Assembly: GCF_001652275.1 (NCBI RefSeq)
Contig: NZ_LVZK01000001.1
Coordinates: forward strand, 1,488,001-1,552,000
Source of the DNA: Peptidiphaga gingivicola
Lineage (GTDB): Bacteria > Actinomycetota > Actinomycetes > Actinomycetales > Actinomycetaceae
Direction: 5' to 3'
DNA: 64,000 nt
How positions within the stretch are numbered: position 1 is the first letter of the stretch; every line of letters starts with the position of its first letter. The translations under genes and the position numbers were made by a program. Below the pieces are notes generated by a model that made no database searches, had not been told where the DNA came from, and saw only the letters and a list, made by a program, of their open reading frames with translations. Positions 1 through 64,000 of the stretch are shown here, piece by piece.

Positions 1-776
1 TCCATGCGCTCGAGCAGCTCGGCGGCCTGGTCGGTCGGCAGCTCGGCGACGAGGTCGGCGGCGTCGTCGGGCTGCATGACGTCGAGGACGTCGGCCGCCC
101 GCTCCATGTCGAGACTGGAGAGAATCTCGATCCTGTCCTCGTCGCCGAGCTCCTCCAGGATGTCGGCCAGGCGCTCGTCCGTCAGCTCGCTGGCCACCGC
201 CTGCATGCGCCCGGCGGGCAGCTCGCGCAGCACGTCGGCGACGTCGGCGGGCTTGAGCTCGTTGATCTGGGCGAGGATCGAGACGTTGCCCTGGACCGCC
301 GCGGGATTCATGAGCCCGGTGACCTCGCGGACGGGCACCGTGAAGGACCGCTGGCCGCCGACGGAGCGTTTGCCCGTGCGCACATACAGCGAGGTCAACT
401 GCCATTCGCGGGGCTTCGTCTGAGTGATGGCGACGTCGATGACGACGGCCTCTTCGTTCGTCTCGCGCAGGTGGACGTGGCGTTCGATGAGCTGCGCGAA
501 AACGAGCGTCTCGGCCGGACGCTGGGAGAAGCGGCGGATGTTGACGATTCCGGTGGTGATGACCTGGCCGTTGGCTATCGAGGTGACGCGGGTGAGCGGG
601 AGGAAGACGCGGCGCTTTCCCACCACCTCGACGACGAGGCCGACGGCCAGCGGATCGCCTTTCAGGCGGAAGAGAGCTACGACGTCGTAGACCGTGCCCA
701 CCTGGTCTCCTATGGGGTCGAAGACGGGCGTGCCGATGAGCCTTGCCGCGTATACGGTCTGAGCCTGCCGCTTCAT
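1..776 (-). CDS. MgtE N-terminal/PRC-barrel domain protein (partial, 3' end missing)
   Basis: The minus-strand frame opens at 776 and runs off the left edge, so the C-terminus is missing. The N-terminus (MKRQAQTVYAARLIG, then FDPIGDQVGTVYDVV) looks like a PRC-barrel. From about residue 160 the leucine/aspartate-rich helical repeats (ELKPADVADVLRELP, ADILEELGDEDR, VLDVMQPDDAADLVAELP) are typical of the MgtE intracellular N domain. In actinobacteria this architecture is usually a soluble PRC + MgtE_N + CBS protein without the transporter membrane domain; whether CBS domains follow cannot be seen here. A strong AGGAGG ribosome site stands just upstream of the start, and only 9 nt separate it from the end of the aminopeptidase P gene, so the two are probably co-transcribed. 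A role in magnesium sensing is inferred from the family only. Confidence 0.85.
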   Translation of the reverse strand, partial: MKRQAQTVYAARLIGTPVFDPIGDQVGTVYDVVALFRLKGDPLAVGLVVEVVGKRRVFLPLTRVTSIANGQVITTGIVNIRRFSQRPAETLVFAQLIERHVHLRETNEEAVVIDVAITQTKPREWQLTSLYVRTGKRSVGGQRSFTVPVREVTGLMNPAAVQGNVSILAQINELKPADVADVLRELPAGRMQAVASELTDERLADILEELGDEDRIEILSSLDMERAADVLDVMQPDDAADLVAELPTDQAAELLERM

Positions 777-785
777 GGATTCCTC

Positions 786-2270
786 CTATCGCGCGACGGA
801 CGCCATCCAGGCCTCGATTTCGGGGATGGTGCGCGGAATTCCTTCAGAGATGCGAATGGCGCCGGAGTCGGTCACCACGACGTCGTCCTCGATGCGGACC
901 CCGATGCCGCGGAACCTCTCGGGCACGAGAAGGTCGTCCTCGCGGAAGTACAGGCCCGGCTCGATCGTGAAGATCATGCCCGGGGCGAGCTCGGCCTCGA
1001 CGTACATTTCGCGGCGGGCTTGGGCGCAGTCGTGGACGTCCAAGCCCAGGTGGTGGCTCGTGCCGTGCGGCATCCAGCGGCGGTGGAAGCCGCCGCCTTC
1101 GGCGAGCGATTCGGCCGCGGTCCCAGGAAGCATGCCCCACCCCTCCAGCCTTGCGGCGATGACCTCCATCGCGGCGTCGTGGACGTCGGAGAACTTGCAG
1201 CCGGGCTCCTGTGCGCGGGCGAAGGCGGCGTCGGCCGCGTCCAGGACGGCCTGGTAGACCTCGGCCTGGGCGGGGGAGAAGACGCCGTCGACGGGCAGAG
1301 TCCTCGTGATGTCGGCCGTGTAAAGGGAGTCCATTTCGACGCCGGCGTCCACCAGGATGAGCTCGCCGTCGCGCACCGCGCCGTCGTTGTCGATCCAGTG
1401 GAGCGTGTTGGCGTGGTTGCCCGAGGCGGCGATCGTGTCGTATCCCAGACCGTTGCCCTCCTCGCGGGCCTTGGCGTGGAAGGCTCCCTCGACGACGCGC
1501 TCGCCGCGCCTGTGCCCCTTGGCCCGGCCGAGCGAGGCGAGGATCGCCTCGAAGCCCTCGTGGGTGGCGGCGACCGCCTTGCGCATCTCCTCGATCTCAA
1601 AATCGTCCTTGACGAGGCGCAGCTCGGCGAGGGCCTCCGCCAGCTCGGTGTCGAGCTTCGCGCAGCTCTCGGCGATTCCCGCGCTTTCGCGCAGGTCGAT
1701 CACCTGGGACTCGACGGAGGCGTCGACGCCGGAGACGACCGCCATCTGCACCTGGCCGAGGTCTTTGGCCAGGGCGTCCCCGAGGGTGTCGATCGCGGCG
1801 CATTTGAGGCCGGTGAGGGTGGACATCTCCTCGAGCGAGGGCCGTGCGCCCACCCAGAATTCGCCGTAGCGCGCGTCGGCGTAGAACTCCTCCGACGATC
1901 GCGAGGCGCGCGGATGGAAATAGAGTGTCGCCTCGTGTTCGTCTCCGACCGGGTTGAGGACCAGCACCGAATCCGGTTCGAGCTCGCCGCCGAGCCCCGT
2001 CATGTGGGCGAAGGCCGAATGCGCCCGAAAACGGTAGTCGCAGTCGTTGTTGCGCACCTTGTAACCGCCCGCCGGCACCACGAGGCGCACCCCGCGGAAC
2101 CGTTCGCCCAGCTTCGCGTGGCGCGCCGGGAGGAAGTCGGCCGAGGCCGAACGCTCCGGCCCTTGCGGGCGGGGCCCCCAGTTTGAGCCGATGAATTCCC
2201 GGAAAGCTTGGTTGCGCGGTTGGCGCGAGCGGTTCGCCCCGCGCTCGGAGACGTTCTCTTCTTTGGTCAT
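786..2270 (-). CDS. pepP: Xaa-Pro aminopeptidase (aminopeptidase P, M24B)
   Basis: Cytosolic metallopeptidase that removes an N-terminal residue preceding proline. The N-terminal creatinase-like domain is followed by a pita-bread M24 domain carrying the metal ligands in the expected order: Asp in LVDAGVEMD, Asp in TADITRT, His in GTSHHLGLDVHD, Glu in FTIEPGLY and Glu in RIEDDV. Length (about 494 aa) fits PepP. Two in-frame ATGs lie at 2279 and 2270. I prefer 2270 because an AACAAT hexamer sits 7 nt upstream with no ribosome site, the leaderless pattern seen for other genes here. It is transcribed ahead of the MgtE-N gene and divergently from the PHP gene. Confidence 0.93.
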   Translation of the reverse strand: MTKEENVSERGANRSRQPRNQAFREFIGSNWGPRPQGPERSASADFLPARHAKLGERFRGVRLVVPAGGYKVRNNDCDYRFRAHSAFAHMTGLGGELEPDSVLVLNPVGDEHEATLYFHPRASRSSEEFYADARYGEFWVGARPSLEEMSTLTGLKCAAIDTLGDALAKDLGQVQMAVVSGVDASVESQVIDLRESAGIAESCAKLDTELAEALAELRLVKDDFEIEEMRKAVAATHEGFEAILASLGRAKGHRRGERVVEGAFHAKAREEGNGLGYDTIAASGNHANTLHWIDNDGAVRDGELILVDAGVEMDSLYTADITRTLPVDGVFSPAQAEVYQAVLDAADAAFARAQEPGCKFSDVHDAAMEVIAARLEGWGMLPGTAAESLAEGGGFHRRWMPHGTSHHLGLDVHDCAQARREMYVEAELAPGMIFTIEPGLYFREDDLLVPERFRGIGVRIEDDVVVTDSGAIRISEGIPRTIPEIEAWMASVAR

Positions 2271-2408
2271 GCATCCCATTGTTCCAGAGTTGCCGGGGCT
2301 CAGGCGCGAAGATCGACGGCTGAGCGACGAACGACGGCCGAGCGGGGCTCGGCCATGAGGCGGGCCGAGCAGGAGCGCGGGCGTTCAAAGCGGCGCGAAG
2401 GCGGCGTA

Positions 2409-3254
2409 ATGTTGTCTGCCGTGATCGATCTGCACACCCACTCCACCGCCTCCGACGGCCGCTCGACCCCCGCCGAGCTCATGAGGGAGGCTGCCCGCGC
2501 CGGAATCGACGTCCTCGGGCTGACTGACCACGACACTGTCGCCGGATGGGCGGAAGCCGCCGGGCAGGTCGAAGCAACGGGCACCGCGCTTGTCAGGGGC
2601 ATGGAGCTCTCCGCGAAAATCGACGGAATCTCAGTCCACATCCTCGGCTACCTCTTCGACCCCGACGACGAACGGCTGACCGCGCACGTTGCGAGGATGC
2701 TCGCCGAGCGCCGCGACAGGGCCGTGCGGATGGTCGCCAGGCTCGCCCGGGACGTCCCCGTCACGTGGGAGGCCGTCGAGGCGCACGCCGGGGCCGCGAC
2801 GCCGGTGGGGCGTCCGCACATCGCCGACGCGCTCATCGACTCCGGCGTCGTCGCCGACCGCCAGGAGGCCTTCGCGGTTTACCTGCGGCCCGGCAGCCCC
2901 TATTACATCCATCACTATGCGCCTCCCGCGGCGGAGGCGGTCGAATGGATTTCGGGCGCCGGGGGAAAGGCGGTCATGGCCCATCCCGCGGCCTCGCGAC
3001 GCGGGAAAACCGTCAGCCTGAGCAGAATCGAGGAGCTGGCCGACGCCGGACTCTTCGGCCTGGAAGTGGACCACCGCGACAACGTAGAGCGCGAAAAGCT
3101 CGCAAAACTGGCCGAACGCCGGGGACTCGTACGCACGGGCTCCAGCGATTACCATGGGACGGGCAAACCGAACCGATTGGGCGAAAATACCACTGCTCGG
3201 GAGGTGCTGGACGCCATTTCATCTGGAACTCACCTGGAGGTGCTCAAGCCGTGA
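2409..3254 (+). CDS. PHP-domain metal-dependent phosphoesterase
   Basis: 281-residue PHP-superfamily protein. The metal-binding motifs are visible in order: DLHTHSTASDG, LTDHDT, GMELSA, HILGY, GRPHIADALI, AHPAASRRG and GSSDYHG. Family members include nucleoside 3',5'-bisphosphate phosphatases and other trinucleotide/phosphate ester hydrolases, so the exact substrate is not assigned. An open frame extends upstream to 2208, but homology-like sequence starts only at the ATG at 2409; a GTG at 2421 is an alternative start. The stop codon overlaps the GTG of the MarC gene by 4 bp, indicating translational coupling. Confidence 0.9.
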   Translation: MLSAVIDLHTHSTASDGRSTPAELMREAARAGIDVLGLTDHDTVAGWAEAAGQVEATGTALVRGMELSAKIDGISVHILGYLFDPDDERLTAHVARMLAERRDRAVRMVARLARDVPVTWEAVEAHAGAATPVGRPHIADALIDSGVVADRQEAFAVYLRPGSPYYIHHYAPPAAEAVEWISGAGGKAVMAHPAASRRGKTVSLSRIEELADAGLFGLEVDHRDNVEREKLAKLAERRGLVRTGSSDYHGTGKPNRLGENTTAREVLDAISSGTHLEVLKP

Positions 3255-3865
3255 CGGCATTCGACGCCAGCCTTTTCTTCACGACGTTCACGACCGTCTT
3301 CGTCATCGCCGACCCGGCTGGAAATCTGCCGGTTTTCATGTCGCTGACGGCGAGAATGACGCCGAACGAGCGAAAGAGGGCAGCGTGGCAGGCCACACTC
3401 ACGTCCCTGGTCGTCCTCGCGGTGTTCGCCTTCTTCGGCCAGCAGATCCTCCGCCTGCTCGGCATTTCGGTGGCGTCGATGCAGATTTCGGGCGGTTTGC
3501 TTTTGCTCATCGTCGCCATGCAGCTGCTTTCCGGCCGAGAGGAGGACCCCGGTAAGCCCGGGGCGACCAACGTCGCCCTCGTTCCCCTCGGGATTCCGCT
3601 TTTGGCAGGCCCCGGCGCGATCGCCGCGGTGATGCTCGCCGCCGACCAGGCGGCCGGAAAGGGCGTCGGCGGCGTGTTGGCATGCGTCGCCGCCGTGCTC
3701 CTCGTCCACATCATCGAGTGGCTGACGATGCGCTTTGCCAACCCGCTCAACAGGATCCTGGGCGAGGGCGGAACGATCTTCCTCACGAAGATCTCGGGCA
3801 TGCTGTTGGCGGCCATCGCCGTCCAGCTCATCATCAGCGGCGTCACGAGCGTCGTCAAGGGCTAG
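3251..3865 (+). CDS. MarC family (UPF0056) integral membrane protein
   Basis: 204-residue hydrophobic protein with about six membrane segments. It has MarC/UPF0056 hallmarks: an early FVIADPAGNLPVF segment, the glycine-rich GGLLLLIVAMQLL helix and VPLGIPLLAGPGAIAAVM. The family was once linked to multiple-antibiotic resistance in enterobacteria, but that role was not upheld and its substrate is unknown. The GTG start overlaps the preceding stop codon (GTGA). The much longer open frame upstream (from 2546) is an alternate reading of the PHP gene and is not part of this protein. The gene is convergent with the DEAD-box helicase. Confidence 0.92.
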   Translation: MTAFDASLFFTTFTTVFVIADPAGNLPVFMSLTARMTPNERKRAAWQATLTSLVVLAVFAFFGQQILRLLGISVASMQISGGLLLLIVAMQLLSGREEDPGKPGATNVALVPLGIPLLAGPGAIAAVMLAADQAAGKGVGGVLACVAAVLLVHIIEWLTMRFANPLNRILGEGGTIFLTKISGMLLAAIAVQLIISGVTSVVKG

Positions 3866-3968
3866 GCGAGGCCTCGCCCGCCGCGCAAGAGATTCGCCGG
3901 CCCGCGACGGCGCAGGCCTTGGGGGCTCGCGGGTCGGCGTCAGGGGCACGCGTCAACAGGGGCCCGCG
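3866..3968. terminator. Convergent intergenic region with GC-rich inverted repeats
   Basis: The gap between the convergent marC-like and helicase genes holds the palindrome GGCGAGGCCTCGCC (3869-3882) and an inverted repeat CCCGCGA (3901-3907) / TCGCGGG (3927-3933). Neither is followed by a clear T-tract. They may act as a bidirectional, U-poor terminator, but this is only suggested by position and structure. Confidence 0.35.
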
Positions 3969-5564
3969 TCAGGACTCGTCCGTGCGGCGAATCCTCTTGC
4001 GCTGCCTGTTGCGGCGCGGGGCCGCCTGCGGGTTCTCCTTGACCGGCTTCTTGCGCTGAGACTGCCCTCGGCGCTGGGCCTGCTCGTGCTGGCGCTGCCC
4101 CGAGGGGCGTTTGCCGGATCCTGAGGACGAGCCGCGTCCCCGCCTCCCGTGCGAGCCGCCGCGTCCCTTGCCGCTGCGCCTGCCCGTTTCGCCCAGGTCT
4201 TCGATGTACTCGGCCGCCAGGCCCGCCCGCGTGCGCTTGTCCCGAGGCAGCTTTCCCGTCGCCCCCTCCGGAATGTCGAGGTCAGAGTACAGGTGCTCGG
4301 ACGTGTGGTAGGTCTCCAGCGGCTCAGGCTGGCGCAAATTGAGGGCCTTGTCGATGAGAGTCCAGCGCGGGAGGTCGTCCCAGTCGACAAAGGTGACGGC
4401 AGTCCCGGACTGCCCTGCGCGCCCGGTGCGGCCGATGCGGTGGATGTACGTCTTTTCGTCTTCGGGGCACTGGTAGTTGATGACGTGGGTGACGTCGTCG
4501 ACGTCAATGCCTCTGGCCGCGACGTCGGTGGCGACGAGGACGTCGACCTTGCCGTTGCGGAAGGCTCTCAGCGCCTGCTCGCGCGCGCCCTGGCCGAGGT
4601 CTCCGTGGAGCGCGCCGGCGGCGAAGCCCCTCTCGGTCAACTCTTCGGCGAGGCGTGCGGCGGTTCGTTTCGTCCGCGTGAAGACGATCGTCAGGCCGCG
4701 GCCTTTTGCCTGGAGGATGCGGGCGAGGACCTCGGATTTGTTGAGGGCGTGGCAGCGGTAGACCACTTGGCGCACCGATTTGACCGTCACGCCGGTGTCC
4801 GAGGGGTCCGCCGCGCGGATGTGCGTGGGCCGCGACATGTACCGCCGCGCCATCGCGACGACGGGCCCCGGCATCGTCGCGGAAAAAAGCATCGTGTGGC
4901 GGTTGGAGGGCGTGGAGGCCAAGATTTTCTCGACGTCCTCGAGGAAGCCCAGATCGAGCATTTCGTCGGCCTCGTCGAGGACGACGGTGCGAACGTAGGT
5001 CAGGTCGAGGAATCGATGTTTCATCAGATCGACGAGCCTGCCGGGGGTTCCCACGACGATCTCTGCGCCCTCTTTCAGAGCCTCCTGCTGGGGCTCGTAG
5101 GCGCGCCCACCGTACACCTCGACGATGCGCAGGCGCCGCCTGGCCGCGGCGGCGCGCAGCTCTTCGGCCACCTGCTTGGCTAGCTCGCGTGTGGGCAGGA
5201 TGACCAGACCCTGCGGCTTGCCGCGGGCCTGAACTGGGACGGACTCCCACCCCTCCTCGTCGATTCCAGCGGTGTTTTCCAGCATCGGAATGCCGAAGCC
5301 GAGCGTTTTGCCCGTTCCGGTTTTGGCCTGCCCGATGATGTCGTTTCCCCTGAGGGCGACGGGCAGCGTGAGCGCCTGTATGGGGAACGGATGGGTGATG
5401 CCCTTGTCTTTCAGCGCGTCGACGATGGGGGTTGAGACGCCGAAATCGGCGAAAACTGTCGTGGACGGAAGGTCGGCCCCCGCGGCGGAGACGTCGGCGG
5501 CGGGTTCGTTTGTTGCGGGTATGTGCACCCCGGAAGAATCGATGATGCCGGAGCCCTTGCTCAT
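3969..5564 (-). CDS. DEAD/DEAH-box ATP-dependent RNA helicase
   Basis: 531-residue superfamily 2 RNA helicase. All core motifs are present: Q-motif region (FADFGVSTPIVDAL...PIQALTLP), motif I AKTGTGKT, PTRELA, GTPGRL, motif II DEAD, motif III SAT, ATDVAARGIDVDDV and motif VI HRIGRTGRAG. After about residue 440 the protein has a low-complexity, strongly basic Arg/Gly/Ser/Gln-rich tail, as in CsdA/RhlE-like actinobacterial DEAD-box proteins, probably for non-specific RNA binding. A good ribosome site (GAAAGG) precedes the ATG. Roles in ribosome assembly, RNA decay or cold adaptation are inferred from the family. Confidence 0.95.
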   Translation of the reverse strand: MSKGSGIIDSSGVHIPATNEPAADVSAAGADLPSTTVFADFGVSTPIVDALKDKGITHPFPIQALTLPVALRGNDIIGQAKTGTGKTLGFGIPMLENTAGIDEEGWESVPVQARGKPQGLVILPTRELAKQVAEELRAAAARRRLRIVEVYGGRAYEPQQEALKEGAEIVVGTPGRLVDLMKHRFLDLTYVRTVVLDEADEMLDLGFLEDVEKILASTPSNRHTMLFSATMPGPVVAMARRYMSRPTHIRAADPSDTGVTVKSVRQVVYRCHALNKSEVLARILQAKGRGLTIVFTRTKRTAARLAEELTERGFAAGALHGDLGQGAREQALRAFRNGKVDVLVATDVAARGIDVDDVTHVINYQCPEDEKTYIHRIGRTGRAGQSGTAVTFVDWDDLPRWTLIDKALNLRQPEPLETYHTSEHLYSDLDIPEGATGKLPRDKRTRAGLAAEYIEDLGETGRRSGKGRGGSHGRRGRGSSSGSGKRPSGQRQHEQAQRRGQSQRKKPVKENPQAAPRRNRQRKRIRRTDES

Positions 5565-6001
5565 GCTTTTCCTTTCAGTGCGCGCCTCGAGGCGCTCAGT
5601 GCCGTCGGCCGATAGACGCAGCGCGCGGGAGCGTCCGCGCGTTCGTGGATGTGCGAATGGCGAGAAGTTCGGTCAACACTTGGCTTTTTGAGTGTACGGC
5701 AACCGGGAGGCACGGGAAACCGCCGACGCTTTTCGCGAACGCACGCACGCCCGCGTAACGCGTCAGAAAGCATCAAACGTCAAGTTAGTTTCGGTGATTT
5801 TAACCACATAATTTCGTGCATATCAGGCTTTTCTCAATAGACACGCCTTTTCCTGGTTGTATGACCACTGCTACATGGGTATGGTTACCCATTCGGAAGG
5901 GTCGAGACAGATCCTCCCGAAGGATAAATTGAGATCAATCCTTCCACTCACTCCTCACCAAAAATTGCACGCCATCGCGGGCAAAACTGAATGGAAACCT
6001 T
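5565..6001 (+). promoter_or_regulatory. Leader and promoter region of the exopolysaccharide locus, with three consecutive hairpins
   Basis: This 437-bp gap holds no convincing gene. An AT-rich patch contains a possible -10, CATAAT (5807-5812), with only a weak -35. Downstream are three successive inverted repeats: a perfect 7-bp stem ATGGGTA/TACCCAT with a 4-nt loop (5875-5892); TTCGG/CCGAA arms around 5893-5922; and AAGGAT/ATCCTT arms around 5921-5945. The first gene starts about 60 nt further on behind GGAAA. The layout suggests a structured 5' leader, but it matches no riboswitch class I can recognise by eye. Confidence 0.4.
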
Positions 6002-6253
6002 ATGCACTACCTGCCTTTAGCCTCCGGTACGGGACTGCTCGTCCTTGGCAACGGACTGCCGACGGGGTCGCTCCCCCTGTTGCTTGCGCGTCTGTTCGTC
6101 GACCTCGCCGGGTTGGTATTCATCGCATTGTCCCTCATCTTCCTCTTCTCGGACTTCATCGCTCGCGTCAGAGGGGCGTCGTCCGTGAAGCGGCCCCATG
6201 CCCCCCTCGGTCGGCACTTCGCCGACGGCGCGACGGCGGAAGAATTCGAGTGA
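6002..6253 (+). CDS. Small membrane protein coupled to the GT2 synthase
   Basis: 83-residue protein with a long hydrophobic stretch (about residues 25-52, LLLARLFVDLAGLVFIALSL) and a shorter hydrophobic N-terminus, followed by a charged tail. Its TGA overlaps the GTG start of the glycosyltransferase (GTGA), so the two are translationally coupled. By position and topology it resembles the small accessory membrane subunits of exopolysaccharide synthases (IcaD or PgaD type), but I see no sequence signature proving this. A GGAAA element lies 7 nt upstream of the ATG. It could be missed by annotation because a longer spurious frame overlaps it. Confidence 0.65.
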   Translation: MHYLPLASGTGLLVLGNGLPTGSLPLLLARLFVDLAGLVFIALSLIFLFSDFIARVRGASSVKRPHAPLGRHFADGATAEEFE

Positions 6254-7617
6254 CCGCCGCATCGCCGCGCTTCGTGCAAGTGCTCGACGCAATCGGGTGG
6301 TGGGGCGCGCTCCTCATGGTCTTCGTGACGGTCGTCTACGGGCTCGTCCTCCTCGTGCTTTCGCGTTCGGCCCCGCGCAAGCGCGCGGCGCGCAGGAGGG
6401 CGGTCCTCAAAGCGGCTGAAACCACCGAAGGCTCGACGCAGCTTGCCAGGCCGAGGATGGTCATTCTCATACCTTGTCTGAACGAGGCCGAGGTCATCGT
6501 CGCCAGCGTCAAGGCCCTTCTGGCTTCCCCCGCTCCGGACGTCCACATCCTCGTCATCGACGACGGCTCGGAAGACGGCACCGCCGATTTGGTTGAGAGC
6601 ATCGGCGATCCGCGAGTCTCCGTCATGCGGCGCGTCCTGCCCAACGCTCGCCTGGGCAAGGGCGAGGCCCTCAACGCCGCCCTCGACCTCGTGCGCCAGC
6701 GCTACGTCACGGGCTCGGCGAACGACGTCGTCGTCGGCGTGGTCGACGCCGACGGGCGGCTCGACCCCCATGCCATTACCGAAGCCAGGATTTCCTTCGC
6801 CGACCCGGAGGTGGGCGCGGTCCAGATGGGCGTGCGGATCAACAACCGCAGGCGCTCGCTCCTGGCGAGGATGCAGGACATGGAGTTCGTCATCTTCATT
6901 GAGGTCTTCCAGAGGGGGCGGCGCCACCTCGGGAGCGTCGGAATGGGAGGAAACGGCCAATTCGTCAGGCTCTCCGCGCTCGACGCCCTCGGACCGAATC
7001 CGTGGTCGGAGTCGCTTACCGAAGACTTCGACCTGGGAATCCGGCTCAACGCCAGCGGGTGGGTCAACGAGTTCTGCCGCGAGGCGTCCGTCCACCAGCA
7101 GGGCGTCACCAACTTCGGGCGCCTCATGCGCCAGAGGACCCGCTGGTTCCAGGGAAACCTGCAGGCTATGTCGCTGTACAAGTCCGTCGTTCGCGGACAT
7201 CGCGGGCGGGCGCGCACCGACACCCTCTTCCAGATCCTCACACCCTATTTGGTTCTGACGGCGTCCCTTTTGACCGTCTCCTTCATCATCGCCTTGGGAA
7301 TGTCGATTTATTGGGCGATTCGGGGGGTGCCGCAGCATTGGGAGTGGCTCATACTCGCGTACGTTCTCGCCTTTGGGCCTGCTCAAGCGTATGGATACAT
7401 ATATTGGCGCATAGAGCGGGTAAATAAATTTTCAATTTTTAAGGCGATTGGGTGTTCGCACATATTCGTTTTCTACGGCATGCTCGGCTACATTCCCGGT
7501 TGGTGGGCTGTGGGAAGGGCGATGTCCAACCGTACGAATTGGGCGAAGACTGCGCGCGAGGCTGAGGAACCTCAAGATGCCGCCGCTCCGGCTGTGGCGG
7601 TTGGGCAGGCCACGTGA
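6250..7617 (+). CDS. Processive family 2 glycosyltransferase (exopolysaccharide synthase)
   Basis: 455-residue membrane GT2 enzyme of the PgaC/IcaA/cellulose-synthase type, which polymerises a UDP-sugar and passes the chain through its own membrane channel. It has an N-terminal membrane helix (about 15-38), then a catalytic domain with DDGS (104-107), DAD (166-168), TED (257-259) and the processivity motif QRTRW (295-299), followed by about three C-terminal helices (330-352, 365-383, 403-420). No PilZ domain is visible. The GTG start overlaps the stop of the small membrane protein, and its own stop overlaps the next GTG. The open frame back to 5857 lacks a ribosome site and is not part of the protein. 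The neighbouring epimerase suggests UDP-GlcNAc or UDP-ManNAc as substrate. Confidence 0.9.
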   Translation: MTAASPRFVQVLDAIGWWGALLMVFVTVVYGLVLLVLSRSAPRKRAARRRAVLKAAETTEGSTQLARPRMVILIPCLNEAEVIVASVKALLASPAPDVHILVIDDGSEDGTADLVESIGDPRVSVMRRVLPNARLGKGEALNAALDLVRQRYVTGSANDVVVGVVDADGRLDPHAITEARISFADPEVGAVQMGVRINNRRRSLLARMQDMEFVIFIEVFQRGRRHLGSVGMGGNGQFVRLSALDALGPNPWSESLTEDFDLGIRLNASGWVNEFCREASVHQQGVTNFGRLMRQRTRWFQGNLQAMSLYKSVVRGHRGRARTDTLFQILTPYLVLTASLLTVSFIIALGMSIYWAIRGVPQHWEWLILAYVLAFGPAQAYGYIYWRIERVNKFSIFKAIGCSHIFVFYGMLGYIPGWWAVGRAMSNRTNWAKTAREAEEPQDAAAPAVAVGQAT

Positions 7618-8630
7618 AACATTTCAAAGACAACTCTAAGAAGGCCTCGAGGGCGTGGTCCCTCAGCCCGGCGATTCTCAACGACCTGTTCCTGACGCAA
7701 AAAGGCTCGGGGGCCGAGGAAACGGAGACGAGCGGGCAGGCCGACGCCGAGGCTTCGGCCTCCGCGAGCCAAGCCGGCTCGGCACAGGCCGGCTCGGCAC
7801 AGCAGGCCGGGGCCCCGAGTTTCCCCATGAACGCCCGCGTTCCCTCGCTCGGCGCGAACGTGGCCAATGCTCGCGTTCGGGCCGGGAAGACGAACGCCCC
7901 GCCGCCCGTCGAAGGGCCGGGGCGGGGCGGCGTCGCCGCAGGCGAGACCTCGGCCGCCCTCGGCAGCGAGGCAGACCCCTCGGCCCCCGTTGTGCGGGGC
8001 GGAAGGGCCCGCCGCCGCCCGGTCGTCTTCTTCCTCGGGCTGCTCGTGGGGGCCGGCCTCGTTCTGGCGGGAATCCTCTTCTTCCGCAGCGGGGAGGAAT
8101 GCGGCGGCTGGAAGGTCGTCTACACCGGCTACGGAGAGGTTGCGTGCGACGGGGGCGCCGTCAATCTCCACCCGACGCCGGCCGCGCAGAAAAGGGACAC
8201 CCATGCTGCGCTCGTGGTGGCCGAGGCAGGCGGGTCGGGCACCGTCGGCGCGACCGTCAAGACCACGTCTCAAGTGCGCAAAGGCAAGCCCAACCCATGG
8301 GAGGTCGGCTGGTTCCTTTTCCGGTATCAGGATCCGAGCCACTTCTACGCCGTCGTCCTCAAGCCCAACGGATGGGAGATATCCAAGCAGGACCCGGCTT
8401 ACAAGGGGAGCCAACGGTTCCTCGCCAGCGGGGACGCGCGAAAGTTCCCCGTCGGAGGGAGCTACAAAGTGACCGTCGAGCAGAAGGGGCCGGCCCAGTT
8501 CACGGTTTCGGTGGACGGCGAGCATCTGGCCGACGTCACCGACTCCGAGAGGCCCTACCCTTCGGGAAGCGTCGCCCTCTACACGGAAGACGCCGCAGTC
8601 ACCTTCACAAATATCGCCAAAGGATCGTAA
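7614..8630 (+). CDS. Membrane-anchored protein with extracellular lectin/GH16-like (DUF1080-type) domain
   Basis: 338-residue protein: cytosolic or linker N-terminus rich in Ala/Gly/Pro (about 1-130), one membrane helix (about 135-157), then a 180-residue beta-rich domain. That domain has a jelly-roll signature (WFLFRYQDPSHFYAVVL, NGWEISKQDP, FPVGGSYKVTV, VSVDGEHLADVTD, PSGSVALYTEDAAVTFTNI) of the kind found in DUF1080/family-16-like concanavalin folds. A catalytic site is not evident, so carbohydrate binding is more likely than hydrolysis. It starts with a GTG overlapping the synthase stop codon, so it belongs to the same operon. A plausible job is holding or guiding the polymer at the cell surface (inference). 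Confidence 0.75.
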   Translation: MKHFKDNSKKASRAWSLSPAILNDLFLTQKGSGAEETETSGQADAEASASASQAGSAQAGSAQQAGAPSFPMNARVPSLGANVANARVRAGKTNAPPPVEGPGRGGVAAGETSAALGSEADPSAPVVRGGRARRRPVVFFLGLLVGAGLVLAGILFFRSGEECGGWKVVYTGYGEVACDGGAVNLHPTPAAQKRDTHAALVVAEAGGSGTVGATVKTTSQVRKGKPNPWEVGWFLFRYQDPSHFYAVVLKPNGWEISKQDPAYKGSQRFLASGDARKFPVGGSYKVTVEQKGPAQFTVSVDGEHLADVTDSERPYPSGSVALYTEDAAVTFTNIAKGS

Positions 8631-8652
8631 AGCCTGAAGGGGCAACACAACC

Positions 8653-9828
8653 ATGACCAATTCTCCTGCCGAACCCATCGACGTCATGCTCGTCTACGGG
8701 ACGCGCCCCGAGGCCATCAAGATGGCCCCGCTTGTCCACGCCCTCAACCACGACGCGCGCTTCCGCCCGATCGTCGCGGTGACGGGCCAGCATCGGGAAA
8801 TGCTCGACCAGGTCCACAATTTCTTCGGCATTGCCGCCGACGTCGACCTGGACATCCACAGCCCGGGCCAGACGCTCACGCAGGTGACCACGCGCACTCT
8901 CGAAGGAGTGGGCCGCGTCATCGAGGATCGCAGGCCGGATGCAGTCTTCGTCCAAGGCGACACGACGTCGGCCTTCGCCGCCGCCCTGGCGGGCTTCTAC
9001 CACGAGCTTCCCGTCGTCCACGTCGAGGCGGGCCTTCGCACGGGGGACATATGGTCTCCCTTCCCGGAGGAGGGCAACCGACGGCTTATCGGCCAGCTTG
9101 CCGCCCTCCACCTTCCGCCCACGCCCGCGAGCAAGGAGAATCTCCTTCGCGAAAACTTCGCGTCCGAGACCATCCACGTGACCGGAAACACCGTCATCGA
9201 CGCCTTGCTCGATGCCGTCAAACGGTATGTGCCCAGCGGGGACGCGGCTCTCGACGCGGCCGTCTCCGACCCCTCGCACAGGCTCGTGCTGGTGACGGCC
9301 CACCGCCGCGAATCCTGGGGCGCGCCGATGGAGCGCATAGGGGAGGCCGTGGCGCGCCTGGCCCGGGAGCACCCCGACGTCGTCTTCGCCCTTCCTGTCC
9401 ATCGCAATCCGAAGGTGCGCGAGGCCCTCCTGCCCCATGTGAGCGTGCTGTCGAATATCATTGTCACGGAGCCTCTTGCTTACGGGGCATTCTGTACGGT
9501 GATGAACAGGGCGGACATCGTCCTCACGGATTCGGGCGGAGTCCAAGAGGAGGCGCCCGCGCTTTCCAAGCCCGTCCTAGTTTTGCGGGAGAACACCGAA
9601 CGGCCCGAAGCGGTCGAATTCGGCGTCGCCCGACTCGTCGGAACCGATTCCGACCGAATCTTTGCCGAAGCCTCTCGTCTTCTCGACGATGCCGACGCCT
9701 ACGCGGCCATGGCGCACGCGGTCAACCCCTACGGCGACGGACGCGCCTGCCAGCGCGTTCTAGCCGCGACCGCGGAGCTGTTCGGGCGAGGCGAGGCAGT
9801 CGCCGACTTCGACCCGGCTCGGCAATAG
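8653..9828 (+). CDS. wecB: UDP-N-acetylglucosamine 2-epimerase (non-hydrolysing)
   Basis: 391-residue cytosolic enzyme interconverting UDP-GlcNAc and UDP-ManNAc. Family signatures are clear: VYGTRPEAIKMAPL at the N-terminus, TGQHREMLDQ, VQGDTTSAFAAAL, HVEAGLRTGD, PEEGNRRLIG, VTAHRRESWG, and the C-terminal sugar-nucleotide site LTDSGGVQEEAP and LRENTERPEAVEFG. It lies 22 bp after the lectin-like gene and about 100 bp before the DUF2334 gene. The enzyme could also serve teichoic-acid or capsule synthesis, but its position inside this locus suggests it supplies UDP-ManNAc to the GT2 synthase. Confidence 0.93.
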   Translation: MTNSPAEPIDVMLVYGTRPEAIKMAPLVHALNHDARFRPIVAVTGQHREMLDQVHNFFGIAADVDLDIHSPGQTLTQVTTRTLEGVGRVIEDRRPDAVFVQGDTTSAFAAALAGFYHELPVVHVEAGLRTGDIWSPFPEEGNRRLIGQLAALHLPPTPASKENLLRENFASETIHVTGNTVIDALLDAVKRYVPSGDAALDAAVSDPSHRLVLVTAHRRESWGAPMERIGEAVARLAREHPDVVFALPVHRNPKVREALLPHVSVLSNIIVTEPLAYGAFCTVMNRADIVLTDSGGVQEEAPALSKPVLVLRENTERPEAVEFGVARLVGTDSDRIFAEASRLLDDADAYAAMAHAVNPYGDGRACQRVLAATAELFGRGEAVADFDPARQ

Positions 9829-9926
9829 GCCGTCGGCCGGGCGATCCCTGGTATAAACGTTCGGCCGACGTTGACAATCCACGATGCCCTCCCTCGCCGG
9901 TGGGCGCGCTGAAAGGGAAACAAACT

Positions 9927-11930
9927 ATGCAAATCAAAGTCATGTCCGCTTCGCGCGGCTCACGGAAGCGGCGGTTGAGCGCCGCGCTTGTGGCAATGGG
10001 CATTGGCTCGTCCATGTTCGTCTTGGGCCCGGCCTATGCCGACGATCCGGACGGATCGCCTTCCGCCCCCGCCAGCCTCTTGGGGGTCGGCGGAGGAAAG
10101 CAGACTCCTGCCGCGGCCAAGGCCGCAAAGGACGGAGGCGACGGCTCAGCCTCGGTGACGGGCGACAATCCCGTTCGCAGCGTGCCCGAGCCCGTGGCCG
10201 CCAAGAAGCGGGCGCTTCCGCTGTCGCTCGACTCCGGCGCGACCGTCAACCTCAAGGAGTCCCCGCAGGCCGTCGCCAAGAAGGCCCAGCAGCCGGCAAA
10301 GCGCAAGCTTGCCCGCAAGGTGCCGGCCGTTCCTGCTTCCGCCAAGGTGTGGGGGAACAAGAATGCCTCCGCCAAGGCCCTCGTGCTCTATGACACCCAC
10401 GGGGAGTACAAGCAGCTCGGCGAATACTACGCGCTGGGGACCGGGATGCTCGCCAGCCACAAAGGCAGCGTGACCGCCCTTCCCGTCTCCGAATACACTT
10501 CCGGCCTGGCGGGCCGCTACACGGCGGTCATGTACGTCGGATCGAACTACGACGAGCCGCTCCCGCGCGCCTTCATCGAGGACGTCCTCACCGGCGACGC
10601 CAAGGTGCTGTGGTCCGGCTTCAACATCTGGCAGCTCGCGAAGAACGACGACGACCGCCAGGCGTTCGTCGCCAGGTTCGGATGGGATCCGTCGACGTCC
10701 TACATCGACTCCCTTGACAAGGTCTCTACCGTGAGCTACAAGTCCCAGGAACTCACCCGGGCTGACGACAACACCAGCGGCATCATCGCCCCGCACGTCG
10801 TCGACAAGGACAAGGTCGAAGTGCTGGCCCAGGCCAACTGCAAGGACCAGGCCGGCAACGCCGCAAACTGCGGGTCCATTGCCCAGACGACCGGCTCGCA
10901 GTACCCGTGGGCCGTCCGCTCCTCGGGCCTGACCTACATCGGCGAGATTGCACTGACCTACATCAACGAGACGGATCGCTACCTCGCCTACGCCGACATC
11001 GTCGACGGCCTCCTGAGCCGCGACGGCCAGGCGCCCTCGCGCAAGGCCGCGATCCGCATCGAAGACGTCAGCCCGAACACCGAGGTCAACGACCTCAAGC
11101 CGCTCATCGACTACCTGATCTCGGAAAAGGTTCCCTTCCAGATCGCGGCCATCCCGTACTACGTCGATGCCAACGGGGTCTACAACAACGGCCAGTCCTT
11201 GACGAAGACCTTCGACCAGAACCCTGAGCTGCTCAAGCTGCTCAAGTACGCCCAGCGGCACGGCGGAACCATCGTCCAGCACGGAACCACCCACCAGTAC
11301 GGCAAGCTGAACAACCCGTACAACGGGGTCAGCGCCGACGACTTCGAGTTCTACCGCTCCTGGTGCACGGCCCAGCAGAACGGCGGGACGCCGGTCGAAT
11401 GCAAGACCGACACGTGGGTTCAGCTGGCCGGGCCGGTCCCCTCGGACTCCGTCAACTGGGCGGCCAACCGCGTGTCCCTCGGCAAGTCCGAGCTCAAGCG
11501 CGTCGGCCTGGGCAAGACCAAGCTCTTCGAGACGCCCCACTACGCGGCCTCGTGGAACTCCTACCTCGGCATGAAAAAGGCCTATTCCACCCGTTACGAG
11601 CGCGAGCTCTTCTTCCCGGGAATGCTCAACAAGGACAACGCGGGGAACAAGGGCAACTTCGGCCTCTTCTACCCCTACACCGTGAAGAACATTTACGGCA
11701 CCAAGGTTCTGCCCGAGAATCTCGGCAACTACGAGCCCGAGTCCTACAACAACCACCCGCCGCGTTCCGGGGCAGACCTCGTGAACAACGCCAAGAAGAA
11801 CCTCGTCGTGACCGACGGCAACGCCAGCTTCTTCTTCCACCCCGACTACCCGCTCAGCGAGCTGAAGGTCGCGGTCAAGGGGATCAAGGAGCTCGGCTAC
11901 ACCTTCACCCCGGCGACCAGACTCAACTGA
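9927..11930 (+). CDS. Secreted DUF2334 polysaccharide deacetylase-like protein
   Basis: 667-residue exported protein. The start at 9927 gives a classical signal peptide (basic n-region RGSRKRRLS, hydrophobic core, cleavage near GPAYADD). A Pro/Ala/Lys-rich linker follows, then a glutamine-amidotransferase-like segment (LVLYDTHGEYKQLGEYYALG, VMYVGSNYDEPLP) and a NodB-like DUF2334 domain with RIEDVSPNTEV (about 377-387), FQIAAIPYY and GGTIVQHGTTHQYG (about 442-455). The C-terminal FFFHPDYPL completes the pattern. DUF2334 is related to polysaccharide deacetylases, and a similar protein occurs in Gram-positive exopolysaccharide operons (ydaL type). It probably modifies the polymer outside the cell. 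A perfect intrinsic terminator follows the stop. Confidence 0.88.
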   Translation: MQIKVMSASRGSRKRRLSAALVAMGIGSSMFVLGPAYADDPDGSPSAPASLLGVGGGKQTPAAAKAAKDGGDGSASVTGDNPVRSVPEPVAAKKRALPLSLDSGATVNLKESPQAVAKKAQQPAKRKLARKVPAVPASAKVWGNKNASAKALVLYDTHGEYKQLGEYYALGTGMLASHKGSVTALPVSEYTSGLAGRYTAVMYVGSNYDEPLPRAFIEDVLTGDAKVLWSGFNIWQLAKNDDDRQAFVARFGWDPSTSYIDSLDKVSTVSYKSQELTRADDNTSGIIAPHVVDKDKVEVLAQANCKDQAGNAANCGSIAQTTGSQYPWAVRSSGLTYIGEIALTYINETDRYLAYADIVDGLLSRDGQAPSRKAAIRIEDVSPNTEVNDLKPLIDYLISEKVPFQIAAIPYYVDANGVYNNGQSLTKTFDQNPELLKLLKYAQRHGGTIVQHGTTHQYGKLNNPYNGVSADDFEFYRSWCTAQQNGGTPVECKTDTWVQLAGPVPSDSVNWAANRVSLGKSELKRVGLGKTKLFETPHYAASWNSYLGMKKAYSTRYERELFFPGMLNKDNAGNKGNFGLFYPYTVKNIYGTKVLPENLGNYEPESYNNHPPRSGADLVNNAKKNLVVTDGNASFFFHPDYPLSELKVAVKGIKELGYTFTPATRLN

Positions 11931-11992
11931 CACAGTCCCTCGGCTGAGAAGCCCTCGGGCAAGACAAGCCCGCGGCCTTCGATCCAAGGCGA

Positions 11993-12035
11993 AAGGCAGG
12001 CCCACGCCCCGATGCGGCGTGGGCCTGCCTTCATC
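11993..12035 (+). terminator. Strong hairpin terminator after the exopolysaccharide locus
   Basis: A 16-bp perfect stem (11993-12008 pairing with 12016-12031; arms begin AAGGCAGGCC and end GGCCTGCCTT) with a 7-nt loop lies 60 bp after the DUF2334 stop. The following tract (TCATCTTCT) is only moderately T-rich. It closes the exopolysaccharide operon. Confidence 0.85.
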
Positions 12036-12187
12036 TTCTGGGCCGGCTGTTCGTCGTCTTGACGCTTCGACGTCGTCTTGACGCCTGTCGCTCGCGACCG
12101 GCGATTGCCCTTTTGCTCTGGCTGCTCGTCGCTCGCGACGGGCCGTTTTGCGGAGCCGGCCCCCTCAGTCGGCGAGGCGAAAGCTCG

Positions 12188-12415
12188 TCAACTGGTGAAG
12201 CCGAAGCCCACGCGGCGTGTCTCGCCGGTGGACGTGCTGATGTATCCCACGGCGTCGGCCGGGATGAAAACGGTTCTGCCGTCTTTGTCCGAGAGGATGA
12301 GGGGCTTGCCCGTCTCCACGGCGTCGGTGAACGCCTTCTTCAGGTCATCGAGGGTCAGATCGACGTCGATCTCCACTTCGCTTTGGACATTGCGCACGGC
12401 TATTTGGACTTTCAT
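12188..12415 (-). CDS. DUF3107 family protein
   Basis: 75-residue protein beginning MKVQIAVRNVQSEVEIDVD and ending RRVGFGFTS, the typical shape of actinobacterial DUF3107. It contains a ubiquitin-like beta pattern with the conserved DGRTVFIPADAVGYIS segment. The start at 12415 is chosen over 12445 because GAGGAGT sits 5 nt upstream. Function is unknown; in other actinobacteria this gene is found next to the UvrD/RecB-like helicase pair, as here. Confidence 0.85.
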   Translation of the reverse strand: MKVQIAVRNVQSEVEIDVDLTLDDLKKAFTDAVETGKPLILSDKDGRTVFIPADAVGYISTSTGETRRVGFGFTS

Positions 12416-12829
12416 AGAGACTCCTCGGGTTTGGGACGAGACCAAGCATAATGCGCAACCGGCCCGCCTTCGCCGGCGTGTTCGTCGAGGGCCTAACGCG
12501 GAGGGGCTGAGCCTCTCGCCGGACGCGGGGGTTTAGCCGCTCGCCGGGCCGTCTGCGCCCAGCTCGGGGCGAACTCGGGGGAGTCGGGCCGCATGCGTCG
12601 GTTTGGGACCGTACCCTTGTGTTGGACTTCGTATGGACGTTGGACCTTGCGCGGGCCCGCGGGCGCTTCTGGCGCCGAACGCAGAGGTCGGGCAACCGCG
12701 GCGAATCGCGGGCGCGCAGGCTTGTCTTTGCGGGCTTGCCCGCGCAGGCGGCGGCGCAGTCCGATCCGGCGCCGAGCCGGATGCTTTGCGAGAGCGGGCC
12801 CTTGGGCCAGAAGGAGGAGGGTGAGCGAC
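12416..12829. promoter_or_regulatory. Intergenic region between DUF3107 and adnA
   Basis: This 414-bp divergent gap carries the promoters of both flanking genes, but I can identify no convincing -35/-10 pair. TACCCT at 12612-12617 is a possible -10 for the plus strand. Open frames across it lack ribosome sites and protein-like composition. The AAGGAGGAGG at 12811-12820 serves the downstream gene. Confidence 0.4.
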
Positions 12830-15800
12830 GTGCAGCTCGACCGGTGGCAGAGCGCAGCCCTCGAGGCGTGCCGTGCACCGTGCCGCGTCAGCCTTCTGGG
12901 CGCCCCGGGCACGGGCAAATCCGCCGTCGTCGCCGCGCTCGTCGCACGCGAGGCGGCGTTGGGCCGCCGCATCGCCGTCCTCACCCTCGACAGGCGGGCC
13001 GCTTCCTCGCTGCAATCGGCCGTGTCGCTGACGAACGGCTCCCTCTCGGAGCGGGTGAGCGTCCGCTCGCTCGTCTCCTTCTGCTACGGGATCGTCCAGA
13101 GCTACGCGCAGGCGGTGGGAAGGCGCGAGCCCGAGCTTATCTCCGGCCCGGAGGAAGACGCGCTGCTGTCCGACATACTCGCCGACCCCGAAGCCGGCGT
13201 CGAGTTCCCCGATTTCGTCGACGACGACCTCAGGAGGCAGCGTGGCTTCCGCGCTCAAATGCGCGACCTCCTCACTCGCGCGTGCGAATTGGGGCTCTCG
13301 CCTCGGCGGCTCGAGGATCTGGGGCGAAAACACGGCGAACCGATGTGGGTCGCGGGGGGCCAGCTTCTGGGCCTGTACGAAGGCGTGACGACGGCGCGCG
13401 ACGCGCTTGCCGGGGCCGCCGACGCTCCCGACCGGCTCGACCACGCCCATCTCGTCGGAGCGGCGACCGCGATCTTGCGGGACTGGGAGGCGAACGTCCC
13501 CGGGCCGCACCCGCGGCCGCGATGGGACTGGGTCATCGTCGAGGACATCCACAACGCGCCGCGGTCGGTGCTCGGTTTGCTCGCGGAGCTGGCCGCCGAC
13601 GGGGCCTCCGTCGTCACCACGGGCGACCCCGACTGCGCGGTGCAGGGCTTCAGGGGCGGCGTCGCCTCGCTTCCCGGCGACGTCGCCGCCCCGGCTCCGC
13701 GCGGGCTCGGCAGCCGAACGGTCCCTCTGCGGCAGCGGCATCGCGGGGGGCCGAAGATCGCCGGGGTCGCCGACGCCCTCGCCGAGGCCGTTCGCGTCGG
13801 CGGAGGAGCAGTCCGCCAGCGCAACCCGAAGGCGGCCGAGCGGCCCGACAGCGTGAGTGCGCGACGCTTCGTCCACCCGGAGGAAGAGGCGGCGGCCATA
13901 GCGCGGGCCGTGCGCGAGGCGCGCCTTTTGCGGGGAATCCCCTATTCCGAGATGGCCGTGGTCACGAGGTCGCGTTCGACGCACCCCGGACTGCGCGCCG
14001 CCCTCGTGCGCCGCGGGGTTCCCGTGGGGCAGATAGGAACCGACCGCCCGTTGCGAGAGGAGCCCGCCGTGGACGCGCTCCTCTCGCTCGTTCGCCTCGC
14101 CCTTGACAGAGCGTCCGGCAGCGCCGAGCTCGTCCGCGTGCTGACCGGTCCCCTCGTGGGAATCGACCCCCTCCGCCTGCGCCAGATCGGCAGGATTCTG
14201 CGTGGCGGAGAGCTCGCCCGAGGGGGAAGCCGCAGCGAATCCGAGCTTTTGTCCCTCGCGGCCGAAGGACCTTCGCGTCTGAGCGAGGTCGCCCCCAAGG
14301 GGATCGGCGATCTGCTGCGCGCGGCCAGAATGCTCGAAACCGTGCGCGAAGCGGCCGAGCGCTCGAACCGCCAGGCCGAGGAAGTGCTGTGGGCGGCGTG
14401 GGAAAGCAGCGGCAAGGCCGAGGAATGGCGCGAGGCCGCTCTGCGCGGCGGGACTGCCGGGGATGCGGCCGACTCGGCGCTCGATTCGGTCATCCAGCTT
14501 TTCCGCGTGGCCCAGCGCATGGCGGACAGGGACGTCGACGTCCCCGTCGACGTCGTACTCGACGAACTCCAGACGCACGATCTGCCTGAGGACTCGATCG
14601 CCCGGGCAGGAGCCGCCGCCCAAACGGTGACGCTGACCACTCCGAACGCCTCGATCGGCAGGCAATGGGAGTTCGTCATCGTCGCGGGGCTCCAGGACGG
14701 CCTGTGGCCGAATATGCGGCTGCGAGACGCGTACACGGCGACCGGAAGGCTGGCCCAGATCGTCACGGGGCGCGACCCCGGCGCCGGCGCGGACGGGCTC
14801 GCCGGACGCCGCCAGGCCTACGAGGAGATCCTCGACGACGAATTGCGCCAGCTCCACCACGCGGTCACCCGCGCCGACGGCGAGCTTCTGCTCACCTGCG
14901 TGGATTCGGAGGAGGCGCGCCCCTCGCGCTTCTTCGAGCTCATGGGCTTTGTGCCCGAGGAGCTCCGGGACGCCGCCTCCGCGGGCCGGCAAGGCTCGGG
15001 CGACGCCCGTCAGTCCGGCGGATCGCCCGACGTCGCCGACGCAAAGGGCCCTTCCGCCGCGCTCGACTCCGACGGCGTGCGCCACGCTGCCGCGGCGTCC
15101 GGCCGTCTCGTCTTGGAAAGCCCGCGGGCGGCCGAGGGCGAGCTCGACGTCGTCGGCCTGGTGGCGGACATACGCCGGTCCGGAGCCGGCGGGCGGGAGG
15201 CTGAGGAGGTCCTTGCGCGCCTGCGCGAGGCCGGATTCCGGCAGGCCGATCGGTGCACGTGGGCCGAGGCCCTTGAGCCGACGCCGTCGAGGGGGATCGA
15301 GGCGGGCGGAACCGTCGTCGTCTCGCCGTCGCGCGTCGAAACGATGCTCGACTGCCCCCTGAGGGGCTTCCTTTCTCTCGTGGGGGCGGAGGATTCGGAC
15401 GACAGGAGGACGGCCGACATCGGAACGCTCGTCCACGCGATCGCCGAAAGGTCGGCTGGTGCGAGCCGCGAGGAGATCATGGGCGACTTCGAGGCCAGCT
15501 GGGCGGCTTTCGACAAGCCTGAGGACCCCGTGGCCGCGCAGGCCGAGTACGCCCGGGCGCGCATCCTCGTCGAGGGGCTTGCCTCCTATCTCGAGGACTT
15601 CGCCCGCGGCGGCGGCAGCGCCGAGGTCGAGCGGCGGATATCGGTGGAGATGGAGGACGGCGTCGTGCTCAGCGGCAAGATCGACAGGGTCGAGCACGAC
15701 GGCGCAGCGAGGCGGATCGTCGATTTCAAAACCGGCAAGCACACGGTCTCGGCCAAGCAGGCCGAGGACAACGTCCAACTGCAGCTCTACCAGTGGGCGA

Positions 15801-16060
15801 TGGGCAAATCCGGCCTCCCGGCGGACGGCGGGGCGGCGCTCGTCTATCTCGGACAGACGCTGAAGAAAACGAATCTGCCCGCGCAGCGCGAACAGCGGCC
15901 GCTCGGCCCGGAAGGCAAGGCGCTCGCAGAGGAGCGCCTGAGGCAGGCCGGCCGCCTGCTGCAAGGCGGCGAATTTCCCGCGCGCCCGTCGCAAGCCTGC
16001 CGCACGTGCCGTTTCGTCTCGCTGTGCCCGGCCAAATCCCAAGGAAGGCTGACCTCGTGA
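12830..16060 (+). CDS. adnA: AdnA-like UvrD-family helicase with C-terminal RecB-like nuclease
   Basis: About 1076-residue subunit of the actinobacterial AdnAB end-resection motor-nuclease. The SF1 motor has Walker A GAPGTGKS (about residues 24-31), motif VIVEDIHNAP in the Walker B position (a diverged form of DExxQ) and a GDPDCAVQGFRGG motif. The C-terminal nuclease has GKIDRVEHDG, DFKTGK (D965, K967) and QLQLYQWA. Four cysteines (C842, C1057, C1060, C1066; C-X2-C-X5-C at the end) match the 4Fe-4S staple of AddB-type nucleases. GTG codons at 12821 and 12830 are both possible starts; 12830 is better spaced from AGGAGG. The stop overlaps adnB (GTGA). Function is double-strand-break processing. 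Confidence 0.88.
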   Translation: MQLDRWQSAALEACRAPCRVSLLGAPGTGKSAVVAALVAREAALGRRIAVLTLDRRAASSLQSAVSLTNGSLSERVSVRSLVSFCYGIVQSYAQAVGRREPELISGPEEDALLSDILADPEAGVEFPDFVDDDLRRQRGFRAQMRDLLTRACELGLSPRRLEDLGRKHGEPMWVAGGQLLGLYEGVTTARDALAGAADAPDRLDHAHLVGAATAILRDWEANVPGPHPRPRWDWVIVEDIHNAPRSVLGLLAELAADGASVVTTGDPDCAVQGFRGGVASLPGDVAAPAPRGLGSRTVPLRQRHRGGPKIAGVADALAEAVRVGGGAVRQRNPKAAERPDSVSARRFVHPEEEAAAIARAVREARLLRGIPYSEMAVVTRSRSTHPGLRAALVRRGVPVGQIGTDRPLREEPAVDALLSLVRLALDRASGSAELVRVLTGPLVGIDPLRLRQIGRILRGGELARGGSRSESELLSLAAEGPSRLSEVAPKGIGDLLRAARMLETVREAAERSNRQAEEVLWAAWESSGKAEEWREAALRGGTAGDAADSALDSVIQLFRVAQRMADRDVDVPVDVVLDELQTHDLPEDSIARAGAAAQTVTLTTPNASIGRQWEFVIVAGLQDGLWPNMRLRDAYTATGRLAQIVTGRDPGAGADGLAGRRQAYEEILDDELRQLHHAVTRADGELLLTCVDSEEARPSRFFELMGFVPEELRDAASAGRQGSGDARQSGGSPDVADAKGPSAALDSDGVRHAAAASGRLVLESPRAAEGELDVVGLVADIRRSGAGGREAEEVLARLREAGFRQADRCTWAEALEPTPSRGIEAGGTVVVSPSRVETMLDCPLRGFLSLVGAEDSDDRRTADIGTLVHAIAERSAGASREEIMGDFEASWAAFDKPEDPVAAQAEYARARILVEGLASYLEDFARGGGSAEVERRISVEMEDGVVLSGKIDRVEHDGAARRIVDFKTGKHTVSAKQAEDNVQLQLYQWAMGKSGLPADGGAALVYLGQTLKKTNLPAQREQRPLGPEGKALAEERLRQAGRLLQGGEFPARPSQACRTCRFVSLCPAKSQGRLTS

Positions 16061-19000
16061 GCGAGGCGACGTACGAGCGGGTCATGCGCCGGCTCGCGGG
16101 CGACCGCATGCCGACGCCCGAACAGCGCGAGGTCATCGAGTCCGAGGACGCCGCGATCCTCGTGACGGCGGGCGCAGGGTCGGGGAAGACGGCGACGATG
16201 GCCAATCGAATCGCCTATCACGTGGCTGCGGGCCGCGTCTCGCCCGAGGAGGTGCTCGGCCTGACGTTCACCCGCAAGGCTGCGGGCGAATTGAGCCAGC
16301 GCGTGGACCGGGCCCTCGGGCGCCTGCGGGCCGCCGGGATGCTGCCGCATACGGGGCAGATCTCGCGATCCTCCCTCGCCCGGCCGACGATCTCCACCTA
16401 CAACGCCTTCGCGTCCGACATCGCCGCCTCGTACGGAATGCTCGTGGGCGCCGACCCGACGGCGCGGCTCGTCACCGATGCCGAGCGCTTCCAGCTCATG
16501 GACTCCGTCGTCGCCGAAGGCGCCGTCGACCCCGACGTCGCCTCTCGCCACAGCCACGCGCGCATCGTCGAGGTCGCCCTGCGCCTCGCCGCCGGGGGGA
16601 TCGACAACGGGGTTTCCGTCGAGCGGATGCGGGAGTTCTTCGAGGGCGAGGCCGCGGCCCTCGAACGCCTTGGGGAGGACCCCAGGAAGTTCACGAAGGG
16701 CGACATGGCCGATGCCGGGATGGAATCGGCCGAATGGGAGCGGCTCAAAAGGGACTGGAGGGCCCTGACGAAGGCGGACTTCGCCCTGCAGTTGGCGTGC
16801 CTTCCCGCCGTCGAGGCCTACATGGAGCGCAAGCGGAGCCTCGGGTTGGTCGAGTTCGCCGACCAGGTCGCGACCGCCTCCGAAGTGCTCGGGCGGTACG
16901 GGCGGATCGGCGAGGAAACGGCCTCGAGGCACCGCCTTGTGCTGCTCGACGAATACCAGGACACCTCCGTCAACCAGGCCGTCTTCCTCCGCCGCGCGCT
17001 CGGCGGGGCGGGCGAGGGCAGGTCCGTGTGCGCGGTGGGCGACCCCAACCAGGCGATCTACGGCTGGCGCGGGGCGAGCGCCAACGCGCTGGCGGACTTC
17101 GCGGTCGCCTTCGCGGGCGAGGCGCCGGTTCGTCGCCTGACGCTCTCGACCTCCTTCCGCTCCGACGCGGCGATCCTCGACGCGGCGAACGCCGTCGCAG
17201 CGCCCCTCGATGAGGCCGCCGCCGGAGTGCGCAAGCTCAAGGCGAGGCCGGGCTGCGGCCTCGGGCGCGTCGTCGAAGCCCGCCCGCTGTTCGCCGAGGA
17301 CTCCTACCGGGCGATCGCCCGGAGGATCGAGGACGTTCAGGCCGAGGTCGCCCGCACGCGCGCCGCTCAGCCGGAGATCGCCGTCCTTTGCAGGAAGCGC
17401 TCCTCGATCGAACGGGTCGCGGACGCGCTGCGCGAAAGGGGGATCGCATACGAGATCGTGGGAGGCGAGAGCCTCATCGAACGCCCGGAAATCGTCACGG
17501 TGCGCGCGGCGCTCGGCGTCCTCGCCCGCCCGTCGCACGGCGGGCTGCTCGTGCGGCTGCTGCTCCACTGGGGCGTGGGCAGCGACGCCATGAGGGCGCT
17601 CCGCGAATGGTCTTGGGAGCTGGCGCGGCGGTCCGTGGGCGATGCGCCGCTCGACCCTCGCGCCGAGGCCGGCCTCGTCGAGGCGGTCAGCCGCCTTCCC
17701 GACCCGGAGTGGGTCGGCTCTCGAGGCTTGGCCTTGGATTCGGCGGCCTTCGACCGCCTGAGCCTCGTTTCGAAATCGCTGGCCTCGCTGCGGTCCTCGG
17801 TCCACCTGCCCCTCGCCGACCTCGTTGAGAAATGCATCTCGCAGCTGGGCCTCGACCTTGCCGCAGCCTCCCGAGCCGAAGGCTCCCAGCGGGTGCGGAC
17901 GTCCCTCGACTCGTTCGTCGCATTGGCACGTGGGTATTCGGCCGCCCATCCGGGGGCCTCGGTCCGAGACTTCGTCGACTGGCTCGACCTCGTCGAACGC
18001 CACGAATACGGGGGAGAGGAGGAAGCCGGAATCGACGCGTCGGAGGAGGTCGAGGTGCACGCCGGCGTGGTCCAAATCTTGACGGTCCACGCCGCCAAAG
18101 GCCTCGAATGGCGGGACCTGGTCGCCATCCCGGAAATGGTCTCCACCCAGTTCTCCGAAAAGGAGTCTGGCAAGTCATGGACCACGGACCCCTCCGTCTT
18201 CCCGTTCCCCCTCAGGGCCGACCGCGCGCACCTTCCCCGATTCCGCCCGAGCGACTTCTCCGAGAAGCTCGACGCCGCCCTGGCCTACAGCCGATTCCTG
18301 CGCGCCGACATCCCCGCGCACGAAAACGCCGAGGCCCGCCGCCTCGCCTACGTCGCCTTCACGCGGCCCCAGGAGGAGCTCTTCCTGGCGGGATACGGAC
18401 TGGCCGCCAAGGAGATCCCCCCGTCCTTCGTCGAGGGCGACGCCGTCAGCCTCCTGCCGCGCTCGGTTTTCCTCGACGACGTTCGCAAGGGCGCGAGCGT
18501 CCTCCCCGCGGCCGACGTCGCCGGCCCGGAATGGCCGTCGGAGCTGACCGAGGAGTGCACCGCGACGATGCCCCTTGCGGAGGCGACTGAGCGGACCGGA
18601 GGCCCGCCCGAGCCCGTCATCGACTACGCGAACGCCGATCTGCCGCTGTGGCCGGCCGACGTCGTCCGCGCCGGCCCCGGCGCCGGGCATGCCTCCGGAC
18701 CCGACGGCTCCGGGGGCGGCTCCGGCGATTCCGGGGAAAGCCCCGTCCCGCCCGAGCGCGTCGCAATGTGGCGGCGGAGCGCCGACCTTCTCATCCGCGA
18801 GCGCGAGGCGGCGTCCCGCCCGGCCGTGCCGGAGCGCCCGTACGTCACGGCCACCGACGTCGTCCACCTCAACGAAGACCCCGCGGCCTTTCTCGCCCAA
18901 TGGCGCCGGCCGACGCCGCAGCGTCCGAGCCGCGCGGCGCGCACAGGAACCGAGGTGCATTCGCGCATCGCCGAGTTCTACGAACGTCCCGCCAGGCTCG

Positions 19001-19500
19001 ACATCGACTCGGTCATGGCGCAGGGGGAGCAGCCTGTCGACATGGACGTCCTCACGCGCGAAGAGGAGGCCCGTCTGCTCGAGGCGTTCAAGGCAAGCAG
19101 GTGGGCGCGTATGCCGGCGATCGCCGTCGAGGAGAGCCTTTCGGCGGTGATCGGCGGGCGCGTCGTGCGGTGCACGATCGACGCCGTCCTCGACACCTCC
19201 GCCGAGCCGGGCCTTTCGGAGGTGACGATCGTCGATTGGAAGACGGGGCGGCGCCCCGACGGGGAGGCCTTGGCTTCCCGGGAGCTGCAGCTCGCGATCT
19301 ATCGGCTCGCGTGGGCCCGCGCCCACGGGCGCGACATAGCGGACGTCGGCGCATGCTTCGTCTATCTGCGAGAGCCGGAAGGCAGGCAGACGCTCGCTGC
19401 GGCCAAACTGACGGAAGAGGAGGTGGCCCGGCGCATCGAGGATTCGCTCGCCGCGGGGATGGAAGCGGGGATCGGCCTGTGGAGGCCCGGCGGAGTGTGA
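16057..19500 (+). CDS. adnB: AdnB-like UvrD/PcrA helicase-nuclease
   Basis: 1147-residue partner of the preceding subunit, starting at a GTG that overlaps its stop codon. The motor is complete: Q-motif TPEQREVIES, Walker A AGAGSGKT (38-45), LTFTRKAAGEL, Walker B DEYQDT (from D298), GDPNQAIYGWRGA, TVHAAKGLEW and the motif VI region YVAFTRPQEEL. The C-terminal nuclease core is VDWKTG (D1060, K1062) with ELQLAIYRLAWA. In mycobacteria AdnB supplies the main translocation motor. The last codons including the stop are part of a 51-bp-period duplication reaching into the 3' flank. Confidence 0.92.
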   Translation: MSEATYERVMRRLAGDRMPTPEQREVIESEDAAILVTAGAGSGKTATMANRIAYHVAAGRVSPEEVLGLTFTRKAAGELSQRVDRALGRLRAAGMLPHTGQISRSSLARPTISTYNAFASDIAASYGMLVGADPTARLVTDAERFQLMDSVVAEGAVDPDVASRHSHARIVEVALRLAAGGIDNGVSVERMREFFEGEAAALERLGEDPRKFTKGDMADAGMESAEWERLKRDWRALTKADFALQLACLPAVEAYMERKRSLGLVEFADQVATASEVLGRYGRIGEETASRHRLVLLDEYQDTSVNQAVFLRRALGGAGEGRSVCAVGDPNQAIYGWRGASANALADFAVAFAGEAPVRRLTLSTSFRSDAAILDAANAVAAPLDEAAAGVRKLKARPGCGLGRVVEARPLFAEDSYRAIARRIEDVQAEVARTRAAQPEIAVLCRKRSSIERVADALRERGIAYEIVGGESLIERPEIVTVRAALGVLARPSHGGLLVRLLLHWGVGSDAMRALREWSWELARRSVGDAPLDPRAEAGLVEAVSRLPDPEWVGSRGLALDSAAFDRLSLVSKSLASLRSSVHLPLADLVEKCISQLGLDLAAASRAEGSQRVRTSLDSFVALARGYSAAHPGASVRDFVDWLDLVERHEYGGEEEAGIDASEEVEVHAGVVQILTVHAAKGLEWRDLVAIPEMVSTQFSEKESGKSWTTDPSVFPFPLRADRAHLPRFRPSDFSEKLDAALAYSRFLRADIPAHENAEARRLAYVAFTRPQEELFLAGYGLAAKEIPPSFVEGDAVSLLPRSVFLDDVRKGASVLPAADVAGPEWPSELTEECTATMPLAEATERTGGPPEPVIDYANADLPLWPADVVRAGPGAGHASGPDGSGGGSGDSGESPVPPERVAMWRRSADLLIREREAASRPAVPERPYVTATDVVHLNEDPAAFLAQWRRPTPQRPSRAARTGTEVHSRIAEFYERPARLDIDSVMAQGEQPVDMDVLTREEEARLLEAFKASRWARMPAIAVEESLSAVIGGRVVRCTIDAVLDTSAEPGLSEVTIVDWKTGRRPDGEALASRELQLAIYRLAWARAHGRDIADVGACFVYLREPEGRQTLAAAKLTEEEVARRIEDSLAAGMEAGIGLWRPGGV

Positions 19501-19538
19501 GCCCGCGGCGGCCCGCTTGAAATCGGCCTGTGGAGGCC
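19471..19538. repeat. 17-bp direct duplication spanning the adnB stop
   Basis: The 17-mer beginning ATCGGCCTGTGG occurs exactly at 19471-19487 and again at 19522-19538, 51 bp apart. The first copy is inside the last codons of adnB and the second lies in the 3' flank. Confidence 0.9.
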
Positions 19539-19561
19539 AACTTGGGGGAGGCGCAGGCCGT

Positions 19562-20473
19562 TTAAGATTCGGCCTCGGCGACCTGCTTGGACAGGTCGTC
19601 AAGCATGCTTCGCGCCTCTTTCTGGATCGAGGCGTTGTTCGTGCGCACACCGTGCATGAGCCACCTGGGGATGGCCAGTTCGGACATGAGCAGCATGCGC
19701 GAATACATCGCGTCGTCGATGCCGGCGCCGCGGGTGTGCTCGTAGGCGTCTATGACGGCGGCGTAGACGTTTTCTTCCAAGGAGAGGAAGGGGGCAAGGT
19801 CCATCGCCGGGTCGGCCACCTTCGCCTCGCCGAAGCCGGTGACGGTGGCTATTCCGCCGTCGGACCACAGGAAGTTCTCGGCGTCGATGTCGCCGTGGAC
19901 GACGGTCGGCTCGAATTTCCAATTCGAGGACTTTTCCAGAGCGTCCTCCCAGCGCTCAAGGAGGTTGAGGGGGAGGGAGCTCGCCTCGTCGGCGTCGGTG
20001 AGCTCGGTGAACAGCCGCATGCGCCAGTCGGTCGCGCTGTAGACGGGAAGGCCGGCGTCGGCGACGACGTCGTGCGAAAGCGAATGGATGGAGGCGATGA
20101 CCCGCCCGATTTCGCGCGCCTGGTCGCGCCCGATGTCCTCCCAGTCGATTGCCGTTCCGAAAGGCTGCGGGCAGATGACGGCCCGCCCTCCGGTCGCCGC
20201 GTGAACGAAGCCGGCCGGGCGGAGGATGTCGAAGGGAAGGTTGCCGCGCCGCAGCTCCCGAAGGAGGTTGGGCGCGAGGGCCGCCTCGGCTTCGATGATC
20301 GTCGCAGCGTGCGAGTTCTTCGGGCATTTGACCATCCAGTGGCGTCCGTGCGCGTCGAGCACTCCGCCTGAGACGTAATCGTCCGTGTTGACGAAGGGCG
20401 GCCGCGTGCTCACGGCTTCCAAGCCGTCGATCGCCGCCACGGCGAGGGCTGCGAGATACAGAGAATTGCTCAC
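19562..20473 (-). CDS. Aminoglycoside/macrolide phosphotransferase-like kinase-fold protein
   Basis: 303-residue APH-fold protein. The catalytic loop is HGDIDAENFL (193-202). The following metal-binding segment reads VTGFGEAKVADPAMDLAP, with Gly where most APH enzymes have the Asp of IDxG (position 213), while the second Asp (DP, 221) is retained. Either the subfamily uses the second Asp or activity is altered. Substrate is unknown, and a resistance role should not be assumed: proteins of this kind are chromosomal neighbours of UvrD/RecB genes in actinobacteria. The gene starts with GTG, has no ribosome site, and TAGGTT ends 6 nt upstream, so it is probably leaderless. Confidence 0.8.
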   Translation of the reverse strand: MSNSLYLAALAVAAIDGLEAVSTRPPFVNTDDYVSGGVLDAHGRHWMVKCPKNSHAATIIEAEAALAPNLLRELRRGNLPFDILRPAGFVHAATGGRAVICPQPFGTAIDWEDIGRDQAREIGRVIASIHSLSHDVVADAGLPVYSATDWRMRLFTELTDADEASSLPLNLLERWEDALEKSSNWKFEPTVVHGDIDAENFLWSDGGIATVTGFGEAKVADPAMDLAPFLSLEENVYAAVIDAYEHTRGAGIDDAMYSRMLLMSELAIPRWLMHGVRTNNASIQKEARSMLDDLSKQVAEAES

Positions 20474-20479
20474 GTTGTT

Positions 20480-20485
20480 AACCTA
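20480..20485 (-). promoter_or_regulatory. Leaderless-type -10 element for the APH-like gene
   Basis: TAGGTT on the minus strand ends 6 nt before the GTG at 20473. There is no Shine-Dalgarno sequence in between, so transcription should begin at or very near the start codon. Confidence 0.6.
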
Positions 20486-20552
20486 CGTCGTTTCGATGGC
20501 CTATGCCTCTTTACACACCGCTTTGGGTACCGTACCTTCTCAGCAGCCGGAT

Positions 20553-20582
20553 TTATCCACAGGTGAGAGGCGCTTATCCACA
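20553..20582 (+). promoter_or_regulatory. Pair of perfect DnaA boxes
   Basis: TTATCCACA occurs at 20553-20561 and 20574-20582, in the same orientation and 21 bp apart (two helical turns), each followed by GG. This is the exact consensus DnaA box. They lie between the divergent APH-like gene and the small ORF/prfB, upstream of the -10 at 20622. No replication genes are nearby, so a DnaA-responsive promoter or a titration site is more likely than an origin. Confidence 0.8.
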
Positions 20583-20634
20583 GGGTGTGAATGGCGGCCG
20601 GCGTCCTGTTTTCGCCCCGTCTAGTCTACGAACC

Positions 20635-20802
20635 ATGAAGACGATCCGCGATGTCGAAGCGAAAGTCCGCGAAATGGTTCGGCGCGAAAGCCTTGATCCG
20701 CAACGGGAGGCCGAAGGCCTGTCCATCGACGGCTTCGGGCCGCGATCCGTGCGCATCGGCGCGACGAGCTCGGCCAAACTGCGGGCAATCGAGGCGCCAT
20801 GA
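20635..20802 (+). CDS. Small hypothetical protein (possible truncated Flp-pilus ATPase N-terminus)
   Basis: 55-residue frame beginning MKTIRDVEAKVREMVRRES and ending at 20802, just before prfB. The segment VREMVRRESLDPQRE resembles the N-terminal helix of CpaF/TadA secretion ATPases, after which similarity stops, so it could be a remnant or a chance match. TAGTCT (20622-20627) ends 7 nt before the ATG and there is no ribosome site, consistent with a leaderless transcript. The prfB -10 (20805-20810) begins 2 nt after its stop. Confidence 0.4.
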   Translation: MKTIRDVEAKVREMVRRESLDPQREAEGLSIDGFGPRSVRIGATSSAKLRAIEAP

Positions 20803-20804
20803 GG

Positions 20805-20810
20805 TAGCCT
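20805..20810 (+). promoter_or_regulatory. Leaderless-type -10 element for prfB
   Basis: TAGCCT ends 6 nt before the prfB GTG (20817) with no Shine-Dalgarno between. It starts directly after the stop codon of the small upstream ORF. Confidence 0.65.
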
Positions 20811-20816
20811 TGGGCC

Positions 20817-21953
20817 GTGGCAACCGATCATCAGGCAGAAATCGAAGCTCTGCGAAAGACCTTCCAGCAGATCTCCTCCGTGTCGAATCCGGAGGGGCTG
20901 CGCGAGCGCATCGCCGAGCTGACGGAGGCGTCGGCCGCTCCCGACCTTTGGGACGACCAAGACAAGGCCCAATCCGTCACGTCCAAGCTTTCGCACGCCC
21001 AGGCCGAACTGGACAAAATCAATGCCATGTCCGCCGCGTTGGACGACCTCGAGACGCTCAAAGAGATGGCCGACGAGGAAGCCGGCTCCGACCCTGAGAC
21101 GGCCGCGGAGCTCTACTCGGACCTTGAGCGCGAGCTCGGACAAGTCGGCGCCGACATGTCCGAGCTTGAGATTCGCACGCTGCTGTCCGGCAAGTACGAC
21201 GAGCGCGAGGCCGTCGTGACGATACGCTCGGGGGCCGGCGGGGTCGACGCCGCCGATTTCGCCCAGATCCTCCAGCGCATGTACCTGCGATGGGCCGAGC
21301 GCCGCGGCTACAGCGCCAAAGTGCTCGACACGTCGTACGCCGAAGAGGCGGGGATCAAATCGACGACTTTCGAGGTCAGTGCGCCCTACGCATACGGAAC
21401 TTTGTCAGTCGAAGCCGGAACGCACCGACTCGTGCGCATCAGCCCCTTCGACAACCAGGGAAGGCGTCAAACCTCCTTCGCCGCAGTTGAGGTCATCCCC
21501 CTCATTGAACAAACCGACCACATCGACGTTCCCGAAGCCGACATCCGCGTCGACGTCTTTCGCTCGTCAGGCCCGGGCGGGCAGTCCGTCAACACCACGG
21601 ACTCCGCGGTCCGCATCACCCACATTCCAACCGGGATCGTCGTCTCAATGCAGGATGAGAAGTCCCAGATCCAAAACAGGGCCGCTGCGATGCGAGTGCT
21701 CCAATCGCGCCTCCTGCTCCTGAAACAGGAGGAGGAGGCCCGCGAGAAGAAGGAGCTTGCCGGAGACATCAAGGCCTCGTGGGGGGACCAGATGCGTTCG
21801 TACGTGCTCCAGCCTTACCAGATGGTTAAAGACCTGCGGACGGGATACGAGGCGGGCAACCCCGAGGCGGTGTTCGACGGCGACATCGACGGCTTCATCG
21901 ACGCCGGCATCCGATGGCGGGCGACGGGCGTCAAGGCCGGCGAAGGAGAATGA
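20817..21953 (+). CDS. prfB: Peptide chain release factor 2
   Basis: 378-residue RF2 that terminates translation at UGA/UAA. The peptidyl-hydrolase loop GGQ is in [16 protein letters not shown], and [13 protein letters not shown] precedes it. The frame is continuous from the GTG start: the autoregulatory +1 frameshift (in-frame UGA near codon 25) used by many bacteria is absent. The N-terminal coiled-coil region and total length are normal. The gene is followed by a perfect GC-rich hairpin and then ftsEX, a common actinobacterial order. Confidence 0.97.
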
Positions 21954-21957
21954 CGAC

Positions 21958-21984
21958 GGCGCCGGCCCGCAAACGGCCGGCGCC
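21958..21984 (+). terminator. GC-rich hairpin after prfB
   Basis: GGCGCCGGCC (21958-21967) pairs perfectly with GGCCGGCGCC (21975-21984) around a 7-nt loop, 5 nt after the prfB stop. There is no T-tract, so it would be a U-less actinobacterial type terminator. Confidence 0.65.
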
Positions 21985-22165
21985 AGCCAGCCCGGCGAGC
22001 CGAGAGCTTTCCAATTCGGCAGAGAGGCTCGGCCGACGAGAGACAGGTTCCGTCCGCAGGCGGCCTTCGCCCGGATTTCGACGTCGTCGGCGCGCCTAGG
22101 AGAGAAACCGTCCGTTGATGCGTAAGGTCTATTCGACCCATGGCGCTATCAATTCGGCGGTTTTT

Positions 22166-22858
22166 ATGATCACATTCGACAAGGTGACGAAGCTCTACCA
22201 AAGAGGCGCTCACCCTGCCCTCGACGATGTCAGCATCGACGTCGAGCGCGGAGAGTTCGTCTTCCTCGTGGGCCCCTCGGGCTCCGGAAAGTCCACGATG
22301 CTTTCGCTCATCCTCGCGGAGGAGCGCCCCACGTCCGGCCACGTCCACGTTCTCGGAAAAGACCTGTCGAAGGTCTCCCAGCGCCGCGTGCCGCTGCTGC
22401 GCCGCCAGATCGGCGCCGTTTTTCAAGATTTCCGACTGCTCGGCGACAAGAACGCCTACGAGAACGTCATGCTTGCGCTTCAGGTCATCGGCGCGCCGCG
22501 CCACAGGATCAAAACCGAGGTGCCCGAGGTCATCGAGATGGTCGGCCTTGAAGGCAAGGAGAAGCGTTACATGACCGAGCTTTCGGGCGGCGAGCGTCAG
22601 CGCGTCGCGATCGCCCGGGCCATGGTCAACAGGCCGCAGGTGCTTCTGGCCGACGAGCCCACCGGAAACCTCGACCTCGAAACGGGGATGTCCATCATGC
22701 GGCTGCTTGACCGCATCAACCGTTCGGGCACGACGGTCGTCATGGCCACCCACGATCAGAGCATCGTCAATCAGCTGCGCAAGCGCGTCGTCGAACTCAA
22801 AGACGGAATGGTCGTCAGGGACGAGGCGCGCGGCGTCTACGGAGGTGAAAAGCGGTGA
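22166..22858 (+). CDS. ftsE: Cell division ATP-binding protein FtsE
   Basis: 230-residue ABC ATPase that with FtsX activates septal peptidoglycan hydrolysis. Walker A is GPSGSGKST, the signature is [14 protein letters not shown], Walker B is [12 protein letters not shown] and the H-loop is ATHDQ. The start [14 protein letters not shown] at 22166 matches FtsE N-termini; an ATG at 22115 would add 17 unconserved residues. TAAGGT at 22123-22128 is a possible -10. The stop overlaps the ftsX GTG by 4 bp. Confidence 0.95.
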
Positions 22859-23769
22859 GGCTGCGTTTCATCAGCACCCAAACCCTCAAGGGGCTGTGGT
22901 CGAATCGGGCCATGGCCGTCTCAGTCATGCTCGTCACCTTCGTCTCCCTTCTGTTCATCGGGTCGGCGTCGCTGCTTCAAAAGCAGATCGGCGTGGTCCG
23001 CGACCAGTGGCTTTCCGACCTCGAAATCTCCGTCTTCATGTGCCCGGCCAATTCCAACAAGGCCGGCTGCGCCGACGGCGAGGCGACCGACAAGCAGATC
23101 GCGGCCATTCGCAAGGAGCTCACGGACGGCCAGCTGTCCAAGTACGTCGAGAAGTTCAGGTTCGAGACGAAAGGCCAGGCGCTCGAAAACTACCGCAAGC
23201 AGATGAAGGGATCGGGCTTCGAAGACGGCGTGACGAAGGAGGACATGCAGGTCTCCTTCCGCATCAAGCTCACCGACCCGAGCGACTACAAGAAAGTCAC
23301 CGAAACTCTGACCGGCCGCCCGGGAGTGGAGACGGTCGAAGACCAGTCTCAGCAGGTTGATCCGCTCATCAGGGTCCTTGACAGGCTCAGCTATGTCTCC
23401 GCGGGCCTCGCGGTGGTCATGGTGGTCGTAGCCCTGCTCCTCATACCTACGACCATCCGCCTGTCGGCTATGTCCAGACGCGACGAAACCGAGATCATGC
23501 GGTACGTCGGCGCATCGAATTTCTTTATAGAGCTGCCGTTCATATTGGAGGGAGCGGCAGCTGCACTCATAGGATCGCTTTTGGCGGTAGGAGGCCTGTG
23601 GGCGGCCGTCGTCTACTTCATACAGGAGTGGCTGTCGGACACCGTCACGTGGATCCGCCAAATCCAAACCAGCGATCTGTTCGTCATCGCCCCATGGCTC
23701 GTCGTGGGGGCGGTGCTCGTGGCCGCTTCGGCTTCATGGATCACACTGCGTCGCTATGCAAAGGTCTGA
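22855..23769 (+). CDS. ftsX: Cell division protein FtsX
   Basis: 304-residue membrane partner of FtsE. It has an N-terminal helix (about 20-42), a large extracellular loop (about 43-175) that in relatives contacts a murein hydrolase, and three C-terminal helices. Conserved features are [15 protein letters not shown] at the start, [14 protein letters not shown] in the loop and [20 protein letters not shown] in the cytosolic loop. The GTG start overlaps the ftsE stop. The M23 hydrolase follows after 2 nt, so FtsEX and its likely target enzyme are encoded together. Confidence 0.95.
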
Positions 23770-23771
23770 TT

Positions 23772-25142
23772 ATGTCAATTAAAAGCTCCCGCTTCCTCTG
23801 CGCCTTCGCGGCGGCGGCTCTCGCCATCGCCGCAACGTCCCCGTCCCAGGCGGACGAGCGTGACGACCTGCTGAAGAAAAAGCAAGAGCAGGAGCGCCAG
23901 ATCGAGAACTACAAGTCCTCGCTCGAAGGCGTGAACACAAATCTGCAAAAGGTCTACCTCGACCTCCAGCAGACCCAGGCTCAGATTCCCGTTGCCGAAG
24001 CCGAGTTGAAAACGGCGAAATCGGAGCTGGCTGCCGCCACCCGCCAGCAGGAAGCCGTGGCGGGCCAGCTTCAAGCAGCGCAGTCTGAGCTCAGCTCGAT
24101 CGAGAAAGAGGTCCGTTCGGGCGAGAAGACCATCGCCGTCACCCGCAAGGACCTGGGGACGGTCGCCCGCGCCGAGTACCGCGGAGACGCTCTCCCGAGC
24201 ACGTGGGACCTCATGGTCGGCTCGCGGTCCTCAGAGGATTTCTACAACTCGGTTTCGGCCACTCGCGCCGCATTCCGCAAGCAGACCGCGGCGCTCCAGA
24301 AGGTCCAGCAGAAGACGGCGATGGCGCGAAATCGCCAGGCCCGCCAGAGCGCCGTGCGCAAGAGAGTCGCCCAGCTGAAGTCGGAGGCGGACGCGCTCGT
24401 GGCCGACAAGACGAGCAAGCAGACCGCCGCGGAGTCGAAGGCCAAGCAGCTGTCTTCCCTTCAAACGACGTACACCACGCAGTCCCAGCAGCTGGAGGCT
24501 CAAAAGGGCCAGTTCCAGACGTCGATCCAAGAGGTCAACACCGCCCGCGACGCCACGGCTTCTCAGATCGCGGCGATCGACGCCGAAAACCGCCGCAAGG
24601 CGGAGGCCGCGGCTGCCGCGGCTCAGGCCGAGGCCAAGAAGAACAGCGCAAAGAAAGCCCCCGCGGCGCCCGCGCAGCCCCAGCAGCCTGCGGGCGGCGG
24701 GGGAGGCGCGGGCCAGTCCGTCGTCGGCGGAGGCTTCCTCGTTCCCGTCATTCCGCGGCCCCTTCAGGTGACCTCGCCTTTCGGCATGCGTTACTACCCC
24801 TTCGGCGGGTACTACATGCACAACGGCGTGGACCTCAGGTCCCGCTGCGGGCAGGCGCAGGTCGCGGCCGGCGACGGGATCGTCGCGAAGACGGTTCCCG
24901 CCCCAGGCAACTCCACGCACGGAAATCAGGTGTTCCTCAACCTCGGAGTCGTCAATGGGCATTCGTGGGTCGTCGTGACGAACCACATGTCCGGTTTCGC
25001 CGTCTCCGCCGGCCAGACAGTCAAAAAGGGTCAGCTCATCGGGTGGACCGGCCAGACCGGCCAGGTCACCGGATGCCACGTCCACATGGAGGTATGGCGC
25101 GACGGAAAGGTCATCAACCCGATGTCGCTTCCCGGTTTCTGA
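23772..25142 (+). CDS. Secreted coiled-coil murein endopeptidase (M23)
   Basis: 456-residue exported protein of the EnvC/RipC-like type: signal peptide (about 1-27, ending PSQADE), long Gln/Ala/Lys-rich coiled coil (about 30-290), Pro/Gly linker, then an M23 (LytM) domain. Zinc/catalytic motifs are HNGVDLRSRCG and GCHVHMEVW (HxxxD and HxH), so the enzyme should be active. It begins 2 nt after ftsX, suggesting that FtsX controls it and that it splits septal peptidoglycan. The open frame upstream to 23598 is only an overlap with ftsX. Confidence 0.92.
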   Translation: MSIKSSRFLCAFAAAALAIAATSPSQADERDDLLKKKQEQERQIENYKSSLEGVNTNLQKVYLDLQQTQAQIPVAEAELKTAKSELAAATRQQEAVAGQLQAAQSELSSIEKEVRSGEKTIAVTRKDLGTVARAEYRGDALPSTWDLMVGSRSSEDFYNSVSATRAAFRKQTAALQKVQQKTAMARNRQARQSAVRKRVAQLKSEADALVADKTSKQTAAESKAKQLSSLQTTYTTQSQQLEAQKGQFQTSIQEVNTARDATASQIAAIDAENRRKAEAAAAAAQAEAKKNSAKKAPAAPAQPQQPAGGGGGAGQSVVGGGFLVPVIPRPLQVTSPFGMRYYPFGGYYMHNGVDLRSRCGQAQVAAGDGIVAKTVPAPGNSTHGNQVFLNLGVVNGHSWVVVTNHMSGFAVSAGQTVKKGQLIGWTGQTGQVTGCHVHMEVWRDGKVINPMSLPGF

Positions 25143-25235
25143 CGGTTTCGCTTCCTGTCGCTTCCCGGTTGCCTGACCGCTCCGGTTTCCGACCCTTTCC
25201 GGTTCTCTGACCGCTCTGGTTTCCGACCCTTTCCG
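25124..25235 (+). repeat. Short tandem repeats at and beyond the end of the M23 gene
   Basis: The tail of the M23 gene (TCGCTTCCCGGTT then TGAC) is echoed at 25157-25177. A 29-bp unit beginning CTGACCGCTCCGG then occurs at 25173-25201 and 25207-25235 with one mismatch (period 34). The units keep the TGAC that contains the stop codon. Confidence 0.85.
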
Positions 25236-25497
25236 ACGGCTTCAGTTCACGGACTTCCGGTTTCTCAAGGTTCCGTCAGGCTCCGCCCTTTTGCGGGGGA
25301 GCGTGCGTCCGATGTGTTTGTTCGGCGTCGTCCTTTTCGAGGGACGACGTCGAACGTTCGGCCCGGTGCGCAACGTGTTTCGCATTGCCGGGTCGCCTCC
25401 GGCGGGAAGCCGGCCGAATCCCCGCGTCGTTGGCCAGACGCCGGCGAAGGCGGTAGGATGGACGCCTTGTCGGCCGGGGCTAGCGAAGGAGGATCCC
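25143..25497 (+). promoter_or_regulatory. Intergenic region and promoter of smpB
   Basis: The 355-bp gap holds the tail repeats of the M23 gene and then a long hairpin: 13-bp arms at 25321-25333 and 25342-25354 with a single G-U type mismatch and an 8-nt loop. A promoter TTGGCC (25430-25435), an 18-bp spacer and TAGGAT (25454-25459) precede smpB, giving a leader of about 35 nt. AAGGAGG lies just before the GTG at 25498. No gene is visible. Confidence 0.6.
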
Positions 25498-26025
25498 GTG
25501 GCTAAGAAGAAAGACGGGAAGCCGACGGCGGCCCAGAAGGCGAAGGCGCAAGCCGACGCAAAGCAGGTGATCGCGCGCAACAAGAAGGCGCGGCACGAGT
25601 ATTCCATCCTTGACACTTACGAGGCGGGAATGTCGCTGACCGGCACCGAGGTCAAGGCCCTTCGGCTGGGGCGCGCCTCGCTGGTCGACGCCTGGGTCGA
25701 AATCGACCGCTACGGCGAGGCTTGGCTTCACGGCGCGAACATTCCGGTATACGCGATGGGGACGTGGACGAATCACGCGCCCACGCGCAAGCGCAAGCTT
25801 CTGCTCCACAAACAGGAGATCGGCAAGCTCATGCAGAAGGTCCAGTCAAAGGGGCTGACCATTGTTCCGCTCGAGCTCTACTTCCTGCGCGGGCGGGCGA
25901 AAGTCGAGATCGCCTTGGCCGAGGGCAAGCAGGAGTGGGACAAGCGCGAGACCATCCGCCGTCGCGACGCCGACAGGTACGCGGAGCGCGCGATGGCCGC
26001 CGCCCGGCGTCGTTTGCGTTCTTAG
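25498..26025 (+). CDS. smpB: SsrA-binding protein SmpB
   Basis: 175-residue tmRNA partner that delivers tmRNA to stalled ribosomes. Conserved segments are [61 protein letters not shown] and the basic tail [17 protein letters not shown]. About 20 extra Lys/Ala-rich residues extend the N-terminus. The GTG start follows AAGGAGG. The tmRNA gene lies about 5.3 kb downstream on the same strand. Confidence 0.96.
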
Positions 26026-26133
26026 CGACAAGCGCGGTTACACCGCGAGATAGTGTTACCACTGTCGCCTCTAGAGCGGACAGAACACGCTCATTGAACG
26101 CAGAAATCCGCAGTGCTCAATGCGTTGCGCCGA

Positions 26134-26667
26134 TCATGTATGAGGGCTGGCTTCACGCGATTTCTTGTACTCGTCTGCCCACTGGCTGAACTTGCTTTTT
26201 GCCTCATCGAGACGCTGCGATCCGATGATCTCTAGCGCTGCCTTGTATGCGGGGCCAAAGTAGTCGTTGGTGGCGCCCCCTGAGGCCCCTGTCACCTTCC
26301 ACTCCATGACGGGGCCGCCTACTTTGGGCTCCCATTCCGATGGGATGTCACGGATAACCTTGCACAAGGCCTCTGACTTTCGCGCGTCGACGGAGAATTC
26401 CTTTGCTTCGAACGTGGGTTTTGCTCCATAGCTCGGGCCGTGTGAAAACGACGCTTTGGCGCCGTTGGCAGAAAGCACGAGGGTCCATCGCGACGAATAC
26501 GGCGGGGGAGTCGAGCCGCTGTTCCAACTAATCGATCCGACGCACGGTTTTGCGACGTCGGTGTTTGTGGAGCCGTTGGCGCTTGATGACTTCGAATCCT
26601 GGTCAGGCGTCGATCCGCAAGCGGCGAGCAGACCGAGAGCCGCTGAGATCGCTAGGAACTTCTTCAT
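26134..26667 (-). CDS. Putative lipoprotein of unknown function
   Basis: 177-residue protein with a lipoprotein signal peptide (MKKFLAISAALGLLAACG, acylated Cys 17). A Ser/Asn-rich linker and a domain of about 130 residues follow (VGSISWNSGSTPPPYSSRWTL, FEAKEFSVDARKSEALCKVI, PVMEWKVTGASGG) that I do not recognise. It ends in a charged helix. The ATG at 26667 is chosen because the lipobox then sits at the usual distance; the longer frame to 26715 runs through tandem repeats. The gene has its own upstream region with three copies of an 11-bp palindrome-like element, so dedicated regulation is likely. Confidence 0.75.
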   Translation of the reverse strand: MKKFLAISAALGLLAACGSTPDQDSKSSSANGSTNTDVAKPCVGSISWNSGSTPPPYSSRWTLVLSANGAKASFSHGPSYGAKPTFEAKEFSVDARKSEALCKVIRDIPSEWEPKVGGPVMEWKVTGASGGATNDYFGPAYKAALEIIGSQRLDEAKSKFSQWADEYKKSREASPHT

Positions 26668-26677
26668 GGCTTTCACT

Positions 26678-26753
26678 TTCTGTTGTCGCAACCCAACCTT
26701 GTTCTGTTGTCGCAACCCAACCTTGCCGTGGCAGCCTGACCAGATGTCACAAC
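26678..26753 (-). repeat. 24-bp exact tandem repeat with operator-like palindromes
   Basis: A 24-bp unit occurs twice, head to tail and identical (26678-26701 and 26702-26725). Each copy contains GTTGTCGCAAC, an interrupted palindrome (GTTG/CAAC arms around TCG), at 26682-26692 and 26706-26716. A third, degenerate copy GATGTCACAAC lies at 26743-26753. The array ends 10 bp before the lipoprotein start codon, as expected for an operator or leader element. Confidence 0.8.
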
Positions 26754-27092
26754 CCGATTCATGCTGTCGTCCTTTGATGAAGGGAACCTTCTCTTTCTAC
26801 CGTATCTCTTAATGATCGCGAACGCTACCGCGAAAGGCGTCCGACAAAATCGACGTTGAAGACTCTTAGACGGCAACCCTTGCGCTGAATGCCCTTCTCT
26901 AGACTAAAACGCTATTCTCACCGTTAAAACAACGCCGCCGCATTAAATCGACTCCATGGACAACCGCAGGACGGGTAAGAGGAGCGGTGAAACTATTTGT
27001 ATTCGCATGCTCACAGTACGCTTGCTTATGGGGTGAAAGCGGCTGCGCGTTAGAATCAGGCTTATGGAAAACGCTGGTTTGGAAGGAGGCCG
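26754..27092. promoter_or_regulatory. Divergent promoter region of the lipoprotein and zinc-ribbon genes
   Basis: This comparatively AT-rich gap has no gene. For the plus-strand zinc-ribbon gene, TAGAAT (27051-27056) is a good -10 but its -35 is unclear; AAGGAGG sits just before the ATG. Other A/T-rich hexamers in 26870-26960 could serve either strand. Confidence 0.5.
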
Positions 27093-28235
27093 ATGTTCTG
27101 CCTGAATTGCAACGCGGCTCTTCCGGGAAACGCCGGTGTATGCGGCAGATGCGGGATGCCGGTCAACAACGCCTCGCCCAATCATCCCTTCAGCCACATC
27201 AACCAAACGCCGTTCCCTTATCAGAACGCCCCGACGGGCCAATCCGGAGGTCCGGCAGGCTATCGGCAAGATTTCCCCGGTTACTCGCAGGGCCCGTGGG
27301 GTTATGGGCCGATACCCTCTGGACCGCCGACGGCGCAAGGAGGCTCCGCCCCGCCTTATGGCCCAGCTCAGTCTTACGGTCCCGCTCAGTCTTACGGTCC
27401 CGCTCAGTCTTTTCCTTCGCAGCGGGGCCCCATGCAGCAGGGCGGCCCATTCCAACAGGGGACGGCGCCTCACGGTAATCCCGGCTTTCAATCGAATCTG
27501 AGCGGAGGCCATGCCTCTGCGCCTGAGCCCGACCTCGGTCGTTTTCAGCCCAGGCCTGACTCCCGCCCAGCTTCGCAGCAGCCTGATCTCGGCCCCGGCC
27601 AATCCCAGCCGAATTTCGGGCCGGGTGCGCCGCAGTCTCAGCCCGATTTGGGCCCTGTGCAGCCTCGGTCGAACTTCGCCGCCGCGCAGCCTTCATCCGA
27701 TTTCGGCCCTGCTTCGTCGCAGTCCGCAGCCCCTCACGCTCATTCTGCGCCGCAATTCGGCAGCCGTCCGGACACTCCTTTCGACGCCTACCTTTGGAGG
27801 GCGTCGTCGCGTCTTCAGGTGCCGTTTTCCTACCTGCCGGAGCTTTCGAGCTACCTCATGGTGACGGAACGCATGTCGGCAGTCATGGCGAATATGCACC
27901 AGTTCTTTTTCTTCACACAGAACGACGCCTGCAACGGCGCGCTGATGCATCAGTTCACGAGCGCTTGCGTCTCCTGGGCTCTCCACAATTACCAGGGTGC
28001 GCCGCGAGGCATGATGAAAGGCGTGGCAATCTATCCGGTGATGTGTCAGACCGTCGCCAATCCCGAGGTGATCGCCTTTACCAAGCAAAAACCGGATATG
28101 CATTATTCTTCTTTCACCCTGGCCTGCTCGGTGGAGCTGTCGACGGGACGAATTGAGTGGATGGAGAAGACGCCGGTCTACGGGCTCGCCATGTGGAACG
28201 GAGTCAAAAAGGCCGCCGAAATGGCATTGGCGTAG
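27093..28235 (+). CDS. Zinc-ribbon protein with Pro/Gln/Gly-rich linker and unrecognised conserved C-terminal domain (copy A)
   Basis: 380 residues. The N-terminal zinc ribbon has CxxC pairs at C3/C6 and C17/C20. A low-complexity linker (about 25-225) follows with YGPAQS repeated three times and many QPDLGP-like units. The C-terminal domain of about 150 residues includes YLPELSSYLMVTERMS, HQFFFFTQNDACNG, APRGMMKGVAIYPVMCQT, PEVIAFTKQKP and EWMEKTPVYGLAMWNGVKKAA. The same domain occurs in the paralogue 330 bp downstream. I do not recognise it. No membrane segment or signal peptide is visible, so it is probably cytosolic. It has a strong ribosome site and its own -10. Confidence 0.85.
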   Translation: MFCLNCNAALPGNAGVCGRCGMPVNNASPNHPFSHINQTPFPYQNAPTGQSGGPAGYRQDFPGYSQGPWGYGPIPSGPPTAQGGSAPPYGPAQSYGPAQSYGPAQSFPSQRGPMQQGGPFQQGTAPHGNPGFQSNLSGGHASAPEPDLGRFQPRPDSRPASQQPDLGPGQSQPNFGPGAPQSQPDLGPVQPRSNFAAAQPSSDFGPASSQSAAPHAHSAPQFGSRPDTPFDAYLWRASSRLQVPFSYLPELSSYLMVTERMSAVMANMHQFFFFTQNDACNGALMHQFTSACVSWALHNYQGAPRGMMKGVAIYPVMCQTVANPEVIAFTKQKPDMHYSSFTLACSVELSTGRIEWMEKTPVYGLAMWNGVKKAAEMALA

Positions 28236-28561
28236 CCTCGCTGGACGTGCTCGGAAGCGCAGCCGTAGAGTTCAATCCATCGGGCGCGATCGCATTTCTC
28301 GTTGGGTGTTGCGGCGTCTCGTGCCATGTAGTGGACGAGGTCTCGCTAGAGATCCGGCCAGGCCTCCGTGCGTGTACGAGGCGGATCGAAGGCTTTCGGC
28401 CGCGATTCTCGATGCGCTCCAAGAAAGTGAGCTGCTCCACTTCCGCCCTCCGGCGGCGGTCGCCAGCGATCTTCATTGTCGAAAACCACACGGCCTGGAC
28501 TTTGGCCTGAGGTGACAATCAACTAGACTCAAATGGTTCCAACAATAGCTTAAGGTGACAC
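28236..28561 (+). promoter_or_regulatory. Intergenic region with promoter for the second zinc-ribbon gene
   Basis: This 326-bp spacer holds no convincing gene; short frames across it overlap the end of copy A and lack ribosome sites. Near its right end TTGGCC (28502-28507), 16 bp and TAGACT (28524-28529) form a promoter, and AAGGTGA (about 28551-28557) precedes the ATG of copy B. The two paralogues are therefore probably separately transcribed. Confidence 0.55.
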
Positions 28562-29820
<1,259 letters not shown>

Positions 29821-29917
29821 TCAGCGGGCTCCTGCGCCCCGTCGACTGGCTCGTGCACGTGGTCCGAGGCTTTGCGGCCTGCCTTTGTGTGGCGCTCGGG
29901 TTTGTGGGCGCGCGGCT

Positions 29918-31156
29918 CTAGCCTTGCTTGGAGCTCTCGCGCCGTTTGGAAACGTCACTCTGCCCGGAGGCGCTGCCTTGCTTAAAGGCGCGGCCCTGCC
30001 CGGAAGTCTTGTCTTGTCCGGGGGTTTTCCTCTTCGCAAGCGACCTCTCGAAGCCCGCAGACTTCAACTTGTCCCGGAGCGCCGCGGCGTACTGGCGGTA
30101 TCCTGCGGCATTCGGGTGATACCAGCTGATGAAGTTGCCGACCGTGAGGTAATTTACCGGATGGATCCACAGACCGTCGCCGTCGTCCTTGCTCCGGTCG
30201 GCATGCGGCTGGTGCCCCTCGAAACGATCGGGGACGTCGCTGACGAATACCGTCTGCCCAGGATGGGACGCGTTGTCCGCTTTGACGATCTCGGCTATCT
30301 TCTTGTTGCCCTCCCGGCTCAGAGCCCGGATTTCATCGCTGACACGCACCGTGCCGCCCGAGCTGTCGCGCAGCGTGAAGGAATCGTCGCGGACGAGCGT
30401 TGGGTAGGCCATGACCGCGATCGTGGCGTCCGAACGCAGGCCGCGTTGACGGATTGCGCTGAAAATGCGCCGGTACTTGCCTTCGACGTCGTTAAGGGAC
30501 CGCCTGGCTTCGGCGATGCTGTTTCGACATTCATCCGCCTGGCTTTTAGACATGAGGCACGTTTTGAGAAGGCTGCCAAAGCCCATGTCGTTGCCTCCGA
30601 TCGTCATGACGACGAGGTCAGTGCCGCTCGAAACGCCGTCCGCCTGCGGCCCGTTGATCACCGAACTGCCGAGCACGGCGCTTTTCTGGCTCATCGTGAC
30701 CTGTTCGATTCGCGAGTTTGCGCACGAGACGTCGCGGACCTCGACGTCGGCGCCGCGTTTGCGAAGGCCCTCCGCATAGAGGTTTCCCGTGCTGTTCGAG
30801 CTTCGGAAGCACCTTCCGCCGGAGTAGGAGCCTCCGCCGACGCCCGAGGAGTATGAGTCGCCCATGATGGTGATGGAGAGCTTGGCGCCTTTGAGGTCGT
30901 TGAGATCTTTGCGAGACGAGGCCGACGACGGCGATTGCCCCGAAGCCCGGCGAACGTTGGAGGCTCCGCGGGCTTTGGCCGAAGCGGACGGGGGAGACGT
31001 CCTCTGAGCGGCGCCCCCTTTAGACGTTGAGGCCGCTTGGGGTTCGGAGGCGGAAGGCGCGTTGCAGCCGATCATTCCGCCTATCGCAAAAGCAGCCACT
31101 CCTGCAAGGGTTAGCCTCTTGCGCGTTGAGCCCTTGCGTGCCGAGCTTTTCTTCAT
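29918..31156 (-). CDS. SGNH/GDSL-family hydrolase lipoprotein
   Basis: 412-residue exported esterase/lipase-like protein. The N-terminus is basic and then hydrophobic, ending in MIGC (Cys 31), compatible with a lipobox. A Ser/Ala-rich linker leads to an SGNH domain: block I MGDSYSSGVGGG, block III GGNDMGFG and block V SWYHPNAAGY (catalytic His). The C-terminal 50 residues form a Lys/Gly/Gln-rich low-complexity tail. Substrate is unknown (lipids, acetylated glycans and esters are all possible). A TAGGAT -10 lies at 31178-31183 on the minus strand. It is divergent from the tmRNA gene. Confidence 0.88.
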   Translation of the reverse strand: MKKSSARKGSTRKRLTLAGVAAFAIGGMIGCNAPSASEPQAASTSKGGAAQRTSPPSASAKARGASNVRRASGQSPSSASSRKDLNDLKGAKLSITIMGDSYSSGVGGGSYSGGRCFRSSNSTGNLYAEGLRKRGADVEVRDVSCANSRIEQVTMSQKSAVLGSSVINGPQADGVSSGTDLVVMTIGGNDMGFGSLLKTCLMSKSQADECRNSIAEARRSLNDVEGKYRRIFSAIRQRGLRSDATIAVMAYPTLVRDDSFTLRDSSGGTVRVSDEIRALSREGNKKIAEIVKADNASHPGQTVFVSDVPDRFEGHQPHADRSKDDGDGLWIHPVNYLTVGNFISWYHPNAAGYRQYAAALRDKLKSAGFERSLAKRKTPGQDKTSGQGRAFKQGSASGQSDVSKRRESSKQG

Positions 31157-31324
31157 CGCGTGTCCCTCTCGTTTTGCATCCTATATTCATTGTCTTCGCT
31201 CTATTCTTGGCTGTCCGCGACGCTCGTCTCTTTTCGCCGTCGGCAATCCTATGCCGGCGCTCACGCGTGCATGCGGGCGGCGTGTGCGGACGAATTGCCC
31301 CTGGAATTCGACGGAGAATCGATA

Positions 31325-31330
31325 TAGAAT
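31325..31330 (+). promoter_or_regulatory. -10 element upstream of ssrA
   Basis: TATAGAAT (TAGAAT at 31325-31330) lies 43 bp before the mature 5' end of tmRNA, leaving a short precursor leader for RNase P to remove. A well-spaced -35 is not obvious. Confidence 0.5.
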
Positions 31331-31372
31331 AGTTGGGCTTCAATAGAGGCGCGTTCAATGAGAACAGAATAC

Positions 31373-31740
31373 GGGGATGATCGGTTTCGACGGCGACTGT
31401 GCGCCGAAGGGAAGCGGGTCGAGGATGTAGAGTCATCTCGTTAACGATTCTCTGCAAACCAATAGGTGCCAAGAACAAGAGCACCGATTTCGCCCTCGCC
31501 GCCTGAGCGAGCTCCGAAATCCGTCAGCCTAGGGGTGCTTTCCTCTTAGAATCTGGCGTCGACTTTGAAAGCCACTGCCGAGCGGGTATGCAGCGGGCCC
31601 GCTCGGAACTCTTACGCTGCTAGGTCTGTCAGCGACTTGTTCGCGTGAGCGCTGGGGCCGAAAACAACGCACTGCGAACTGCACCCGGAGAATACTTGGG
31701 CAAGCATCGTCGGACGCGGGTTCAATTCCCGCCATCTCCA
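31373..31740 (+). ncRNA. ssrA: Transfer-messenger RNA (tmRNA)
   Basis: The 5' end GGGGATGATCGGTTTCGACGG is near-universal for tmRNA. The 5' GGGGATG pairs with CATCTCC at 31733-31739, with discriminator A at 31740; CCA is not encoded. The T-arm GGGTTCAATTCCC is at the 3' end. The tag reading frame runs from a GCC resume codon at 31468, preceded by TAGGT, to TGA at 31504-31506, encoding AKNKSTDFALAA. This has the usual 12-residue length and the ALAA degron. It rescues stalled ribosomes together with SmpB encoded upstream. Confidence 0.95.
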
Positions 31741-31747
31741 CACTTTG

Positions 31748-31788
31748 AGGTCCTGTGACGTCGTTTTGACGTTGCAGGACCTTTTTAT
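31748..31788 (+). terminator. Intrinsic terminator of ssrA
   Basis: A stem formed by arms AGGTCCTG..GACGTC and GACGTTGCAGGACCT surrounds a short T-rich loop and is followed directly by TTTTTATT. It begins 8 bp after the tmRNA 3' end. Confidence 0.92.
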
Positions 31789-32114
31789 TCATGTCTGCCT
31801 GCAAGTCTTTCAGCGTCCGTTTGCCGAATCAGCGTCGCTGTGCAAGCTTAGCCTCCGTCCTAGCTCCCGCTCGGCGGGAGTGGCGGAAGTTGGACGGGCT
31901 TTCCCCTCGCCAGCCCGCCCCGAACTCTCGCCTCTTGGGTGCTCACGTCGTGGGAGGCCGTCGTCTCTGGCGCAGGAAGCAAGGCGGCAAAGGGAAAGGG
32001 AGAAGACGAGGAAGATTGGTCAAAACTTGGAGGCCAAACAGACAGTCTGAGAGTGAGCGTTCCGATAGACTAATAGACGCTCACCATTTACAGGGAAGAA
32101 TCAAGGAGGATTCA
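31789..32114 (+). promoter_or_regulatory. Intergenic region before the Ltp-domain gene
   Basis: No gene is seen in these 326 bp. A hairpin CTCCCGC/GCGGGAG lies near 31865-31881. TAGACT (32066-32071) is a possible -10 and AAGGAGG (32103-32109) is the ribosome site. I looked for a repeat of the tmRNA 3' end as an att site and found none here. Confidence 0.4.
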
Positions 32115-32702
32115 ATGTCCCAGTCAACTCCTGCGCCCACATGGGCGCCAGTCCCAACGGCGCCTAGACCGCAGTTGAAGAAACCCTTCTATAAACGTTG
32201 GTGGTTTATTGCTATTGTCTCGATTGTTGTGATCGCTGCGATCGGGCGGGCTCTTGAAGAGGGAAAGACCTCGAGCTCAAAGAGCGCGTCCCAGTCTCAA
32301 AGCGCGCCCGAGGCTAAAGCTGCGCCTCAGGCCCAAAGCGCCTCGGAAGCGACCGCCCCTGCTGCGACGCCGACTCCCGAGGCTAAGCCTAAAGTTCCTC
32401 GCGAGTACCAGAACGCGCTCGAGTCGGCTAAAAGCTACTCGAACGTCATGCATATGTCGAAGAAAGGCATTTACGACCAGCTAATCAGTCCGTACGCCGA
32501 TAAATTCTCTGCTGAGGCTGCTCAATACGCTGTCGATAACCTTCAAGCTGATTACAACGCAAACGCGCTTGCCAAGGCAAAGGGGTACCAAGAGACCATG
32601 CACATGTCTTCCCAGGCCATTCGCGACCAGCTCACCAGCGAGCACGGCGAGAAATTCACCGCCAGTGAGGCGGATTACGCTATAGCGCATCTCAACGATT
32701 AG
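32115..32702 (+). CDS. Ltp-family membrane-anchored protein (superinfection-exclusion type domains)
   Basis: 195 residues: Pro-rich N-terminus, one membrane helix (about 29-44), a Ser/Ala/Gln/Pro linker and two tandem Ltp domains (about 96-143 and 145-192). Each reads like ALESAKSYSNVMHMSKKG..YDQL...FSAEAAQYAVDNL. In the streptococcal phage TP-J34 a lipoprotein with such repeats blocks injection of related phage DNA. Here the anchor is a membrane helix and not a lipobox. Many bacteria also carry chromosomal Ltp-domain proteins of unknown role. It lies directly downstream of ssrA, a common integration site, so origin from a mobile element is possible. An AAGGAGG site fixes the start. Confidence 0.85.
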   Translation: MSQSTPAPTWAPVPTAPRPQLKKPFYKRWWFIAIVSIVVIAAIGRALEEGKTSSSKSASQSQSAPEAKAAPQAQSASEATAPAATPTPEAKPKVPREYQNALESAKSYSNVMHMSKKGIYDQLISPYADKFSAEAAQYAVDNLQADYNANALAKAKGYQETMHMSSQAIRDQLTSEHGEKFTASEADYAIAHLND

Positions 32703-32797
32703 CAAGAACTGACGGCGCCAGCACAGAGGCCGGAGGCAACGCAGACCGCCGGTATCAGCGCTAACTGTCAGCGCAAACTGCTTGGCGGCCCATACAG

Positions 32798-32838
32798 GAG
32801 GCAGCCCCGGATCCCAACAAGCGGTTCGGGGCTGCCTC
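32798..32838. terminator. Bidirectional hairpin between convergent genes
   Basis: GAGGCAGCCCCG (32798-32809) pairs perfectly with CGGGGCTGCCTC (32827-32838). It lies between the Ltp-domain gene (plus) and mprF (minus). No T-tract is present on either side. Confidence 0.65.
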
Positions 32839-32883
32839 TGAGAGCGGTTTCGATGCGGGTTATCGTGTGTTACCGAGAAGAAG

Positions 32884-35802
32884 TCAGCCTAGCTCCTCGG
32901 CCTCGGACCTTGCCGGTGTCTCATCGGCGTCGGCCTCGCGCATCGAACCGGCTCCGGGTTTGGACGACGACCCAGCTCCGGGGGCGGACGCCGACCCGGG
33001 TTCGAGTTTGGCTTTGGGCGTCGGCTCGGACTTCTTCGTCGACTCGGCCTGGGCTCTCGCCTCGCCGGCAATGGGAGCCTTCGGCGCGATCGCGCGGCCC
33101 TTCTGTTTGTGGACCTTGCTCTTTTTCGGCGCTGCGGCGTCGTCCCTCTTCGCCGAATTCTTTGCGGCAGGGGCGCCCCTGCGCGGACCCTCGAAATCGG
33201 GGCGGCCGGTGCCGTGATCGACCGTTGGGCGTCCGAGCCCCTTCGCCAGGAGGGAGGAGCGCCCGGCTTGGAAGTCTGCGAGAACGTCCCGAACGCCGAT
33301 CGCGCTCGCCTGGGGCGGACGGTGGATGACGTCGAGAACCGACAGCAGCGTGGAGACGAGCACTCCGGCGTTGCGATAGACGAGGTAGCGGCTGGTCCAC
33401 TCCGGCCGGAACTTCTCCTTATAGGAGCGCAAGCCTTTGAAATTGTATGCGCGGTTGCCGAAGTCGTAGATGTAGCGCACGACCTTCTGTTTGCTTCCCG
33501 AATAGACGGCCCGTCCGGTGTTCGACAGCGGCGCCATTCCGAGATTGTAGTACTCATACCCGGCGTCGCGCGCCCACTCGATAAGGGAAACAAAGATTCC
33601 GTCCATCGTGCCTCCGGGTGCGTCCGGACGAATGCGCATGAGGTCGATAGACGCGACATTCGGGCTGGCCGGCATGATTGAGGCGAAACCCTCGATCCGC
33701 TTCTCGTTGCGCACGACGGCGATGGGAGCCCTCCCAAGATAGGCCGGATCGAAGCGCCCCAGCGAGAATCCCATCTCCTCGCGTTTGCCGATCCAAGCGT
33801 CGGAAACGGATCGAACTTCGTCGAGGAACTCTTGCGTGAATGGAGGTTCGATGAGCTCGAAGTGGGTTCCCTTTTCCTCCATGCGGTTGCGCATGCGCCG
33901 GAAGATTTTGCCCTTGTTTCCGACATTCGAATAGGTTTCCAAGTTGAGCATCGCGTCTTCGCCGATCTTGACGAAGGTGAAGCCCTGATCGGCGCATGTG
34001 GCCAGGTACTTCGCCGAAAGCTCGTAGATCGCGACGTTCATTCGATGTTCTTCCGCCAATCGAACGAATTCGTCGATGGCCGCCTCGAAGCACTTCTCGT
34101 CGCCGATCGGATCGCCCAAGATGATGAGGTTGTTGCGATGAGGGCGGTACAGGAGTGCGACGTTGCCCTTGGCGGAATAGAAGACGTGCTTGTCTCCGAG
34201 GAAGAAAAGATGCGAGTACTCGTTGCCGCCGTACTTGGCCAAAAACTCCTCGTAGCGGGCCACGTCTTCCTCCGTCGGCGGGGTGAATTCCAGGCGTCCT
34301 CCCCTGGAAAAGAGGATCGTCAGGGTCAGGATGACGCACAGGGCGCCGTAGAAGAAGGTATGTCTCAAGGCCGTGCCGTGGTCCGGGAAGGGCCGCTCGA
34401 TCTGGTGGTCGTGGTAGAGGCGCCATAGAAAGATCCCCAGGGGAATGCCGACGATCGTCAAGGCGGAGACGACGAACCCCTTGGCCGTCAGCTTGAGCGG
34501 AGCCCGATTGAAGGCGCTGCGCACCGAGAAAAGGATTGTGGAAAGCACCAAAAGGATGAGCGCTTCTTCCCAATCGAGGCCTTTTGCGATGGACGTGGCC
34601 GCCCCCGCCACCATGATCGTGAACGAGATTCCCCAGATTCTGGCGACTCGGGCGCGAATGCCTCGGGAAAGGATGATGAGCATGATCCCGATGAGCAGCG
34701 TCGTCATTCGCGACGCCTCGATGACGCCGTGGGGGACGATGTTGTTGAGTATGTCGAATCGTCTCGAAATGGCCGGGCTGAAAACGGAAATGATGAGGAC
34801 GACGCCGGCGAGGAGCGTCCCGATCCACAGGACGGTCACGAGGGTGTCCTCGCGCTTGCGCTTGTCTCCCAAACCGATCTTCGGCGCCAACAGCTCGCTC
34901 GCTCCGTAGAGGCTGGCAAGAATCCAGGGAATCGCGTAATAGCAAACGCGATAGACGATGATCGCCAGAAGAAGGCGCGTGGTGTCGTATCCGACGCCCT
35001 TGAAAAGGGTCGCCACCGTCAGATCGAAGGTTCCCAGCCCGCCCGGAATGAAGGATATGAGGCCCACCAGGGTGCCCGTCGAGTAAACGAACAGGGAAAG
35101 CCACAGATCCGCTTCGGGAATGAAGAGGAGAACGCACGCCCAGAAATACACGCCGGCGACGACCCAGTCGAACAGCGAGGCGAAGGTCATCTCCGTTTTC
35201 TGCTTGAAGTTTTGCAGTGCGAAGGGGGAACGGCTCAAGTCGATTTTGCCGATTTTGAGTTTCCCGCCCCAGAAGTAGAGCGGGATGTACAGGCTCATGA
35301 CGAGCGGGACGATCCATAAGCCCCCGCGGTCGTATTTGATCGCAAAGGGAAGCGTGGCGACGAGCATGACGAACAGGCCGATGAGGTTGGACGCCCACAC
35401 CGCCAGGGTGATCTTCAGCGCCGTGTCTTTGTCTGCGCCCGCCTTCGCGTAGTACTTTGCGCGAATCGTCCCTCCGGTCAAGCCTCCCAATCCCGCGAAG
35501 TTGTTGAAGGCTTGGGCCACCCACCCGATTTTCAGGGAAGTGCGAATCGGTATCTTCACACCGAAATGACGCGAGGCGAAGATGTCGTAGGCGCCCGTCG
35601 CCGTGAAGGCCAGAGTCCCGCCGACGACGATCGCAAGCAGAGTGGGGCGCGGAACCTCGGTGAAGAGCTCGGCCATGCTGGGGCCCGAAATTGTTTCGAA
35701 TTCGCCGCGGGCAACGAGGAAAACGCCGATCGCCATAAGCGTGTAGAACGTGTACCTCGCTATGCGCGGATGCGCCTTGACAACGTCAACGATCTTCTTC
35801 AT
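32884..35802 (-). CDS. mprF: Phosphatidylglycerol lysyltransferase/flippase MprF-like protein
   Basis: 972-residue membrane protein. The N-terminal two-thirds contains the flippase-type helices (NNFAGLGGLTGGTIRAKYY, FIPGGLGTFDLTV, VYRVCYYAIPW). Further helices lead to a C-terminal cytosolic aminoacyl-transferase domain (DUF2156: NVALLYRPHRNNLIILGDPIG, EMGFSLGRFDP, SIDLMRIRPDAPGGTMDGIF, YYNLGMAPLSN, NFKGLRSYKEKFRPEW). It transfers an aminoacyl group from tRNA to phosphatidylglycerol and flips the lipid, lowering surface charge against cationic peptides. The last 130 residues are a Lys/Ala/Pro/Glu-rich tail unusual for the family. The start at 35802 follows GGAAAGG; the frame continues through repeats upstream, which I exclude. 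Confidence 0.93.
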   Translation of the reverse strand: MKKIVDVVKAHPRIARYTFYTLMAIGVFLVARGEFETISGPSMAELFTEVPRPTLLAIVVGGTLAFTATGAYDIFASRHFGVKIPIRTSLKIGWVAQAFNNFAGLGGLTGGTIRAKYYAKAGADKDTALKITLAVWASNLIGLFVMLVATLPFAIKYDRGGLWIVPLVMSLYIPLYFWGGKLKIGKIDLSRSPFALQNFKQKTEMTFASLFDWVVAGVYFWACVLLFIPEADLWLSLFVYSTGTLVGLISFIPGGLGTFDLTVATLFKGVGYDTTRLLLAIIVYRVCYYAIPWILASLYGASELLAPKIGLGDKRKREDTLVTVLWIGTLLAGVVLIISVFSPAISRRFDILNNIVPHGVIEASRMTTLLIGIMLIILSRGIRARVARIWGISFTIMVAGAATSIAKGLDWEEALILLVLSTILFSVRSAFNRAPLKLTAKGFVVSALTIVGIPLGIFLWRLYHDHQIERPFPDHGTALRHTFFYGALCVILTLTILFSRGGRLEFTPPTEEDVARYEEFLAKYGGNEYSHLFFLGDKHVFYSAKGNVALLYRPHRNNLIILGDPIGDEKCFEAAIDEFVRLAEEHRMNVAIYELSAKYLATCADQGFTFVKIGEDAMLNLETYSNVGNKGKIFRRMRNRMEEKGTHFELIEPPFTQEFLDEVRSVSDAWIGKREEMGFSLGRFDPAYLGRAPIAVVRNEKRIEGFASIMPASPNVASIDLMRIRPDAPGGTMDGIFVSLIEWARDAGYEYYNLGMAPLSNTGRAVYSGSKQKVVRYIYDFGNRAYNFKGLRSYKEKFRPEWTSRYLVYRNAGVLVSTLLSVLDVIHRPPQASAIGVRDVLADFQAGRSSLLAKGLGRPTVDHGTGRPDFEGPRRGAPAAKNSAKRDDAAAPKKSKVHKQKGRAIAPKAPIAGEARAQAESTKKSEPTPKAKLEPGSASAPGAGSSSKPGAGSMREADADETPARSEAEELG

Positions 35803-37134
35803 ACGGCCTTTCCGTCCGTCTACACTCGAGTTTTCCGTTTTTCGGCGCCCGAGTCTTGCGTCTGTCGTCGCCCGAGGGCTGTGGGCGGGGCATGCCGCCC
35901 AAAAGGCCAATGCTACCCGAGAGCGCCGGGTGCGCCATTTGATTCGGGCTCGCGCCGACGTCGCCGGGCTTGGCGTCTGCCGTGCCTGTGCGTGTGGAGG
36001 GCTTGGCGTCTGCCGTGCCTGTGCGTGTGGAGGGCTTGGCGTCTGCCGTGCCCGTGCGTGTGGAGGGCTTGGCGTCTGCCGTGCCCGTGTGTATGCCGGC
36101 GTGCGGCGCGACCGGTGGGCCGACGAGGCTGACATCGCCGGCCGTGCCCGTGTGTATGCCGGCGTGCGTTTCGGTTGTGGTCTTGATGTCTGTGTCCGCG
36201 GTGTCTGAGTTATGGACCGCTGTGATTCTTGCGCCTGTGCATGTTGCGACGGATTCCCCGGCGGCAAGGTGCGTGCCTGCGGGGGACTCCGCGTGTTTCA
36301 AAATCAAACAAGGCGGCTTCGATGGGTGACGGAAATCGCGCCCGTTGCCGCTGTCGGGTTGCGCCTTGCGATCGACGCCGAACGGCATTCTCCGCTCGGC
36401 GCAAGAGTGTGGCGTGTGGTCGGCGTCGGGTTGCGTTTTGCGGTCGGCGTCGGAGTATGACGCCATGCGGTCGGCGTCGGACGCAATGCGATTAAGCCTG
36501 CGTTCGTCAGTGGGCCGCGTTCGGGTAAGTGACGGTTCCAAATCCTTCGCTCGCTTGTCATCGCTCTGTGCGCCTGGGTCATGGCTCTACTTACTATGGC
36601 GGTAGATCCTGGGAGCTTTCTGATGGCTGTGCTGCGGTCGGCGATGGATGAGTTCGTCCGCGCTGAGATCGCTGTGTTGCGATCGGCGCAAACACGGTGA
36701 TCCGACACGCCTAGTTCCGGTTCGACGTCGTTGACTCGGGTTCGACGTCGTCAGGCAGGCGCAGGCGGACTGCGACCGTTATGTCGGCGTCGTTCTGGTG
36801 TCTCGCCGGCGTGGCTGTGGGGGTTTGGCGGCGTCGTTCTGGTGTCTCGCCGGCGTCGTCCTTTCTCTTGTCGAATGCTGCGCTGCCTTGGAACTCTTTT
36901 GGGGGAGTGCGGCGCTAGCACGTTGCGTGGCGTTTGGCCAATAGCGTGATTGCGGGCCCGCAGGTGCCCAAATGCCTTGCAATTACTCATACCGTAGATG
37001 GACTTCGAGGCCTAAAAGTTACGCATCTCACTTAAAACGCGCCACTTAATGCGCGAATTTACGCCAGTTTGCCGTGAAATCCGCTAGATTACTGAAGTAG
37101 TGGCCCGTCCGGGCCCTTCACTTCAACGAAAGGT
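35803..37134. other. 1.3-kb repeat-rich region with no supported gene
   Basis: Besides the 33-bp array it contains GCGGTCGGCGTCGG-type units around 36415-36480 and a 28-bp direct repeat at 36785-36812 and 36829-36856 (44-bp period). GGTTCGACGTCGT occurs twice around 36719-36755. Open frames are long only because the repeats avoid stop codons; they have no ribosome sites and biased composition. The right end carries the hupB promoter area, with TAGATT at 37085-37090. Confidence 0.65.
35969..36168. repeat. 33-bp tandem repeat and related direct repeats upstream of mprF
   Basis: A 33-bp unit starting CTTGGCGTCTGCC is repeated head to tail at 35969-36001, 36002-36034 and 36035-36067, with a partial fourth copy. 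A separate 28-bp block starting GCCGTGCCCGTG occurs at 36078-36105 and 36141-36168. The unit is a multiple of three, so open frames stay open on several strands without implying coding. Confidence 0.9.
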
Positions 37135-37140
37135 ATGGGT

Positions 37141-37422
37141 ATGTCCATCAACCGTACTGAACTTATTGCCAAAATTGCCGAGAAGGCGAATCTGTCGAAG
37201 ACGGACGCCGACAAGGCCGTTGCCGCGCTCCAGGACGTCTTGGTCGATTCGCTCTCGAAGGGCGAGGCGGTCAAGATTACAGGCCTCCTGGCTGTGGAGC
37301 GCACGGAGCGCGCCGCCCGTAAGGGGCGCAACCCCCGCACCGGCGAGGAAATTCAGATTCCGGCCGGTTACGGCGTCAAGCTGACCGCTGGCTCGGCCCT
37401 TAAGAAGGCCGTGACGGAATGA
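37141..37422 (+). CDS. hupB: HU-family nucleoid protein
   Basis: 93-residue short HU-type DNA-binding protein that bends and compacts DNA. Signatures are MSINRTELIAKIAEKANLSK, ALQDVLVDSLSKGEAVKI and the beta-arm ARKGRNPRTGEEIQIPAG. It lacks the long Lys/Ala-rich C-terminal tail of mycobacterial HupB. Two in-frame ATGs (37135, 37141) exist; GAAAGG at 37128-37133 is correctly spaced for 37141. TAGATT at 37085-37090 is a likely -10. Confidence 0.95.
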   Translation: MSINRTELIAKIAEKANLSKTDADKAVAALQDVLVDSLSKGEAVKITGLLAVERTERAARKGRNPRTGEEIQIPAGYGVKLTAGSALKKAVTE

Positions 37423-37586
37423 TTGCGGGCTAGGCTCGCGATCTTGCGAGTCTAGGTGGCGAAACCAATTTTTCCACCGCGAGTAAAGGCCTCGAGCGTC
37501 GACCGACGATCTCAAGCGTCGATCGAGAATGCCGACGTCGAACAGAGGCCGTTGCCACGAAAACATTGACGTGGCTGTGAATAAAA

Positions 37587-37657
37587 GCCGCAATTGAGCG
37601 GCACTGCTCTGAAAAGAGCCAATGGGGTCCGGGTCTGGTCCGGGCCCCATTTTTATT
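37587..37657 (+). terminator. Three consecutive hairpins ending in an intrinsic terminator
   Basis: GCCGC/GCGGC (37587-37602), GCTCT/AGAGC (37606-37619) and a GC-rich stem ATGGGG..CCCCAT (37622-37650) followed by TTTTTATTT form a compact structured block. It begins about 165 nt after the hupB stop. It is either the end of a long hupB 3' UTR or an independent small RNA with its own terminator. Confidence 0.75.
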
Positions 37658-37792
37658 TGAGGCGCCTTTTGTCGGGGGGCTGCTTGTTGTCCGGGCCTGC
37701 TTGTTGTCCGGGGGCTGCTTATCGGGGCTTGTTATCGGGGGGGGCCGCTTGGGGCGGCGATTCGCGGGGCGGTCTCAGGGTTTGAGCGACGT

Positions 37793-37868
37793 TTTGCCGG
37801 CGGCGTCTTGGGGCTGGTTGGTTTGGGTGATGCTTTGCCGGCGGCGTCTTGGGTCTGGCTGGTTTGGG
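37793..37868 (+). repeat. 41-bp tandem repeat
   Basis: TTTGCCGGCGGCGTCTTGGG occurs at 37793-37812 and 37834-37853. Each copy is followed by a similar CTGG..GGTTTGGG block, giving two copies with a 41-bp period. The surrounding 37660-38060 also has GTTGTCCGGG-type and ATCGGGG-type short repeats and no gene. Confidence 0.8.
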
Positions 37869-38122
37869 CAGTGCTCCGGCGCTTCGGGCGCGGGCTCGTT
37901 TGCTTATGAATCGGTTTGCCGGCGGGCCGGAGCCGTTGGGGCGGTTGTGCCGAAGAGATGGGGAAGTGCTTTGACGCCGGCTTGCTCCACGCGTGCCGCG
38001 GTGGGGTGTGCCGGAAAGGCAGGGATGTGCTGGCGATTTGGTTTGTCGACGGCTGCTGATGAATTCATTCTTAAAGTTCAAGTTTTACATTATATTTAGC
38101 GGAAAAGCATTCGAACAAAAAC

Positions 38123-38151
38123 TTGACATTATATTTCATATATTCTAGAAT
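38123..38151 (+). promoter_or_regulatory. Consensus sigma-70 promoter of the DUF222/HNH gene
   Basis: TTGACA (38123-38128), a 17-bp spacer and TAGAAT (38146-38151) lie in a strikingly AT-rich island (38060-38155). ACATTATATTT occurs twice in it (38087-38097 and 38126-38136). The transcript would begin about 35 nt before the ATG at 38195. Confidence 0.85.
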
Positions 38152-38194
38152 AGAAGTGAAAGATGAGGGCCTGAGGTTGAAGGAGGCTGTTGAC

Positions 38195-39895
38195 ATGAGC
38201 GCCGACGTCGGCATTCTTGACGTTGCGTCCGCTCAGAGCGGAGCGCCTACGCCGACCTTCAGTGTGCGCAACGGGAGGAAAGGGCGGATTCCGGCCGTCA
38301 GAGAGGGGCGCGGATTTGGCAAGTGCCTTGCGGAGTTGGAAGCGCTTGTCTCTGAGTTAGGAGAGAAGGACGTCTTCGGATTGTCCGACGAGCAGCTTCT
38401 GTCAGGTGCGCAGGCGCTGGCCAAACTCGCCTCTCGTTTAGGCGCTGTGCGCGGGCAGGTGCTCGTTGCCGTCGACGAGAGGTGCAGCTGGCAGTCTTCG
38501 GGGATGCGTACGCTCATTCAGTGGAACGAGAGGTCCTCTGGCCAGTCGCCGAAGGCCGCCACAAGGGAAATCGAACGGGCCCGCGCCTTGGAAGAGGATT
38601 TGCCTGTCCTGTCGAGAGCGCTTAAAACCGGTGAGATTTTTGCCGAGCACGTCGACGTCGTCCGCAAGGTCTTTTCCACCCCGGTCTTGAAAAAGGCCGC
38701 GAACGATGAAGGAGTTCAAAAAGAATTCGTTTCCTGGGCGAAACGATGCGGGGCCCGGGAATTCGAACGGCGGGTCAGAGCCCGCGCTTTGAGGGACGAT
38801 CCCGCTTTGGGCGTTGAGCTTGAAAAATCTGAGGCGAAAGACGAACGGGTCGCTTTCGCGCCCGAGGGATTCGGCATGCGCGTCACCGGCTGGCTTTCGA
38901 GCGAGACGTCTGCAATCCTGGACACCGCGTTGAGTGCTCTAATGGGGCGCAAAAGCGTGGACGATGCGAGAACCTTGCCTCAGCGGCGTGCGGGGGCCTT
39001 GATTGAGTTGGCGAGTCTCAAGCTTGACGAGGGCAGCCTGGGCAGAGGCGCGAGAATTCGCCCGCACCTGTCCGTTCACGTGCCTTTGGCGACGCTTGTG
39101 GAGGTCGAAAGAACATCTCGGCCGTGCGCGTCTTTGGACGTCGGCTTTTCCTCGGACGGGCGTGGCGACGAGAACAGGGGCGACGCTGAGAAGACGCACA
39201 TCGGTGAAATCGGAGAGTGGCCTGGTTCTTCGCGCTCCGAGCTTGAGATCGGATCGTTCGAAGAAGTCGGATCGGTCGAAGAAGAAGGCGAGTTGCTCGA
39301 AGGGCGAATCCGATTGTTCGAGGAAAGGCGGCGAACGGCAGGGCGAAAACACGATGGATGCTGCGAGGCCGGCTGCGGGCAGGGGCGCATTGGCCGCTGC
39401 CTCGATCGGGTCCGCGAAGAAAGCCGGGAGCTTGGAAAGCTTCTGGCGGTGATGCCCGCCGCCGTGGACCTAACCGCTTTGAAGGGGCTTGAACCGGCGA
39501 CGCTAGATGATGGTTCGGCTTTGTCGATGACCCAGTTGGCGCGATTGATGTGTGACTCGTCGGTCTCCCGTGTCGTGTTTTCGTCAAGCGGCGAAGTGAT
39601 GGACGTCGGACGCGAAAAACGTCTGTTCACACCTGCGCAGGCCAGAGCCGTCGTCGCCAGGGATCGAACATGCCGTTATCCGGGGTGTTCCGATACGATT
39701 GCCCACGGGCAGATTCATCACGCTTTGCCTTGGCAAGCGGGAGGCCGCACAGATCTCGCCAACGCCGTTCTGCTGTGCTGGCATCACCACAGCCTCGTCC
39801 ATCGTGAGATGGTCACGAGCTTTCACCACGACGGAGGGTTTCTGTTCAGCGGAAAAGACGGGGCGGTGATAGGCGTGCGTCGCAACGGAACATGA
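38195..39895 (+). CDS. DUF222/HNH endonuclease-domain protein (13E12 repeat-family type)
   Basis: 566-residue protein with an N-terminal helical DUF222 domain (about 40-290), a variable acidic middle (about 300-410) and a C-terminal HNH motif. The HNH motif runs CRYPGC...GQIHHALPWQAGG..DLANAVLLCWHHHSLVH, with zinc Cys and catalytic His visible. Such proteins are multicopy and variable in actinobacteria; nuclease function is plausible but biological role is unknown. AAGGAGG 8 nt upstream fixes the ATG. The AT-rich promoter island and lower local GC suggest acquisition from elsewhere. Confidence 0.88.
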   Translation: MSADVGILDVASAQSGAPTPTFSVRNGRKGRIPAVREGRGFGKCLAELEALVSELGEKDVFGLSDEQLLSGAQALAKLASRLGAVRGQVLVAVDERCSWQSSGMRTLIQWNERSSGQSPKAATREIERARALEEDLPVLSRALKTGEIFAEHVDVVRKVFSTPVLKKAANDEGVQKEFVSWAKRCGAREFERRVRARALRDDPALGVELEKSEAKDERVAFAPEGFGMRVTGWLSSETSAILDTALSALMGRKSVDDARTLPQRRAGALIELASLKLDEGSLGRGARIRPHLSVHVPLATLVEVERTSRPCASLDVGFSSDGRGDENRGDAEKTHIGEIGEWPGSSRSELEIGSFEEVGSVEEEGELLEGRIRLFEERRRTAGRKHDGCCEAGCGQGRIGRCLDRVREESRELGKLLAVMPAAVDLTALKGLEPATLDDGSALSMTQLARLMCDSSVSRVVFSSSGEVMDVGREKRLFTPAQARAVVARDRTCRYPGCSDTIAHGQIHHALPWQAGGRTDLANAVLLCWHHHSLVHREMVTSFHHDGGFLFSGKDGAVIGVRRNGT

Positions 39896-39999
39896 ACGGA
39901 AAACGTGAACGGAATATGTCGGCGGCAATTTTGATGGGCAGGCTTGGCGTGTGGGATACGTCCCGGCGGAGGGGCTGAGCGTGCCGTAGCGGGCGGGGT

Positions 40000-40005
40000 T
40001 AAGAT
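40000..40005 (+). promoter_or_regulatory. Leaderless-type -10 element for the DUF3039 gene
   Basis: TAAGAT ends 7 nt before the ATG at 40013; no ribosome site is present between. Confidence 0.6.
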
Positions 40006-40012
40006 CGTCCCT

Positions 40013-40339
40013 ATGAGTACACTGCCTCCCGAACCGCCGCGCGGTCCAGAAAGCCCGGAGACCGCGGGTTCCCCAAGCGTCGACGTCCTCGAACGCGAAC
40101 AGGAGCAGCACAGCCCCGGCGACGACGAGCGCTATGCGCACTACGTCCGCAAAGAAAAGATCACCGAATCGGCCCTGTCCGGCCATCCGGTGGTGGCGCT
40201 GTGCGGAAAAGTGTGGACACCCTCCCGCGATCCCGAAAGATACCCCGTGTGCCCGACATGCAAGGCCATTCGCGACGAGCTCGGCAAGCAGGGCTCCTCG
40301 TGGCCCTTCGGCCCCGACGTCCCAGGGAACGGGAAGTGA
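40013..40339 (+). CDS. DUF3039 domain protein
   Basis: 108-residue protein. The family core is HYVRKEKITESALSGHPVVALCGKVWTPSRDPERYPVCPTC, with three Cys that may bind a metal. The first 40 residues are Pro/Glu-rich. It precedes the SF2 helicase with a 4-bp overlap, the usual actinobacterial arrangement, suggesting a shared nucleic-acid-related task. The upstream frame to 39944 is ignored because the -10 at 40000 lies inside it. Confidence 0.85.
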   Translation: MSTLPPEPPRGPESPETAGSPSVDVLEREQEQHSPGDDERYAHYVRKEKITESALSGHPVVALCGKVWTPSRDPERYPVCPTCKAIRDELGKQGSSWPFGPDVPGNGK

Positions 40340-42102
40340 GCAGCCTGAGCAGCCACCCACTCCCGAAAACCGCTTCCGTCCACGCCGCAGAGACCCTCTC
40401 GCCCTCCTTCCCGCAACGCGCGGCTTGGGGCACGGCGTCGTCCCTGCGGGCATGGCAGGCCGAGGCGCTCCAGGCGTACATGGCTAGCCAACCGCAGGAT
40501 TTCCTCGCAGTGGCGACGCCCGGAGCGGGGAAGACGACCTTCGCCCTGCGCGTCGCGACAGAGCTCATGGCAAAGGGCGCTGTCCGACGGGTCACCGTCG
40601 TGTGCCCCACCGAGCATCTGAAAACGCAGTGGTCGGAGTCGGCCGTGCGCGTGGGGCTTACTCTCGACCCCGACTTCACGAACGCGCAAGGCGAAGAAGG
40701 CAGCTTCTTCGACGGAGTGTGCGTCACGTACGCGCAAGTCGCGGCGAATCCAGGGCTTCACAAGCGCCGCACCGCTTCCCGGCCGACCCTCGTCATCCTT
40801 GACGAAATCCACCACGGCGGCGACGCCCTCTCTTGGGGCGACGGCATACGCGAGGCCTTCCAAGGAGCGGCCCGGCGGCTCTCGCTCACAGGCACGCCCT
40901 TCAGATCGGACGATTCGCCGATCCCGTTCGTCGAGTACGCCGACGACGGCGACGGCGTGTTCCGCTCGCGCGCCGATTACACGTACGGGTACGCCGAGGC
41001 GTTGCGCGACGGCGTCGTGCGGCCCGTCATGTTCCTCAGCTACTCGGGGCAGATGCGGTGGCAGACGAAGCAGGGCGACGTCGTCGAAGCGACCCTCGGC
41101 GAGCCTCTGACCAAAGACATGACCGGGCAGGCCTGGCGGACCGCCCTCAATCCCGCGGGCGACTGGATCCAGGCGGTCCTCGCCGCGGCAGACGAACGCC
41201 TGACTGCTGTGCGCAAATCGATTCCCGACGCCGGGGGCCTCGTCATCGCCACCGACCAGAGGGCCGCCCGCGCATACGCGGAAAGGCTGGAGGCCATCAG
41301 CGGGCAGCGGCCAACCGTGGTGCTTTCCGACGACGCCGGCGCCTCCGACCGGATCGCCGAGTTCTCCGCTGGAGACGAGCGATGGATGATCGCCGTGCGC
41401 ATGGTTTCCGAGGGCGTGGACGTGCCCAGGCTCGCCGTCGGAGTGTATGCGACGTCGGCCTCGACCCCGCTGTTCTTCGCCCAGGCGATCGGGCGCTTCG
41501 TGCGCGCGCGCAAGCGCGGGGAGACCGCGACGGTGTTCCTCCCCTCCGTCCCGCAGCTTCTCGGCCTAGCGGCCGAGATGGAGGTCGAACGCGACCATGC
41601 CCTGGGGGAGAAGAAGCGAGAAGACGGTTGGGACGACGAGCTTCTCGAGCGCGCCAATTCAGAAGAGCAGGCCAGCGACCAGCTCGCGTTCCCCGGCTTT
41701 GAGGCGCTGGAATCGGATGCGTCGTTCGACAGGGCGCTTTTTGACGGCGGCGAATTCGGGCTGGGCGCCGAGGCCGGATCCGACGAGGAAGCAGATTTCC
41801 TCGGGATTCCCGGGCTTTTGGAGCCCGAGCAGGTCACCACTCTTCTGCGCAAGCGCCAGGCGGCGCAATCGGCCCAGCCGAAGAAAGCGGCGCCCGTCAG
41901 CGATCCGCGGCGGCGGCGCGAGGTGCGCAAGGAGCTGACCTCGCTCGTCTCGGCCTGGGCGCAGAAATCGGGCCAGCCGCACGCCTTCGTCCACGCCGAG
42001 CTCCGCCGAATCTGCGGCGGGCCGGAAGTGGCGCGGGCCTCCGTCGAACAGATCGAATCCCGAATCGGGCAGGTGCGCCGATGGTTCGTGGGGCGGATGT
42101 AG
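40336..42102 (+). CDS. Superfamily 2 DEAD/DEAH-box helicase
   Basis: 588-residue SF2 ATPase of the actinobacterial family linked to DUF3039. Motifs: Q-like LRAWQAEALQAYM, Walker A ATPGAGKTTFALR, PTEHLKTQW, Walker B VILDEIHHGGD (DEIH), SLTGTPFRSD (motif III) and QAIGRFVRARKRGE (motif VI). The C-terminal 150 residues are acidic and then basic. It starts at a GTG overlapping the DUF3039 stop. RNA or DNA substrate and process are unknown. Confidence 0.9.
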   Translation: MSSLSSHPLPKTASVHAAETLSPSFPQRAAWGTASSLRAWQAEALQAYMASQPQDFLAVATPGAGKTTFALRVATELMAKGAVRRVTVVCPTEHLKTQWSESAVRVGLTLDPDFTNAQGEEGSFFDGVCVTYAQVAANPGLHKRRTASRPTLVILDEIHHGGDALSWGDGIREAFQGAARRLSLTGTPFRSDDSPIPFVEYADDGDGVFRSRADYTYGYAEALRDGVVRPVMFLSYSGQMRWQTKQGDVVEATLGEPLTKDMTGQAWRTALNPAGDWIQAVLAAADERLTAVRKSIPDAGGLVIATDQRAARAYAERLEAISGQRPTVVLSDDAGASDRIAEFSAGDERWMIAVRMVSEGVDVPRLAVGVYATSASTPLFFAQAIGRFVRARKRGETATVFLPSVPQLLGLAAEMEVERDHALGEKKREDGWDDELLERANSEEQASDQLAFPGFEALESDASFDRALFDGGEFGLGAEAGSDEEADFLGIPGLLEPEQVTTLLRKRQAAQSAQPKKAAPVSDPRRRREVRKELTSLVSAWAQKSGQPHAFVHAELRRICGGPEVARASVEQIESRIGQVRRWFVGRM

Positions 42103-42174
42103 CGCTTCCAGATCCGGCGTAAAATCCGGAGAGAAGCAGTCTTTTAGCGGGGTGTGAGTAAGAAAACCGACCCA

Positions 42175-42208
42175 TCGCGCATCGGAGGCCGAAGCCCGTG
42201 ATGCGCGA
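42175..42208. terminator. Hairpin between convergent helicase and pncB
   Basis: TCGCGCATC (42175-42183) pairs perfectly with GATGCGCGA (42200-42208) around a 16-nt loop. It sits between the two convergent genes and ends 10 bp before the pncB stop. Confidence 0.55.
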
Positions 42209-42217
42209 GACGAGCCG

Positions 42218-43570
42218 TCAGTCGTCGCCCTCGAAGATGTCGAGCATTTTGGTGGGGACGGCGGGCTCGCCGCTGGAGAGGCGCCATCCGTCGTAGGGCA
42301 GCTCGGCGCGGGATTCCTCGTGGCGGGCGGCGGCCGCTGCGATGGCTGCCTTCCCGATCCGGGATTCGTCGATCGCGCCGGCGTCGACGAGTTTGACCTG
42401 AAGGGGGCGGGCGCCCGCCCGCTCGAGGTAGTCGAGGCCCTCCTGCCAGCTTCCGGCCGAGACGACGAGCTCCTGGGCGGCGCTGCCACGCTGGTCGCAG
42501 ACGCGGCCCGCGACCTTGAGCCCGCCCACGCTTGCCTTGTTCTTCGAGCTTTTGGCCACCTCGTGCATTTTTCCGTCGGCGCCCTCGCGCTGGACGAGCT
42601 TGTAGACCATCTCCGCCGTCGGATGCCCCGAGCCGGTCACGACCCTCGTTCCGACGCCGTAAGAATCTACCGGCGCGGCGCCGAGGGCGGCGATGGAGTA
42701 TTCGTCGAGGTCGCTCGTGACGGTGATCTTCGTCGACGTCGCGCCGAGGTCGTCAAGCTGCTTGCGCACGGTGAACGCCTGGGCGACGAGGTCGCCCGAA
42801 TCGAGCCGGACCGCGCCCAGCTCGCCGCCGGCCTCGCGTGCGGCGGCGACGGCGTTGTTCACGCCCTCGGCGATGTCGTAGGTGTCCACCAGCAAGGTGG
42901 TCCCCGTGCCCATCGTCGCGATTTGGGCGGCGAACGCCTCCTTCTCCGAATCGTGGACGAGGGTGAAGGAATGCGCGGACGTCCCGGCGACGCCGAGGTC
43001 ATAGGTGCGCCCGCCTTCCAGGTCCGACGTCGCCGTGAAACCCGCGATGACGGCGGCGCGCGCGGCGTGGACGGCCGCGGTTTCGTGCGTGCGGCGCGCG
43101 CCGAATTCCAGGCAGGGGCGGCCGTGGGCGGCGGCCGTCATGCGGGAGGCGGCCGTGGCCACCGCCGAATCGTGGTTGAGGATCGAAAGGATGACCGTTT
43201 CCAACACGACGCATTCGGCGAATGAGCCGGTGACCGTGAGTACGGGGGAGTGCGGGAAATAGCATTCGCCCTCGGCATACCCGTAAACGTCGCCCGCGAA
43301 GCGGTAGTCGGCGAGGTACTCGGCGGTGCGGTCTGAGACGATCGCGCGAGACGCGAGATACTCGATTTCCTCGGGGTTGAAGCGGAAATCGCGGATCGCT
43401 TCGAGGAGGCGCCCGGTGCCGCAGACCACGCCGTAGCGCCTCTCGCCGGGAAGCCTGCGCCCGAAGGCCTCGAAGACACACTTCCTTTCGGCGGTGCCGG
43501 AGGCGATGGCTGCGTCGACCATCGTCAGCTCGTACATGTCGGTCATGAGCGACGTCGTGGAGAATGCCAT
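42218..43570 (-). CDS. pncB: Nicotinate phosphoribosyltransferase
   Basis: 450-residue NAD-salvage enzyme converting nicotinate and PRPP to nicotinate mononucleotide. Signatures: TDMYELTMVDAAIASG, CVFEAFGRRLPGERRYGV, FGARRTHE, GTSAHSFTLVHD with the catalytic His, LVDTYDIAEGV, VRLDSGDL and VTSDLDEYSIAAL. The ATG at 43570 has TACAAT ending 6 nt upstream and no ribosome site, so the mRNA is probably leaderless. It is divergent from clpS, a common pairing in actinobacteria. Confidence 0.95.
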   Translation of the reverse strand: MAFSTTSLMTDMYELTMVDAAIASGTAERKCVFEAFGRRLPGERRYGVVCGTGRLLEAIRDFRFNPEEIEYLASRAIVSDRTAEYLADYRFAGDVYGYAEGECYFPHSPVLTVTGSFAECVVLETVILSILNHDSAVATAASRMTAAAHGRPCLEFGARRTHETAAVHAARAAVIAGFTATSDLEGGRTYDLGVAGTSAHSFTLVHDSEKEAFAAQIATMGTGTTLLVDTYDIAEGVNNAVAAAREAGGELGAVRLDSGDLVAQAFTVRKQLDDLGATSTKITVTSDLDEYSIAALGAAPVDSYGVGTRVVTGSGHPTAEMVYKLVQREGADGKMHEVAKSSKNKASVGGLKVAGRVCDQRGSAAQELVVSAGSWQEGLDYLERAGARPLQVKLVDAGAIDESRIGKAAIAAAAARHEESRAELPYDGWRLSSGEPAVPTKMLDIFEGDD

Positions 43571-43576
43571 GCGGCA

Positions 43577-43582
43577 ATTGTA
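43577..43582 (-). promoter_or_regulatory. Leaderless-type -10 element for pncB
   Basis: TACAAT on the minus strand, ending 6 nt before the start codon at 43570. Confidence 0.6.
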
Positions 43583-43682
43583 CGCGAGTTGAACGCCGGA
43601 CGCGCTATGGGCGGGCGGGGCTTGGTGGTGAGGTCGCCGGAGAAAACCGCGGCGAAACCTCTCAAAACCATGTGGTTACGGG

Positions 43683-43688
43683 TAGACT
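43683..43688 (+). promoter_or_regulatory. Leaderless-type -10 element for clpS
   Basis: TAGACT ends 6 nt before the GTG at 43695. No ribosome site lies in between. Confidence 0.65.
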
Positions 43689-43694
43689 AGTTGT

Positions 43695-43985
43695 GTGAAC
43701 AGCCAGTCGACGCCCTCTTCGACGCCAGCGCCAACGGAGGTCCCCGCGAAGTTTGGGACCTGGCGGACGGTTGTCCACAACGACCCGGTCAATCTCATGA
43801 CCTACGTCGAGTGGGTTTTCGAAAGCTATTTCCACATAAGCCGGCGCCGGGCGCGCATGCTTATGCTTCAAGTGCACAACGAGGGCCGGGCCGTCGTCTC
43901 GCGCGGGGCGCGCGAACAGATGGAGGCCGACGCTCAAGCCATGCAGTCCTACGGACTGTGGGCGACGATCGAAGAAGCGGAGTGA
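43695..43985 (+). CDS. clpS: ATP-dependent Clp protease adaptor ClpS
   Basis: 96-residue N-end-rule adaptor that hands substrates to a ClpC/ClpA chaperone. Conserved features are the VHNDPVNLMTYVEWVF substrate pocket region, the central LMLQVHNEGRAVVSRGAREQMEADA helices and the final GLWATIEEA. The Pro/Thr-rich first 15 residues form the flexible N-terminal extension. Its stop overlaps the GTG of the DUF2017 gene. Confidence 0.95.
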   Translation: MNSQSTPSSTPAPTEVPAKFGTWRTVVHNDPVNLMTYVEWVFESYFHISRRRARMLMLQVHNEGRAVVSRGAREQMEADAQAMQSYGLWATIEEAE

Positions 43986-44680
43986 GGGCGATGGAGGCGT
44001 TCAGGCCGTGGAGGGGCGGCTACCTGTCCAAGGCGCAGGAGACCGAACGGCGTCTGCTTGCGCGGATGGCATGCGACGTCGTCGAGATGCTCGGCCATTC
44101 GATGGCCGATCTGGCCGAACGCGAAAGCTCCAACGCGGCAGAGGCGGATCCGCTCGCCGCTTACGAGGCCGAGCTCTCCGGCGTCGCAGGCGGGCTCGCG
44201 AGCTCCGGACGGGCGGACCCCGAGCTGGCGGACTCCGAGCGGGCGGGCGGGCGCAGGCCCATCGACGACGCGATGTTCCGGCTCCTGCCGGACATGTCCG
44301 AAGACCCGAGGCAGGCCGAGGCTTTGCGGGAGATGACCTCAGCGAGCCTGTCGGCCGCCAAGGCCGAGCATCTGTTCATACTGTGGCGGTCGGTCAACGG
44401 GGCGACGGACGACGTGTGGGTCGGCAACGAGGACATGCCCGGGTGGATATCGGCGATCAACTCGATCCGGCTGGTGCTCGCCTCGCGCCTGGACATCCAA
44501 GGCGAGGAGGACGGACGGGAGATCTACGAGGTCGCCCAGGACATCACGGGGGCCAACGGCAAGGGCAATCAGCGCGAGGTGCAGACCCCCGACGAATTGC
44601 TTCGAGTCCTCTACACGATGGTTACCTGGTGGCAAGAGTCACTGCTTTTGGCTGCGAGGAATAAGACTCCTCACCGATAA
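43982..44680 (+). CDS. DUF2017 family protein
   Basis: 232-residue protein always found next to clpS in actinobacteria. It is largely helical ([87 protein letters not shown]). A GTG at 43982 overlaps the clpS stop; an ATG at 43991 is an alternative. Function is unknown; genetic linkage suggests a role in Clp-dependent proteolysis. Confidence 0.88.
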
Positions 44681-44683
44681 AGT
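44678..44683 (+). promoter_or_regulatory. Leaderless-type -10 element for murI
   Basis: TAAAGT ends 7 nt before the ATG at 44691 and overlaps the stop codon region of the DUF2017 gene. Confidence 0.5.
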
Positions 44684-44690
44684 TTTGTCC

Positions 44691-45518
44691 ATGGACTTTC
44701 GCCCCATAGGCATCTTCGACTCCGGCGTTGGCGGGCTCACCGTTGCGCGCGCGATCATCGACCAATTTCCAGAGGAGTCGATCACCTACATCGGCGACAC
44801 CGCCCACACCCCGTACGGGCCGAAGCCGATCGCCCAGGTGCGCGAGTTGGCCTTGGACATCATGGACAGCCTCGTCGACTCCGGCGTCAAGATGCTCGTC
44901 ATCGCCTGCAACTCGGCGTCGGCCGCGGTGCTGCACGACGCGCGCGAGCGCTATCAGGCCGCACGCTCGATCCCCGTCGTCGAAGTCATCCAGCCCGCGG
45001 TCAGGCGCGCGGTGTCAGCCACGCGGAACCGGCGCATCGGCGTCATCGGAACGGAGGCGACAATCGGGTCGGGCGCCTACGAGGACGCCTTCGCGGCGGC
45101 GCCGCACCTGACGCTGACGACGGCGGCCTGCCCCGAGTTCGTCGAACTGGTCGAGGCGGGAATCACCGCGGGCCCGCAGGTCGAGGAGGTCGCCGAGCGC
45201 TACCTCGCGCCCGTGCGCGACGCCGGAGTGGACACACTCGTGCTCGGATGCACGCACTATCCGCTGCTCGCGGGGGCCATCGGATACACGATGGGCGAGT
45301 CCGTCACGCTCGTTTCGTCCGCGGACGAAACCGCCCGCGACGTCTACGCCAAGCTCGCCTCCCGGGACCTGTTCGCCCCGCCCGGAAACGAGCCTGACCG
45401 CCGCTTTTATGCGACGGGGGACCCCGCCCGATTCGGCGAGCTCGCGGGAAGGTTTCTCGGCCCGGAGGTCGGCGCGGCGCGTTCGATCTCCCAGATCAGC
45501 TCGGGGGTGAGCGCATGA
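44691..45518 (+). CDS. murI: Glutamate racemase
   Basis: 275-residue cofactor-free racemase making D-glutamate for peptidoglycan. The two catalytic cysteines are in IACNSASA (C73) and LGCTHYPLL (C187), and the N-terminal [12 protein letters not shown] is diagnostic. A TTG at 44685 is possible, but the ATG at 44691 fits both the family start and the -10 at 44678-44683. It overlaps the next gene by 4 bp (ATGA). Confidence 0.96.
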
Positions 45519-46309
45519 GACTGACCGTCATCGGCTGCTCGGGCTCGATGTCCGGCAGGTTTTCGGCGGCGTCGGCCTATCTTCTCCAAGCCGACGGGGA
45601 GGACGAAGACGGCAGGCTGCGCACATACTCGGCCGTCCTCGACTTCGGCCCCGGAGCCATGGGCCAGCTTCTCAACTACCTTGACCCGGCCGACCTCGAC
45701 GCGATGGTGCTCAGCCATCTGCACACCGACCATTGCGCCGACATCATCGGCATGCAGGTGTATCGGCGCTGGCTTCCCGGCGGGCCGCTTGCGCGGATCC
45801 CCGTCTACAGCCCGGGCGACGGGCAGTACCGCACCCGCCAGCTCGGCGGGGACCCGGACGAGGAGACCTACGAGGGCGAGTTCGAGTTCAAGCAGATCGG
45901 GCCGGGCGACGTCGTCGAGATAGGCCCGATGAAGCTGGAGGCTTTCGCCGCCGATCACACGGTGCCCTGCGTGGGGTTGAGGGTGAGCGGGCCGAGCGAC
46001 CTCGGCCCGGGCAATGCCACCCTCGGCTACACCGGCGACACCGACCTGTGCGACACGGAGGTGGAGATGGCTCGGGGCGTCGACCTCCTTCTCTCGGAGT
46101 GCGCGTTCGAAGACGGGCGCGACTCGGTGCGCGGCGTCCACATGACGGGTTCGCGCGCCGGGGAGCTCGCCCAGCGGGCGGGCGCGGCGAGGCTGCTTTT
46201 GACGCATCTTCAGCCGTGGACCGACCCCGAGGCGGTTCGGCGGAGCGCCGAGCGCGTCTACGAGGGCCCCGTGCGGGCCGTGCTTCCGGGTGAGGAGCAC
46301 CGCGTCTGA
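45515..46309 (+). CDS. MBL-fold metallo-hydrolase
   Basis: 264-residue metallo-beta-lactamase-fold protein. The zinc site is [11 protein letters not shown], with later ligands in [10 protein letters not shown] and [10 protein letters not shown] and [12 protein letters not shown] near the end. This layout resembles tRNase Z/phosphodiesterase-type MBL proteins (cyclic nucleotide phosphodiesterase group) found next to murI and rph in actinobacteria. Substrate is not known. It overlaps murI by 4 bp. Confidence 0.88.
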
Positions 46310-46315
46310 AAGCGG

Positions 46316-46321
46316 TAGGAT
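46316..46321 (+). promoter_or_regulatory. Leaderless-type -10 element for rph
   Basis: TAGGAT ends 7 nt before the ATG at 46329; no ribosome site is present. Confidence 0.65.
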
Positions 46322-46328
46322 CGCACGC

Positions 46329-47102
46329 ATGAGTCAACGAGCAGACGGCCGAGCCGCCCACGACATGCGTCCCGTGTCCATCTCCCGAGGCTGGCTCGAC
46401 GCAGGCGAGGGCAGCGTTCTCGTCTCCTTCGGCAAAACAACGGTTTTGTGCGTCGCCTCTTTTACGGAAGGCGTTCCGCGCTGGCGCAAGGACACCGGCC
46501 TGGGCTGGGTGACCGCCGAGTACTCGATGCTTCCCCGCGCCACGGACGAACGCTCGGCCCGGGAGTCGGTCAAAGGAAAGATCGGCGGAAGGACGCACGA
46601 AATTTCGCGGCTGATCGGCCGCGCTCTGCGCGCCTGCGTCGACATGCGGGCCCTCGGCGAGAATACAATCCAGCTCGATTGCGACGTCCTTCGGGCCGAC
46701 GGCGGCACCCGCACGGCGTCGATCACCGGCGCCTTTGCAGCGTTGGCCGACGCCGTCGATTGGGCTGTGGGGAAAGGGATCGTCAAGCCGCGCAGGCCTG
46801 TTTTCAGCGACACGGTGAGCGCAGTGTCGGTCGGCGTCGTCGACGGGCGCCCGGTGCTCGACCTGCCCTACGAGGAGGACTCGCGCGCCGACACCGACAT
46901 GAATGTGGTCGCGACAGGCGCCGGCCAGTTCATCGAGATCCAGGGAACCGCCGAGCGCGCGCCCTTCTCAAGGGGCGAGCTGGGGGAGCTTTTGGACCTC
47001 GCCGCGATCGGGACGGCTCATTTGGCCGCCGTCCAGAAAGAGGCGCTGACGGGCGAGAACCCCATCGATCCTCGGATCGTCGCCGGATGGGAGGATCGAT
47101 GA
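46329..47102 (+). CDS. rph: Ribonuclease PH
   Basis: 257-residue phosphorolytic 3'-5' exoribonuclease that trims tRNA 3' ends. Signatures: [82 protein letters not shown]. The ATG at 46329 follows TAGGAT. The stop codon overlaps the rdgB ATG by 4 bp. Confidence 0.97.
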
Positions 47103-47680
47103 AGCTTGTGTTGGCCACCCGCAATCCGCACAAAGTCGCGGAGCTGCGCGCGATTCTTCTGCCGCTCCTGCCCGGAGCGCAGATCCTGGGCGCCGAGGCG
47201 TTCGACGTCCCCGAGCCGGTCGAGGACGAGGTGACCTTCGCGGGCAACGCCCTCATCAAGGCCAGGCAGCTGGCGGAGGCGACCGGCCTGCTCGCCCTCG
47301 CCGACGACTCGGGCATCTGCGTGGACGCGATGGGCGGGGCGCCGGGGGTGTTTTCCGCGCGGTGGTGCGGAAGGCACGGCGACGACGCCGCGAACCTGGA
47401 GCTCTTGCTGGCGCAGATGGCCGACGTTCCGGAGAGGCGCCGCGGGGCGTCTTTTGTGTGCGCCGCGGCGATGGCCGCCCCCGACGGACGCGAGGAGGTC
47501 GCCGAGGGGGTCATGCGCGGAAGCCTCCTCTTCGCCCCGCGCGGCGAGAACGGATTCGGATACGACCCGATATTCAGGCCCGAGGGCCTCTCGGTTTCCA
47601 GCGCCGAGCTGACGCCCGAGCGCAAGGAAGCGATATCGCACCGCGGAAAGGCGTTTCGGGCGCTGGCAGCGAGGATTTAG
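47099..47680 (+). CDS. rdgB: dITP/XTP pyrophosphatase (RdgB/HAM1 family)
   Basis: 193-residue house-cleaning enzyme hydrolysing dITP, ITP and XTP. Signatures: [82 protein letters not shown]. It is coupled to rph (ATGA overlap). The 3' end overlaps the convergent NUDIX gene by 4 bp. Confidence 0.96.
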
Positions 47681-48207
47681 GCGTCGCAGCCGAGCACGGC
47701 GAGGGCGCGGCGAAGCAGGGATGCGTGCGCGGGAATGAGCTCGGCTTGGAGCTCGCGCGTACGGGCTTCCCCGGGCGTGAACCACGAGAATTCGAGCGAA
47801 TCGTCGCCCGGGTTGCAGTCGCCCTGCATGGCGACGATGTAGGCGAGGGAGACGGCGTGCTGGCGCGGGTCGTGCCAGCCTTCCCCCATGGGGAAGTACT
47901 CGCCGACGGTGAAAGGCGTGAGCATCGCCGGGATTCGGGGGAGCGCCATGGGGCCGAGGTCTTTGTCGATGTGCCGCGCGAGCGCCTCGCGAATCGTCTC
48001 GTAGAGCAGGATGCGCCCGGACGGGAAAGCTCGGTTGATTCCTTCGTCGTCGGCGCACAAAAGCATTCCCACCGCTTCCAGGGCGCCCGCCTCGTCAAGG
48101 CGAACCGGGACGATGTCGACGTAGACCATGGGAACCTTTTCGCGGACGAAGCGCAGGTCCTCGGGCGGCAACCAGGGGCCGATGGCATCCGAATCGATTT
48201 CGCTCAT
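47677..48207 (-). CDS. NUDIX-like DUF4916 protein
   Basis: 176-residue actinobacterial NUDIX relative (DUF4916). It begins MSEIDSDAIGPWLPPEDL and contains VPMVYVDIVPVRLDE, FPSGRILLYETIREALARHI in the NUDIX-box position and SLAYIVAMQGDCNPGDDSLEFSWFTP. The classical GX5EX7REUXEEXGU box is degenerate, so hydrolase activity is uncertain. The start at 48207 is preceded by CACACT, a weak leaderless-type -10. Confidence 0.82.
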   Translation of the reverse strand: MSEIDSDAIGPWLPPEDLRFVREKVPMVYVDIVPVRLDEAGALEAVGMLLCADDEGINRAFPSGRILLYETIREALARHIDKDLGPMALPRIPAMLTPFTVGEYFPMGEGWHDPRQHAVSLAYIVAMQGDCNPGDDSLEFSWFTPGEARTRELQAELIPAHASLLRRALAVLGCDA

Positions 48208-48323
48208 GCGTTTAGTGTGCCAGGGAGATTCTGGCCGCCGCTTCCTGAACGGAGGTTTTCTCGCCGGGTGAACGGGGCGGGGCATGGGCGGTCGAAACGA
48301 GGCGGCAGTGGCAAGATAGTCGC

Positions 48324-48797
48324 ATGGTCAAACTCGACGTCGGCGACATTGCGCCCGATTTCACCCTCCCGAGCACCGACGGCGACATCCGGCTGTCCGA
48401 GGCGCTGGGCAAGGCGGAAAAGGGCGTGATCGTCTACTTCTACCCCAAGGCGATGACGCCCGGATGCACAACCGAGGCGTGCGACTTCCGCGACAGCCTG
48501 AACTCCCTGAAAGGCGCAGGATACTCGGTCGTCGGAGTTTCGCCGGATTCGCTGGGCTCCCTGGAGAAGTTCGCCCGGCGCGACGCCCTGAACTTCCCGC
48601 TGGCCAGCGATCCCGAGCGCGACGTCATGGAGGCGTACGGCGCCTTCGGCGAGAAGAAGAACTACGGGAAGATCGTGCGAGGGGTCATCCGATCGACGTT
48701 CGTCGTGGGCAAGGACGGCAAAATTCTCCTCGCCAATTGCAACGTCAAGGCCAAGGGGCATGTGGCGCGGCTGCGCAAGGAACTGGGGATCGACTAG
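48324..48797 (+). CDS. bcp: Thioredoxin-dependent peroxiredoxin (BCP/PrxQ)
   Basis: 157-residue thiol peroxidase. The peroxidatic Cys is C48 in YPKAMTPGCTTEACDFRD, and C53 is the partner Cys of the alpha-2 helix type (CX4C). The normal Thr/Arg environment is present. CAAGAT (48312-48317) ends 6 nt before the ATG, a near-consensus leaderless pattern. Confidence 0.95.
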   Translation: MVKLDVGDIAPDFTLPSTDGDIRLSEALGKAEKGVIVYFYPKAMTPGCTTEACDFRDSLNSLKGAGYSVVGVSPDSLGSLEKFARRDALNFPLASDPERDVMEAYGAFGEKKNYGKIVRGVIRSTFVVGKDGKILLANCNVKAKGHVARLRKELGID

Positions 48798-48996
48798 CCG
48801 TTTTCCCGCGGATGGTCGGCGACGGCGCAACGGATGGGCGGCTTGCGCCGCGGCGCCCGAAGAGGGCGGCTGTTTGCGACGCGTTTGCCGCTCAGTCGCG
48901 CCGCCGTCGGAAAAGGCGCTGGCGATGTGCCGGGCGGCGTGCGCCGAGGACGGCGATGGCCGGCGGTTCCGCAAGCCGTTAGAATGTGATGGCAGC

Positions 48997-49078
48997 GCGC
49001 GAGTGGCGGAATTGGTAGACGCGCCAGATTTAGGTTCTGGTGCCTTAGGGCGTGTGGGTTCGAGTCCCACCTTGCGCA
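48997..49078 (+). tRNA. tRNA-Leu (anticodon TAG)
   Basis: The acceptor GCGCGAG pairs with CTTGCGC (49071-49077) with one G-U. The D-arm region is TGGCGGAATTGGTAGACGCG, the anticodon stem-loop is CCAGA-TTTAGGT-TCTGG (anticodon TAG, reads CUA), a long variable arm (TGCCTTAGGGCG) follows, and the T-arm is GTGGGTTCGAGTCCCAC. The discriminator is A and CCA is not encoded. TAGAAT (48980-48985) is a suitable -10. Confidence 0.95.
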
Positions 49079-49114
49079 CGATGCGGCATCGAGGGCGTGT
49101 TCGAGGAGGTTGCG

Positions 49115-49474
49115 GTGCCAAGCAACAAGATGATCGGAGAGTTCTCGCAAAAGCCGAAGACCGACGCGTACTTTCAGGCGATCGATGCGTACGTGATGGG
49201 CCTGGGCAGCGTAAAAAAAGAGCTTCGTTCTCAGCTCAGCTACTCGGTCAATCGAAAATTCCTCTGGATGTGGGCATATGAGAAAACCGGCGACGGAACG
49301 CTCTATCTCAATGTCGCTTTGGATCACAGGGAGGACTTTCCCGGCATTCACAGGGTCTCCCAAGTCGGCGCCCGCCGGTGGAACCATCACGTTGTAGTGA
49401 AGTCCCTCGAGACGGCGAATAGCTCGTGGCTCCAGGAACTGATAAGGAAGGGGTTTGAATTTTCCTGCCGATGA
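49115..49474 (+). CDS. DUF5655-like small protein
   Basis: 119-residue protein containing KKELRSQLSYSVNRKFLWMWAYEK, LYLNVALDHREDFPGIHRVSQ, ARRWNHHVVVKSLE and SSWLQELIRKGFEFS. This is the alpha/beta pattern of DUF5655/DUF1801-like proteins that often occur in accessory regions. The GTG at 49115 is preceded by GAGGAGG at good spacing; an ATG at 49130 is the alternative. It lies 37 nt after the tRNA-Leu 3' end, a position where inserted genes are common. Function is unknown. Confidence 0.7.
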   Translation: MPSNKMIGEFSQKPKTDAYFQAIDAYVMGLGSVKKELRSQLSYSVNRKFLWMWAYEKTGDGTLYLNVALDHREDFPGIHRVSQVGARRWNHHVVVKSLETANSSWLQELIRKGFEFSCR

Positions 49475-49613
49475 CAGGAAACTTGGCGTCCGCCGTCATC
49501 GCCTCGTGTCGTCTCGTCATCGCCTCGGCATGGGAAACTGCCGTTGCCCCAGCCTGGCCGGACGCCTGGCCGCCTCGGGAGCATCGCTCCTCGATGAGTT
49601 GGCCGCCGAGAAT

Positions 49614-50471
49614 TCAGCCTCCGAACACGGCTTCGCGGACGCGATCGACCGGCATGGCGACGTCGAGCCAGATTTCCTCGGCGATGGCGGCCTGCCACAA
49701 GAGCATTCCGAGCCCGTCGATCGCGGTGGCTCCGGCATGGGCGGCGAGGGCGAGCAGCTTCGTCTCGCGCGGGTGGTAGACGGTGTCCACCACGGCCTGG
49801 CCGGGGCGGAGCCATTCTTCCTTGACGTTTGATTGGCTTTCGAGGGGCGCCATGCCCACCCGGGTGGCGTCCACGACGATGTCCGCTTCCCGCACGGCCC
49901 GCTCGAGGGCGGCCTCGTCGGCGACGTCGGTGAGCGTCAGACTCACGCCCGTGCGCTCGGAGAGCGCGGCGATCTTCTGCGACGTCGGCCCGAAGGACGC
50001 GTTGGCGCGTTTGAAGACGGAGACCCTCCCCGCGCCGTCGAGCGCGGCCTGAGTGTAAACCGCCGAGCCCGCGCCGCCCGCGCCGATGACCGCGACGTCC
50101 GCGCCCGCCACGGCGAAGTCTCGCTCGGCGACCGACCGCAGCAGGCCCGCTCCGTCGGTGTTGTGGCCGATGAGCCGATCGCCCTCGCGCTTGACCGTGT
50201 TGACCGCGCCCATGAGCCGGGCCGCGGGGGAGAGCTCGTCGAGATGCTCGATCACGGCGGCCTTGCACGGCATCGTCACGTTGAAGCCCGCGAAGCCCAT
50301 GGCGCGCGCGCCCGCGACGGCGGCGCCTATGGCCGAGGGGACGACGTCGTGGCACAGGTAGACGCAGTCGAGCCCGAGCTCGGCGAAGGACGCATTGTGC
50401 ATGGCCGGGGAGAGCGAATGCTCCACGGGCGAGCCGAAAAGGGCAAAAGCCTTCGTGCGGCCGGATATCAT
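49614..50471 (-). CDS. aroE: Shikimate dehydrogenase
   Basis: 285-residue NADP-dependent enzyme of aromatic amino-acid synthesis. Signatures: FALFGSPVEHSLSPAMHNASF, GFNVTMPCKAAVIEHLD, LIGHNTDGAGLLRSV, VIGAGGAGSAVYTQAALDG and GLGMLLWQAAIAEEIW. Catalytic Lys and Asp are in TMPCK and HNTDG. The start at 50471 has GAAGGAGA upstream; the open frame back to 50552 is discarded. Confidence 0.95.
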   Translation of the reverse strand: MISGRTKAFALFGSPVEHSLSPAMHNASFAELGLDCVYLCHDVVPSAIGAAVAGARAMGFAGFNVTMPCKAAVIEHLDELSPAARLMGAVNTVKREGDRLIGHNTDGAGLLRSVAERDFAVAGADVAVIGAGGAGSAVYTQAALDGAGRVSVFKRANASFGPTSQKIAALSERTGVSLTLTDVADEAALERAVREADIVVDATRVGMAPLESQSNVKEEWLRPGQAVVDTVYHPRETKLLALAAHAGATAIDGLGMLLWQAAIAEEIWLDVAMPVDRVREAVFGG

Positions 50472-50576
50472 CGGGTCTCCTTCGACGGGGTTTCGCGAAG
50501 CGACCGTGCACGCGGGAACGCGTGGAGCGATGCGCTTGCGGGGACGCCTCAAGGATACCTGCGCGCCGATCGGCCG

Positions 50577-52379
50577 CTATTTGGGAGGGTCCGCGTAGAG
50601 GCCTTCGACGACGTCGGCGTGGCGCTCGAGGACGTCGGCGCGCTTGACCTTCATCGACGGGGTGAGCAGGCCGTTCTCCTCCGTGAAGTCGCCGTTGACC
50701 ACCGTGAATTTGCGGATTGACTCGGCGCGCGAGACCTGCTCGTTCGTCCGGTCCACTGCCCGCTGGAGCGCTTCGAGGACGGCCGGATGGCGCGCCGCGG
50801 AGGCGGCGTCCATGTGCGGCAGGCCGTGCCCGCGCAGCCAGCCGGGAAGCATGTCGGCGTCGAGGGTGATGAGCGCGGCGACGAAGGGGCGTTTGTCGCC
50901 GACGGCCACGACCTGCGAGATGAGCGGGTGCCCGCGCAGCTTGTCCTCGAGGACGGCCGGGGCGACGTTCTTGCCTCCCGCGGTGACGATGAGTTCCTTC
51001 TTCCTTCCGGTGACGGAGAGGAACCCGTTCTTGTCGATCGCGCCGACGTCGCCCGTGCGGAACCAGCCTTTCTCGAACGCCTCGGATGTGGCTGAGGGGT
51101 TGTTGTGATATCCGCGGAAAATGTGCGGGCCCTTGAGGAGGATTTCGCCGTCGTCGGCGATTTTCACCGCGGTTCCCGGAAGGGGCTGACCCACCGTGCC
51201 CATCTTGAAGGCGCCGGGGCGGTTGGCGGTGGACGGGCCGGAGGTCTCGGTCAGGCCGAAGGCCTCAATGACCGAGAGGCCGATGCCGCGATAGAAGTGG
51301 CCGAGCCATTTTCCCAAAGGGGCGCCCGCCGATATCGCGTACCGGCAGTTCGAGCCCAGGGCGGCGGTGATCTTCTTCCACACGAGTGTGCGCGCGAGAG
51401 CCCGCTGGAGGAGGAACAGCGGCCCGTGGAACCTCTTGCGCGAGTTGCGCACGGCCACGTGCGCCGCCCAGCGGAAGATTTTGAGCCGCAGCCCGCGCAC
51501 CTTCGCCTCGGCCGCGTTGTAGACCTTCTCCAGGACCCGCGGCACGCACAGGAGAGCCGAGGGCTCAAAGGATTGGATGTCGGTCAACAGGTGCTTGACG
51601 TTGGGCACGTGCGCGACCCGCCCGCGCCCGGCGACGGCGAAGTAGAAGACGACCCTTGCCATGACGTGGGCGAGGGGGAGGAAGAGGAGGATTCTGCTGT
51701 CGCAGCGGTCGATGATCGGCCCTTCGGCGGCGAGGGTGGACATCGTGATCGCCGCGATGTTGCCGTGGGTCAGCTCGACGCCCTTCGGGTTTCCCGTGGT
51801 GCCGGAGGTGTAGATGATCGTCGCCGTGTCCTCGCCGGTCAGCGCATTTTTCCTCTCCAGCACGCGGGCCTCCTCGATCTTCGAGCCGGCCGCGTACAGC
51901 TGTTGCAAACCGTCGCTGTCGTAGACGAGCGTCGGCATGAGGCCGGGCGTCTTCACAGAGTCGACTGCGGCGGCGTGTGCGGCCGAGTCGGTCAGGACGA
52001 GGCGGACGTCGGCGTCGGAGACGATCCAGCGAATCTGTTCGGCGGAGCTCGACTCGTAGATCGGAACCACTGTGAGGCCCGCGTACAGGGCCGCCATGTC
52101 CAGCAGGCTCCACTCGTAGGAGGTCGCGCCGAAAATCGAGACCGCCTCGCCCGGTTTCAGGCCGAGCCCGATGAGCCCGCGGGCCGCCTGAATGACGTCC
52201 GACTCGAACTCGGCCGCGGTGATCTTCACCCAGGAGGCGCCGATCTCCGTGCGGCGTTCGATGCAGACGCCGTTGGGGGTTTTCGCTGCGCGTCGGGCGA
52301 GGAGCCACGGCACGGTCATATGGGATTTGATCGCTGCAACTGGCTTGTCGGACCACGATCCGTCACGATGTTTCTTCAC
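50577..52379 (-). CDS. fadD: Long-chain fatty acid-CoA ligase (FadD-like AMP-forming)
   Basis: 600-residue ANL-superfamily enzyme activating fatty acids. Motifs: P-loop TIIYTSGTTGNPKGVELTH, LPLAHVMARVV, the A5-type YAISAGAPLG and EAFGLTETSG, GWFRTGDVGAID, and the A10 Lys in TPSMKVKRADVLERH. The size and the insert between the lid and P-loop match the FadD15/long-chain type. GTG start with AGGAG upstream. Chain-length preference cannot be read from the sequence. Confidence 0.92.
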   Translation of the reverse strand: MKKHRDGSWSDKPVAAIKSHMTVPWLLARRAAKTPNGVCIERRTEIGASWVKITAAEFESDVIQAARGLIGLGLKPGEAVSIFGATSYEWSLLDMAALYAGLTVVPIYESSSAEQIRWIVSDADVRLVLTDSAAHAAAVDSVKTPGLMPTLVYDSDGLQQLYAAGSKIEEARVLERKNALTGEDTATIIYTSGTTGNPKGVELTHGNIAAITMSTLAAEGPIIDRCDSRILLFLPLAHVMARVVFYFAVAGRGRVAHVPNVKHLLTDIQSFEPSALLCVPRVLEKVYNAAEAKVRGLRLKIFRWAAHVAVRNSRKRFHGPLFLLQRALARTLVWKKITAALGSNCRYAISAGAPLGKWLGHFYRGIGLSVIEAFGLTETSGPSTANRPGAFKMGTVGQPLPGTAVKIADDGEILLKGPHIFRGYHNNPSATSEAFEKGWFRTGDVGAIDKNGFLSVTGRKKELIVTAGGKNVAPAVLEDKLRGHPLISQVVAVGDKRPFVAALITLDADMLPGWLRGHGLPHMDAASAARHPAVLEALQRAVDRTNEQVSRAESIRKFTVVNGDFTEENGLLTPSMKVKRADVLERHADVVEGLYADPPK

Positions 52380-52495
52380 GGGCGCTCCTGACGTTGGGGT
52401 GCGGCATTGGGAGAATACACGGCCAGGCTAGCCGTTTTGAAACTGCGTTACACATCGGCGTCGGCTCCGCCGCATGCGCGAGACGTATCTCACGC

Positions 52496-52501
52496 TAAAA
52501 T
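52496..52501 (+). promoter_or_regulatory. Leaderless-type -10 element for the FAH-family gene
   Basis: TAAAAT ends 6 nt before the ATG at 52508; no ribosome site is present. Confidence 0.65.
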
Positions 52502-52507
52502 CCCCGT

Positions 52508-53263
52508 ATGAAGATTGCACGAATCGGGCTCGACCAGGGCCCGCGATACGCCGTCGTCGACGAAGAGGGCGACGAGCTCATCCTCCTCGCCGACGATCCG
52601 CTGTTCGGCGAGGGCAAGCCCACCGGCCAGCGGCTCAGGTCAGAAGACGTCCGGCTGGTCTCTCCGATGATCCCGCGCTCGAAGGTAGTCGGCTTCGGCG
52701 GCTCCTATCCCGACGGCGAGCCCCCCGCCTCGACGGACGACCTCCTCGTCTTCCTCAAACCCAACACCTCCGTCGTCGGGCCGGACGACCCGATCGTGCT
52801 TCCGCCCCACCTTCCTGAGGTCGTGCACGAGGTCGAACTCGCCGTGGTCATCGGGCGCGTTGCCAAAGACGTTCCTCCCGAGCGGGCCCACGAGGCGATC
52901 CTCGGGTACACCGTCGCCGACGACGTCACCGGAGTCCACGCGAACCTCGCCGTCGCCAAGGGGACGGACACGTTCTGCCCCGTCGGCCCGTACATCGAGA
53001 CCGAGCTCGACCCGTCCGATCTGGCGCTGGCCTCGCGGATCGACGGCGAGCTCTCGCGCGAAGGCCGCACGTCGCAGCTCGCCTTCTCGGTTCCCGAACT
53101 CGTCTCGCACGCTTCGAAGATGTTCACCCTGCTGCCCGGGGACATCGTACTGACCGGTTCGCCGGGCGTGCGCGGCGTCGACCCGCAGATCGCGTCGGGG
53201 CAGACCGTCGAGGTCGAATGCGAGGGAATCGGAAGGCTCCGCAATCCCGTCATCCGGCGATGA
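52508..53263 (+). CDS. Fumarylacetoacetate hydrolase family enzyme
   Basis: 251-residue FAH-fold protein (hydratase/isomerase/acylpyruvase group). Metal ligands: Glu residues in HEVELAVVIGR and Asp in VADDVTGVHANL. Other family segments are FLKPNTSVVGPDDPIVLP and LLPGDIVLTGSPGVRGV. The typical N-terminal cap is present (MKIARIGLDQGPRYAVVDEEG). Actinobacterial relatives are usually annotated only as 2-hydroxyhepta-2,4-diene-1,7-dioate isomerase-like or acylpyruvase; substrate is undetermined. Confidence 0.9.
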   Translation: MKIARIGLDQGPRYAVVDEEGDELILLADDPLFGEGKPTGQRLRSEDVRLVSPMIPRSKVVGFGGSYPDGEPPASTDDLLVFLKPNTSVVGPDDPIVLPPHLPEVVHEVELAVVIGRVAKDVPPERAHEAILGYTVADDVTGVHANLAVAKGTDTFCPVGPYIETELDPSDLALASRIDGELSREGRTSQLAFSVPELVSHASKMFTLLPGDIVLTGSPGVRGVDPQIASGQTVEVECEGIGRLRNPVIRR

Positions 53264-53390
53264 GGCCGCATGTTTGGCGCTGAGGCTGCGTCGAGGCTGC
53301 GTCCGTCGCCGAGGCCGTGGGCGCCGAGGTCGCCCCGGCGCTGCGGGCGAGGCTGAAGACGGGCGAGGGCACGAGTGAAAAAGACGTATG

Positions 53391-53428
53391 AGGCGTGTGG
53401 CGCGGCAAACGAGCCGCGCCACACGCCT
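53391..53428. terminator. Strong bidirectional terminator
   Basis: A perfect 16-bp stem (53391-53406 with 53413-53428; arms AGGCGTGTGG.. and ..CCACACGCCT) has a 6-nt loop, between the convergent FAH gene and ABC permease gene. On the minus strand a TTTTT follows a few bases after the stem. Confidence 0.85.
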
Positions 53429-53461
53429 TCCTGTCGATTATGCAGCCGCCGAGGGCAGGCG

Positions 53462-54829
53462 TCAGTCGTTGCGCCTGCGACTGGACGTCAGGACGTGCCG
53501 CTCGAGGGGCGTGCACACGAGCAGGGCCAGCAGCGTCAGCGCAAAACCCACGCCCAAGACTCCTGCGAGCTGTATGAATGCAGCGTTCGACGGCGTCTCG
53601 TTCATGAAGCTGATGACCAGGAAGCAGCCCAATCCGGCGCCGATCACCGAGGTGGCCGCCAAGGGGCCGAGAACCTGGTGAAGCCTGCTGAGCGTGAAGA
53701 CGCGGAAGGGGAATCCGACCTTCGACAGGGCAATCGTCTGATCCGCCCTCTCGAAGACCAGGCTCGCCTGGTTCGTGAGCGAGGACTGCGCCGCGACGGC
53801 GAATCCAAAGGCGAGGGTGATCCACACGCCGAACTTGATGTCGCGGAGTGCCCACTCGAACCCGGGGTTGGTGCTGTCTGGGGCAGCGCTCACAAAGCCC
53901 GCGACGAAGCACAGGAGCGCGACTCCGCCGACCGTCCGCCACACGGCGCGCGGATCGTCCAAAAGGCGTCGAACGGCGAGCAGACGCGGCACCGAGGAGG
54001 TTTTCGTCAGCGGCCGCGCCGCGACCTGAAGCAGCCACGGCCCGACCAGCGAGAACGCCGCGACGAAGAGCCCGACGAAGATTCCCACGGACACGAGCGC
54101 GGAGGTTTCCACCCTCGAGCCTTCACGGCTGCTCGACCAGTAGACAAAGGCAAGACCGGCGACGACGAAGAGAACCAAGCGCCACATTTTCAGCGCTTTC
54201 GGCGTTTCCCTGCGCGTGACGCCGAGGGGGGAGATGCGCACCTTTTGCAGGCCGACGACGGTCGAGGCCATGGCGATGAACAGCAAAACGGCGAGCAGCC
54301 CGAGCATGGCCGCTATCGGGAGCATCATGAGCGAAGTGTCGATGGAAACCTTGAAGAAGCTGGCGTTGCCCCAGGCAGGAAGCGTGGCGTAGTAAAGGAC
54401 GACGCCGGCAACCGCGCCGATGAGCCATTGGGCGGCCGTTTCGACGAGGGCCATTCGGACCGTCTGCGAACCGGTCACGCCGATCAGGCGCAAGGTTGCG
54501 AGCCTGCGGGCGCGGGCCTGCGCGCCGAGCCTCGCGGCGGAGGACCCGAGCGCGAAGATCGGGATGACGAGCAGCGCGCCCGCCACGACCGACAGAAGGT
54601 AGTACGTGAGCATTGCATCGGCGTTGTGCTCGCCGATCGCCCGAATGATTCTCGCGGGCCTTTCGTCGTTCAGCGTCTTGAACATCCAGATGCCGCCGGC
54701 CACCGTCAGGGCGATGAGGGTCGACAGGGCGAAGGAAACCACGGCCAGGACGTCCAGCCATGCCGCTCCGGATCGCATTTTTATCCTTGCCACGGCAAGG
54801 CGGGGGGCGAGTCGGGTCGTCGGGCTCAT
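53462..54829 (-). CDS. ABC transporter permease (FtsX-like/MacB type)
   Basis: 455-residue permease with about eight to ten membrane segments and two FtsX-like regions (LALGSSAARLG-like segment followed by RARRLATLRLIGVTGSQTVRMALVE; and a second FERADQTIALSKVGFP). It overlaps the ATPase gene by 4 bp and is read after it. Such pairs export peptides, lipids or antibiotics, and here the neighbouring two-component system suggests induction by a cell-envelope stress or antimicrobial. Confidence 0.85.
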   Translation of the reverse strand: MSPTTRLAPRLAVARIKMRSGAAWLDVLAVVSFALSTLIALTVAGGIWMFKTLNDERPARIIRAIGEHNADAMLTYYLLSVVAGALLVIPIFALGSSAARLGAQARARRLATLRLIGVTGSQTVRMALVETAAQWLIGAVAGVVLYYATLPAWGNASFFKVSIDTSLMMLPIAAMLGLLAVLLFIAMASTVVGLQKVRISPLGVTRRETPKALKMWRLVLFVVAGLAFVYWSSSREGSRVETSALVSVGIFVGLFVAAFSLVGPWLLQVAARPLTKTSSVPRLLAVRRLLDDPRAVWRTVGGVALLCFVAGFVSAAPDSTNPGFEWALRDIKFGVWITLAFGFAVAAQSSLTNQASLVFERADQTIALSKVGFPFRVFTLSRLHQVLGPLAATSVIGAGLGCFLVISFMNETPSNAAFIQLAGVLGVGFALTLLALLVCTPLERHVLTSSRRRND

Positions 54830-55539
54830 GAGCGGACTCCCTTCGCGGTCGTGTCGGCGTGGATGCGTCCGTCGCGAATCTCGATGAGCCTGTCGCACCA
54901 GGCCGCGACATTGGGATCGTGGGTGACCACCACAAGGGTGGCGCCGCCCATGCGCGCCGTCGTCGTCAGAATCTGCATGATTTCGTGCCCGGTCGCCTGG
55001 TCGAGCGCGCCTGTCGGCTCGTCGGCGAAGACAACCGAAGGCGACGAGGCCAGCGCCCGCGCCACGGCTACGCGCTGAGCCTGCCCGCCGGACATTTCGC
55101 CCGGCCTCCTCTTGCGCTCGGATTCCAGCCCGACCTTGGTCAGCCACGAGTTGGCCTCCCTGATGGCGGACCGACGCGAGGCTCCCGCGAGCATGAGGGG
55201 GAGGGCGACGTTCTCGTTTGCGGGAAGCTCGGGGACCAGCTGGCCGTCCTGGAAGACGAATCCGAAGGCCTTCAGCCGCAGGCGCGAGCGCCCTGCGTCG
55301 TTCAAACTCGTGACCGACGTTCCGCCGACGGTTATCTCGCCGGATGTCACGGGGAGTATCCCCGAAAGGCAGTGCAGGAGAGTCGACTTGCCCGAGCCGG
55401 ACGGGCCCATGACGGCCACGGACTGTCCGGCGGGGATCGTGACGTCGACTCCCGCGAGCGCCTTGACGGCGCCAAAGTTCTTCACCAGGTTTCGCCCTGT
55501 CAGGGCCGTTTGCGTTGCGTTTGCGTTCATGTTTTCCAT
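54826..55539 (-). CDS. ABC transporter ATP-binding protein
   Basis: 237-residue ATPase of the MacB/LolD/BceA type. Walker [10 protein letters not shown], signature MSGGQAQRVAVARAL, Walker B VVFADEPTGALD and H-loop VTHDPNVA. Two start codons (55539 and 55530) are possible; 55530 would begin MNANATQTALTGRN. It pairs with the downstream permease (ATGA overlap) and is divergent from the sensor kinase. Confidence 0.92.
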   Translation of the reverse strand: MENMNANATQTALTGRNLVKNFGAVKALAGVDVTIPAGQSVAVMGPSGSGKSTLLHCLSGILPVTSGEITVGGTSVTSLNDAGRSRLRLKAFGFVFQDGQLVPELPANENVALPLMLAGASRRSAIREANSWLTKVGLESERKRRPGEMSGGQAQRVAVARALASSPSVVFADEPTGALDQATGHEIMQILTTTARMGGATLVVVTHDPNVAAWCDRLIEIRDGRIHADTTAKGVRS

Positions 55540-55689
55540 TGAACAGCGAATGCGGCAGGCGGACCATGGTGCTGCGTATCGAAAGGGGGTAGAGCCAGCT
55601 CTACTGTTTTTCGGCGGTGCGGCCGGGCTCGGCCGCCTGCGCCGGAAGCTTTACGCGGCGTCGAGGCAGGACATTTCTCCGCCGCGAGG

Positions 55690-55695
55690 TAGGGT
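55690..55695 (+). promoter_or_regulatory. Leaderless-type -10 element for the sensor kinase
   Basis: TAGGGT ends 7 nt before the ATG at 55703, with no ribosome site. Confidence 0.6.
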
Positions 55696-55702
55696 ATCGC
55701 CC

Positions 55703-56782
55703 ATGGGAAAGGAACAGACGGCGCGAGTGCACCGGGCGGTCGCCCGGGCCGTCGCGGCGTCCGCGGCCGTGACGCTGACTTCTACGGTCCTCGTTTTTCC
55801 CTTGCTCGGCGAATTGGTGTCGGCGATCGCTTCCGGCTCGCTGAGCTATGCCGTCCTCGGAGCCTGCGGCGGAGGGACGGCCTTTGTCGCGGCGCTCGCG
55901 GTGCGGGCCGCGGTCAGAGCCGTCCGCCGCGCCGCCGAGAGAATCCAGACGGTCTACGGGCGGGTCAGCCCCGAAGACCTTGCGGAGCTGACCGAGTCGC
56001 GCCGCGAAATCGTGGCCGCGTTCGAGATCGAGCGCCGCCGCATTGAGCGCGACCTTCACGACGGCGCGCAGCAATACCTCGTCGCCGCCTCGATCGACGT
56101 CGGCGAAGCGGATTTGCTTTTGGATTCGGCGACCGCGGGCGGGGCCGTGGTTCCCGAGAAAATGGCCGAGGTCCGCGCGCTTTTGGGCAAGGCGCAGGAC
56201 GACGCCGAAAGCGCTCTGCGCGCCCTGAGAAACACCGTGGCCGGGATCCACCCCAAGGTGCTCTCGGACCTCGGGCTGGAGGCTGCCGTCCGGTCCCTCG
56301 CGGCCTCCTCGCCCCTGAAAGTCGAGGTCTTCGTTCCCAATCGGCTTCCCGCCATTCCCGAAGGCGTCATCGCCGCCGCGTACTTCCTCGTTTCCGAGGG
56401 CTTGACGAACGTCGCAAAGTACGCGCCCGCGGCCCGCGTCTCGGTGCTGCTGGCCGCAGACGAGGACCTCCACGTCTCCGTCAGCGACGACGGCCCCGGC
56501 GGGGCGAGCGTGCAGCCCGACCGCGGCCTTTCCGGCATGCGCGAACGGCTCGCCGCATTCGGGGGCGTTCTCGAAGTCGTCAGCCCTCCCGGGGGGCCGA
56601 CGACGCTGACGGGGCGGATCCCGCTCCTTTTGCGGCAAGGGGAATTCGGTGTGGTTCCGGCAAAAGGCCGCGAAGGCGTCGGCGAGATGGGCGACGACGC
56701 AAGCGGCAGCGTGCCGGAGACGAGACGGGCGGCTAAAGCCGACTGGCGAAGCCCGGGCGAGAAGACTCGGAAAGAATGGTGA
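55703..56782 (+). CDS. NarL-family sensor histidine kinase
   Basis: 359-residue kinase with two N-terminal membrane helices (about 12-38 and 48-72) and almost no extracellular loop, an intramembrane-sensing layout. The HisKA_3 box ERRRIERDLHDGAQQ has phospho-acceptor H119. The ATPase domain has SEGLTNVAKYAP (N-box) and SDDGPGGA (D-box) with GLSGMRERLAAFGG. A 50-residue unstructured tail follows. The cognate regulator starts 174 bp downstream, and the divergent ABC pair is its likely target. Confidence 0.9.
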   Translation: MGKEQTARVHRAVARAVAASAAVTLTSTVLVFPLLGELVSAIASGSLSYAVLGACGGGTAFVAALAVRAAVRAVRRAAERIQTVYGRVSPEDLAELTESRREIVAAFEIERRRIERDLHDGAQQYLVAASIDVGEADLLLDSATAGGAVVPEKMAEVRALLGKAQDDAESALRALRNTVAGIHPKVLSDLGLEAAVRSLAASSPLKVEVFVPNRLPAIPEGVIAAAYFLVSEGLTNVAKYAPAARVSVLLAADEDLHVSVSDDGPGGASVQPDRGLSGMRERLAAFGGVLEVVSPPGGPTTLTGRIPLLLRQGEFGVVPAKGREGVGEMGDDASGSVPETRRAAKADWRSPGEKTRKEW

Positions 56783-56956
56783 GGCGTGCCGGAGCGGCCG
56801 AAGCGCGAGGGCGGCCGAAGCGCTTGAAAGCGGGCGAGGCGTGAGAAAGCCGCCGGGGCGCGCGAAAGCCGGCAAAGTGCGAGAGAATCGGCAAGGCACG
56901 ACAACAGCGGCGCACGGGGGCGAGGGCCCGCCGGCCCGCCGCGAAAAGGAGAGAGA
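56783..56956 (+). repeat. Degenerate short repeats between sensor kinase and regulator
   Basis: The 174-bp spacer is made of imperfect repeats such as GCGGCCGAAGCGC (twice near 56799-56823) and GAGGCGTG (after the kinase stop and again near 56836). GAAAAGGAGAGAG before 56957 is the ribosome site of the regulator. No gene is seen. Confidence 0.6.
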
Positions 56957-57616
56957 ATGAGGCTAGTGGTAGCCGACGATTCGGCGCTGTTCCGCGAAGG
57001 CATCGTCGGCCTTTTGATGAGGCAGGGCCACGAGATCGCCGCGGAGGCCGCCAGCGCGGACGAGCTCGTCGAAGCGGCCGCGCGTACCGCCCCGGACGTG
57101 GTCGTCACGGATGTGCGCATGCCGCCCGGAATGTCCGACGACGGTCTGAGGGCGGCCGTGCAAATCCGGGAGAGCCAGCCTGAGATTGGGATCATGGTGC
57201 TCTCCCAATATGTCGCACCCGCCTACGCCGCCGAACTGTTCGAGCCGAGCGCGCCGATCGACGGCGTCGGGGGACTGGGCTACCTCCTCAAGGACAGAGT
57301 GGCCAGGGTCGCCGATTTCATCCGGTCTTTGAGGGTCGTAGAGGCCGGCGGCGTCGTCGTGGACCCGGAAGTGGCCAGCTCCCTGGTCAAGGGCCGCTCA
57401 TCGTGGCTCAACGGGTTGACGGCCAGGGAAAGCGAGGTCCTCGAACTCATGGCCCAGGGGCTGTCCAACCACCAGATCTGCGAGCGCATGTTCCTCTCTA
57501 CGGCGGCGGTCTCCAAACACGTGGCAAACGTATTCTCCAAGCTCGGCATGCTCCCCGGAGAGGAGAACCGGAGGGTGCGGGCGGTGCTGGCCTACCTGAC
57601 GGAGAAGCGGAACTGA
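56957..57616 (+). CDS. NarL/LuxR-family response regulator
   Basis: 219-residue DNA-binding regulator. Receiver domain: acidic pair DD (7-8), phospho-acceptor D52 in VVVTDVRMPPG, and Lys in LLKDRV. The C-terminal LuxR HTH is LTARESEVLELMAQGLSNHQICERMFLSTAAVSKHVANVFSKLG. Cognate partner of the preceding kinase. Its last two codons and stop are the first part of a 25-bp tandem repeat. Confidence 0.95.
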   Translation: MRLVVADDSALFREGIVGLLMRQGHEIAAEAASADELVEAAARTAPDVVVTDVRMPPGMSDDGLRAAVQIRESQPEIGIMVLSQYVAPAYAAELFEPSAPIDGVGGLGYLLKDRVARVADFIRSLRVVEAGGVVVDPEVASSLVKGRSSWLNGLTARESEVLELMAQGLSNHQICERMFLSTAAVSKHVANVFSKLGMLPGEENRRVRAVLAYLTEKRN

Positions 57617-57729
57617 GGAGCCTTCGCCGACCCGGAACTGAGGAGCCTTCGCCGACCCGGAACTGAGTGGCGCCCGCGCGGGGCTGAGCGCGTTGAAGTG
57701 GAGCCGTTTGGCGCCCGCGCGGGGCTGAG
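57608..57729 (+). repeat. 25-bp tandem repeat including the regulator's stop codon, and a second duplicated block
   Basis: A 25-bp unit starting CGGAACTGAGGAGCC occurs at 57608-57632 and 57633-57657, with a third partial copy from 57658. The first copy contains the final CGG AAC TGA of the response-regulator gene. A 21-bp block starting TGGCGCCCGCGCGG is duplicated at 57668-57688 and 57709-57729. The rest of the 57617-57950 gap has no gene. Confidence 0.92.
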
Positions 57730-57950
57730 TGCGTCGAAATGGGGTTGAGCGTGCGCTGAAGAGAGCGCGTGCCTGAGAAAAGGTGCGCAAGCCGAAGAAC
57801 TGAAGCGTGCCGCGTAAAAAAGTACGCCAGTGCACCGTGCGATTGTCCGTCTGCCCGGCATGCGCCCCGACTGTCGGGGCAAAGCTGGTACGTTTGACCT
57901 AAAAGCGACGGGGTGTGCTTCGTTGCGGCGAGCGATTCAGGAGGAAGCGG

Positions 57951-59174
57951 ATGAAGCCATACGTGGGATCCGAGGTCGGGCGGCTCAAGCAGGTTCTCCT
58001 GCATCGCCCCGGCAAGGAGATGTTGAGGCTCACCCCCTCCAACAAAGACGATTTGCTCTTCGACGACGTCCTTTGGCTCGAACGGGCCCAGCACGAGCAC
58101 GACGTCTTCGCCGAGACGCTGCGTTCGCGCGGCGTCGAGGTCCTCTACCTAGCCGACCTGCTCGCCGAAGCGCTCGCGGACCGCGAGGCCCGCGAGCGCG
58201 TGCTCGACGTCGTCGTTACGGAGGAGGCCTGCGGCCCCGGAATCGAGGAGGCGGTGCGAAACTATGCCGAGTCGCTGCCTGACGCCGAGCTCGCCGAACT
58301 CCTCATTGCGGGCGTGACAAAGGCCGAGCTGCTCGACCGAGCCGATGTGCAAGAGTCTCTGACGCTCCGCACGCTCGGCGCCGACGACTGCCTTCTGGCC
58401 CCGCTTCCCAACCACCTTTTCACGCGCGACACGTCCTCGTGGATCTACGGCGGCGTCTCGATCAATCCGATGTGCCGCCCGGCGCGCGTGCGCGAGAGCG
58501 TGAACGAGGAGGCGATCTACCTCCACCATCCGCGCTTCGCCGACGCCGATTTCACGGTGTTGGGCGACGGCGTGGGATCGGGCTTCGCCTCCGTCGAGGG
58601 CGGGGACGTCCTCGTCATGGGGAACCGCTCGGTCCTCGTCGGGCTGAGCGAGAGGACGAGCCCGCAGGGGGTTGAAAGGCTCGCCCTTCAGCTCTTTGAG
58701 GCGGGCGAGGCAGAGCGGGTCGTCGCCGTCGAAATGCCGAAGGCACGGGCGCAGATGCATCTGGACACCGTGATGACGATGGCCGACGAGGGCACATTCG
58801 TCAAGTATGCGGGCCTGGGAATGCTGCGCTCCTACACGATCCGTCCCGGGGACGCGAAGAGTCCCCTGCACGTGGAGGCAAATGCGCCGGAGAGGATGCA
58901 CGCCGTCATCGCGGAGGCGTTGGGCCTCGATTCGGTGCGGGTTTTGACGACGCCGCAGGATTCCCTCGCGGCCGAGCGGGAGCAGTGGAACGACGGGGCG
59001 AATCTGCTGGCCGTCGCCCCCGGCGCCGTGGTCGTTTACGAAAGGAACACCGTTACCAACGAGTATCTTTCCGAGCAGGGCATTGAGGTTCTGCCGATTC
59101 CGGGGAATGAACTGGGGCGCGGGCGCGGAGGCCCTCGTTGCATGAGCTGCCCGACGGTCCGCGCCGAGAACTGA
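57951..59174 (+). CDS. arcA: Arginine deiminase
   Basis: 407-residue enzyme converting arginine to citrulline and ammonia. Guanidino-modifying fold with signatures [77 protein letters not shown] (catalytic His) and [13 protein letters not shown] with nucleophile C397. AGGAGG 7 nt upstream fixes the ATG at 57951. The usual arcB/arcC/arcD partners are not in this window; an amidinotransferase gene follows on the same strand after 286 bp. Confidence 0.95.
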
Positions 59175-59460
59175 CCGTCTACCGGGGCGGGGATTCCCCT
59201 GTCCCGGGAACCGGCGGCGCATTCGGGCAACTGACGGCGCGCATCGAGGATTGAAAGCGCGTTCCGAAAACCGTCGGCGCGCACCGGCGACCAGGCGTTT
59301 GCAAGGGAAAACGACGTTAGCCGCAGGCAGATGCGAGTCGCTTTCCGCCCGTCTTCGAGAGAATCGCCGAAAGGAGTTGAAACTGGGAGGAAATAGGCGT
59401 TTCCTAGATACGCAAGCATCGCACGAACGCATCACCGTTCTCACATAGGAGCGTCTGAAA
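59175..59460 (+). promoter_or_regulatory. Intergenic region between arginine deiminase and amidinotransferase
   Basis: No gene is seen in these 286 bp. The first 120 bp contain degenerate units around AACTGAC and GGCGCGCA that echo the end of arcA (GAGAACTGACCG). TAGGAG lies 5 nt upstream of the ATG at 59461 and acts as a ribosome site. No clear promoter is visible. Confidence 0.4.
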
Positions 59461-60588
59461 ATGGCGAAAATCGTCAACTCATGGAACGACTTCGACCCCC
59501 TCAAGAGGGTCATTCTGGGGCGCGCGGACAATTCGGTCATTCCGCCCGAGGAGCCGGCGACCTCGGAGAAAGTGCCGATCGACTCCGAAATGCGCGGAAT
59601 GTGGGGGCCGCGTCCCACCGAAACCGTCGAAAAGGCCAACGCCCAGCTTGACTACCTCGCCAAGGTCCTTCAGGACAACGGCGTCGTCGTCGACAGGCCG
59701 ACGCCGCTGCAGTGGAATCAGGCGATCGTCACGCCCGACTTCCGCACCGACTCCGGTTTCACGCAGATGCCTCCCCGCGACATTCTGCTCACCGTCGGCA
59801 ACGAGATCATGGCCTCGGCCAACTCCTTCCGGTGCCGGTACTTCGAGTACCTCGCCTACTGGGACCTCATGGGCCAATACTTCGAGGAGGACCCCGAATT
59901 CAAGTGGACTCAGGCTCCGCGGCCGCGGCTGACGGACAAGTCGTACAAGCACAACTATTACGACGAGCGGATCACGATTGAGGAGCGCCTGGAGCGCACG
60001 GCCGCCAAGGACTTCGTCACGACGGAGGTCGAGCCGATGTGGGACGCGGCCGACGTCATGCGCTTGGGCAGAGACCTGTTCATCCAGCACGGCCTGACCA
60101 CGAATCGCAAGGCGATGGAATGGTTCAAGCGCTACTACCCGGATCTGCGGGTGCACGCTGTGAACTTCCCCGGCGATCCCTACCCGATCCACATCGACGC
60201 GACCTTCGTGCCGCTGCGGCCCGGCCTCATCATCAACAACCCGCAGCGCCGCCTGCCCGAGGAACAGCGCAAGATCTTCGAGGCCAACGACTGGCAGATC
60301 GTCGATGCCGCGCAGCCGGCCCACGAGACCCCGCCTCCGCTGTGCTACTCCTCCGTGTGGCTGTCGATGAACTGCCTCGTCCTCGATCACAAGACGGTGA
60401 TCTGCGAGGCGTCCGAGGTCCATCAGATGGAGCAGATGGACAAGCTGGGAATGAACGTCATTCCGGTTCCGTTCCGCGACGCCTACCCGTTCGGCGGCGG
60501 CTTGCACTGCGCCACCGCCGACGTCTACCGCGAAGGCGGCAAGGAAGACTACTTCCCCAACCAGGTGGAAGACCCGACGCTTGTGTGA
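59461..60588 (+). CDS. Glycine/related amidinotransferase (AGAT-like)
   Basis: 375-residue enzyme closely resembling arginine:glycine amidinotransferase. The catalytic residues are Asp in MWDAADVMRLGRDLF (D195/D198), His in YPIHIDATFVPL (H244) and Cys in GGGLHCATADV (C350), with WLSMNCLVLDHKTVICEASEV as in the vertebrate enzyme. Such enzymes move the amidino group of arginine to an amine acceptor (glycine, lysine, inosamine-phosphate and others); the acceptor here is unknown. It lies between arginine deiminase and an MHS transporter, suggesting one guanidino-compound pathway. A terminator follows. Confidence 0.92.
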   Translation: MAKIVNSWNDFDPLKRVILGRADNSVIPPEEPATSEKVPIDSEMRGMWGPRPTETVEKANAQLDYLAKVLQDNGVVVDRPTPLQWNQAIVTPDFRTDSGFTQMPPRDILLTVGNEIMASANSFRCRYFEYLAYWDLMGQYFEEDPEFKWTQAPRPRLTDKSYKHNYYDERITIEERLERTAAKDFVTTEVEPMWDAADVMRLGRDLFIQHGLTTNRKAMEWFKRYYPDLRVHAVNFPGDPYPIHIDATFVPLRPGLIINNPQRRLPEEQRKIFEANDWQIVDAAQPAHETPPPLCYSSVWLSMNCLVLDHKTVICEASEVHQMEQMDKLGMNVIPVPFRDAYPFGGGLHCATADVYREGGKEDYFPNQVEDPTLV

Positions 60589-60936
60589 CCGTGCGCTCGT
60601 GACGAAGGCGGCCTCCGCGTTTCTGCGCGGGGGCCGCCTTTGCGCTTCTAGCGCGCGGCCGACCGTCGATTCCGGCGTGCTGCGGCCTGCCGCGTGTGCG
60701 CCGATTGGCTTTGGGCCAGCCGCGCTGAAACGCAGACGCGCGATCTGAAGCGCAGACACGCGATGCCGAGTGAATAAAAATTCGAAAACTGTTTCCGTAT
60801 CGCCGCCTCAAGGTTCTTCACCTCGTTCGATAATGGCGGATATTCGACGATCTCTTGCACAGGGGTGTAGGCTGAGTGACGTATATGGATTCGTTAATCG
60901 GAATGAATCCTCGATTTATGAAGGAGCGGTGGGCGC
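60589..60936 (+). promoter_or_regulatory. Promoter and operator-like region of the MFS gene
   Basis: Apart from the terminator at its left end this 348-bp gap has no gene. TTCGAC (60843-60848), a 19-bp spacer and TAGGCT (60868-60873) are a possible promoter. An inverted repeat GGATTC (60887-60892) / GAATCC (60905-60910) follows just downstream, where a repressor could block transcription. AAGGAG (60921-60926) is the ribosome site. Confidence 0.5.
60605..60640 (+). terminator. Hairpin terminator after the amidinotransferase gene
   Basis: AAGGCGGCCTCCGCG (60605-60619) pairs with CGCGGGGGCCGCCTT (60626-60640), one mismatch type, followed by TGCGCTTCT. It begins 17 bp after the stop. Confidence 0.8.
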
Positions 60937-62454
60937 GTGGCGGCTGATATGAGCGGTTCAATGCCGCATTCCCTCGGAGGGAACGAGTCACGACAGCGGA
61001 AAGCGCAGCGGCTGGCCCCGCCGCGCGGAGAGGCGAAGCGGCCCGGCGGGCCGAGCGAGTCGGAGCCGGGAGACGACGCCGGAGACGCCGTCGCCGTTTC
61101 CCTGCGCACGTCGGATTCGGGCGACCAGAGTTCGGATTCGGGCGACCAGAGTGACGAGCAACATAGGGTTTTGAGGAAAGCGGCCGGTGCGAGCTTCATC
61201 GGCAACTTCATCGAATGGTTCGACTACGCCTCCTACGGATATCTGGCTGCCGTCATAGGGAGCGTGTTCTTCCCGAAAAGCGACGAAACCGCCCAGCTCC
61301 TGTCAGCTTTCGCGATATTCGCCCTCTCGTTCGTTCTGCGCCCGATAGGCGCGGTGGTCTGGGGCGCATGGGGCGACCGCTACGGGCGTCGGTGGGCCCT
61401 TTCCTGGTCGATCCTCATCATGTCTGGATCGACGTTCCTCATCGGCGTGCTTCCCGGATACTCCGCCATTGGAATCTTTGCGCCCCTGGCGCTGTTTCTT
61501 TTGCGGATGATCCAGGGATTCTCGGCGTCGGGCGAATACGCAGGGGCTGGGACGTTCCTCGCCGAATACGCTCCGCCCAAGCATCGCGGCCTGTACACCT
61601 CGCTCGTCCCCGCTTCCACCGCCGCCGGCCTTCTCTTCGGCAACGTCATTGTCATGCCGTTGCAGGGCTTTCTGGACGAGGCGGACATGCACTCGTGGGG
61701 ATGGCGGATACCGTTCCTGCTCGCCGGGCCATTGGGGCTGATCGGGCGCTACATTCGAATCCACCTTGAGGATTCGCCGGTCTTCAACGAGATGTCCCAG
61801 AAGGCAGAGAAGAAAAGCAAGCATCGCGTCCCCTTGAAGACGCTGCTGCGCTCGCACCGCAAGAGGGTGGCGATCACTTTTGGCGTCGCCTGCCTCAACG
61901 CCGTGGCGTTCTACCTTCTTCTGACGTACATGCCCACCTATTTCGAGAAGCAGCTGGGGATCGAAGCGACCCACGCGGAGGCCATTTCGGCAGGGACGCT
62001 CGCGGTTTACATCGTCGCGATCTTCTTCATGGGGAAAATTTCGGATATGTTCGGACGGCGTCGCATGCTCGTCGGAGCGTGCCTGGCCTTCATCGTGCTC
62101 TCGATCCCGCTGTTCTGGGTGATGGAGCAGGGCAACGTCGTCATGATCGTGGCCGCCGAGGCCGTGTTCGCCCTGATCCTCACGGCCAACGACGGAACCC
62201 TCGCGACGTTTCTGGCCGAAAGCTTCCCGACCGAAGTCAGGTATTCGGGTTTCGCCCTCTCTTTCAACTCGGCCAACGCCCTGGTGGGGGGAACGGCGCC
62301 GCTCGTCGCGACGTGGCTCATCAAGGTCACCGGCACGGCGATCGCCCCCGCTTTCTATCTGACGTGCATCTCCGTGCTTGCGCTTGGCGCGATGTGCGCC
62401 TCGCGAAGCATCGCCCGCGAGTCGGCCAGCTTGGCCGAGGAAAACGACGCTTAG
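60937..62454 (+). CDS. MFS transporter, metabolite:H+ symporter (MHS) family
   Basis: 505-residue transporter of the ProP/ShiA/KgtP type. A long hydrophilic N-terminus (about 1-80), containing a tandem duplicated SDSGDQS, precedes 12 membrane helices. MHS signatures: ASFIGNFIEWFDYASYGYLA, GDRYGRRWALS, FLLRMIQGFSASGEYAGAG, FLAEYAPPKHRG, GWRIPFLLAGPLGLIGRYIR and SDMFGRRRMLVG. Substrates of relatives are zwitterions and carboxylates (betaine, proline, shikimate). The context suggests an arginine-derived or guanidino compound. The GTG start follows AAGGAG. Confidence 0.9.
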   Translation: MAADMSGSMPHSLGGNESRQRKAQRLAPPRGEAKRPGGPSESEPGDDAGDAVAVSLRTSDSGDQSSDSGDQSDEQHRVLRKAAGASFIGNFIEWFDYASYGYLAAVIGSVFFPKSDETAQLLSAFAIFALSFVLRPIGAVVWGAWGDRYGRRWALSWSILIMSGSTFLIGVLPGYSAIGIFAPLALFLLRMIQGFSASGEYAGAGTFLAEYAPPKHRGLYTSLVPASTAAGLLFGNVIVMPLQGFLDEADMHSWGWRIPFLLAGPLGLIGRYIRIHLEDSPVFNEMSQKAEKKSKHRVPLKTLLRSHRKRVAITFGVACLNAVAFYLLLTYMPTYFEKQLGIEATHAEAISAGTLAVYIVAIFFMGKISDMFGRRRMLVGACLAFIVLSIPLFWVMEQGNVVMIVAAEAVFALILTANDGTLATFLAESFPTEVRYSGFALSFNSANALVGGTAPLVATWLIKVTGTAIAPAFYLTCISVLALGAMCASRSIARESASLAEENDA

Positions 62455-62600
62455 ATCGGAGGCGTGCGGACCATGAGTTCAGGCGCTGGTCATCGCATTC
62501 CCGAGTCGGGCGCGATTGGTGGCGTTTGGGCCATGGCGGGCCTTCTCGCGACAGCTGAGAGCGCTCGTCCGCCACAGGGGGAAGGCGGTGGCGCGAGAAC

Positions 62601-63203
62601 ATGAGGGCTTCCGATGAGCTCGGGGCAGCCTCCAGCGGAGGGGCAGCCACTTTGAAAGGAGAGGCCAGAAGAAGGCAGATCGTGGAGGCCGCAGCGGCAC
62701 TCGTGCGTGAGGGCGGCCCGTCCTCGGTCAGCCATCGGGCCGTCGCCCGCCGCGCGGGATGTTCGCTGTCGGCCACCACCTACTACTTCGAGGGGCTGGA
62801 GGACCTTCTCCACCAGGCAGGCGCCCTGAACATTTCTCTGTGGGCCTCGCGGGCCGAGCGCGTGGCCGAACGGGTCGAGTCCCGCGCCGCGGAGGACGTC
62901 GCAATGGCGGAGCGGGTCGAGGCGATCCTGTCCGCCACTCTCCCGAGCGGACAGGCGCTCATCGGCCACTACGCGCAGCTGATAAGCGCGGGCGATTTCG
63001 CGCCTGTCGCGAGCGCCTATCGAACGGGGCGCTCACGGCTCAATGCGGCCGTCGCCAGGGTGCTCGCCCATTTGCGCATCGACCTGACGGCCGACCTGGT
63101 GATCGCCGTCGTCGACGGCGCCGCCGTCTCTGCCCTGTCCGAAGGGCGCGACGTCAAAGCCACGGCCAGAGAGCTCCTGGAATTCGTCTGTCGGCGCTCC
63201 TGA
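62601..63203 (+). CDS. TetR-family transcriptional regulator
   Basis: 200-residue repressor-type protein. N-terminal HTH: RRQIVEAAAALVREGGPSSVSHRAVARRAGCSLSATTYYFEGLEDLL (about 24-70). The C-terminal ligand domain is helical (TetR_C type). It lies 146 bp after the MFS gene on the same strand and probably controls it; the GGATTC/GAATCC inverted repeat upstream of the MFS gene is a candidate site. Confidence 0.9.
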   Translation: MRASDELGAASSGGAATLKGEARRRQIVEAAAALVREGGPSSVSHRAVARRAGCSLSATTYYFEGLEDLLHQAGALNISLWASRAERVAERVESRAAEDVAMAERVEAILSATLPSGQALIGHYAQLISAGDFAPVASAYRTGRSRLNAAVARVLAHLRIDLTADLVIAVVDGAAVSALSEGRDVKATARELLEFVCRRS

Positions 63204-63425
63204 GGCCGTGCCGCCTCAACGGGTTTTGCGGCTTCGCCGAACCGTCGAATCGTCGAATTGCCTCGGGACGTTTTGTGTATTTCTCGAAGCGCTTGAACGG
63301 TTAGCCTTGACTATTTTCCGAATTGCCGGGCGCTTCGGCAAATCTCCCGCCGAAGTCACCCGGCAAACGGCTCCGAGAGTCAGCTTTTGAAAAAGCTCAG
63401 AATCGGCTCTCGAAGAAGCCCGGAG
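63204..63425. terminator. Convergent intergenic region with AT-rich hairpin
   Basis: Between the TetR gene and the convergent VOC gene, AGCTTTT (63382-63388) and AAAAGCT (63391-63397) form a hairpin with T- and A-rich arms, suitable for terminating transcripts from both sides. Nothing else is seen. Confidence 0.4.
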
Positions 63426-63812
63426 TCAGTTCCCGTGGAAGACGGCCTCCAGGTTGTTGCCGTCGGGATCCAGGACGAACGCCGCATAGTAGCCGGGGTG
63501 ATAATGCGGACGCTCGCCCGGCTCCCCGTTGTCGGCGCCGCCCGCGGCTATGGCCGCCCGATAGAAGGCATCCACCTGTTTGGCCGACGAGGCCGAAACG
63601 GCAATGTGGCAGGGCGTCGGGCTCTCTGCCGGCACGATCCACAGGTCTGGAGGAATCGGTGCGTTCTCGGGGGCATTCGGCAAAGGCGCACCCATGCCGA
63701 CGACGGGCCCGTGCTCCATGACGATACGGTAGCCGAGCGGTTCCAACGCTGCTGCGTAAAAGGCTATGGAAACCTCTGGATTGCTTACATTAATGGAAAT
63801 GTGGTCGATCAT
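63426..63812 (-). CDS. VOC-family (glyoxalase/bleomycin-resistance-like) protein
   Basis: 128-residue vicinal-oxygen-chelate protein. It begins MIDHISINVSNPEVSIAFYAAAL and contains LWIVPAESPTPCHIAVSAS, ERPHYHPGYYAAFVLDPDGNNLEAVFH with the metal ligands His and Glu at the usual places. Substrate is unknown. The ATG at 63812 has TATCCT ending 6 nt upstream and no ribosome site (leaderless pattern); the longer frame to 63941 is discarded. Confidence 0.9.
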   Translation of the reverse strand: MIDHISINVSNPEVSIAFYAAALEPLGYRIVMEHGPVVGMGAPLPNAPENAPIPPDLWIVPAESPTPCHIAVSASSAKQVDAFYRAAIAAGGADNGEPGERPHYHPGYYAAFVLDPDGNNLEAVFHGN

Positions 63813-63818
63813 GTCCCA

Positions 63819-63824
63819 AGGATA
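63819..63824 (-). promoter_or_regulatory. Leaderless-type -10 element for the VOC gene
   Basis: TATCCT on the minus strand ends 6 nt before the ATG at 63812. Confidence 0.6.
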
Positions 63825-64000
63825 GTCCGCGGTCGGCCTCAAAGGGGATTTTGCCGATTGCATGTCGAGGGGCCGATGCCCAGGACGGTCGAGGCGAAGC
63901 CCGGCCGCCAGGAGGGGCACCGCCGAGGCAGGAGCGGCCACGACGCCAGGAGAGGCGGCTTACGACGCGAGGATGTCGCGGCGACGGCAGGCGGCCGTCG

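What the first reader, a model, noticed from the sequence alone, without database searches (positions are those of the whole stretch)
6002..11930. Exopolysaccharide locus whose gene set fits a poly-ManNAc-like or PNAG-like polymer
Seen: a small membrane protein, a processive GT2 synthase (QRTRW), an anchored lectin-like protein, a UDP-GlcNAc 2-epimerase and a secreted DUF2334 protein lie in order, the first three with 4-bp overlaps, closed by a strong terminator. Known: Listeria pss and Bacillus yda-type operons combine a GT2 synthase and DUF2334-like proteins, and the Listeria polymer is reported to be ManNAc-based. Inference: the built-in epimerase would supply UDP-ManNAc, so the product may be a partly deacetylated poly-ManNAc. 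The lack of a PilZ domain and of a BcsB-like partner makes this different from c-di-GMP-controlled relatives.
Basis: partly seen in the sequence, partly recalled or inferred. Interest (0 to 1): 0.75.

Follow-up and report, generated by a model that had tools for sequence, protein, structure and literature searches.

The report
Actinobacterial ManNAc-type exopolysaccharide locus
Five neighbouring genes in an Actinomycetaceae genome (shared with mouth bacteria such as Actinomyces oris) look like a self-contained factory for a slime sugar built from N-acetylmannosamine, with its own sugar-precursor enzyme and without the usual c-di-GMP switch; this would be a new variant of the rare mannosamine polymers known from Listeria and E. 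coli.

Summary
Window 6002-11930 holds five co-directional genes: a small membrane protein, a processive GT2 synthase, a membrane-anchored sugar-binding protein (predicted CBM66 fold, Z 19), a WecB-type UDP-GlcNAc 2-epimerase and a secreted DUF2334 protein (predicted CE4 deacetylase fold). The set is conserved. In 200 Actinomycetaceae genomes the GT2 ortholog and DUF2334 occur in exactly the same 29, and in 28 of these the epimerase lies between them. The same module occurs in Frankia, Geodermatophilaceae, Solirubrobacterales and on a Streptomyces plasmid. This genome has no other 2-epimerase. It has no detected WecG/TagA, NeuB or UDP-ManNAc dehydrogenase to use UDP-ManNAc, and no GGDEF protein. 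The GT2 falls outside the PgaC/NodC/BcsA branches, in a clade that holds every epimerase-linked GT2 sampled. A betaproteobacterial NfrB/NfrA (NGR-type) locus carries the same epimerase plus DUF2334 pair.

Best reading: a c-di-GMP-independent, ManNAc-containing, partly de-N-acetylated exopolysaccharide. The PNAG reading is disfavoured. No chemistry is shown; the polymer identity is inferred. New variant of a known kind (Listeria Pss, E. coli NGR).

The parts
5875..5892 (.). Palindrome ATGGGTATGGTTACCCAT upstream of the operon, candidate operator
   Evidence: Only exact match to ATGGGTANNNTTACCCAT in the genome; the matching site in congener G002 (ATGGGTATAATTACCCAT) is also the only exact one there and lies at the same place, in otherwise diverged upstream DNA; absent in G001. 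Function inferred only.
6002..6253 (+). Small membrane protein (83 aa), putative synthase accessory subunit
   Evidence: No Pfam hit; one hydrophobic stretch at 22-57; homologs of the MHYSP.. type precede GT2 in Actinomyces, Geodermatophilaceae and, diverged, other loci.
6250..7617 (+). Processive GT2 polysaccharide synthase (455 aa)
   Evidence: PF13632/PF13641/PF00535 hits; DDG, DxD, TED, QRTRW; N-terminal and C-terminal hydrophobic segments; no PilZ domain found.
7132..7146 (+). QRTRW motif of the GT2 (residues 295-299)
   Evidence: motif scan.
7614..8630 (+). Type II membrane protein with an extracytoplasmic CBM66-fold carbohydrate-binding domain
   Evidence: Hydrophobic segment 134-161; C-terminal domain predicted at pLDDT 91; best structural match CBM66 of B. 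subtilis, Z 19.2, 2.9 A over 156 residues; conserved WEVxW..HFYA..KPNGWE.
8064..8627 (+). CBM66-like domain that was modelled
8653..9828 (+). Non-hydrolysing UDP-GlcNAc 2-epimerase (WecB/MnaA type), the only one in the genome
   Evidence: TIGR00236 453.7 bits; best PDB match 2-epimerase 1f6d/1vgv, E 1.9e-120; single PF02350 hit in the whole genome.
9927..11930 (+). Secreted DUF2334 protein (667 aa), predicted exopolysaccharide de-N-acetylase
   Evidence: PF10096 at residues 373-650; signal-like N-terminus; AlphaFold model pTM 0.82; CE4-type deacetylases lead the structural matches, Z 18.4.
11061..11066 (+). E379-D380, candidate CE4 motif 1 (base and metal ligand)
   Evidence: Invariant in 18 homologs; role inferred.
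11280..11294 (+). H452-x3-H456, candidate metal-binding motif 2
   Evidence: H456 invariant, H452 changed only in L046; role inferred.
11838..11840 (+). H638 in FFFHP, candidate motif 5 catalytic histidine
   Evidence: At least 90% conserved; role inferred.
11993..12031 (.). 16-bp-stem hairpin between convergent genes, putative bidirectional terminator without a T-tract
   Evidence: Region -70.4 kcal/mol, z -5.3.

Best explanation
The operon is a self-contained, synthase-dependent exopolysaccharide system. The WecB-type epimerase converts UDP-GlcNAc to UDP-ManNAc. The membrane GT2, with the small membrane protein as accessory subunit, polymerises ManNAc (as the main or an obligatory sugar) and extrudes the chain. 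The anchored CBM66-fold protein holds or guides the nascent chain at the outer face of the membrane. The secreted DUF2334 protein, a CE4-like metal-dependent deacetylase, removes some N-acetyl groups so that the polymer becomes partly cationic and sticks to the cell. The system is not switched by c-di-GMP; control is probably transcriptional. Shown here: gene content, conservation, single-copy epimerase, predicted folds, lack of detected competing UDP-ManNAc users, lack of GGDEF proteins. Inferred: substrate, polymer, deacetylation, the roles of the small protein and the CBM66-fold protein.
For: Only one 2-epimerase in the genome, inside the operon. No WecG/TagA and no NeuB; the only NDP-sugar dehydrogenase scores as UDP-glucose type (345 and 305 bits, against 155 and 138 for UDP-ManNAc dehydrogenases). 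GT2 ortholog and DUF2334 occur in the same 29 of 200 family genomes, with the epimerase between them in 28; the exception (G205) has an unlinked epimerase. Three distant GT2s (about 36-41%) in the family have the epimerase next door without DUF2334. Rearranged versions keep the set: Streptomyces plasmid, MAGs L046 and L047. A 29%-identical GT2 on a L. fermentum plasmid also neighbours wecB. The tree puts all 21 epimerase-linked GT2s in one clade apart from PgaC, NodC and BcsA. An NfrB/NfrA-type locus on a Comamonadaceae plasmid carries wecB plus DUF2334; E. coli NGR is postulated to be ManNAc-based because it needs WecB but no other ECA gene (PMC8669472, PMC8669469). Listeria Pss is a beta-1,4-ManNAc polymer with a listed deacetylase PssB (PMC6307706). 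CE4 fold and conserved residues. No GGDEF.
Against: No biochemical or genetic data. GT2 donor specificity cannot be read from sequence. Some members of the wider GT2 clade (L053, within 21 kb; L009 and L010, within about 4 kb only) show no linked epimerase. The epimerase could feed an unrecognised wall-polymer transferase. The DUF2334 of L046 has lost two candidate active-site histidines, so catalysis is not universal. The 29/29 co-occurrence is phylogenetically clustered in a few genera (g1, g4, g29 and one case in g9).
Confidence: 0.65

Rival explanations
1. PNAG-like polymer: the GT2 uses UDP-GlcNAc to make poly-GlcNAc, DUF2334 acts like PgaB/IcaB, and the epimerase is incidental or serves another pathway.
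For: Second-best NCBIfam match of the GT2 is PgaC/IcaA (97 bits); the CE4 fold is also that of PNAG deacetylases, and IcaB appears low in the structural list.
Against: The GT2 lies outside the PgaC-containing branch; the epimerase is locked into the unit in 28 of 29 genomes and adjacent even to distant GT2s; no other recognised user of UDP-ManNAc was found.
Confidence: 0.12
2. Mixed GlcNAc/ManNAc or otherwise substituted heteropolymer: the GT2 accepts both UDP-sugars present at the epimerase equilibrium, or further enzymes encoded elsewhere decorate the chain.
For: WecB-type enzymes leave both UDP-sugars in the cell (established enzymology, from own knowledge); the Listeria polymer is decorated with galactose (PMC6307706).
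Against: No second glycosyltransferase in the conserved module; this differs from the best explanation only in composition.
Confidence: 0.15
3. The epimerase supplies a wall or secondary cell-wall polysaccharide, and the EPS synthase uses another sugar.
For: WecB/MnaA epimerases feed wall teichoic acids and other wall polymers in many Gram-positives (own knowledge); 129 of 200 family genomes carry an epimerase, most of them without this locus.
Against: No TagA/WecG or NeuB hit and no UDP-ManNAc-type dehydrogenase in this genome; locus epimerases co-occur and co-move with the GT2, also on a Streptomyces plasmid.
Confidence: 0.08

Closest known systems
Listeria monocytogenes Pss exopolysaccharide (pssA-E)
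   Same: Processive GT2 synthase; beta-1,4-ManNAc polymer; a listed deacetylase, PssB (PMC6307706, PMC4125290).
   Different: Listeria has a BcsB-like PssD and a c-di-GMP receptor PssE, and no epimerase is described in the five-gene operon (PMC4125290). The present unit has an epimerase, a CBM66-fold protein and a small membrane protein, no BcsB-like or GGDEF gene, and no GGDEF protein in the genome. Whether PssB is a DUF2334 protein was not tested here.
E. coli NGR / Nfr system (NfrB, NfrA, WecB)
   Same: GT2 with DxD, TED and QxxRW whose product depends on WecB; postulated ManNAc polymer; wecB sits next to nfrB where no other copy exists (PMC8669472, PMC8669469).
   Different: NfrB has an MshEN c-di-GMP domain and works with the NfrA pore; an NfrB-type GT2 is barely similar to this GT2 (best BLASTP segment 29% over 80 residues, E 4e-4).
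Bacillus subtilis ydaJKLMN
   Same: GT2-containing EPS operon of a Gram-positive; B. subtilis also has a DUF2334 hit, which from memory is YdaL.
   Different: [quoted passage not shown] lectin binding suggests alpha-Gal and/or GalNAc in its polymer (PMC13274460); no epimerase described among the five genes.
PNAG systems pgaABCD / icaADBC
   Same: Plan of GT2 synthase plus small membrane subunit plus CE4-type deacetylase.
   Different: GT2 outside the PgaC branch and far below the PgaC/IcaA cut-off; dedicated epimerase in the operon.
XrtP-associated glycosyltransferase (NF053846)
   Same: Best NCBIfam profile for the GT2 (279 bits); two relatives sit beside exosortase-like genes.
   Different: Below the 520-bit cut-off; no exosortase-like gene in the present locus.

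Membership tests
Non-hydrolysing UDP-GlcNAc 2-epimerase (TIGR00236) | Score above the curated cut-off over the full length | tested here: met
   453.7 bits against 210.15; matches 1f6d over residues 11-372.
DUF2334 (PF10096) | Score above the gathering cut-off | tested here: met
   160.9 bits against 26.
CE4-type polysaccharide deacetylase | CE4 fold | tested here: met
   Predicted model only; CE4-type deacetylases lead, Z 18.4, 2.9 A over 224 residues.
CE4-type polysaccharide deacetylase | D-H-H metal triad and catalytic residues | tested here: inconclusive
   ED, HxxxH and a late H are conserved in order; not superposed, no metal shown; L046 lacks two of the histidines.
CE4-type polysaccharide deacetylase | Deacetylase activity | not testable with these tools
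   Needs enzymology.
Processive GT2 synthase | DxD, TED, QxxRW and membrane segments | tested here: met
CBM66 | CBM66 beta-sandwich fold | tested here: met
   Predicted model only; Z 19.2 to 4b1m/4azz, next entry 17.2. The fold is shared with other lectin-like families.
CBM66 | Fructan binding | not testable with these tools
   Ligand unknown; needs a binding assay.
PNAG synthase PgaC/IcaA | TIGR03937 cut-off, or placement with PgaC in a tree | tested here: not met
   97 against 422 bits; PgaC on the other side of well-supported branches.
Listeria Pss / Bacillus Yda type | BcsB-like subunit and GGDEF-type c-di-GMP receptor | tested here: not met
   Neither is among the five proteins; no GGDEF protein in the genome. 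BcsB elsewhere in the genome was not searched.
NGR / Nfr type | NfrB-type GT2 with MshEN domain, and NfrA | tested here: not met
   No MshEN or NfrA-type domain among the five proteins; GT2 barely similar to an NfrB-type GT2.
ManNAc-based exopolysaccharide system | Product contains ManNAc | not testable with these tools
   Inferred from the epimerase linkage only.
XrtP-associated glycosyltransferase (NF053846) | Curated cut-off and exosortase neighbour | tested here: not met
   278.9 of 520 bits; no exosortase-like gene among the five.

The most novel reading that the evidence does not exclude
A distinct, c-di-GMP-independent lineage of ManNAc-polymer machines (small membrane protein, GT2, anchored CBM66-fold protein, own 2-epimerase, DUF2334 deacetylase, often a GH-A-like hydrolase) spans actinobacteria and makes an undescribed, partly deacetylated poly-ManNAc matrix in oral Actinomyces. 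DUF2334 would then be a deacetylase family typical of ManNAc polymers across Gram-positive and Gram-negative systems.
Probability: 0.5. Interest if true: 0.72.

Novelty: new variant of a known kind. Interest (0 to 1): 0.6.

Why it matters
Only a few ManNAc polymers are known (Listeria Pss, the postulated E. coli NGR, the meningococcal A capsule), and the two synthase-dependent ones depend on c-di-GMP. A conserved actinobacterial system with its own precursor enzyme and no c-di-GMP would show that this polymer class is broader. It names a specific, testable matrix polysaccharide locus in dental-plaque Actinomyces (A. oris, A. naeslundii, A. israelii and others), and it gives the uncharacterised DUF2334 family a concrete substrate hypothesis.

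Tried and rejected
PNAG membership: rejected on tree and profile score. Wall-teichoic use of the epimerase: no GT26 (WecG/TagA) hit in this genome. Sialic-acid or ManNAcA use: no NeuB, dehydrogenase of UDP-glucose type. c-di-GMP control: no GGDEF protein. Hydrolase role for the 7614-8630 product: the PF06439 match is below cut-off and CBM66 is the top structural match. Solved homologs of the DUF2334 and CBM66-like proteins by sequence: none convincing. Library searches found no paper on this locus: DUF2334 is named in one paper, and 'poly-N-acetylmannosamine' and an Actinobacteria ManNAc-synthase query returned none; most subscription journals are not held. Listeria PssC and B. subtilis YdaM sequences could not be fetched, so they are missing from the GT2 tree. 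The genome collection could be scanned only once.
Full report
OBSERVATION. The window is positions 1488001-1552000 of contig 1 of a 2.52-Mb genome of the family Actinomycetaceae (the nearest named records are Actinomyces species and an Actinomycetaceae MAG). The five genes exist as described. Genes 1/2 and 2/3 overlap by 4 bp (GTGA), followed by gaps of 22 and 98 bp. A DEAD-box helicase gene (3969-5564, minus strand) is divergent upstream. Downstream lies a 16-bp-stem hairpin at 11993-12031 (z -5.3) with no T-tract, so it is a plausible bidirectional terminator between convergent genes rather than a textbook intrinsic one.

PARTS. GT2: PF13632, PF13641 and PF00535, with DDG, DxD, TED and QRTRW; the best NCBIfam profile is the XrtP-associated glycosyltransferase at 279 of 520 bits, with PgaC/IcaA at 97 of 422. 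Epimerase: TIGR00236 at 454 bits, closest solved relatives UDP-GlcNAc 2-epimerases such as 1f6d. Gene 3: an N-terminal low-complexity stretch, one transmembrane segment, and a C-terminal domain predicted at pLDDT 91 that matches CBM66 of B. subtilis best (Z 19.2). Its only Pfam signal (3keto-disac_hyd) is below cut-off, and a Streptomyces relative is annotated as 'family 16 glycoside hydrolase', so 'carbohydrate-binding' is the safer label. DUF2334 protein: model pTM 0.82; CE4-type deacetylases lead the structural matches (Z 18.4). R377, E379, D380, H456 and E558 are invariant, and H452 and H638 nearly so, in 18 homologs, in the order of CE4 motifs 1, 2 and 5 (the correspondence is inferred, not superposed). 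A haloarchaeal DUF2334 protein also hits Polysacc_deac_1 weakly (20.1 bits against a 23.1 cut-off). Gene 1: no family hit, but homologs beginning MHYSP.. precede the GT2 gene in Actinomyces, and similar small hydrophobic proteins do so in Geodermatophilaceae, two MAGs and a Streptomyces plasmid.

CONSERVATION. The collection scan found 24 loci. Among those with a GT2 at 48% identity or more, nearly all carry the CBM66-like, epimerase and DUF2334 genes: Actinomyces oris, naeslundii, israelii, johnsonii, massiliensis, gaoshouyii and others, two Frankia records, Geodermatophilaceae, a Solirubrobacterales MAG and another Actinomycetota MAG. A. gerencseriae (L033) shows no DUF2334 in its 21 kb. In 200 family genomes, a close GT2 ortholog (E < 1e-140) is in 29 and DUF2334 in exactly the same 29. 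In 28 of them an epimerase lies between the two; in the exception, G205, GT2 and DUF2334 are adjacent, the CBM66-like gene is missing, and an epimerase lies about 75 kb away. These genomes cluster in a few genera, so they are not independent. Three distant GT2s (G036, G068, G111) have the epimerase next door without DUF2334. A Streptomyces plasmid carries DUF2334, GT2, wecB and the CBM66-like gene in another order. A Limosilactobacillus fermentum plasmid has a 29%-identical GT2 divergent from wecB.

WHO USES UDP-MANNAC. The genome has one 2-epimerase, no WecG/TagA, no NeuB, and a single nucleotide-sugar dehydrogenase that scores higher as a UDP-glucose dehydrogenase (345 and 305 bits) than as a UDP-ManNAc dehydrogenase (155 and 138 bits). 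The GT2 of this operon is therefore the only recognised candidate consumer. An unrecognised transferase cannot be excluded.

NOT PNAG, NOT c-di-GMP. In a 39-row maximum-likelihood tree, a 27-row clade (99/95 support) contains the window GT2 and all 21 epimerase-linked GT2s. PgaC, NodC and a chitin-synthase-like GT2 fall in another branch (99/98), and BcsA outside both; none of these has an epimerase in its fetched flank. Long branches make deep placements unsure. No GGDEF protein was detected in the genome, while the same search rings in 8 of 14 control genomes. So the regulation known for Listeria Pss (PssE; PMC4125290) and E. coli NGR (NfrB MshEN; PMC8669469) is not expected here. A palindrome at 5875-5892, the only exact genomic match and conserved upstream of the operon in a congener, is a candidate operator.

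PRECEDENTS. Listeria Pss is a beta-1,4-linked ManNAc polysaccharide with terminal alpha-1,6-Gal, and PssB is listed as its deacetylase (PMC6307706). E. coli NGR needs WecB but no other ECA gene, and a catalytically dead WecB fails to restore it (PMC8669472); where no other WecB homolog exists, one is encoded next to nfrB (PMC8669469). The same logic holds here. A Comamonadaceae plasmid has wecB, an NfrB-type GT2, a small gene, DUF2334 (33% to this one), an NfrA_C/TPR protein and DUF4434 in a row. This ties DUF2334 to a second, only remotely related ManNAc-type synthase.

SIXTH GENE. In most Actinomyces loci a secreted protein of about 500 aa follows DUF2334. It shows WEIGNEIG and TELGYG motifs and a very weak GH53 signal (E 0.15), which suggests a GH-A (beta/alpha)8 hydrolase. 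The present genus lacks it at the locus and has only distant, unlinked relatives.

MECHANISM. Epimerase makes UDP-ManNAc; GT2 with its small partner polymerises and extrudes; the CBM66-like protein holds the chain at the membrane; DUF2334 deacetylates it outside. Confidence that ManNAc is the main or an obligatory sugar is about 0.65. Everything about chemistry is inference.

VERDICT. A real, conserved, coherent locus; the ManNAc reading is well supported by comparative evidence and the PNAG reading is disfavoured. New variant of a known kind.

Noticed in passing
window 5875-5892: Palindrome ATGGGTATGGTTACCCAT upstream of the operon, the only exact match to its pattern in the genome and found at the same place in congener G002 but not G001.
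   Followed up: partly
L109 4806-13752 (Comamonadaceae plasmid CP099603.1): An NGR-type locus (wecB, NfrB-like GT2, NfrA_C/TPR) that also carries DUF2334 and DUF4434 genes.
   Followed up: partly
L088 4058-7125 (Limosilactobacillus fermentum plasmid pike38): A small plasmid with a processive-type GT2 divergent from a wecB epimerase gene, possibly a minimal ManNAc polymer system.
   Followed up: no
L039 15559-17052 and homologs: A sixth conserved gene with GH-A-like motifs follows DUF2334 in most Actinomyces loci but is missing from the window's genus, which has two distant unlinked relatives in the window's genome (G000 C3:310665 and C2:27740).
   Followed up: partly
L046 5206-6831: The DUF2334 protein of a Solirubrobacterales MAG has lost two candidate active-site histidines (H452 to E, H638 to D), suggesting a non-catalytic member.
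   Followed up: no
L100 (G205 C32:36000-50000): A reduced locus with only GT2 and DUF2334, without the CBM66-like and epimerase genes; an epimerase lies about 75 kb away.
   Followed up: partly
L096 3230-6095 (Natrinema plasmid): A haloarchaeal DUF2334 gene overlapping a GT2 gene, without an epimerase in the fetched flank.
   Followed up: no
L052 9201-9821 and L053 8792-9814: Sister GT2s of about 40% identity sit beside exosortase-like genes, one of them also with an epimerase, hinting at exosortase-linked relatives of this EPS machine.
   Followed up: no
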